A stretch of 33,434 nucleotides of DNA from Candidatus Tayloriibacteriota bacterium (lineage in GTDB: Bacteria > Patescibacteriota > Minisyncoccia > Phycocordibacterales > SIBU01): NCBI GenBank assembly GCA_016188455.1, contig JACPHR010000003.1:1-33434 (forward strand). Direction: 5' to 3'. Under the pieces are notes generated by a model. That model was not told the DNA's origin. It saw only the letters and a program-made list of their open reading frames with translations, and searched no databases. Numbering within the stretch: position 1 is the stretch's first letter; every line of letters begins with the position of its first letter. Positions 1 to 33,434 of this stretch are shown here, piece after piece. The translations under genes were made by a program, and so were the position numbers.

Positions 1-225
1 AAGCTGGCGGACATGGTGGTCGTCGGAGACCGCGTCCTCGGCGACTGGCTTGTCGTCAAAAACCATAAACCGGATGTTATCGCTCTCGGATACGACCAAC
101 AGGAACTGGCCGAAGCCTTAAACCAATTTTTCGGAGAAAACGGGCTTGGGCCGAAATGTGTTTTTATAAAACCCTACTCGGATAGCTCTCTCCACTCCAC
201 TAAACTTAGAAGGAGAGTGATATAA
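1..225 (+). CDS. Cytidylyltransferase/nucleotidyltransferase-like protein, C-terminal part (truncated by window start)
   Basis: Open frame from base 1; motifs VVVGD, KPDVIALGYDQ and SSLHSTKLRRRV typical of the cytidylyltransferase-like family. Confidence 0.6.
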   Translation, partial: KLADMVVVGDRVLGDWLVVKNHKPDVIALGYDQQELAEALNQFFGENGLGPKCVFIKPYSDSSLHSTKLRRRVI

Positions 226-773
226 TGATTATGATGTCAGATATCAACACATCTACGTTTTTTTTGTTAAACGGCTTGGCCGGCCAGTCAATGCTCCTTG
301 ATCGGTTAATCGTTTTTTTGGCGGTCTATCTGGTCTACATCATTGCCGCGGTTTTTATTTTAGGAATTATTTTTTGGCGCGCGTCCCGCTCCGAAAAGAT
401 TAAGACAGCCGCCATAGCTTTAATAAGCGTGGCGGTTAGCCGAGGAATTTTCGTGGAGGCTATTCGCTTTTTTTACCACCATCCCCGCCCGTTTGCGGCG
501 CTCCCGGGAGCGCGCCAGCTTTTCCCCGAAACGGGTTACTCTTTCCCTTCGGGACACACCGCCTTTTTTTTCGCCCTTTCCGCCGTTGTTTATCACTATC
601 ACAAAAAGGCCGGTGTCACTTTTTTTGTCCTAAGCGCGATTATGGGTCTGGCGCGAATCGCTGCCGGAGTTCACTACCCTTTTGATATTATCGGCGGCGC
701 GCTCATTGGGTGGCTCGTAGGATTTGGAATTTGCGCCCTAGCAAAGCGTTTTAGCGTCAAGGATGTGCAATAG
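225..773 (+). CDS. PAP2-family membrane phosphatase (undecaprenyl-diphosphatase-like)
   Basis: PSGHTAFFFALS and ARIAAGVHYPFDIIGGALIG motifs, multiple TM segments; start overlaps upstream stop. Confidence 0.85.
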   Translation: MIMMSDINTSTFFLLNGLAGQSMLLDRLIVFLAVYLVYIIAAVFILGIIFWRASRSEKIKTAAIALISVAVSRGIFVEAIRFFYHHPRPFAALPGARQLFPETGYSFPSGHTAFFFALSAVVYHYHKKAGVTFFVLSAIMGLARIAAGVHYPFDIIGGALIGWLVGFGICALAKRFSVKDVQ

Positions 774-793
774 TGTAGGCATTATCCGCGTGG

Positions 794-799
794 TATAAT
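794..799 (+). promoter_or_regulatory. Extended -10 promoter (TGGTATAAT) upstream of the 808 CDS
   Basis: gtggtataatattg directly upstream of the start codon. Confidence 0.45.
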
Positions 800-807
800 A
801 TTGTTGT

Positions 808-2277
808 ATGAAAAAATTCGGCATAACTTTGTGCTTAGGAATACTCGCGCTTCTTTCCCCTGCTCTCACAAGCGCCGCGGATACGCCCGCAATAGTTTCT
901 TTTAACGTCCCGACCAGTCTTGAATCAGGACAAGTTGCCAGTTTTGCCTGGACCATAAACGGCGGGGGGCATTCGTTTATAATCTTTTGCTCCCAAGGCA
1001 TCAAGCTCAAATATGTTTCCACTAATAAAACTTTTCCGTGCGACGTAAAAACTGCCATAAGCCCCGCCGCCTCTGATGGTATTTCCCTTATTGTCGCCAA
1101 TGTCAGCGGTAACCCGAGAATTTTAACCGTGCGGCTTATTCCAAAAGACGGCAGCGGCGTTGAGTATCTTGCCGGAGCCAGCGAAGTTCCAATATATGTC
1201 AATCCTTCCCGCCAACCGATTACGATTTTTTACACCAACGCGACGACAACCGTTTCCGGCGCGGCGACCACTTTTTATTGGACTACCCTATACCTTGACG
1301 GCGTTAATCTCAGAATCGCTTGCAATGATATGATTACGGCCACCTCATCAACCTACGGCGTCGGCGTCTTGCCCTGCGGCCGAACCATTTTCCCTGCCGA
1401 CCTGCCCGGCTCCGGGTCGGTTACTGTTAAATTTAAAAACGTTTCTCCAACGGAAATTCCTCTTGATGTCACGCTCTTTCCGGCTATGTCGCCCGGCGTC
1501 TACGACGGCACTCGTGCCTTGACCATAAATCTTTTGGTCGCCTCGGACGCCCAAAAGCCGATTGCTCTTTCCTACTTTACGGCTTCCCGCCAAAAAATCT
1601 TTTCCGGCGATTCGGTTTCTTTTTCCTGGTCCTTTCTAAACGGCTCCGGTGTGAATCTGAAACTGTCTTGCGCCCCCTCTGTCACCTACAGTTCTTTCAC
1701 CGCCGCCACAACCACCTCATTGCCTTGCGACACCTACGGGTGGCCAAACCCGTTAAGCCCGACAGGCTCAACTTCCGTTACTTTTTCTAACTCTGGAACA
1801 TCTGGCCAAACCTCCACCATCTCCATTTTTCCGCAACGTAAGGACCTGACCTACGACGGCAGCCAAGTCGCCAGCGTCAAAATCAACGTGGAGCCTGCGG
1901 CAAAAGTCGCCCCGCCGTCAGCCCCGTCCGCCGTGGCGTCGACACCGGCAGTTTCAACTTCAAGTCCTACCGCCGGTTTTCTTGGAGCAGCCACAACAAA
2001 ACCCGCCGGCGCCCCCATTAGTCTTGGCGGTAAAAACATTTTTAAGCGGCCGCTTGACATCGGCTCGCGGGGCGACGACGTAAGGCTCCTTCAAATTTTC
2101 CTGGCTAAGGACAAGAGTGTCTATCCTGAAGGCTACGCCACCGGCTATTTCGGTCCAATCACCGCCCGAGCCGTTGGCCGATTCCAGCTTAAATACGGCC
2201 TGGTCAAATCGTCCCGAGAATCGGGCTACGGATTCGTCGGGCCGAAAACCCGGACGCTCTTAAATTCGCTCCAGTAA
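808..2277 (+). CDS. Secreted protein with repeated beta-sandwich-like segments and C-terminal peptidoglycan-binding domain
   Basis: N-terminal signal peptide; C-terminal DIGSRGDDVRLLQIFLAKD...GYFGPITARAVGRFQLKYGL...GFVGPKTRTLLN. Confidence 0.8.
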   Translation: MKKFGITLCLGILALLSPALTSAADTPAIVSFNVPTSLESGQVASFAWTINGGGHSFIIFCSQGIKLKYVSTNKTFPCDVKTAISPAASDGISLIVANVSGNPRILTVRLIPKDGSGVEYLAGASEVPIYVNPSRQPITIFYTNATTTVSGAATTFYWTTLYLDGVNLRIACNDMITATSSTYGVGVLPCGRTIFPADLPGSGSVTVKFKNVSPTEIPLDVTLFPAMSPGVYDGTRALTINLLVASDAQKPIALSYFTASRQKIFSGDSVSFSWSFLNGSGVNLKLSCAPSVTYSSFTAATTTSLPCDTYGWPNPLSPTGSTSVTFSNSGTSGQTSTISIFPQRKDLTYDGSQVASVKINVEPAAKVAPPSAPSAVASTPAVSTSSPTAGFLGAATTKPAGAPISLGGKNIFKRPLDIGSRGDDVRLLQIFLAKDKSVYPEGYATGYFGPITARAVGRFQLKYGLVKSSRESGYGFVGPKTRTLLNSLQ

Positions 2278-2278
2278 A

Positions 2279-2316
2279 CCCCCACACCAATCCGCCATGG
2301 CGGATTGGTGTGGGGG
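2279..2316. terminator. Perfect 38-bp palindrome between convergent genes, likely bidirectional terminator
   Basis: CCCCCACACCAATCCGCCATGGCGGATTGGTGTGGGGG, 19-bp arms with no spacer. Confidence 0.7.
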
Positions 2317-2323
2317 TAAAAAG

Positions 2324-2662
2324 TTACGCAGCGTTTAATTTTTGCGTTGCAAGGCGGAATGTTTTAATGACATCGCGCGCCATATAGAAAAGCACTATCA
2401 GAGTACCGATGGCGATAGCCTGAATGGCAAATCTTGTGTTGAGAAAGGCGGCGGTTAAAAACCGAAGGACTTTCGGCAGTTCCAGAAAGCTCGGCATATT
2501 GCGCAAAACATTCGGCACCGAAACAAAAAAACCGGCGGCCGCCACAAGCGAGGCCAGCAAGGCGATTTTGGGGACAAAAACCCGCGGCAGGCTTTTGACG
2601 CCGTAAATAAAGCGCACGCGCCGCATGATGTTTTCTTTTAAAATGATTTCTTGTCTGTTCAT
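2324..2662 (-). CDS. Small membrane protein, unknown function
   Basis: Hydrophobic segments; lies directly downstream of the sigma factor gene. Confidence 0.5.
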   Translation of the reverse strand: MNRQEIILKENIMRRVRFIYGVKSLPRVFVPKIALLASLVAAAGFFVSVPNVLRNMPSFLELPKVLRFLTAAFLNTRFAIQAIAIGTLIVLFYMARDVIKTFRLATQKLNAA

Positions 2663-2749
2663 AAATTTATGACTTATGACTGAATAACTGATGACTGAAT
2701 GGCCGGTGTAATTCTTTGGTTATTCAGTAATCCAGTTATTAGTTATGCG

Positions 2750-3340
2750 TTAAACCTTATTGAGATTCATCTTCTTAATTTCCTTCTTCGCCCGATGAAT
2801 GCGGGCGCGCACGGCCCCAAGGGAAATACCCTCCATTTTCGCTATTTCCTTCTGGGCTTTGCCTTCTACGCTGTATAACCTCAGCACCCGGCCTAAAATT
2901 ACAGGCAGTTTTGAAATGAGAGACAGGACATAATCGGTATCAAGTTTTTGCTCAAATGAATTGAGGTCGTACTTTGACGGCACCAGCTCCTGAATCTCGG
3001 GGTCAAGGTCGCTTAAAAAAACTTGTTCGCCTTTGAGCTTTTTGTACTTGGTAAAACAAGTATTGATAAGAATCTTATAGCCCCAGGATTTGAAGGTCGC
3101 GCCCTCTTGCACCTGAAACCTGGCGGCGTTGAGGTAAATTTTCACAAAGGTATCCTGCACAACGTCACGGGCGGTTTCCGGGTCGTTTTTGATGATGTAA
3201 TTGGCTTTCCGCAGAAAGGCTTCCTGATAGCGGTCCACCAGAACCGAAAATATGTCGGGGTTTTTGACTGAAACGGCGAGAATTTCCTCGTCGCTTCGGG
3301 CGGTTACGTTTGGATTTTCGGAAACTTCGTCAAGTAACAT
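2750..3340 (-). CDS. RNA polymerase sigma-70 family factor, ECF-like
   Basis: Region 2 (ANYIIKNDPETARDVVQDTFVKIYLN) and region 4 HTH (KAQKEIAKMEGISLGAVRARIHRAKKEIKK). Confidence 0.85.
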   Translation of the reverse strand: MLLDEVSENPNVTARSDEEILAVSVKNPDIFSVLVDRYQEAFLRKANYIIKNDPETARDVVQDTFVKIYLNAARFQVQEGATFKSWGYKILINTCFTKYKKLKGEQVFLSDLDPEIQELVPSKYDLNSFEQKLDTDYVLSLISKLPVILGRVLRLYSVEGKAQKEIAKMEGISLGAVRARIHRAKKEIKKMNLNKV

Positions 3341-3543
3341 ACGTTGTAGGCCGTTTAGCCGCCGGAGGAGAGCCCCGAAACCGGGGCCCTCAAAGCCGGC
3401 TTATTTAAGCTATTATATCGACCTTATTCCTTTTTTGCAACAGCCAACCATGGGGTAATGTTACAAAAGAAAGCCGGAACCTTAAATTGTGATATGATGG
3501 GAAAAGAAGCGAAAACTGAAATCTTAAACAAAAAGGCACGCCT

Positions 3544-3765
3544 ATGAAATGGCATGAAATGGAAGGCGTGCCGGAAGGGTCGCTTCTGGTTCGCCTCGGC
3601 AGTAATCGAAGAGTTTTTCTTCTTGAAAAGTTCGGCCCGCCGATTGAGAAAATCAGGGTCAGATACCTAGACACCAGAGAAGTGGAGGACCGAGCCGACC
3701 CTAAAGATTTTGACCGGCTCAAACCGCCGCCCGGCACGGTACCGAGAACTGACGGCAGTTCTTGA
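3544..3765 (+). CDS. Hypothetical 73-aa protein
   Basis: Intergenic ORF, no recognised motif. Confidence 0.4.
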   Translation: MKWHEMEGVPEGSLLVRLGSNRRVFLLEKFGPPIEKIRVRYLDTREVEDRADPKDFDRLKPPPGTVPRTDGSS

Positions 3766-3824
3766 CTCACCCGCGTTTTGCTCAAGAAGCTCAAGAAATT
3801 CTTTGGGCTTCTTTTTAATGGCTA

Positions 3825-5219
3825 TCATTTCTCAAGTTTGATACCCAGTTCCTTTAATTGTTTTAAATTAGGCTCTGACGGAGCGTCCATCATCAAGTCT
3901 CGGCCCTCGCCGGTTTTCGGGAACGCGATGACTTCGCGAATATTCGGTTCTCCCATCAAAATCATCACGACGCGGTCAATGCCGGGAGCGAAGCCGCCGT
4001 GCGGCGGCGCGCCGTACTTAAAAGCTTCCAGCATGTGGCCGAATTTTTTCTGCTGTTCCCCCTCGGAAATTTTCAAAAGTTCAAACACTTTCTTCTGCCT
4101 GTCGGACTGGTGAATCCGAATACTACCAGAACTTAGTTCATGGCCGTTGAGCACTAAATCATATGAATTAGTTTTGATATTGAATAAATCTTCTCCTCGC
4201 ATAAATTTGTCCACGTCCTCTTCTTTGATTGAGCAAAACGGGTGATGCGTCGCCTGTATCTCCCCGTCATCATTTTTCTCAAACATCGGAAAATCAACGA
4301 TCCAAACAAAGCAGAGCTCGTCCTTGTCGTTTTTATCCTTGCGCAAGTCCGGCTTGTCGGAGCCGTATCTTTTCAAGCACTCCGCGTGAGTCAGGCGCGG
4401 AAAAGGCGCCGAAGCGATTTTCTTTTCGGGGAAAAGTTTCCGCACCAGCTCAATAAACATTTGCTCGGTAAACTGTAAAACATCTTCCTGGCTGACGAAG
4501 GACATTTCGTAATCAAGCTGGGTGAATTCCGGCTGGCGGTCGCCACGCAGATCCTCGTCGCGCATACAGCGGGCAATTTGAAAATAGCGCTCAAAACCCG
4601 CCACCATTGAAAGCTGTTTGAATTGCTGGGGCGACTGCGGCAGGGCGTAAAACTTGCCTTTTTCCAGGCGCGAGGGCACGATGTACTCGCGCGAGCCTTC
4701 CGGCGTGCCTTTCATCAAAATCGGCGTTTCAATTTCCACAAAATCGTGCCGGTGCATGTAGTCGCGGAAAAAAGAAATAATTTTGTCGCGCATTTTGATG
4801 TTGCGCTGAAGCCGCGGACGGCGCAGGTCTAGGTAACGGTATTTGAGCCGCGATTCTTCACCTATCTCACGGCCATCGCTCCGAACATCAAAGGGCGGCG
4901 TCAGAGCTTCGTTCAAAACTTCAACGGCAAGAATTTCAAGCTCAATGGCGCCGTTCGGCTCGTCAAGGTTTACCATTTTTTCCGGCCGCTTATTTACCTT
5001 ACCGGTAACGCTCAAAACCCATTCGGGCCGAACGGTATCGGCGAGCGCGTGCGCTTCTTTATGGCTCGGAAGCGCCGCCATCTGCACCTTGCCACTCGCG
5101 TCCCGCAAATCAATGAAAATCAGCTTGCCGTGGTCGCGCCGAACATCCACCCAGCCGGCGATAGTTACTTCTTCGCCCACTTTTTTCAAAAGTTCTTTAA
5201 TATGTGTTCGGTTTGGCAT
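3825..5219 (-). CDS. aspS: Aspartyl-tRNA synthetase, short form
   Basis: OB-fold N-terminus, class II motifs (FRDYMHRHDFVEIETPIL, RDEDLRGDRQPEFTQLDYE, GAPPHGGFAPGIDR); start taken at MPNRTH. Confidence 0.93.
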   Translation of the reverse strand: MPNRTHIKELLKKVGEEVTIAGWVDVRRDHGKLIFIDLRDASGKVQMAALPSHKEAHALADTVRPEWVLSVTGKVNKRPEKMVNLDEPNGAIELEILAVEVLNEALTPPFDVRSDGREIGEESRLKYRYLDLRRPRLQRNIKMRDKIISFFRDYMHRHDFVEIETPILMKGTPEGSREYIVPSRLEKGKFYALPQSPQQFKQLSMVAGFERYFQIARCMRDEDLRGDRQPEFTQLDYEMSFVSQEDVLQFTEQMFIELVRKLFPEKKIASAPFPRLTHAECLKRYGSDKPDLRKDKNDKDELCFVWIVDFPMFEKNDDGEIQATHHPFCSIKEEDVDKFMRGEDLFNIKTNSYDLVLNGHELSSGSIRIHQSDRQKKVFELLKISEGEQQKKFGHMLEAFKYGAPPHGGFAPGIDRVVMILMGEPNIREVIAFPKTGEGRDLMMDAPSEPNLKQLKELGIKLEK

Positions 5220-5220
5220 T

Positions 5221-6189
5221 TTAATATAATCGTACTCCAACTTTTTCCCGCACGATTTTCATCTTTGCTTCAGCTACCGCCTTGGCCTGCTCGCCGCCGG
5301 CTTTGAGGATTTTCAAGACCGCGCCGGGGTTTTTCGCCAATTCTTTTCGCTTCTCCCGCAACGGTCGGATGAAGGTTTTGATGTCGGTAATGAGCGCCTC
5401 CTTCAAGTCCTTATACTTCCCCGCTTTGCTTTGATACAGTGAATCGAGGCCTGCTTCCGGGCGAAACAATTTGTGAATTTCGTAAACATTTTTAGGAATA
5501 CCGGAAGCGGAATCCGTCACAATGCTCATTACCAGTTTTTCAATCTCGGCGTCTTCGGCAAAAAGCGGAATGGTATTGTTGTGGCTTTTGCTCATCTTGC
5601 GCCCGTCAATGCCTGGCACCACGGCGACATTCGGTAAAATTTTTGGTTCAGGCAACTTAAAAGTCTCGCCGAAGACTCGATTGAATTTCTCCGCGGTATC
5701 ACGAGCGTATTCCACGTGCTGTTTCTGGTCGGCTCCCACGGGCACGACATCCGTATCATAAAGCAAAATATCCGCCGCCATGAGCATGGGGTAGTTGAAA
5801 AGCCCGACGCTCACCTCCTTGCCTTTGGCCTCGGCGTCTTTGTAAGCGTGGGCCCGCTCCAAAAACGGCATGGCCGTAATGGTGTCAAAAATCCACGCCA
5901 GCTCGGCGTGTTCGGAAACATCGGACTGCTTGAAGATAACAGATTTCTTAGGGTCAAGTCCGATAGCCAAATAATCGAGCGCCAGCGCCAGGATATTTTC
6001 ACGCATCATTTTCGCTTCCTGAACAGTGTTTAGCGCGTGGTAATCGGCAATCATGAAATAGCAGGAATGTTTTTCCTGAAATTCCACGAACTGCTTCATC
6101 GCCCCGAAATAGTTGCCGATATGCGGCCTGCCCGAAGGTTGAACGCCCGAAAGCAAGATCTTCTTGGCTGTTTTCATCATACGCTCCAT
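5221..6189 (-). CDS. trpS: Tryptophanyl-tRNA synthetase
   Basis: LSGVQPSGRPHIGNYFGAM, GADQKQHVEYARD, GIDGRKMSKSHNN. Confidence 0.95.
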   Translation of the reverse strand: MERMMKTAKKILLSGVQPSGRPHIGNYFGAMKQFVEFQEKHSCYFMIADYHALNTVQEAKMMRENILALALDYLAIGLDPKKSVIFKQSDVSEHAELAWIFDTITAMPFLERAHAYKDAEAKGKEVSVGLFNYPMLMAADILLYDTDVVPVGADQKQHVEYARDTAEKFNRVFGETFKLPEPKILPNVAVVPGIDGRKMSKSHNNTIPLFAEDAEIEKLVMSIVTDSASGIPKNVYEIHKLFRPEAGLDSLYQSKAGKYKDLKEALITDIKTFIRPLREKRKELAKNPGAVLKILKAGGEQAKAVAEAKMKIVREKVGVRLY

Positions 6190-6255
6190 AATACCAAACT
6201 TTCAGAACGTTTCCAATTTTAATTTGATTCTCGTTTTAGCTCCTGAGTGATTCAA

Positions 6256-6287
6256 GCATCAGTACATTCGCGCGAATGTACCGATGC
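6256..6287. promoter_or_regulatory. Palindrome copy 1 (TTCGCGCGAA-centred) upstream of trpS
   Basis: GCATCaGTACATTCGCGCGAATGTACcGATGC, 32 bp with one mismatched pair. Confidence 0.6.
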
Positions 6288-6342
6288 TACCCGAACGTCC
6301 AGCGGCGTTCAAACTTAACCGTTGAAAGTTCAATTTAGCAAC

Positions 6343-6612
6343 TCAAAGCGAAACTATAATGTGCTTCGATATTGAGTCTAAATTTGGCGAAAGCATGTAA
6401 AATATCTGCGGGCCGCGTTGTCCCTTTTCCACAATATCAACAGCGGACAGAATTTTCAAATGTTTTGACGTGGCTCGTATTGAAAGGTCAATGTCATCGG
6501 CAATTTCGCCGACAAACTTTTCATCACTATCCTTCAAAACTTTAATAATGGACAAACGTTTCAAATTTGCCAACGCTTTTAAAACTTTCTCCATCTTTTT
6601 CATAACCTCCAA
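6343..6612 (-). CDS. ArsR-family winged-helix transcriptional regulator (start possibly 6594)
   Basis: LKALANLKRLSIIKVLKDSDEKFVGEIADDIDLSIRATSKHLKILSAVDIVEKGQRGPQIFYML. Confidence 0.85.
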   Translation of the reverse strand: MEVMKKMEKVLKALANLKRLSIIKVLKDSDEKFVGEIADDIDLSIRATSKHLKILSAVDIVEKGQRGPQIFYMLSPNLDSISKHIIVSL

Positions 6613-6638
6613 ATTATACCACTTGTAACAAATACCGC

Positions 6639-6666
6639 ACAGGACCTTTCGCGCGAATGAACCTGT
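6639..6666. promoter_or_regulatory. Palindrome copy 2 at the arsR promoter (putative operator)
   Basis: ACAGGACCTTTCGCGCGAATGAACCTGT, 24/28 identical to the copy at 10363-10390. Confidence 0.55.
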
Positions 6667-6701
6667 CTTCAGTTTTGAGCTTTGTTGACTTCTTAAATTG
6701 T

Positions 6702-6830
6702 AGTGCTCTCGGCCGGAGATTCGACCGCTACTCGGTCAGTACCCCGATTGCTTTTTCTGCTCGTGCAGACACTCCAGAAAAAGCTCGATCAGGCTTCGAC
6801 TCCGGCAAGTTCCAACACCCGTTGGAACTC
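6702..6830 (+). ncRNA. Putative structured element E1 (tRNA 3'-end echo, antisense, plus hairpin)
   Basis: P1 GCCGGAG(6712-6718)/CTCCGGC(6800-6806), P2 GACCG/CGGTC, P3 GCTTTTTCTG/CAGAAAAAGC, then hairpin AGTTCCAAC/GTTGGAACT. Confidence 0.4.
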
Positions 6831-6991
6831 TTAAGCGCAAAACTCAAAAACTCGTTTTGTGCAGTATTCTTGAATTAGTCCGGACCGCTTTCGCCTTTCG
6901 ACAGGCTCGGGGCGAGGAAGCCCCCCCTTCCGCCGTGTTCTTGCGGGAACGGAAACGGATTTGGCGGACTGCTATTATTCTGCTTATGATT

Positions 6992-9625
6992 TTAGATTAA
7001 GTGTCCGTCTTGTACCGTTGACCGTCTGCGACGAAAAACCAGCTTCCCGAGTTCTGTCGCAACGATATTTAATATCCCAATCAATATAACCCCAAGCACC
7101 CATTGGAATGGAAGAGCGACAGTGCCAAACAAGAATTGCAACAGGGGCATATAAATAGCCGCGGCCATCATGATAATTCCGATGCCTATTCCTATGGATA
7201 AGTAGCGATTAGAAAATAGCGGGTATTCAAAAATACTTTTTTCCAAACTCCTAACGGAAAGTGCCAAAAATAGAGTATAGCTCCCAAAACAGGCAAAAAT
7301 AAATGTTCTGACAATTTCTTCCGGAAAACCAAACCGCAATAATAACCAATACAATATAAACAAAAGCGCGCTTGTTGAAAGTCCAATAAATAAGACCAAA
7401 AACTTCATTAAAGGGTCAAAGAGGCCGGACTTAATGCTTGGGGAACTTCGGACCAACCCATCAATGTCCCGTTCAAACGCGAACGCCACGGCGGGGAAAC
7501 TATCCGTGAAAAAATTTACCCAAAGAATTTGAAGCGCGTTTAGCGGCAAGGCTACGCCGGTCATAAGCGCTCCGCCAATCAACAAAAGTTCGTCTGTGAC
7601 GGAAGACAAAAGATAGACAAGCACCTTGCGAATGTTGTTCATGATTTGACGACCCTCTTCCACAGACGCGGCAATGGTCTCAAAATTATCATCCAGCAGC
7701 ACCAAATCCGCGACATCGCGGGCAACTTCGGTTCCTGAACCCATGGCAATGCCGATATTCGCCTGCTTGATGCTCGGCGCGTCATTGACACCGTCGCCGG
7801 TCATTGCCACCACTTCTCCCAACTCTTGAAACGTTTTCACGACTCTCATCTTATCAATAGGAGATACGCGTGAAATGACCCGTAACATAGGCAGTCGTTT
7901 TTTTAAATCATTGTCTGTTAGGGCGCGAAGCTCTGAGGCATCAAGGACATTGTTCTCGCTAATCGTTATACCAACTTCTTTGGCAACAGCAGTAGCGGTA
8001 CCGCGATGGTCACCGGTCATGATTACCGTCTTTATTCCCGCCAACTCAATTTTGCGAATCGTTTCTTTGATATTTGGCCGAACCGGGTCATGCAATGTAA
8101 CCAGTCCCTTAAAAGAGAGACGGTCAAATTGCATGTCTTTTGAAAAGATAAAATCTTCCTTCGCCTTGACCTCTTTGGTCGCCACCCCAACAACGAGCTC
8201 GCCTGATTGAGCCAGAGAATCAATGCTTGCCAAAGCCTCTTCTCGCTCTTTAGCGCCAAGCGTGGAATGACGAATGAAAATATCCGGCGCGCCAAGAAAC
8301 ACCAGCAGATGTTTGCCGCCATCACGCGCCAGCGCGGCCGAAAATTTATTGACCGCGTTAAATGGCAAAAAGTTCAAAACTGAAATTTTGTCTTTAACTG
8401 CTTCAATCGTGACGCCTTGAAGCGCGGCAGAACGCACCAACGCCGCCTCAATCACTCTGCCGCTTACTCGCCATTGCGACGGCTGGTCAGCGGGATTTTC
8501 CACGAGAACGTTTGTATTGATCAGCGCCAATTCAAGCAGTTGTTTTTCCGCTACGCCTTCAGCCGGCAAAATCTTACTGAGCTCCATTTTGGCCATGGTC
8601 AAAGTCCCCGTCTTATCAGTCAGAATTATATTAGTACTGCCTAAGGCTTCGGCGGCAACCAGCTTTCTAATGACCCCTTTGCGTTTCGCCATCCGTTGCA
8701 CGCCTATTGCCAAAATTACCGTCATGGCAACAGGCAAACCTTCCGGCACCGCCGCCACGGCGATAGCCACGGATGTCAGAAACATTTCCACCCGTGAATA
8801 TCCCAAAACAATGCCGATAACAAAAATGCCCAGTGTAAGAATCCCCAAAAAGAATCCGGCCTGTAAACTGAAACGTCTAATGGCTCTTTGCAAAGGTGTT
8901 TCTTCCCTGCGCGACTCGGCGACCAAGGCCGCGATTTTACCCAGTTCGGTAGAAAGATCAGTGCGGCAAACCAGCGCGGTGGCAACGCCTTGCGTGACAA
9001 GCGTCCCGGCAAAAACCATGGAGCTCTGCTCGCCAAGAACAGCGACCTCATTCACCTGGTCAATCTGCTTTGATACCGGCAAAGATTCTCCCGTAAGAAT
9101 GGCCTCGTCTACCTGGAAATCATTGACAAAGAGGAGCCGGCCGTCCGCGGGCACGCGGTCTCCTTGGGTGAGACGGATAATATCCCCCGGCACTAAATCG
9201 GCGGCATCTATCTCACGTTCAACGCCGCCGCGGATTACTCGCGAACGTTGTTTAAGATACGTCTTAAGTTCCGCCAGCGCTTTTTCCGCTTTATGTTCTT
9301 GGTAAAATCCGAGAGTGGCGTTGGCAATCAAAGCGGCAAAAATAAAAAACGCGTCGCGGTAATGGGCAAGAAAAACCGTAATAATTCCGGCAAACAGCAA
9401 AATCAAAATCAGAGGGCTTTTAAACTGATTCAAAAGAATAAAAAAACCGGGAGCTTGCCGCGATTTTTCTATGATATTTGAACCAAAAGTTTTTAATCGC
9501 TCTTCTGCTTCCCCCTCCGCAATGCCGGTTTGCCTATCCGTTTGCAAATCATCGGCAATGTCAGCTACGGGCAATGCCCAAAAAGAACGGCGCTGTATTT
9601 CGGCGGTAATTTTTTTCTGCGTCAT
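6992..9625 (-). CDS. P2-type cation (Ca2+-like) transporting ATPase
   Basis: DKTGTLTMAKM, TGES, MTGDGVNDAPSIKQANIGIAMGSGTEVARDVADLVLLDDNF, multiple TM; ATGA overlap with upstream gene. Confidence 0.93.
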   Translation of the reverse strand: MTQKKITAEIQRRSFWALPVADIADDLQTDRQTGIAEGEAEERLKTFGSNIIEKSRQAPGFFILLNQFKSPLILILLFAGIITVFLAHYRDAFFIFAALIANATLGFYQEHKAEKALAELKTYLKQRSRVIRGGVEREIDAADLVPGDIIRLTQGDRVPADGRLLFVNDFQVDEAILTGESLPVSKQIDQVNEVAVLGEQSSMVFAGTLVTQGVATALVCRTDLSTELGKIAALVAESRREETPLQRAIRRFSLQAGFFLGILTLGIFVIGIVLGYSRVEMFLTSVAIAVAAVPEGLPVAMTVILAIGVQRMAKRKGVIRKLVAAEALGSTNIILTDKTGTLTMAKMELSKILPAEGVAEKQLLELALINTNVLVENPADQPSQWRVSGRVIEAALVRSAALQGVTIEAVKDKISVLNFLPFNAVNKFSAALARDGGKHLLVFLGAPDIFIRHSTLGAKEREEALASIDSLAQSGELVVGVATKEVKAKEDFIFSKDMQFDRLSFKGLVTLHDPVRPNIKETIRKIELAGIKTVIMTGDHRGTATAVAKEVGITISENNVLDASELRALTDNDLKKRLPMLRVISRVSPIDKMRVVKTFQELGEVVAMTGDGVNDAPSIKQANIGIAMGSGTEVARDVADLVLLDDNFETIAASVEEGRQIMNNIRKVLVYLLSSVTDELLLIGGALMTGVALPLNALQILWVNFFTDSFPAVAFAFERDIDGLVRSSPSIKSGLFDPLMKFLVLFIGLSTSALLFILYWLLLRFGFPEEIVRTFIFACFGSYTLFLALSVRSLEKSIFEYPLFSNRYLSIGIGIGIIMMAAAIYMPLLQFLFGTVALPFQWVLGVILIGILNIVATELGKLVFRRRRSTVQDGHLI

Positions 9626-10182
9626 AATGCTTTTGCCACCCAACCTATAAACAAAATGCCGATAAAGTTAAACGTGAAGGAAAGAAGAATAAACCACAGT
9701 GTTCTCATCTTTGAAAAACCCAGAAGACTGATTCCCAGCTCGTCAGGAAAAGGCGAAGCGATAATCAAACCTCCCGCAAGGAACGTCAACCATCTAAAGA
9801 TTCTTAGCCTAAAAAGCATATTTATTCTTCTCACTGCGCCCTGATGTTTTACCAACTCCATCAAGTGCTCCGAAAACCTATCCCGAATAAATCGGAAAAT
9901 AATCAGGTCTCCAGCTACCGCCCCCATTGCTCCCAAAATGGCTGTCGGCAGTATTGAACTGACTCGGGCAATCTCACCGAGAGCGACTATGGCGGGAGCA
10001 GTGGTGAAAACTGAAGTGAAAAACATGCCCGCTATGAAATTCCCGAAAAATTTTAACTCCCGCGCAGAGGCTAGTATCTTTGTCAAGAATTCCGTTCTTA
10101 CCAAAATCACAGCGATAATAACACTTAAGATAATAAGTGCCATGTCATGCAATAAAAATTTTTTACTATTATTAATGTTCAT
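9622..10182 (-). CDS. Polytopic membrane protein (VTT/DedA-like), co-transcribed with the P-type ATPase
   Basis: Hydrophobic segments; GAMGAVAGDLIIFRFIRDR; stop overlaps ATPase start (ATGA). Confidence 0.6.
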   Translation of the reverse strand: MNINNSKKFLLHDMALIILSVIIAVILVRTEFLTKILASARELKFFGNFIAGMFFTSVFTTAPAIVALGEIARVSSILPTAILGAMGAVAGDLIIFRFIRDRFSEHLMELVKHQGAVRRINMLFRLRIFRWLTFLAGGLIIASPFPDELGISLLGFSKMRTLWFILLSFTFNFIGILFIGWVAKAL

Positions 10183-10267
10183 GGGCGTAAATCCCTATCG
10201 GACGTCCGGTCGGCTGAATGCCTGAAAGTGGGATCTTTTTGCCTTTTTTGTCCTTTGTTTTTTCCAT
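10172..10267 (-). pseudogene. Vestigial trpS 5' end (31 codons)
   Basis: Reads MEKTKDKKGKKIPLSGIQPTGRPIGIYAHEH*; aligns with trpS N-terminus KKILLSGVQPSGRPHIGNY. Confidence 0.75.
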
Positions 10268-10362
10268 GTCCACAATAATATCAGATTTTTAAGATGTCTC
10301 CAATTCTAATTCTCGGGCAAATCAAATACTTAATTCACTGTCCAAATTATTTATATTTACAC

Positions 10363-10390
10363 ACAGGTACATTCGCGCGAATGTACCTGT
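10363..10390. promoter_or_regulatory. Palindrome copy 3, upstream of the membrane protein/ATPase operon
   Basis: Perfect 28-bp palindrome ACAGGTACATTCGCGCGAATGTACCTGT. Confidence 0.6.
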
Positions 10391-10545
10391 ATAACTTCTC
10401 TTTTTGTTCACTTTCAGCTATTATTCCAACGCACACCAACGCTCTCGTCGTTTCATGGACCCCCAGTAGGAGAGCCGAGCTCCTTACGGGACGAGAAGTG
10501 CCAAATAGGATTCCGTGGGTATTGTTATTTTCAAAGTATATAATA

Positions 10546-10566
10546 GCTCTCGTCGTTCAATGGATA
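10546..10566 (+). tRNA. 5' fragment (21 nt) of split/interrupted tRNA-Arg(CCG)
   Basis: GCTCTCG-TC-GTTC-AATGGATA; acceptor complementary to CGAGAGC at 10869-10875. Confidence 0.6.
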
Positions 10567-10585
10567 CCTGCCCGACTTGCCTGAC

Positions 10586-10657
10586 GCTTCTGTAGTTCAA
10601 TGGATAGAATATCTCCCTCCGAAGGAGGTGATGCAGGTTCGATTCCTGCCAGAAGCA
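10586..10657 (+). tRNA. tRNA-Arg (anticodon CCG), complete
   Basis: Acceptor GCTTCTG/CAGAAGC, D-stem GTTC/GAAT, anticodon loop CTCCGAA on stem TCTCC/GGAGG, T-arm GCAGG-TTCGATT-CCTGC. Confidence 0.92.
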
Positions 10658-10686
10658 CAAACGAACACAGTAAGTTTTGGCCTGAG

Positions 10687-10804
10687 AAAACTCCGGGGGA
10701 GTTTTCGTGCGGGAATCGAAACCCGATTGAGCTGAGTCCAGTGCGACGGACGAACCAATCGGGGTACTGTCCATGTAATGGAAGATTTCCTGCCAGAAGC
10801 ACAA
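10687..10804 (-). ncRNA. Putative structured element E2 (downstream of tRNA-Arg, 3'-end echo)
   Basis: Echo gatttcctgccagaagcacaa (10784-10804) of tRNA end 10641-10660; anti-T-arm gggaatcgaa; stem CCCGATTG/CAATCGGG; hairpin AAAACTCC/GGAGTTTT. Confidence 0.45.
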
Positions 10805-10825
10805 TATGCAAGTCAGGCGGGCGGG

Positions 10826-10876
10826 GGATATTCCCCTCCGAAGGGAAAAATGCCGGTTCGACTCCGGCCGAGAGCA
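10826..10876 (+). tRNA. 3' fragment (51 nt) of split/interrupted tRNA-Arg(CCG)
   Basis: GGATA-TTCCC-CTCCGAA-GGGAA-AAAT-GCCGG-TTCGACT-CCGGC-CGAGAGC-A. Confidence 0.65.
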
Positions 10877-10923
10877 CATGTGAAAGAATTTGAGTATTCG
10901 AATTTTTTCACATATGCTCGAGA

Positions 10924-11006
10924 GCTCCGATGGGCATCGGAGCGTGCCGGAGTCGAAGCCTCGTTGTACTGACCGAGTAGCGGTCGAATCTCCGGCCGGG
11001 AGCACA
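10924..11006 (-). ncRNA. Putative structured element E3 (downstream of split tRNA-Arg, 3'-end echo)
   Basis: Echo tcgaatctccggccgggagcaca (10984-11006); P1 GCCGGAG/CTCCGGC; hairpin GCTCCGAT/ATCGGAGC; shares about 38 bp with E1 in inverted orientation. Confidence 0.45.
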
Positions 11007-11053
11007 GCCGAGCGTAGCGAGGCGAACCAAAACTCTTTGACTTTTCCTATCTG

Positions 11054-11116
11054 GTGCAGTATTCTTGAGTTAGTCCGAACGCATTTTGCCGAAAAAATCC
11101 CCCCGCAAAAATTCGG
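11054..11116 (+). repeat. Inverted repeat A, left arm
   Basis: 63 nt, 60/63 complementary to 12262-12324. Confidence 0.9.
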
Positions 11117-11262
11117 AAAGGCGGCACCTGCCCGCCAAAGCCTCGGTGCGGGCGGGGAGCCACACCGCTTAAAACCGCCAGAGAACCCGGAGAAAAACAT
11201 CGGCTCGAACCATGTTTTAATTTGGGGGAAGAAATTTTTTATTAATCTTAACAACAACTTTT

Positions 11263-12258
11263 ATGGTCATATTTTGGATAATTGTATTTATTGTTTCGTT
11301 GGGGGTGTTGGTAAAAGGCGCTGATTGGTTAATTGCGAGCGCGGAAAAAATAGGACTTGCTCTCGGTTTATCGCCTTTTATCGTCGGCGTTACCATTGTT
11401 GGCGTTGGAACATCTTTCCCGGAACTTATCTCCTCTTTTGTGGCGATGTTCAAGGGCGTGCCAGATGTTGTTGCCGCAAACGTCATAGGTTCAAATATCG
11501 CAAACATTTTACTTATTGTTGGTATTTGTGCTGTCATTGGTAAACGACTCATAGTTACAAAAAGTTTAATAGATTTAGATCTTCCGCTACTCGCTATCAG
11601 TACGGTTTTGCTTTTGGGCATCGTGTGGGATAAACAAATTACTTTGGGTGAATCTCTCTTAATGCTTGTTACTTATGGCGTATATTTGCTTTATACGGTC
11701 TTACACAAAGATACGGAAGATTCGGGTGAAATTGCTGAATTTTTACCATCACGGCAAGAAAGAAGAAAACATATACTCGCCCACAAGAAAGAAGAATTTA
11801 CTCGCCCAAAACTCGTTGTAAAAGATTTTATCCTTTTGGTTATTGGTATTCTAGGTTTAGTTTTCGGCGCGAAATATCTCATTGATGCGTTAGTGAATCT
11901 ATCCACAATGTTAAACATCGCGACTGGAGTAATTGCCATTACTGCCGTCGCGGTCGGTACTTCCTTGCCCGAACTTCTGGTTTCCGCAAAGGCAGCTCTC
12001 CAGAAAAAATCAGAGATCGCGCTTGGAAATATTTTCGGCTCAAATGTTTTCAATGCTTTAGTTGTTATAGGTTTGCCTGGATTGTTCCGCGTTCTTCCGG
12101 TAGATAATCAAACCTTTACAATTGGTGTTCCAACAATGGCTCTAGCAACATTGCTCTTTGTTATCTCTGGCATTTCGAGAAGAATTCATATGTGGGAAGG
12201 GGCGTTTTATCTTTCGGTTTATTTTCTTTTTGTCGCAAAACTTTTTAACTGGTTTTAA
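11263..12258 (+). CDS. Calcium/sodium antiporter (CaCA family)
   Basis: Two alpha repeats: GVTIVGVGTSFPELISSFVA...NVIGSNIANILLIVG and AVAVGTSLPELLVSAKA...NIFGSNVFNALVVIG. Confidence 0.93.
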   Translation: MVIFWIIVFIVSLGVLVKGADWLIASAEKIGLALGLSPFIVGVTIVGVGTSFPELISSFVAMFKGVPDVVAANVIGSNIANILLIVGICAVIGKRLIVTKSLIDLDLPLLAISTVLLLGIVWDKQITLGESLLMLVTYGVYLLYTVLHKDTEDSGEIAEFLPSRQERRKHILAHKKEEFTRPKLVVKDFILLVIGILGLVFGAKYLIDALVNLSTMLNIATGVIAITAVAVGTSLPELLVSAKAALQKKSEIALGNIFGSNVFNALVVIGLPGLFRVLPVDNQTFTIGVPTMALATLLFVISGISRRIHMWEGAFYLSVYFLFVAKLFNWF

Positions 12259-12261
12259 ATG

Positions 12262-12324
12262 CCGCATTTTTGCGGGGGGATTTTTTCGGCAAAATGCGTT
12301 CGGACTAATTCAAGAATAGTGCAC
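12262..12324 (-). repeat. Inverted repeat A, right arm
   Basis: Reverse complement of 11054-11116 with 3 mismatches. Confidence 0.9.
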
Positions 12325-12464
12325 AAAACTCGATAACTCATTTGTGTATTTATACAACCACGCTCGAACCTATTTTAGCAAAAACTTCTGATTCTGACGA
12401 ACGCCTCCGTGCCCCGCCACAGACGGGGCTACGGTTCAAGCAAAATTTTCTTCCACTTTTTTTA

Positions 12465-12643
12465 TCTTCCACTTTTTTTATTTGCGCGCGCCCATTTTCT
12501 TTTTTCAATTAAGGAAGAAGAAAATTTTGTTTCGGCGTTCTGCTCTGACGAGCAGGCGGAGGCGGTCTGACGCTCGCGGGCAAAAATTTTCCCCCTCAAA
12601 CTCCAATTTTTGCCCGCTCGCTCAAAACGAAGTGGGCGCAATT
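12465..12643 (+). repeat. Inverted repeat B, left arm (about 180 bp)
   Basis: Near-identical reverse complement of 15891-16073; internal stem gcgggcaaaaatt/aatttttgcccgc. Confidence 0.93.
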
Positions 12644-12755
12644 TTGAGCCCTCGCTTTACTTGATGCGGAAAAAATGATAAAGTTTTTTATCAGGTAAGA
12701 TACCAGCTTTATTTGATAAAATGTTCTTTTACAACAGAGAAACGGAGGTACAATT

Positions 12756-13787
12756 ATGAAAGACTTAAAAAGACAACTCAAAAAAGAATCGCTGATGTTG
12801 GGAAAGTTGCTTAAGAAAATCGCTCCGCGCATCGGGGCGACTGTGTTCCTGGAGTCCGAATGGGAAATCGCCGGCCAGATCACGTTCAGGAGCGGTAAAA
12901 AGTCTTACTTCCGGTACAACACCCTTGACCTTAATCCGGTCGGGGCATCAGACATCGCCAAAGACAAAGATTACGCAAGTCTGTTTATGCGGCGACTTGG
13001 CTACCCTGTTGTGCCTGACAGCAAAACATTCTTTTCAAAAGAATGGGCGCAAGCCATTGGAGCGTCTCGCCGCACGATTGACGATGCGTATGCGTATTCA
13101 AAGCGTCTCGGCTTTCCGGTTGTGGTGAAACCAAACAGTGGCAGTCAGGGCTCTGGTGTGGCTATTGTCAACAACAGGCGCGAGTTCTACCGCGCCATGC
13201 GTGTTGCCTTCAAGATTGACCGCGTGGCGCTGGCACAGAGACAGGTGCGCGGTCGAGACTACCGGTTAGTCGTTCTAGACGACGAAGTAATCTCCGCCTA
13301 CGAACGGATACCGCTTAACATTGTCGGCGATGGTAAGACATCAATACAGCGGTTACTCCAAATAAAGCAACGTCAGTTTATCGCCGCAAAGCGGGGAACG
13401 CGTATCAAGGTGGACGATCCGCGCATTGCCGAAAAACTTAAGCGGCGGGGATTGACGCTTCGCTCGGTGCCGTCTTTTGGAGAGCAGGTGTTCTTGCTTG
13501 ATAATGCCAATTTGTCTTCTGGCGGTGACGCAGTCGATGTGTCTGCAAGCGTAAACCCCGCTTTCCGGGAGCTCGCGGTACGACTAACAAGCGATATGAA
13601 CTTGCGTTTGTGTGGCGTTGACTTCATGGTCGATGGGCACATAAGCGGGCCACCTGTACCTGGAAAATACTGGGTGTTGGAAATCAACGCCGCACCAGGG
13701 CTCGACCACTACGCCAAGACTGGTAAGGCGCAAGAAAAAATCGTCGAGGAGCTGTACCTGAAGGTTCTTCGTAGTCTGAATCATTAA
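12756..13787 (+). CDS. ATP-grasp ligase resembling the ATP-grasp domain of cyanophycin synthetase/GshF
   Basis: FPVVVKPNSGSQGSGVAIV, DYRLVVLDDEVISAYERIPLNIVGDGKTSIQRLL, NLSSGGDAVDV, GVDFMVDG...YWVLEINAAPGLDHY; strong SD ggagg. Confidence 0.85.
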   Translation: MKDLKRQLKKESLMLGKLLKKIAPRIGATVFLESEWEIAGQITFRSGKKSYFRYNTLDLNPVGASDIAKDKDYASLFMRRLGYPVVPDSKTFFSKEWAQAIGASRRTIDDAYAYSKRLGFPVVVKPNSGSQGSGVAIVNNRREFYRAMRVAFKIDRVALAQRQVRGRDYRLVVLDDEVISAYERIPLNIVGDGKTSIQRLLQIKQRQFIAAKRGTRIKVDDPRIAEKLKRRGLTLRSVPSFGEQVFLLDNANLSSGGDAVDVSASVNPAFRELAVRLTSDMNLRLCGVDFMVDGHISGPPVPGKYWVLEINAAPGLDHYAKTGKAQEKIVEELYLKVLRSLNH

Positions 13788-13809
13788 GTGGGAGATGACC
13801 CCCAACCTC

Positions 13810-13837
13810 AAGCCGGAGCATTTTCGCTTCGGCTTTT
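13810..13837 (+). terminator. Rho-independent terminator after ATP-grasp gene
   Basis: aagccggagc-attttc-gcttcggctt followed by T-rich tract. Confidence 0.7.
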
Positions 13838-13858
13838 CTCTTTTCTAATTTCCTGTGG

Positions 13859-13864
13859 TATAAT
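13859..13864 (+). promoter_or_regulatory. Extended -10 promoter upstream of the ECF-S/RibD/CofE genes
   Basis: TGGTATAAT. Confidence 0.5.
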
Positions 13865-13924
13865 AGCTTTGATAAGCCTCCAGTCAGAATTATTTTGCCA
13901 CTATTAATAACCTATCTAATCATT

Positions 13925-14653
13925 ATGAAATACTTTCATCAATCCATAAAGAAGAAGAATCTGCTCTTTATAGCTATTTTTGTGATTCTTGGATTTATCG
14001 CCCTACAGATTCCGGTCGCCGAACTGGCGGGATCGAAAGTAAAGTTTACAATTTATGACGCGTTTGCGCCTATCGCCGGCTCATTTATTGGAAGTATCCC
14101 AGGCGTCATGGCAGTCTTTCTTATGCAGTTTTTTAATTTTTTGGTTCACGGAGCGCAAATTCAGGATGCAGGTACAATTATTCGCTTATTCCCGATGCTT
14201 TTTGCCGTGCTCTATTTCTCCAAGAAAGGGAAGGTAAATCTTATCGTCCCCGCGCTTGCCATCGCGGCATTTATCGCGCATCCCATCGGTCGGACGGTCT
14301 GGTATTTCGCGCTTTTCTGGCTTATTCCCATTGGCGCGTATTTCTTCCACGACCGATTCCTCCTTGCCCGCGCGCTCGGCGCCACATTCACCGCGCATGC
14401 GGTTGGAGGTGCGCTGTGGATTTGGGCCTTTGCGCTTCCGGCCCCGGTTTGGAATTCCCTTATTCCCATCGTTATCGCCGAACGGCTACTCTTTGCGCTT
14501 GGTATCAGTGGATCATTTATTCTCGTCAATAACCTCCTTGGTTTCTTGGAGAAAAAACGGCTCTTGAACCTCGGCTTTTACATTGACCCGAAATACCTTG
14601 CTCCGGTTCTTCGAAACGCACAACATGCGCCCACAACATCTTCGACGAAGTAA
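13925..14653 (+). CDS. Polytopic membrane protein, possibly an ECF transporter substrate-binding (S) component
   Basis: About 6 TM segments; TIYDAFAPIAGSFIGSIPGVMAVFLMQ resembles the S-component pattern; start at MKYFHQ. Confidence 0.55.
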   Translation: MKYFHQSIKKKNLLFIAIFVILGFIALQIPVAELAGSKVKFTIYDAFAPIAGSFIGSIPGVMAVFLMQFFNFLVHGAQIQDAGTIIRLFPMLFAVLYFSKKGKVNLIVPALAIAAFIAHPIGRTVWYFALFWLIPIGAYFFHDRFLLARALGATFTAHAVGGALWIWAFALPAPVWNSLIPIVIAERLLFALGISGSFILVNNLLGFLEKKRLLNLGFYIDPKYLAPVLRNAQHAPTTSSTK

Positions 14654-15161
14654 AACGCGTTTTGTCGCTTTTGTCGCCTCAAGCATTGATGGACGCATTT
14701 CACTGACAGAAAAGATTTTACCGCGATGGACGAGTAGGGAAGATTGGCGATTTTTCCAACGCTCACTTTCGCACGCGGATGCTGTTGTTGTCGGTCGCAA
14801 TACCTATAGGGCGGCGGCGAGGCGGCTATGCAAACGAGATACATTTGTTCTCGGAAGCCGCTTGAGAGCGATGACGCGCAGAGGAAGCGTGACATTTGTA
14901 AATCCAGCGAATGTTAGTTTGACATCCTTGCTTGCAAAATACAAGACAGTGGCCGTGCTCGGCGGCGGAGCAGTATATCGCTTCATGCTGGAGAGCAAAC
15001 TTCTGGATGAGATTTTTGTTACGATTGAGCCGCTCATTTTCGGGCGCGGAAAAGAAATGTTTGTCGGCGGCACTCGAACGATGCGGGTTAGCTTGGTATC
15101 CGTAAAGCGGCTCAATCAGACCGGTACGCTCCTGCTTCACTATCGGGTTAATCATCAATAA
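14625..15161 (+). CDS. RibD C-terminal/dihydrofolate reductase-like protein
   Basis: FVAFVASSIDGRIS, DAVVVGRNTYRAA, VAVLGGGAVYRFMLESKLLDEIFVTIEPLIFGRGKEMF; overlaps upstream CDS end. Confidence 0.82.
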   Translation: MRPQHLRRSKTRFVAFVASSIDGRISLTEKILPRWTSREDWRFFQRSLSHADAVVVGRNTYRAAARRLCKRDTFVLGSRLRAMTRRGSVTFVNPANVSLTSLLAKYKTVAVLGGGAVYRFMLESKLLDEIFVTIEPLIFGRGKEMFVGGTRTMRVSLVSVKRLNQTGTLLLHYRVNHQ

Positions 15162-15163
15162 CT

Positions 15164-15868
15164 ATGTTCATCCGACCAATCAAAACGCGTGTTTTTCAAG
15201 AGGGAAACGATTTGTTTGCTTTCATTATGGGCTACTTCAAAAAACTTTCGGAAAGATCGGTGATTGTTGTCACGTCTAAAATTGTCGCCCTTGCGGAAAG
15301 AAGAACAGCTGTTGCAGAGAATGCGTGGACGAAGGAAAAACTAATCCGTGCAGAAAGCGATCTTGCCATACCCACCAAATATGTTTGGCTCACTGTTAAA
15401 GACGGAATGATAATGGCCTCTGCCGGAATTGACGAGTCAAACGCAAATGGCAAACTGATACTTTTACCGAAAGATAGTTTCAAGACGGCTCGTTTTTTGC
15501 AGAAAAAGTTGCGGGAGAAATACGGCGTGAGATATCTCGGAGTTCTTATTACCGACAGCCGCACAATTCCACTCCGTGCCGGTGTAACCGGCGTCGCTCT
15601 TGGCTATGCGGGTTTTCACGGAATTAAGGACTACCGCGGTATGCCGGATATTTTCGGCAGAAAGTTCAAATTTTCTCGGACTGATATAGCCGATAGTCTT
15701 GCTGCCGCCGCAGTTTTGGTCATGGGCGAAGGGAGCGAACGACAGCCCTTGGCGATTATTGAAAGAGCGCCGGTGGAATTCTGCGATAGAGTAAACCGTA
15801 CGGAGCTGCGTATTGATATCCAAGAGGACATGTACCGTCCGCTTTTTTCGAAATTGCCGAGACATTGA
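15164..15868 (+). CDS. CofE-like (coenzyme F420-0:gamma-glutamyl ligase family) protein
   Basis: VIVVTSKIVALAE, LIRAESD, ASAGIDESNANGKLILLP, VLITDSRTIPLRAGVTGVALGYAGFHGIKDYRG, ADSLAAAAVLVMGEG. Confidence 0.82.
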   Translation: MFIRPIKTRVFQEGNDLFAFIMGYFKKLSERSVIVVTSKIVALAERRTAVAENAWTKEKLIRAESDLAIPTKYVWLTVKDGMIMASAGIDESNANGKLILLPKDSFKTARFLQKKLREKYGVRYLGVLITDSRTIPLRAGVTGVALGYAGFHGIKDYRGMPDIFGRKFKFSRTDIADSLAAAAVLVMGEGSERQPLAIIERAPVEFCDRVNRTELRIDIQEDMYRPLFSKLPRH

Positions 15869-15890
15869 TGGAGCGGAGGTTCTTGTATTC

Positions 15891-16073
15891 AAATTGCGCC
15901 CACTTCGTTTTGAGCGAGCGGGCAAAAATTGGGGGAGTTTGAGGGGGAAAATTTTTGCCCGCGAGCGTCAGACCGCCTCCGCCTGCTCGTCAGAGCAGAA
16001 CGCCGAAACAAAATTTTCTTCTTCCTTAATTGAAAAAAGAAAATGGGCGCGCGCAAATAAAAAAAGTGGAAGA
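15891..16073 (-). repeat. Inverted repeat B, right arm
   Basis: Reverse complement of 12465-12643 apart from a short G-run length change. Confidence 0.93.
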
Positions 16074-16114
16074 AGGTTTACCTAATTCATAATTCTTAAT
16101 TCGTAATTCGGTTT

Positions 16115-17236
16115 TTAGATACCTTCCCTCTTCAACTCCTCAACCAATCTCCTGCCCTCTTTGGAAAGCTTGTTCGGCAACTTGACGCTCAAGCGGATTA
16201 AGAGGTCGCCGCGGCGGCCTTTTTCGTAGGGCACACCTTTGCCTTTGACCCGAAGCACTTCGCCGTGAGAAACGCCCTCGGGAATTTTTACTTTGATTTC
16301 GCCATCCAAAGTCTGCAACGCGTATTCCTCCCCCAAAATGGCGCTTGAGAGCTTGAGCGAAAGGTCAGTTACCAAATTGTTGCCCTCTTTCTTGAAAACC
16401 GGATGACGTTTGACGTGAACTTTGATGTAGAGGTCGCCTGCCGTGCCCGACGGCACGGCCTCTCCGGCGCCCGTAAGCCTTATCATCTCGCCGTCATCAA
16501 TGCCGGCGGGAACGGCTACGGCAATTTCCTGCTCTTTGCGAAGGACGCCCGCGCCGCGGCAGGTCGGACATTTTTCTTTGGGCACTTTGCCCTTGCCATC
16601 GCACTCCGTACAAGGACGGACCGTGGAAAAGGTGCCCATGAACGAACGTTTGGTTTCGTGGACTTTGCCTTTACCGTTGCAAACTGAGCAGGTACGCGTC
16701 TCGGTTCCCGGTTTCGCGCCGCTGCCGCCGCACTCGCGGCAAATGGCGGTTTTGTTCAGAAGAATTTTTCGTTCGGTGCCGAAAACCGCTTCGGCGAAAG
16801 GCAGTTCAATGTCAATTGAAATGTCCCGCCCGCGCTTCGCCCGGCCTCGGCCGCCGCCCGAGCCGCCGCCGAAGAAATCGCCGAAGATATCGCCGAGGTC
16901 AAACTCAAAACCGTTTTGAGAAAAATCGAAACCGCCCCGGCCGCCGAAGCCGGAGTTAAAACCAGAGAAATCGAAGCCGCCGAAGCCTTGACCGGCGGCC
17001 CCTCCGGGGCCGCCGCCCGCGAATGTCTGTCCGTAAGTATCGTACTCGGCGCGCTTTTTGTCGTCCCCGAGCACGCTGTACGCCTCGCTCGCGTCCTTAA
17101 ACCTCTGGGCGGCCGCGCCGTCGCCTTTGGTTTTGTCGGGATGGTACTCGTGGGCGAGCTTGCGGAAAGCTTTTTTAATTTCATCCGACGAAGAATTTCT
17201 TTCAACGCCGAGGATTTTGTAGTAGTCTTTGGCCAT
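16115..17236 (-). CDS. dnaJ: Chaperone DnaJ
   Basis: J domain with HPD, G/F-rich region, four CxxCxGxG-type zinc repeats. Confidence 0.95.
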   Translation of the reverse strand: MAKDYYKILGVERNSSSDEIKKAFRKLAHEYHPDKTKGDGAAAQRFKDASEAYSVLGDDKKRAEYDTYGQTFAGGGPGGAAGQGFGGFDFSGFNSGFGGRGGFDFSQNGFEFDLGDIFGDFFGGGSGGGRGRAKRGRDISIDIELPFAEAVFGTERKILLNKTAICRECGGSGAKPGTETRTCSVCNGKGKVHETKRSFMGTFSTVRPCTECDGKGKVPKEKCPTCRGAGVLRKEQEIAVAVPAGIDDGEMIRLTGAGEAVPSGTAGDLYIKVHVKRHPVFKKEGNNLVTDLSLKLSSAILGEEYALQTLDGEIKVKIPEGVSHGEVLRVKGKGVPYEKGRRGDLLIRLSVKLPNKLSKEGRRLVEELKREGI

Positions 17237-17355
17237 ACGAATGATTATACCAATATAATAATTATACTAATGTTAACGAATGGCTGCGAATAAGATAGAA
17301 TTAAGTCTAGAACAGTCCGCTGTTTGACGCTACTTGACAGGTCGTTACTGATATT

Positions 17356-19296
17356 TTACTTCTTGTCTTCTTCTTTGAACTCTGCTTCCCTCACATTTCC
17401 GTCATTACCTTTATCATCAGGACTCTTGCTGTCCGCCCCGCTCTGCGGGGCCGAGGCGGTCTGCTCTCTTGCCGCCTTCGCCATAATCTCGCCGATTTTT
17501 TGAAGCTCTAGGGAAAGCGCTTCGCTCGCGGATTTAATTGCCGCCATATCGTTCCCGCCCTTGGCGGTTTTCAAAGCCGAAATTTTTTCTTCAATCGCTT
17601 TGGCCGCGTCCGCCGGCACTTTGTCTTTGTTGTCGCGCAGGGCTTTTTCCGAAGTGTATATCAATTGCTCGGCGGCGTTCTTAATTTCAATTTCCTCGCG
17701 CTTCTTTTGGTCGTCGGCGTTATGCGCTTCGGCGTCTTTTTTCATCCGTTCCACTTCTTCTTTGGAAAGGCTGGAGCGCGCTTCTATCTTGATTGAATTG
17801 GCTTTGCCGGTCGTTTTATCCTTGGCGGTAACATTGAGAATGCCGTTGGCGTCAATGTCAAAGGTGACTTCAATCTGCGGCAGGCCGCGAGGCGCGGGCG
17901 GAATGCCGCCCAAGTTGAACTGACCGAGAGATTTATTGTCGGCGGCCATGGCGCGCTCGCCTTGAACGACATGAACCGTAACATCAGTCTGGTTGTCGGC
18001 GGCCGTTGAAAAGACCTGCGAACGCGAGGTCGGAATGGTGGTGTTTTTTTCAATCAGTTTGGTGGCCACGCCGCCCAAGGTCTCAATGCCAAAGGAAAGC
18101 GGAATAACATCCAGCAAGAGAATATCCTTGACCACCCCCGTGAGGATGCCGCCTTGAATGGCCGCGCCGACGGCTACCACCTCGTCCGGATTGACGCCCA
18201 TGTGAGGCTCCTTGCTGAAGTATTCTTTAACTCTTTTTTGCATGGCGGGCATGCGCGTCTGGCCGCCGACCAGAATCACTTCGTTGAGCTGGTCAATCTT
18301 AAACGGCGACGCCGCCATGGCGCGCTTGGTGATGGCCATGGCTCGGTCAATGAACTCGGCCGTCAATTCCTCCAGTTTGGCTCGGGTCATTTTTATCAGA
18401 AAGTGGCGCGGGCCGGAGGCGTCCGAGGTAATGAAGGGAATATTCACTTCGGTTTGAACCGCCGTTGAAAGCTCTATTTTCGCCTTCTCGGCCGCTTCGT
18501 CCAGACGCTGAAGTGCCAGCGCATCTTTGCGCACGTCAATGCCTGATTCTTTTTTGAACTCGTCGGCCAGCCAGGCGATAATCTTTTGGTCAATGTCCTT
18601 GCCTCCGAGATGGGCGTCGCCGTCGGTGGATTTCACTTCCACCACGTCATCCCCCACTTCAAGCACCGAGATGTCAAAAGTGCCGCCGCCGAAATCAAAG
18701 ACTGCAATTTTTTCATCTTTCTTCTTGTTGAAGCCGTATGCAAGCGCCGCAGCCGTCGGCTCGTTGATGATGCGCTTGACGTCAAGGCCGGCGATTTTGC
18801 CGGCGTCTTTGGTCGCCTGCCTCTGCGAATCGTTAAAGTAGGCCGGCACGGTGATGACGGCTTCGGTGATTTTTTCGCCGAGCCGCGCTTCGGCGTCGTT
18901 TTTCAATTTGGTGAGAATCATGGCCGAAATTTCTTCCGGCCGATACCACTTTGCTTGTCCTGAGCCTGTCGAAGGATCGCCCATTTTCACTTCAATGCCG
19001 CCATTCGCCGATTTCCGAACCTCAAACGGCACCGAGGCTTTGTCCTTCTGCGCCGCCGGTTCGTCAAAGGCGTGGCCGATGAATCGCTTAATCTGATAAA
19101 TGGTGTTTTTGGGGTTAGTAACCCCTTGACGTTTGGCCAAAAGGCCGACGAGCCGTTCGCCGGTTTTTGACTGCGCCACGATTGAGGGCGTGGTTCTGGC
19201 TCCCTCCGCGTTTTCCAAGATTTTCGGCTCCCCGGCTTCCATCACCGCCACGGCGGAGTTGGTTGTGCCTAAGTCTATACCGATAATTTTACTCAT
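17356..19296 (-). CDS. dnaK: Chaperone DnaK (Hsp70)
   Basis: [62 protein letters not shown]. Confidence 0.97.
18953..18975 (-). repeat. Dispersed short repeat inserted in frame in dnaK
   Basis: CCTTCGACAGGCTCAGGACAAGC, related to CTTTCGACAGGCTCGGGGCGAGG at 6895-6917. Confidence 0.7.
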
Positions 19297-19444
19297 AGTG
19301 TGTTAATAGTTAATGTTTGTAATTTATAAATGAGTAACAAAAAACAACAACCGAACTAGGAAGTAAGAATTATGAATAAGAAATAAGAAGAGAAAATGAG
19401 AATTGGGTCGACAAAAATCTAATTCCTAATTCTTAATTCATAAT

Positions 19445-19762
19445 TCACGCGCTCGGGGCTCTCGTTGGTTGACTAATAAAAAATTGAAATTTGTTGAAAA
19501 AAGGAGAAACAACCGCGCTGTAACCGCGGCGCTCGGCCGCAACCGACGGGGATTTCGCACAACTGCCCCTTAAGCAGAGGACTTGCTTCGTGATTCGCGA
19601 TTCTTGATTCGCGATTCTGTTCTCAACCGGCCTGACCGAAAGCAGGCGCACATTTAATCCGCCATCGGATTCAATCACGAAAAAGGTCGCCAGGACGGAT
19701 TCCCCCGCTTTGGTGCGCAGAACTTTCTGGACAATTTTCCCTTGTGATTTTACTGCAAGCAT
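19445..19762 (-). CDS. Hypothetical protein between grpE and dnaK
   Basis: ORF of 105 aa with plausible N-terminal half; C-terminal half low complexity. Confidence 0.3.
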   Translation of the reverse strand: MLAVKSQGKIVQKVLRTKAGESVLATFFVIESDGGLNVRLLSVRPVENRIANQESRITKQVLCLRGSCAKSPSVAAERRGYSAVVSPFFNKFQFFISQPTRAPSA

Positions 19763-19796
19763 TTTATTCTTGAGCCTAGATTCCTGATTATTGATT

Positions 19797-20432
19797 CTAT
19801 CCCTTGAATTCTCCCACCCTCACCTTCGGCGCTCTCAACACTCTATCATAAAAAGCGTACCCCTTGTGAATGACGGCGATAATTTTATGATTCTCTGATT
19901 CATTCGTCGCCGGAACAAATTCTGCCGCTTCGTGGAGCGCGGGGTCAAACTTCTCGCCTAATGGATTGAGCTCTTTGAGACCGTTCGCCTCCAAAACTCC
20001 TTTAAGCTGGCTTGCGATATACTCAACACCCGTCCGCCAATGCTTATCAACCTTTTCCCACTCCTCTTTGTTGCCAAAAGCCGCGTTGAAACTCTCCAAA
20101 ACCGGCAAAAGCTCGGCGATAAGGCTTTCGGCGGCGTACTTTCTAAAACGCTCGTTGTCCGTCGCATCGCGCTTGCGGGCGTTCTGAAATTCCGCCGCGC
20201 TTCTCTGCCATTTATCAAGATAATCCTGCTTTTCCTTAACGCAAAGAGCAAGCCTTTGCCTAAGCTTTTTCAAAACCTCCGCTCCGGTCTCTTCCTCGGC
20301 CACTATTTCGCTGTCGGTATTATTAACATTTTTACCTTTTTTGTCAATAGCACTACCTTCTCCCGCTTCTGGGGCGTACTCAATATCTTTCTCTTCGTGG
20401 GAATTGTTATCGTCAGAGTTCATAAGTAACAA
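19797..20432 (-). CDS. grpE: Nucleotide exchange factor GrpE
   Basis: Coiled-coil N-terminus, AEFQNARKRDATDNERFRKYAAESLIAELLPVLESFNAAF, GEKFDPALHEA, VLRAPKVRVGEF. Confidence 0.92.
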   Translation of the reverse strand: MLLMNSDDNNSHEEKDIEYAPEAGEGSAIDKKGKNVNNTDSEIVAEEETGAEVLKKLRQRLALCVKEKQDYLDKWQRSAAEFQNARKRDATDNERFRKYAAESLIAELLPVLESFNAAFGNKEEWEKVDKHWRTGVEYIASQLKGVLEANGLKELNPLGEKFDPALHEAAEFVPATNESENHKIIAVIHKGYAFYDRVLRAPKVRVGEFKG

Positions 20433-20637
20433 TCAGTATAACCGCCGAGGAAAAGTTTGGCAATAAATAAATGTTCAGAGCCCGGTTGAGATAACTCTCA
20501 CCTGCCTCTTAGACCACTTTAGACGCTCCGCCCTTTGGAAACCCGCGGTTTTCCAACGCTCGCAGACTGGCTGTCTTCCTCCACGGAAAAACCGGAGTTT
20601 TCCCGACCCTTTTCTCACTGCCCAGTTGGAGCGAGGA

Positions 20638-21042
20638 TTACCTTTTGCTCCACTGGGGGGCTTTCCTTGCTTTCTTGAGTCCGAACTTGCGGCGCTCTTT
20701 TGCCCGCGGGTCGCGCTTGAGAAAACCAGCGGCCTTTACTTTCTTGCGAAGCCCTTGGTCAAAAAGGACCAGCGAGCGGGCAAGGCCGTGACGAAGCGCT
20801 TCGGCCTGAGAGTTCAAACCGCCGCCGATAATTTTTGCCGTTATCTTGAACTTTTGCGAGAGCTTGGCAACGGTAAGAGCTTGAAGGGCGACTCGGCGGA
20901 GTTCTTCCGTCGGGAAATAAGAATCAACCTCTTTGCCGTTCACCGAGCAGGCGCCTTTGGCGGCTGGGGTAAGACGAACGCGGGCAATGGCGGTTTTCCG
21001 GCGACCGACGGTTTCTATGTATCTGATTTTTTCTTCAATCAT
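20638..21042 (-). CDS. rpsI: 30S ribosomal protein S9
   Basis: YIETVGRRKTAIARVRL ... RDPRAKERRKFGLKKARKAPQWSKR. Confidence 0.95.
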   Translation of the reverse strand: MIEEKIRYIETVGRRKTAIARVRLTPAAKGACSVNGKEVDSYFPTEELRRVALQALTVAKLSQKFKITAKIIGGGLNSQAEALRHGLARSLVLFDQGLRKKVKAAGFLKRDPRAKERRKFGLKKARKAPQWSKR

Positions 21043-21072
21043 AATTTTCTATTATCCATAATCTATTTTCTA

Positions 21073-21420
21073 TCATTCCTTAACGCTCAAATTTTTCATC
21101 AATTTAGGGCGAAGTTTGTTTGAAGGGAGCATGCCGTAAACCGCCAGCCGAAAAACTTCCCCATAACCTTTCTCCTCAATAACATTGGCCATTGAAGTGG
21201 CGCGCAGTCCGCCGGGATAGCCCGAATAACGGGCGTAGGTTTTCTGGGAAAGCTTTTTTTCGCCGAGCTCGGCTTTTGAAGCGTTGACGATTGCCACTTT
21301 GCCTCCCGTAATCTTATGGCGGACAAAATCCGGCCGATTCTTGCCCATAAGAAGACGGGCGGCCTCGCTCGCCACTCGCCCGAGTTTTTTGCCTGTCGCG
21401 TCAATGGTATATTTGTTCAT
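21073..21420 (-). CDS. rplM: 50S ribosomal protein L13
   Basis: YTIDATGKKLGRVASEAARLLMGKNRPDF ... KTYARYSGYPGG ... AVYGMLPSNKLR. Confidence 0.95.
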   Translation of the reverse strand: MNKYTIDATGKKLGRVASEAARLLMGKNRPDFVRHKITGGKVAIVNASKAELGEKKLSQKTYARYSGYPGGLRATSMANVIEEKGYGEVFRLAVYGMLPSNKLRPKLMKNLSVKE

Positions 21421-21516
21421 AAATTAAAATGTAAATATGAAAATGGAAAATGACAATGGAAAATCTTAAAACTTTTCAATTCTAAATTGTAATTTTCAAT
21501 TTTAATTTTTTAATTT

Positions 21517-21867
21517 TCATATGAATTCAATCACCGCCATCTTGCCGCCGTCGCTCAATCGCCGCGGCAGTTTGACGATTCTAGTATAACCGCCCGTCCG
21601 CTTGCCGTATTTCGGTCCCAGAGTATCTAGCAGTTCTTTGGCCGCCTCTTCCGCGCCGAGGCGGGCGACCAAAAGTCTCCGCGAAGCGAGGGTTTTGATT
21701 TTGGCGCGCGTCACCAGCTTTTCAACCAAAGGCCTCAGCTCCTTGGCTTTAGCTTCGGTGGTGGTAATTTTCTTGTGCTTGATGAGAGCAAGCGCCAGCG
21801 ACTTCAAAAGAGCGCGGCGTTGGCCGCGTTCCAGCCCGAATTTTCTGTTTTGCTTGTGATGCCTCAT
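21517..21867 (-). CDS. rplQ: 50S ribosomal protein L17
   Basis: MRHHKQNRKFGLERGQRRALLKSLALALIKHKKITTTEAKAKELRPLVEKLVT. Confidence 0.95.
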   Translation of the reverse strand: MRHHKQNRKFGLERGQRRALLKSLALALIKHKKITTTEAKAKELRPLVEKLVTRAKIKTLASRRLLVARLGAEEAAKELLDTLGPKYGKRTGGYTRIVKLPRRLSDGGKMAVIEFI

Positions 21868-22059
21868 ACGATACGAAAATTATGCCTGCCCGCCATCGCC
21901 AAGCTCAGGCTTTGGCAGGCGGGCGAATGGTTACGAATGACTACGAACACCTCTCCTCCGCCTCCGGCACCTCCTCCCCTTAAAGGGGAGGAGGACACAG
22001 GAGAAGGGGTATTCGTAGCCATTCGCAGTATTAGTAACATTAGTATATTGGTATTAGCA

Positions 22060-23028
22060 TTACTTCAGAGTAATGCCGAAATTGCCCAAGACCTTCTTTA
22101 TTTCCTGGACCCCCTTGCTGCCCAAACCGTCAATGTCCAAAATGTCTTCTTCTTTCTTGCGCGCCAAACCGCCAACGGTTCTGATATTGGCGTTCGCCAG
22201 AGCATTGGCGGTGCGCTGCGAGAGGCCGAGGGTTTCAATCCGGGTCTTCAAAAATTCAGGGTCAATGTCTTTCTTAAGGGCGCCGGCGCTGGCCTTTTTC
22301 TCCGAGGCGAACGGCTCGAGCGCGGTTTCGGCAACCTTTTCCTTGAAGCCGACAATGGCCTTGAGTTGGGCAATCATGATTTCAATTGAACGCTCCAAGG
22401 CCTCTTTCGGCGTGACGGTGCCGTCGGTTTCTATGAAAATTTTCAATCGGTTGAAATCCGTGCGGTTGCCGACGCGCATGTTCTCAACTTCATAGTTAAC
22501 GCGGCGAATCGGCGTGAACACGGCGTCAAGGGCAATTTCACCGATATTAACTCTGTCTTTTTGAATCACTTCTTTCGGCACGTAACCCAAGCCGTTTTCA
22601 ACCCGCATTTCAATATCAAGCTCCGCACCTTTGCCGGTAAGACTGGCGATGTGCAGGTCCGTATTCAAAATTGAAGCCTGGCCGGGACAAACAATATCGG
22701 AAGCTTTGACTTCTTTGACTCCTTTGACCTTAAGCGAGAGCGTTTGCGCCTCTTCGGTCGCGAGGGCAATTCTCACTTTCTTCAAATTGAGAATAATCAT
22801 GATTACATCCTCCTTGATGCCGGCAATGGTGGAAAATTCATGATTGACGCCGGCAATTTTCACGCCGGTAATGGCCGCGCCCGGCAGCGACGACAAAATA
22901 ATCCGCCGCAGTGAGTTGCCCAAGGTGTGGCCGTAACCCGGATAAAGACCGTCAATTTCATAGATACCAGTAAAATTTTCCTCAGAAACAATCTTCGGCT
23001 TTGAGGGCAAGACTATTGAATGTTCCAT
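22060..23028 (-). CDS. rpoA: RNA polymerase alpha subunit
   Basis: EIDGLYPGYGHTLGNSLRRIILSSLPGAAIT and alpha-CTD; start at MEHSIVLP. Confidence 0.95.
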   Translation of the reverse strand: MEHSIVLPSKPKIVSEENFTGIYEIDGLYPGYGHTLGNSLRRIILSSLPGAAITGVKIAGVNHEFSTIAGIKEDVIMIILNLKKVRIALATEEAQTLSLKVKGVKEVKASDIVCPGQASILNTDLHIASLTGKGAELDIEMRVENGLGYVPKEVIQKDRVNIGEIALDAVFTPIRRVNYEVENMRVGNRTDFNRLKIFIETDGTVTPKEALERSIEIMIAQLKAIVGFKEKVAETALEPFASEKKASAGALKKDIDPEFLKTRIETLGLSQRTANALANANIRTVGGLARKKEEDILDIDGLGSKGVQEIKKVLGNFGITLK

Positions 23029-23173
23029 AGTATTTATTATGTTAGACCTTTTGGGAATTAATAAATTTTGAACCAACACTATACCTTATTATTAAAAACT
23101 TTGCAATACCGTATTAGATTCCAGTATAAATAACTTACTCAACCACGGCCTCTAACGGGACAAATCAAACCCC

Positions 23174-23782
23174 CTATCGGCGGTAAAACTCAAGAATGGC
23201 GGCAATGTCAAACAGAAGTTCCGATTTGATGAGTTTGGGCTTGCCTTGGACCTCGCCCGACCGTTTCTCGGGATCAAAGGAGAGCCACGACGGCGATTGG
23301 CTATCTTTCAATCTGTCGGCCAGGTTGGCGAAAATTATTTTCTTGGCGCTGGCTTCGCGAATCTTTATTTTGTCACCGACCTTTACGTTGTATGAAGGAA
23401 TCGTAACGCGGACATCATTGACGGTGATGTGGCCGTGAGAAACCGTCTGCCGCGCGGCCTGCCTGGTCGGCGCCAAACGCAGTCGGTAAACGACGTTATC
23501 AAGCCTCGTCTCAAGCCGCTCGTAAAGCGATTCATCCGTCTTCGCGCCTTTCTTGGCAAGCGCTTCTTTAACGTACTTTCTAAACTGCCTCTCGCCTACG
23601 CCGTAATTGTAACGAGCCTTCTGCTTTTCAAGCAGTTGCAAAGCAAACTCGCTCCTGGCCCGCGGCCGCTCTCGGGTTTCCTTTCGGCGGCCTTCGCGCA
23701 GAGCGAACTTCTGGCTTTGGGTCTTTTCAAAAAGACCGGCGCCGAGACGGCGGGCAATTTTATATTTCGGTTTGTTTATCAT
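23174..23782 (-). CDS. rpsD: 30S ribosomal protein S4
   Basis: LEKQKARYNYGVGERQFRKYVKEA ... RLETRLDNVVYRLRLAPTRQAARQTVSHGHITVNDVRV. Confidence 0.95.
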   Translation of the reverse strand: MINKPKYKIARRLGAGLFEKTQSQKFALREGRRKETRERPRARSEFALQLLEKQKARYNYGVGERQFRKYVKEALAKKGAKTDESLYERLETRLDNVVYRLRLAPTRQAARQTVSHGHITVNDVRVTIPSYNVKVGDKIKIREASAKKIIFANLADRLKDSQSPSWLSFDPEKRSGEVQGKPKLIKSELLFDIAAILEFYRR

Positions 23783-23872
23783 ATGACTAATTACCGAATG
23801 ACCTATAACTGAATGACAGGGGGAAGTTTCTTTGGTTATTCAGTGATTCAGTTATAAGTTATTGGTTGTTGG

Positions 23873-24304
23873 TTACACCCGGCGGGGTTTCGGCGGCCGC
23901 GGGCCGTTGTGCGGCACCGGCGTGGCGTCTTTGACGCCGGTAAGCGCGATGCCTTTTGAAATGAAGCCTCGGATTGACGACTCCCGCCCCGAACCAACGC
24001 CTCTCACAACCACGGAAACTTCTTTCACGCCCATGTTCGCGGCTTTAAGAGCCAAGGCTTCGCCGACTTTGGCCGCGGCAAAGGGCGTGCCTTTCTTGGC
24101 GCCCTTGAAACCCAGGGAACCGCTCGAAGACCACGCCAGGGTATTGCCTTTGAGGTCGGTCAGAAGAAGCGCGGTGTTGTTGAAGGTGGACCGCACGTGC
24201 AAAACGCCGGTCTCAACTTTTTTCTTGGACAAGACCGCGGCCGCCGGAGCTTTCTCTCCTTCTGGCTTCGTTTCGGCGGTTTTTACGATTCTCTTTTTTC
24301 CCAT
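23873..24304 (-). CDS. rpsK: 30S ribosomal protein S11
   Basis: VRSTFNNTALLLTDLKGNTLAWSSSGSLGFKGAKKGTPFAA ... PVPHNGPRPPKPRRV. Confidence 0.95.
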   Translation of the reverse strand: MGKKRIVKTAETKPEGEKAPAAAVLSKKKVETGVLHVRSTFNNTALLLTDLKGNTLAWSSSGSLGFKGAKKGTPFAAAKVGEALALKAANMGVKEVSVVVRGVGSGRESSIRGFISKGIALTGVKDATPVPHNGPRPPKPRRV

Positions 24305-24421
24305 ACGAATGAAAATACTAATCTACAAATTATACTAATCTACCAATAACTGCTAATCCGGATTTCTCTTATTCGTAGTTATTAGTTGTATTAGTATCAT
24401 TCGCATATTGGTATGTTTATC

Positions 24422-24802
24422 TTATTTCTTTTCGACTGCTCTGCGTCCCGTCCCCATGGTCTTTCTGGTATTGCCCCTGCGGGTGCGCGAATTGGTCTTG
24501 GTTCTCTGGCCGCGGGTCGGCAAACCTCGGAGATGGCGGATACCGCGATAGGCCTTAACGTCTTTCAAACGTTTGATGTTGCCTGAAACTTGCCGCTTCA
24601 AATCGCCCTCAATTTTGTAAGCCTCAACGACCTTTCTGATGGCGTTTTCCTCCGCCACATTCAAATCTTTCGGCTTTTTGCCGAAATCAAGGCCGGCCGT
24701 GGCTAAAATTTCTTTGGCGCGGGAACGGCCGACGCCGTACAGGTAAGTAAGAGCGATTTCAAGCCGCTTGTTATCCGGTATGGTAATGCCTAAAATTCTC
24801 AT
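24422..24802 (-). CDS. rpsM: 30S ribosomal protein S13
   Basis: MRILGITIPDNKRLEIALTYLYGVGRSRAKEIL ... RGIRHLRGLPTRGQRTKTNSRTRRG. Confidence 0.95.
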   Translation of the reverse strand: MRILGITIPDNKRLEIALTYLYGVGRSRAKEILATAGLDFGKKPKDLNVAEENAIRKVVEAYKIEGDLKRQVSGNIKRLKDVKAYRGIRHLRGLPTRGQRTKTNSRTRRGNTRKTMGTGRRAVEKK

Positions 24803-24960
24803 GTAAAGCTTGGTTTTTAACGCAAACAATGCCAGCAAGGGTAACAAATAGCAACCCGAAAGTAAAGGCGTAAGTTTAGAAAGCGAAAAGAGCGCAAGTT
24901 TAAAAAGTTTTGAGCATTCTTTCACTTGTAACTTGCGTACTTTCCAACTTGCAACTTGGC

Positions 24961-25077
24961 CTATCCTTGTCTTTGCTTATGCCGCGGATTGGCGGCGCAC
25001 ACCACATACAAGTAGCCCTTGCGACGGACTATTTTACATTTAGGACACACCTTTTTTACTGAAGCTTTGACGCGCAT
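24961..25077 (-). CDS. rpmJ: 50S ribosomal protein L36 (absent from the ORF track)
   Basis: [38 protein letters not shown]. Confidence 0.95.
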
Positions 25078-25182
25078 GATAATAATTGAAAATTAAAAAA
25101 TTAAAATGGAAAATGACAATTTAAAATCTAAAATTTGAGTCCGAAAGCGGATACCGTAACTTTCCACTTTCATATTTAAATT

Positions 25183-25404
25183 TTACATTCTCTTTGTGAT
25201 CCTCCCCTTTCCCCCGTAAGGGTCCAGTTCAACAAAGACCTTGTCGCCGACCAAAACCCGAATTCGGTGAAGCCGCATCCTGCCGGCCAGATAACAAAGC
25301 AGTTCCGCTTCCGCGTTCTCAAGCTTGACTCGGAATAAAGTGTCGGGCAAGGCTTCGGTCACAACGCCCAAAACCGCGGCCGCTTTTTTTTGTTGGTTAT
25401 CCAT
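25183..25404 (-). CDS. infA: Translation initiation factor IF-1
   Basis: [60 protein letters not shown]. Confidence 0.93.
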
Positions 25405-25557
25405 TATTTTCCTTTTATCTCTGTATCATAGCATATAAAGTAAGCGGGGGGCAAGAAGATAGTTTGTTGGTGTATCACAGATAATTTCGTCACCGTGACA
25501 AAATTTCCGCGACCCCGGCTCGCGGTCCCGATGTAATATCGGGACATCGCTCCAGCC

Positions 25558-25607
25558 CCCACCAAAGCACAAAATCCCGCCTGCGCGGGATTTTGTGCTT
25601 TGGTGGG
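25558..25607. repeat. Long perfect hairpin (23-bp arms, 4-nt loop)
   Basis: cccaccaaagcacaaaatcccgc-ctgc-gcgggattttgtgctttggtggg. Confidence 0.85.
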
Positions 25608-25765
25608 ATATTCTAAAAATAGCGCTAACCCATTTCGAGAAAAATCCCTGACCGCATCCTCGCTTCGGAAAAATTCGCGCCGACAGTTGCGAAAACAAAT
25701 ACAAATAAAATAAAGGATAGCTGAAAAAATTTGTTTTCGCAATAATTTGCCCTTTGAAATTTTAC

Positions 25766-25804
25766 AAAAAGAAAAAGGGTTCGCCGTCTTGCGACAGCGA
25801 ACCC
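25766..25804 (-). terminator. Rho-independent terminator of purM
   Basis: Minus strand GGGTTCGC...GCGAACCC followed by TTTTTCTTTTT. Confidence 0.8.
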
Positions 25805-25824
25805 GTAAGGTTGGAGCTTGGAGA

Positions 25825-26940
25825 TCATCGAACGCCAAGCGTCGAACCGGGGTACTCGAGGTCTATCGGCTGGATGACAACTTTCTTATCGTCGCTTCGC
25901 TCGATGTAACCGGCGCGAAGCGCGCCGATGTTGTGCGAAGCGGCGACTTCGAGAACCGCGTCAACGTCGGCTTCCGAAACATAGAGTGCAAAGCCCGCAC
26001 CCATGTTGAGGTTGCCGTACGCTTCCGTGTCATCCACCGGGCCGTGCTTCTGCAAGAAGCCAAACACCGGAAGCTGTCTCGGCAGTTGCTCGACGATGTA
26101 GGCGAACGATTGCGTTGCCCGCATCAGTTTGCGCCAGCCATGACCCGTGATGTTCACGGCGTAGTGAATGCTCACGCCACGATTGAGGCAATCTTCGACG
26201 AGACTGACATAAATGTGCGTAGGGTCGAGAAGCGTCTCGCCGTATGTTCGCCCATCGTCGAGCCGAGTCATGTAGCCGTCAGACAACTTGTCGGCGATCT
26301 TCCGCGCCATCGTGAGGCCGTTCGCATGGATACCGGAACTCTCGATGAGGACAATCTCATCGCCGTGTTGGATGTTGTCCGCGGTGATGAGTCGGCCTTT
26401 CGGTTTCACGAGACCCATCGCCGAACCGGAAAGAACGATCGCCTCCGGCACGACAACGCCCTTGAGTGTTGGAGTTTCGCCACCACCCCAAGCGCATCGC
26501 CCAAGATTGCAGGCATTCTTCCAACCCTCGACGAGATCATGGCATCGTTTCTCGTCGTCGAACCAGTTTGAGTCGCCGACGGCGAGATGCATCGCCACTG
26601 AAAGCGGAAGTGCGCCGAGCGTGATCATGTCGTTCACGATCATCGCCACAGTGTCCTGCGCGATATGGTCGTAATACGATTTGTCAGTGAGGCGATACAT
26701 CGCATCGGCGACGAGATTCTTCGTGCCGAGCCCTTCCTCAACATGCGCGAAGTAGCTCTTGGCCGCTTCGATGAGATACGCGCTCTCACCACGACTTGAC
26801 TCGACTTCTTGAAATTCGCCGTTGTTGAGCCGTCTGATGTTACTTGCGGTTTCGCGGCCTGCGAGTTGCGCCAGCCGCTTGAACGAATCCATTGCGTCGT
26901 AGTTCACGCCGACGCCAGCGTAGGTCATCTTCTCTGTCAT
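25825..26940 (-). CDS. purM: Phosphoribosylformylglycinamidine cyclo-ligase (AIR synthetase) family
   Basis: TYAGVGVNYDAMD, DTVAMIVNDMITLGALPL, LSGSAMGLV, SSGIHANGLTMAR, NITGHGWRKLMR, NMGAGFALYV. Confidence 0.85.
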   Translation of the reverse strand: MTEKMTYAGVGVNYDAMDSFKRLAQLAGRETASNIRRLNNGEFQEVESSRGESAYLIEAAKSYFAHVEEGLGTKNLVADAMYRLTDKSYYDHIAQDTVAMIVNDMITLGALPLSVAMHLAVGDSNWFDDEKRCHDLVEGWKNACNLGRCAWGGGETPTLKGVVVPEAIVLSGSAMGLVKPKGRLITADNIQHGDEIVLIESSGIHANGLTMARKIADKLSDGYMTRLDDGRTYGETLLDPTHIYVSLVEDCLNRGVSIHYAVNITGHGWRKLMRATQSFAYIVEQLPRQLPVFGFLQKHGPVDDTEAYGNLNMGAGFALYVSEADVDAVLEVAASHNIGALRAGYIERSDDKKVVIQPIDLEYPGSTLGVR

Positions 26941-27230
26941 TGGTCACTCCTTTTTTCTGGCGGTCGGTTGTGATCCTTGAGATCGGTGAGTGGATAAACT
27001 CGGGTTGCCCAGAGAACTCCCTGGACAAAACCGAGCCAACGAAACACTTTCTCCATTCTTCCCTCGTGGACAAACTCGACCATTTTGTCGAGCATGCCGT
27101 GGCAGTGTTCGAGGCCGCGTACTTCTCCGTCGAACAAATCATCGTGAGGATAATCGAGTTTGCCGATATTCCTCTCAACGAAAAGTTGACGGTAGGTCTC
27201 GATGACTTTATCCACTTTTTCCGGTGTCAT
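26937..27230 (-). CDS. Hypothetical 97-aa protein translationally coupled to purM
   Basis: 4-nt ATGA overlap with purM start. Confidence 0.6.
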   Translation of the reverse strand: MTPEKVDKVIETYRQLFVERNIGKLDYPHDDLFDGEVRGLEHCHGMLDKMVEFVHEGRMEKVFRWLGFVQGVLWATRVYPLTDLKDHNRPPEKRSDQ

Positions 27231-27410
27231 TTTGCCCCCCCCGTATTTAGTTGAAAATGTGCGATTCCTTGGGTCACATTAGCTAAAATGTCAAGAAAAA
27301 TCAAGTTAAAAACGAATTGAAAAAGGAAAGGGTGTTTTTCTTTCGGGGTTCTGCCCGTGAAGTTTCCGGCCAGTGTGGCGGGGCTTCTGCGCTCGGGCGC
27401 GGCAAGGGGT

Positions 27411-27460
27411 CTGCCTGCCGGTAGGCAGAGGTATGGGGGGACCTGCCTGCCGGTAGGCAG
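27411..27460. repeat. Two copies of palindromic CTGCCTGCCGGTAGGCAG
   Basis: 27411-27428 and 27443-27460 identical. Confidence 0.85.
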
Positions 27461-27470
27461 GATTCCGCCG

Positions 27471-27502
27471 CGCCCTCGCGTTGTTTGATTGTGCGAAAAG
27501 TG
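27471..27502 (+). repeat. Inverted repeat C, left arm
   Basis: CGCCCTCGCGTTGTTTGATTGTGCGAAAAGTG, perfect reverse complement of 30631-30662. Confidence 0.95.
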
Positions 27503-27515
27503 ATAAAGTAAAGAC

Positions 27516-27929
27516 ATGATATCTAGTTTCCATTCAAGAAATTTTGCCTCCCTTGTGCTTTTTTCCTTTCTCGCGATAAGCATTTTTTGTCTGTGGACCG
27601 CAAATGCGATGAGTTTGGACGAATCTTCGGGCAACTGTGCTATCTACGGAAGTCAAATGACTCTGTGCGGTACAAACACGCAAAGCCATATTTCCGCATG
27701 GCAACATTTCTTGAATGTTATCCCGCAGAAAACTTTTGATTTTCTCCTCTTAGCTTTGTTGCTTGTCTTTGTTTCGGCTACATACAAAAACGTCTGGCCG
27801 CGCGCGCCGGAAGTCATGAGAAGTTTGGCAGTAAGAGTTTATGCAATACTGGATATAATTGACCCCATAAAACGAGCTTTGGCGCGCGGCATAATCCAAC
27901 CGAAAATCTATCCTTTCTACATCGGCTAG
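27516..27929 (+). CDS. Membrane protein with two TM segments and two Cys in the intervening loop
   Basis: TM - NCAIYGSQMTLCG - TM; first gene of the Dsb-type operon. Confidence 0.55.
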   Translation: MISSFHSRNFASLVLFSFLAISIFCLWTANAMSLDESSGNCAIYGSQMTLCGTNTQSHISAWQHFLNVIPQKTFDFLLLALLLVFVSATYKNVWPRAPEVMRSLAVRVYAILDIIDPIKRALARGIIQPKIYPFYIG

Positions 27930-28004
27930 CGTTGAGTTCGCGTGTTTTATATGAACGCGAACTCGTTCGCTGGCTTTTTCGTTATTAACATCTTTTCTAA
28001 ATTT

Positions 28005-28745
28005 ATGGAACAAGAAGATACACAACAAACAGGGCATATGAAAAACAATCTTACTGTACCAGTCGCAATAATCATTGCCGGAACACTTATCGCCGGAGCA
28101 GTATATTTCAGTGCAAGTGGAGACGGCGTTACCATCACACCGCAACAGCAAGCGGTGGCGGAAAATATCTCGGGACTTGAAAACATGAACCCCGTTGAAG
28201 ATTCCGACCACATCCGTGGCAATCCAAATGCTCCGGTCAAAATCGTTGAGTATGTGGACATGGAGTGCCCGTTCTGCAAACGTTTTCACTCCACAATGCA
28301 AAAAGTCATGGACGAATATGGCAAAGACGGCAAGGTGGCGTGGGTGTATCGCCATTTCCCGCTTGATTCTATTCACTCGCAAGCGAGAACCGAAGCGGTT
28401 GCAAGCGAATGCGCGAATGAGCTTGGCGGAAATGATGCATTTTGGAAATACACTGATCGCTTCTTTGAACTTACTCCTTCAAACAATCAAACGAATATCG
28501 CCACGGTATTGCCGCAAATCGCGCGGGAAATCGGGCTTGACGAAACGAAATTTAACTCATGCCTTGCAAGCAAGAAGTATGACAAGCACATCCAAGACGA
28601 CCTTGACAATGCAACCGCGACCGGAGGCAACGGCACGCCGTGGAGTATTGTTATAACTGCAAACGGCAAAAAATATCCTCTCTCGGGAGCGCAGCCATAT
28701 GAAGCGGTCAAGCAACTTGTAGAGCTTGCGCTTCAAGAAAAATAA
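28005..28745 (+). CDS. DsbA-family thiol-disulfide oxidoreductase
   Basis: N-terminal TM anchor; VKIVEYVDMECPFCKRFHSTM; GNGTPWSIVITANGKKYPLSGAQPYEAV. Confidence 0.9.
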   Translation: MEQEDTQQTGHMKNNLTVPVAIIIAGTLIAGAVYFSASGDGVTITPQQQAVAENISGLENMNPVEDSDHIRGNPNAPVKIVEYVDMECPFCKRFHSTMQKVMDEYGKDGKVAWVYRHFPLDSIHSQARTEAVASECANELGGNDAFWKYTDRFFELTPSNNQTNIATVLPQIAREIGLDETKFNSCLASKKYDKHIQDDLDNATATGGNGTPWSIVITANGKKYPLSGAQPYEAVKQLVELALQEK

Positions 28746-28747
28746 TT

Positions 28748-29311
28748 ATGAAAGGAAATCTCAAAAATCTGCAAGCGGCGTTTAGCGAAGTGTTTGCCAA
28801 CACTTCGTATATTACACTAGCGAGTACACTTGCGATTGTCGCTTTTCTCTTTGCCGTCTGGCTTCCTAACTTTGGTCTCATCATTGAAGTGTTCAGCACT
28901 TCAAGCGCGCCGCTTGCGGCAAAGCTCAAAGTTGCGATAAGTTTGCTCGGTGGAATTGGCACGAATTTCAGTTTTCTTTCCGCCGGGTACACCATCACAA
29001 TTGCCGCACTTTTCGGAATTAACTTGGCAATGATTGTTTATTTCTTGAAACGCACACGCGCTGGTCTTGGTAAACAAAATCTGGCGGCGGGAGTAGGCGG
29101 CATCGCAAGCGGCGCGCTTGGCATTGGTTGCGCTGCTTGTGGGTCTTTTATTTTGAGCACCACACTTTCCTCTTTCGGTGCCGCAAGCGCGCTCGCAATC
29201 CTGCCGCTTCGCGGCGGAGAGTTTGGAATTTTGAGCGTTGTTCTGCTTGCGTTCTCGCTCATCCTCATCAGCAGAAAAATCGCCGCGCCATTAATCTGTA
29301 ACGTAAAATAA
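28748..29311 (+). CDS. Polytopic membrane protein with CAAC motif
   Basis: ALGIGCAACGSFILSTTLSSFGAASAL; directly follows the DsbA gene. Confidence 0.6.
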   Translation: MKGNLKNLQAAFSEVFANTSYITLASTLAIVAFLFAVWLPNFGLIIEVFSTSSAPLAAKLKVAISLLGGIGTNFSFLSAGYTITIAALFGINLAMIVYFLKRTRAGLGKQNLAAGVGGIASGALGIGCAACGSFILSTTLSSFGAASALAILPLRGGEFGILSVVLLAFSLILISRKIAAPLICNVK

Positions 29312-29313
29312 TT

Positions 29314-29904
29314 ATGAATAAACAAACTACTTTCGCTATCGCAATAGCCGCCCTGCTCATCGGAGGGGTGCTTTTCCTTGGTCGTTCGCCCGAACAACCG
29401 GAGCAGAGCGGCAGTTTCGCTAATACCGCCCTCGCCGCAAAGTTTGAGGAATTATCCCAAAGCGGCAATTCGTCTTGCTCGGGCACATTCAAAGATTCAA
29501 TAACCGCCATGCCGGACGGTGCGCGGCTTAAAGGTTCGTGCTGTAGTCCAATGAGTATTCATCGCTACACCGAGCAAGTTGAAGGACTGCAAAAATTCAA
29601 ATCAGAGCTGGGCCAAAACATCGCAGAGATTCCCGATGATCCGTATGACATTGAAGCCGGACTCGCAAAGCGACTCATCTCCTATTACGACATAGAGCTT
29701 ACGCCGGAAGAACAAGCGGCATACGATTACGCCATGCTCAACTCAAGCGAGAAAGGCCCTTGTTGCTGTAAATGCTGGCGTTGGTATGTATATGGCGGCC
29801 TGGCGAAGTTTCTTATTCAAAACCACAGCTTCACCGGAGAACAGATTACCGAGGTGTGGAATCTGTCGGACGGTTGCGGCGGCGACAGCGAACATCATCA
29901 CTAA
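29314..29904 (+). CDS. Secreted/anchored Cys-rich protein, putative metal or redox role
   Basis: Signal anchor; GSCCSPM, GPCCCKCWRWYVYGGLAKFLI, LSDGCGGDSEHHH. Confidence 0.65.
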   Translation: MNKQTTFAIAIAALLIGGVLFLGRSPEQPEQSGSFANTALAAKFEELSQSGNSSCSGTFKDSITAMPDGARLKGSCCSPMSIHRYTEQVEGLQKFKSELGQNIAEIPDDPYDIEAGLAKRLISYYDIELTPEEQAAYDYAMLNSSEKGPCCCKCWRWYVYGGLAKFLIQNHSFTGEQITEVWNLSDGCGGDSEHHH

Positions 29905-29917
29905 AAAACTAAAAATT

Positions 29918-30448
29918 ATGGAGAATAATCAAAACAATCAATTATCAAACAAAGAGCAGTACGAGCTAAAACAACAGGAAAAGCTTAAAGAACAAAATCG
30001 TGTCGCACGGCACCGCTCCATGAAGCGTATGACAAAAATCGCGCTCATTGTTGCTATCATCGGCGGAAGTATTGGCACTTTTGTTTGGTATCTTGCGACC
30101 CGTCCGCCTATTCCCGAAGGAGAGATACTTTCCCGAAGCGGTTTGCATTGGCACCCCAAACTTGCAATTTTCGTCAAAGGAGAAAAACAGGAAATACCTG
30201 CCAACCTCGGCATTGGCGCGGTGCACAATCCCATGCATACGCACGATTCAAGCGGCGTTATTCACCTAGAATTTCAAGGCGTTGTTCGCAAGGACAATTT
30301 GAAGCTCGGCCACTTTTTTGAAGTGTGGGGCAAGGACTTTATGGAGCTTGGGTCGTCTGTCAAAATGACGGTAAACAGCGAGGAAAACGCCGAGCTTCAA
30401 AACTACATTTTGAAAGACGGAGATAAAATTGAGTTGCGATATGAATAG
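29918..30448 (+). CDS. Membrane-anchored His-rich protein
   Basis: Single TM then LHWHPKLAIFVKGEKQEIPANLGIG...HNPMHTHDSSGVIHLEF...GHFFEVWGKDF. Confidence 0.65.
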   Translation: MENNQNNQLSNKEQYELKQQEKLKEQNRVARHRSMKRMTKIALIVAIIGGSIGTFVWYLATRPPIPEGEILSRSGLHWHPKLAIFVKGEKQEIPANLGIGAVHNPMHTHDSSGVIHLEFQGVVRKDNLKLGHFFEVWGKDFMELGSSVKMTVNSEENAELQNYILKDGDKIELRYE

Positions 30449-30454
30449 AAATTT

Positions 30455-30628
30455 ATGGTAAAAATTGTTGATAAGAATAATAAAACGTTATACCAATGCG
30501 AAGAATGTAGTTTTGGGTACGAGGAGCAGTCGTGGGCGGAAAAGTGTGAAGCGTGGTGTAAGGAACATCAGAGTTGCAATATTGAGATAACTTCTCATGG
30601 CATTCCGCCCAAGTGGAAAGAAATTTAA
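30455..30628 (+). CDS. 57-aa Cys-rich (zinc-ribbon-like) small protein, absent from the ORF track
   Basis: MVKIVDKNNKTLYQCEECSFGYEEQSWAEKCEAWCKEHQSCNIEITSHGIPPKWKEI*. Confidence 0.7.
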   Translation: MVKIVDKNNKTLYQCEECSFGYEEQSWAEKCEAWCKEHQSCNIEITSHGIPPKWKEI

Positions 30629-30630
30629 TA

Positions 30631-30662
30631 CACTTTTCGCACAATCAAACAACGCGAGGGCG
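30631..30662 (-). repeat. Inverted repeat C, right arm
   Basis: Perfect 32/32 reverse complement of 27471-27502. Confidence 0.95.
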
Positions 30663-30845
30663 GGGTAATGGGGACAGTAATGGGGACAGCCACCATTGTT
30701 CGGTTATTTGTGTGTTATAATACATCATACACATTAAACCATAAGTTTACTTATTTAATTGTGGCTGTCCCTCATTACCCATTACCTCATTACGTTACTC
30801 TTCCTCCCATTACTGCATTACTGTCCATTACCATTACAGGGCAGA
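30663..30845. repeat. REP/MITE-like imperfect palindrome with GGGGACAG motifs
   Basis: GGGACAGCCAC (30683-30693) / GTGGCTGTCCC (30761-30771), flanked by taatgggg / cattaccc repeats. Confidence 0.6.
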
Positions 30846-30871
30846 TTTTTTGGCATAAGATTTTTTGGTTT

Positions 30872-31026
30872 TGTGGACCTAGGGAGAACCGCGATTACGC
30901 TTTCGGTCACAACTCTCATCTCGCCGTCGCTCGATTCGGTCGCGACCCCAGCTCGGCCATTTTTTCTGCTGAAAAAATATGCCTGCGCTTTCCGATTCTC
31001 CACGCAAAGCACGCAGGTGCTTTGCT
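30872..31026 (+). ncRNA. Putative structured element E4 (antisense to tRNA-Ala 3' end, echo)
   Basis: tgtggacctagggagaaccg (30872-30891) repeats tRNA-Ala end at 31050-31069; P1 GGAGAA/TTCTCC; hairpin GCAAAGCAC/GTGCTTTGC. Confidence 0.45.
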
Positions 31027-31051
31027 CTAGCCCCCACTTCGGGGACTCGTG

Positions 31052-31122
31052 TGGACCTAGGGAGAATCGGACTCCCGCCTCGTCCATGCCATGGACACGT
31101 TCTGCCACTGAACTATAGGCCC
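31052..31122 (-). tRNA. tRNA-Ala (anticodon GGC)
   Basis: Acceptor GGGCCTA/TAGGTCC, anticodon loop ATGGCAT on TGTCC/GGACG, T-arm GGGAG-TCCGATT-CTCCC. Confidence 0.92.
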
Positions 31123-31207
31123 GTTTCATCAAGATGTTATCGCAAAAAAACAAAATTGCCAACTTTATGCTATACTTGGTTGAGTGGCGTCAAAGTAGTT
31201 TTTATTT

Positions 31208-31435
31208 ATGAAAGCTCTTTTCCCGTTTCCAATGTTGCCAAGGTTACTTGTTGGCATAGCTTTTGGTGCGGCGGTCATTTACATCCTGCTTGAACTGGGA
31301 GTAATGTCTTTCAAAACAATGGCGGTCGCCCTGGCCATATTGATTCTTGGCATTCCCTTGGTAGCCATACTGCTCGTGTTGTTGTTGGCAGTATTGTTAC
31401 GGTTTATACTTGGATTTGCCGACCGAAAGAAATAA
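31208..31435 (+). CDS. Small membrane protein (two TM)
   Basis: Hydrophobic 75-aa ORF followed by terminator. Confidence 0.5.
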   Translation: MKALFPFPMLPRLLVGIAFGAAVIYILLELGVMSFKTMAVALAILILGIPLVAILLVLLLAVLLRFILGFADRKK

Positions 31436-31455
31436 TCCCAAACAAAAAACCGCCA

Positions 31456-31483
31456 GCCACACCCTCCGTTGTGTGGCATTTTT
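31456..31483 (+). terminator. Rho-independent terminator
   Basis: gccacac-cctccgtt-gtgtggc-attttt. Confidence 0.75.
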
Positions 31484-31518
31484 CTTGTGGAATCGCCAGA
31501 ACTTGCTAAAATAGGTCC

Positions 31519-32472
31519 ATGACTAAAAAAACCGAAAATGGACTGGCGACCGAACCGTACAAAGGCGTGCGGGATTTTTACCCGGAGGACATGGCCGTCC
31601 AGAATTATATTTATGATGTCTGGCAGGAAGTGTCTAAGCGATTCGGTTATAAGGAATACGGCGCTTCCATCCTTGAGCCAGCGGAATTGTACCGGCAGAA
31701 ATCCGGCGATGAGCTCGTCAACGACCAAATGTACGTCTTCAGCGACAAAGGCGGCCGCGAGGTGGCGCTCCGGCCCGAAATGACCCCGACCCTGGCGCGC
31801 ATGGTGGCGGCCAAGCGCAAGTCCTTGAAGTTTCCCCTGCGCTGGTACTCCATTCCCAATCTCTTCCGCTACGAGCGGCCTCAGCGGGGCCGGCGGCGTG
31901 AGCACTGGCAACTCAACTGCGACCTCTTGGGAGTGGCGGGAACTGAAGGAGATATTGAAATCATAAAACTTGCGTATGACGTGATGAAAGCCTTTGGAGC
32001 AAAAGATGAGAATTTTGTGATAAAAATTGGAAGCAGAAAGGCGCTTACCAAACAGCTAGTAAAACGCGGAGTTCCTTATGAACATCATAAGAAAGTTTCG
32101 CAACTTATAGATAAAAAAGGCAAAATGCCGGAAGAGGAACGTTTGGCAGAACTGAGAAAGCTCGGCGCCAATTTTGAAATTACTGAGAGCGACGATACCG
32201 CGGAGATTAGACGGCTCCTTTCGCAAAAGGGTGTAGCCAATACCGCGTTTGATGCAGAAATAGTCCGAGGGTTTGACTACTATACCAGTATGGTCTTTGA
32301 AGTCTTTGACGCCAGTCCGGAAAACCGCCGCTCGCTTTTCGGCGGCGGGCGCTACGACAATTTGCTTGACATGTTTGGCGTTGAGCCCGTCCCCGCAGTT
32401 GGCTTTGGCATGGGAGATGTAACCATCCGAGACTTTCTTACAACTCACAATCTTCCTCTTAGTAAGCACTAA
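31519..32472 (+). CDS. hisS: Histidyl-tRNA synthetase, catalytic core only
   Basis: YKGVRDFYPEDM, ALRPEMTPTLARMV, EHWQLNCDLLG, VRGFDYYTSMVFEVF, LFGGGRYDNLLDMF; ends after the catalytic domain. Confidence 0.88.
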   Translation: MTKKTENGLATEPYKGVRDFYPEDMAVQNYIYDVWQEVSKRFGYKEYGASILEPAELYRQKSGDELVNDQMYVFSDKGGREVALRPEMTPTLARMVAAKRKSLKFPLRWYSIPNLFRYERPQRGRRREHWQLNCDLLGVAGTEGDIEIIKLAYDVMKAFGAKDENFVIKIGSRKALTKQLVKRGVPYEHHKKVSQLIDKKGKMPEEERLAELRKLGANFEITESDDTAEIRRLLSQKGVANTAFDAEIVRGFDYYTSMVFEVFDASPENRRSLFGGGRYDNLLDMFGVEPVPAVGFGMGDVTIRDFLTTHNLPLSKH

Positions 32473-32590
32473 GCTGGACAGACTATTTCAAAGTGAAAAA
32501 TCTAAAAATTACCGAGGGGCGAATTATTTACGCGAATTAGTAGTTATTCGTATCATTAGTACAATTCGTATATTAGTATCGTCTATTCGT

Positions 32591-33166
32591 ATGAGAAAAG
32601 TAACCTTTGACACCGAAACCTCAAACCTCTTTCAGGATGTCGGTTCAAACGACCCGTCCAAGCTCGCGCTCTCGGTCGTCTGCATCCATGATTCGGAAAC
32701 CGACAGCTATGCGAGCTTCATGGAAGAAGACCTGAAAAAACTCTGGCCGATTTTGGAAAAAACCGACCTGCTCATCGGCTTCAACTCCGACCATTTTGAC
32801 ATTCCCCTCTTAAACAAATACTATCCGGGCGACCTGACAAAAATCAAAAGCCTTGACCTCTTGAAAGAAGTGCGCGCCTCGCTCGGCCGGCGGATTAAAC
32901 TGGACGACTTGGCCGAAGCGACCCTCGGCAAAAAGAAACTCGGCCACGGCCTTGAAGCCATCGTCTGGTGGAAAAACGGCGAGAAAGACAAGGTCGTCAA
33001 GTATTGCCTGGAGGACGTGAAAATCACCAAAGAAATTTATGAATACGCTCGGGCGCGCAAACACCTCAAATACAGGGAGGGCAATGTCGTGAAAGAAATT
33101 CCGCTTGACCCGAGCGGCTGGGAAAACTTGCCCGAGCAAACGCTGACGCACACTCTGCCACTCTAA
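32591..33166 (+). CDS. DEDD-type 3'-5' exonuclease/RNase H-like protein
   Basis: FDTETSNL, GFNSDHFDIPLL, KYCLEDVKITKEIYEYA. Confidence 0.8.
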   Translation: MRKVTFDTETSNLFQDVGSNDPSKLALSVVCIHDSETDSYASFMEEDLKKLWPILEKTDLLIGFNSDHFDIPLLNKYYPGDLTKIKSLDLLKEVRASLGRRIKLDDLAEATLGKKKLGHGLEAIVWWKNGEKDKVVKYCLEDVKITKEIYEYARARKHLKYREGNVVKEIPLDPSGWENLPEQTLTHTLPL

Positions 33167-33327
33167 AGATCAAAATACCAACATACGAACAATACCAATG
33201 ATACGAACATTACTAATTTCATACGAACCTACGAACCCCGATAATGGGGAGCATTTCGTATTTTTCGTATAGAGTTCGCATTGTTTGTATGGTTCGTAAA
33301 ATTCTTATGTTGGTATATTGAATTTCC

Positions 33328-33434
33328 ATGAAAACCCAACGTTGGTGGCGCGATTCAAAACCATACACGGCCCTGCTTTCATTCCTCTCGGCGGCCATAA
33401 TTTTAGGCTTTGGTTTTGCCGTACTCTATGGCGG
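33328..33434 (+). CDS. Start of a membrane protein truncated by window end
   Basis: MKTQRWWRDSKPYTALLSFLSAAIILGFGFAVLYG... Confidence 0.5.
   Translation, partial: MKTQRWWRDSKPYTALLSFLSAAIILGFGFAVLYG

Follow-up and report, generated by a model that had tools for sequence, protein, structure and literature searches.

Intact tRNA genes nested within split tRNA genes of the same anticodon in a Tayloriibacteriota bacterium and its relatives

What is an intact tRNA-Arg(CCG) gene doing between the two halves of another tRNA-Arg(CCG) gene, and which of the two would serve the cell? We addressed this question in a 33,434-nucleotide stretch of DNA (hereafter the window), which is contig C29 of a Candidatus Tayloriibacteriota genome (G000; 893 kb, 98% complete) with 45 ARAGORN-detectable tRNAs, whose relatives include Candidatus Taylorbacteria and other Parcubacteria.

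The nested locus and the question of splicing

As proposed in a preliminary description of the locus, positions 10546–10566 and 10826–10876 join to a perfect 72-nt tRNA-Arg(CCG), which ARAGORN calls as tRNA-Arg(ccg) and in which all stem pairs are present (acceptor 7/7, D 4/4, anticodon 5/5, T 5/5). The 5′ half of this outer, or host, gene (10546–10566) breaks off at the 3′ end of the D-loop, and the 3′ half that completes it (10826–10876) scores 24 bits alone. The 259-nt insert between them (10567–10825) begins with a 19-nt 5′ arm, CCTGCCCGACTTGCCTGAC (10567–10585), which stops exactly at the start of the nested tRNA-Arg(CCG), an intact gene of 69.6 bits at 10586–10657, and it closes with a 3′ arm, GCAAGTCAGGCGGGCGGG (10808–10825); all of these features lie on the forward strand. 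The ends of the insert are indeed complementary, with CCTGCCCG-ACTTGC at 10567–10580 forming an inverted repeat with GCAAGT-CAGG-CGGGCGGG at 10808–10825. No credible ORF or integrase gene was found in the 259 nt. On the question of whether the genome has another CGG-decoding tRNA, the nested copy turned out to be its sole intact tRNA with a CCG anticodon. With an intact same-anticodon tRNA inside the insert, and with expression of that tRNA predicted, the element would restore the function of the gene that it interrupts. Directly after the outer tRNA, positions 10872–10919 hold a 22-nt near-perfect inverted repeat that resembles a terminator.

The preliminary description had offered three readings of this anatomy: an intron-like insertion, a fragmented tRNA, or a tRNA that the insertion inactivated and whose role passed to the inserted copy. 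As developed here, the first would make the insert a new kind of intron: its arms join the halves, the whole insert is cut out together with the nested tRNA, and both tRNAs work. The precursor RNA folds with the outer acceptor and the arms paired (z −4.95), a structure compatible with splicing. Several outer copies at comparable loci also have perfect stems, and the inserts occupy loops, which tolerate introns; joining usually restores a 7-nt anticodon loop. Against this, the RtcB-type ligase (PF01139) is absent in 10/10 genomes searched (control positive in 9 of 14) and the tRNA splicing endonuclease tRNA_int_endo (PF01974) in 9/9 (control positive in 4 archaea), which led us to reject archaeal-type splicing, while an Rfam search of 10200–11300 up to an E-value of 5 returned no intron family and no group I core, and a group I or II intron was likewise rejected. 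Arms, boundaries and insertion sites differ widely between loci, and outer copies decay, some to the point of lacking their anticodon or 3′ half, around nested copies that remain intact; in one genome of the same genus (G001) the outer tRNA is scrambled. For these reasons neither the intron-like nor the fragmented-tRNA option found support, splicing of the outer tRNA appears unlikely from sequence, and an intron of a new kind is an explanation that we regard as doubtful. We consider it slightly less probable still that the outer tRNA is also made, with the nested tRNA excised and the arm helix keeping the halves in place for rejoining by a novel bacterial route that uses no ribozyme, EndA or RtcB. 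If it were made, one locus would yield two isoacceptors in a Russian-doll arrangement.

Uninterrupted orthologs and horizontal movement

The third option, inactivation by insertion with replacement by the inserted copy, fits best, given uninterrupted genes in congeners, intact nested copies and decaying outer ones. The outer gene, recognizable by its start GCTCTCG, is uninterrupted in two genomes of the same genus: in G002 (contig C5) it is 95.8% identical to the joined outer tRNA and its upstream flank matches too, and in G003 (contig C48) it is 94.4% identical. Both orthologs are only 78–81% identical to the nested copy of the window. Since the gene is uninterrupted in these congeners, the insertion in the window is derived. 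In the third congener, G001, this gene is also disrupted, but in another way: it holds a hairpin insert together with a nested tRNA-Arg(CCG) of its own.

A near-identical element was found in another family. Genome G287 carries exactly the same 5′ arm and a nested tRNA identical to that of the window at 71 of 72 positions, inside a different tRNA-Arg(CCG); the outer tRNAs of the two loci share just 78% identity. Across these genomes, the other tRNA pairs of equal anticodon that were compared are mostly ∼0.6–0.9 alike. Because a near-identical element occupies a different tRNA-Arg gene in another family, we conclude at the sequence level that the element of the window has moved horizontally. 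The other exception among the tRNA pairs is tRNA-Leu(CAG), which is 0.99 alike across the two families and could reflect a recent transfer.

The 5′ arm is identical in split tRNA-Arg genes of G051, G287, G395, G077 and G397, and the 3′ arm is the same or nearly so at loci L039, L052, L053, L057 and L064. Nested tRNA-Arg(CCU) genes are flanked by these arms as well: those of G051, G395 and G077 occupy the same D-loop site, and that of G397 lies at anticodon-loop site 37/38. Several further matches to the 5′-arm pattern (L047, L048, L054, L056) were discarded as coding sequence or unrelated.

Recurrence of nested tRNAs and the state of each copy

Simple matching of halves around an intact tRNA gives ∼2–3% false positives with shuffled flanks, and a stricter scan was therefore used. 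Across the whole 893-kb genome, this split-tRNA scan finds only three intact tRNAs enclosed by a complete outer one: Arg(CCG) in the window, Thr(UGU) on C21 and Pro(UGG) on C22. At each, outer and enclosed tRNA have one and the same anticodon. A scan of both strands, in which the contents of the insert were not asked for, returned 12 split outer tRNAs outside intact tRNAs, 11 of which hold an intact tRNA of the same anticodon and strand; the least certain of the 11 is a Val case (L209), whose 5′ half sits in a degenerate tRNA-like stretch. Reversed-sequence controls of these scans gave 0, so the arrangement is not due to chance. The twelfth, a tRNA-Thr in G018 (L142; contig C3, ∼1604–1878, minus strand), has its anticodon loop split by a ∼200-nt insert that contains no tRNA; this insert looked group-I-like by eye and is perhaps a group I intron, for which Rfam gave no support.

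With flanks read by eye added, the total comes to ∼30 cases in about a dozen genomes, ∼25 of them in relatives. They cover 14 anticodons: Arg (CCG, CCU, UCU, UCG), Thr(UGU), Pro (UGG, CGG, GGG), Gly(CCC), Cys(GCA), Ile(UAU), Glu(UUC), Ser(CGA) and Lys(UUU), with Val(GAC) a probable addition. Outer and nested copies share anticodon and strand, except at L009, where the outer anticodon has since mutated. Insertions lie in the D-loop, in the anticodon loop (35/36, 36/37 or 37/38) and, in one case (L247), in the T-loop. Nesting can go deeper: G287 holds a tRNA-Pro(GGG) triple nest closed on both sides like a Russian doll (L206, contig C63), and G077 a tRNA-Arg(UCU) double nest ended by the contig end. 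Target-site duplications of fixed form were considered and set aside, being suggestive in a few cases (CAAG, TTTA) and not general. The genome of the window has two further partial cases. One is a 5′ half ahead of tRNA-Arg(UCU) (L040); the other, on contig C19 at 5128–5257, is a Pro(GGG)-like tRNA with the unusual T-loop AGCATTA, which ARAGORN misses and which has short arms on its flanks and the 3′ half of a tRNA downstream.

Literature searches for a tRNA nested in a tRNA returned nothing relevant. In its default mode ARAGORN shows the nested copy only, and such nests have therefore likely been missed before. We regard the arrangement as real, recurrent and, apparently, undescribed. These genomes are metagenome assemblies or drafts, in which short palindromes can mislead assemblers, and an assembly or binning artefact joining unrelated tRNA loci might be suspected. 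However, the same arms, sites and same-anticodon rule recur within contigs of independent assemblies from different families, and the reversed-sequence controls were empty; an artefact is thus largely refuted and, in our judgement, hardly credible.

The two copies differ in their state of preservation. All 17 nested copies assessed are recognized by ARAGORN with the right anticodon and have 4 of 357 stem pairs broken, a count biased by the fact that nested copies were found because they are intact; of the outer copies, 12 of 18 are recognized and ∼35 of 378 stem pairs are broken. The outer-first scan of both strands found no intact outer tRNA around a degenerate one. At L050, L055, L040 and L166 nothing of the outer 3′ half is left, and the anticodon is gone from the Pro outers of G287. 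A takeover by the nested tRNA, which these sequences suggest, should leave just this picture of an intact nested copy within a decaying outer one. Two observations count against replacement. All three complete outer tRNAs of the genome of the window have perfect stems, as do G287 Thr and Ile, G397 Arg-TCG and G077 Arg, and the G000 insertions would therefore be recent or the outers keep some role. The nested Pro-CGG of G287 is identical to its outer halves, so that local duplication could also give rise to such copies.

These loci could alternatively have arisen with no dedicated element, if palindrome-flanked foreign tRNA genes enter resident tRNA genes by homologous or microhomology recombination and only same-anticodon events survive. 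Palindromes are dispersed in these genomes, including an intergenic one in G224 that matches the 5′ arm at 18 of 19 positions (L049, L059), and L009 has a hairpin without cargo at the same D-loop site, with arms resembling those around the nested tRNA-Thr of G287. Outer tRNA and arms can also travel together, the outer 3′ halves of G395 and G077 being 1 nt apart. The insertions are nevertheless strictly restricted to loops, identical arms recur at identical sites in several families, and genes for GIY-YIG proteins inside or beside tRNA genes suggest a directed process; recombination of this kind seems to us improbable, if a little less so than an intron.

A candidate driver and its relation to known systems

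The explanation that we favour as probable is a mobile, ORF-less insert that breaks a tRNA gene and carries a same-anticodon replacement, with spread by GIY-YIG homing. As far as sequence comparison can show, the insert entered a gene that sister species keep whole, ∼30 cases follow the same-anticodon rule, and nested copies are under constraint that is weaker on outer ones. In this replacement scheme, the 259-bp module would break a tRNA gene by entering one of its loops, and the complete same-anticodon tRNA inside the module would replace the broken essential gene on the spot. The nested tRNA would be transcribed from the upstream region of the host gene and freed by RNase P and 3′ processing, as in ordinary end maturation, and the outer tRNA, no longer needed, would decay. 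Spread would come from a small GIY-YIG endonuclease that makes its cut in the conserved loops of tRNA genes, with repair copying the element in.

The genome of the window encodes five GIY-YIG ORFs (Pfam PF01541), three of which have a same-strand tRNA gene 0, 10 and 16 nt away, respectively (P = 8.9e-6 under random placement); the other two are not beside a tRNA. Two of the three flank tRNA-Ser(GCU) (L113; C8 12818–13467), where the Ser-side ORF ends within the tRNA gene, and the third precedes and abuts tRNA-Asn(GUU) (C26 28013–28400). Each of these two loci holds a 5′ fragment of its own tRNA with a hairpin insert, and the same GIY-YIG arrangement occurs with tRNA-Thr in G012 (L138). In G397, the inserts in a split tRNA-Ser(CGA) and a probable split tRNA-Val(GAC) themselves contain, upstream of the nested tRNA, genes for small GIY-YIG proteins (PF01541 E-values 7.5e-12 and 5.8e-16). 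The insert of the window has no detectable GIY-YIG remnant and would therefore be a non-autonomous or decayed form of such endonuclease-bearing elements. GIY-YIG homing endonucleases are the most likely drivers of module spread, a link that is by association and unproven. A Y1/RAYT transposase as the sole mover was rejected, Y1_Tnp being missing in three of the 10 genomes tested (G001, G002 and G395).

Elements with tyrosine integrases use tRNA genes as attachment sites, located in loops, and restore the tRNA 3′ end. The modules described here resemble them in inserting at loop-located sites of a tRNA gene and in the predicted restoration of tRNA function. Unlike those elements, which carry an integrase and restore part of the same gene, they have no integrase, bring a whole and usually divergent tRNA within ∼100–500 bp, and leave the host gene split on both sides. 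Rickettsia palindromic elements and REP/RAYT sequences are short ORF-less palindromes inserted in genes and probably moved in trans, but they have no tRNA cargo and no same-anticodon rule. Archaeal tRNA introns are spliced by EndA and a ligase, machinery that was not found here, and to our knowledge none contains an isoacceptor tRNA. In Caldiarchaeum, a tRNA-Thr is disrupted by a mobile element (PMC3293823), and with this case and archaeal intron-containing or split tRNAs our loci share an interrupted tRNA, an implied role of mobile DNA and tRNA fragments nearby.

The rRNA genes of CPR bacteria tolerate insertions, and GIY-YIG proteins occur there only in insertions other than group I or II introns (PMC11270868). 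In both settings essential RNA genes are interrupted, and the GIY-YIG proteins of those rRNA insertions recall the GIY-YIG genes in and beside tRNA genes here; the rRNA insertions differ in that they affect rRNA, mostly involve LAGLIDADG proteins and group I introns and have no rescue copy, and the main text of that study makes no mention of tRNA (PMC11270868). SegB of phages T4 and T6 is a free-standing GIY-YIG homing endonuclease encoded among tRNA genes that cuts within tRNA genes at a reported motif RAWTSGAAC, and break repair then drives the inheritance or amplification of tRNA genes (PMC2988022, PMC13096335). This motif resembles the T-arm, and GIY-YIG genes adjoin tRNA genes here too. 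SegB differs in acting in a phage as opposed to a cellular chromosome, and no insertion with a same-anticodon copy inside has been described for it; most modules here have no ORF, and their tie to an endonuclease is one of association. We class the arrangement as a variant of target-rescuing insertions in tRNA genes, with GIY-YIG homing as its most likely, although unproven, driver. It would amount to a recurrent overwriting of essential single-copy tRNA genes in reduced genomes, in which destruction and replacement come in one step, a natural cut-and-rescue logic at ∼100–500 bp. This could explain horizontal exchange of tRNA genes in Patescibacteria, their abundant tRNA fragments and the small GIY-YIG genes beside tRNA genes.

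The surroundings of the nest hold further tRNA fragments, all on the forward strand except where stated. Upstream, the region 10441–10514 is a further 5′ fragment, now degenerate, of the same tRNA, in which GCTCTCGTCGTTTCATGGA (10441–10459) is interrupted by a hairpin insert, CCCCCAGTAG..CTCCTTACGGG with a GACGAGAAGTG tail (10460–10505), and followed by TAGGATTCC. G001 has a similar hairpin in this tRNA, and at L059 one occurs as an intergenic repeat. Within the insert, between the nested tRNA and the 3′ arm, a secondary mini-insertion in the T-arm/3′ end of the nested tRNA (10661–10786) contains a reverse-complement T-arm at ∼10704–10720 and then ACCCGATTGAGC..CCAATCGGGGTACTG, and is bracketed by an 18-nt duplication of the nested tRNA 3′ end, TTCCTGCCAGAAGCACAA (10643–10660 and 10787–10804). 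Downstream, 10943–11006 is a relic that combines a reverse-complement T-arm with another copy of the outer tRNA 3′ end (CTCCGGCCGGGAGCACA), of which 10966–11005 has a 98% copy at 6703–6742 on the minus strand. The sites 10661–10786, 10943–11006 and 6703–6742 (minus) point to a second kind of mini-element at tRNA T-arms, built of a reverse-complement T-arm, GCCYGATYGAGC..CCRATCGGGGTACTG and a tRNA 3′-end copy, and related stretches lie near tRNAs in G002 (contig C24), G025 (twice), G034 and G035.
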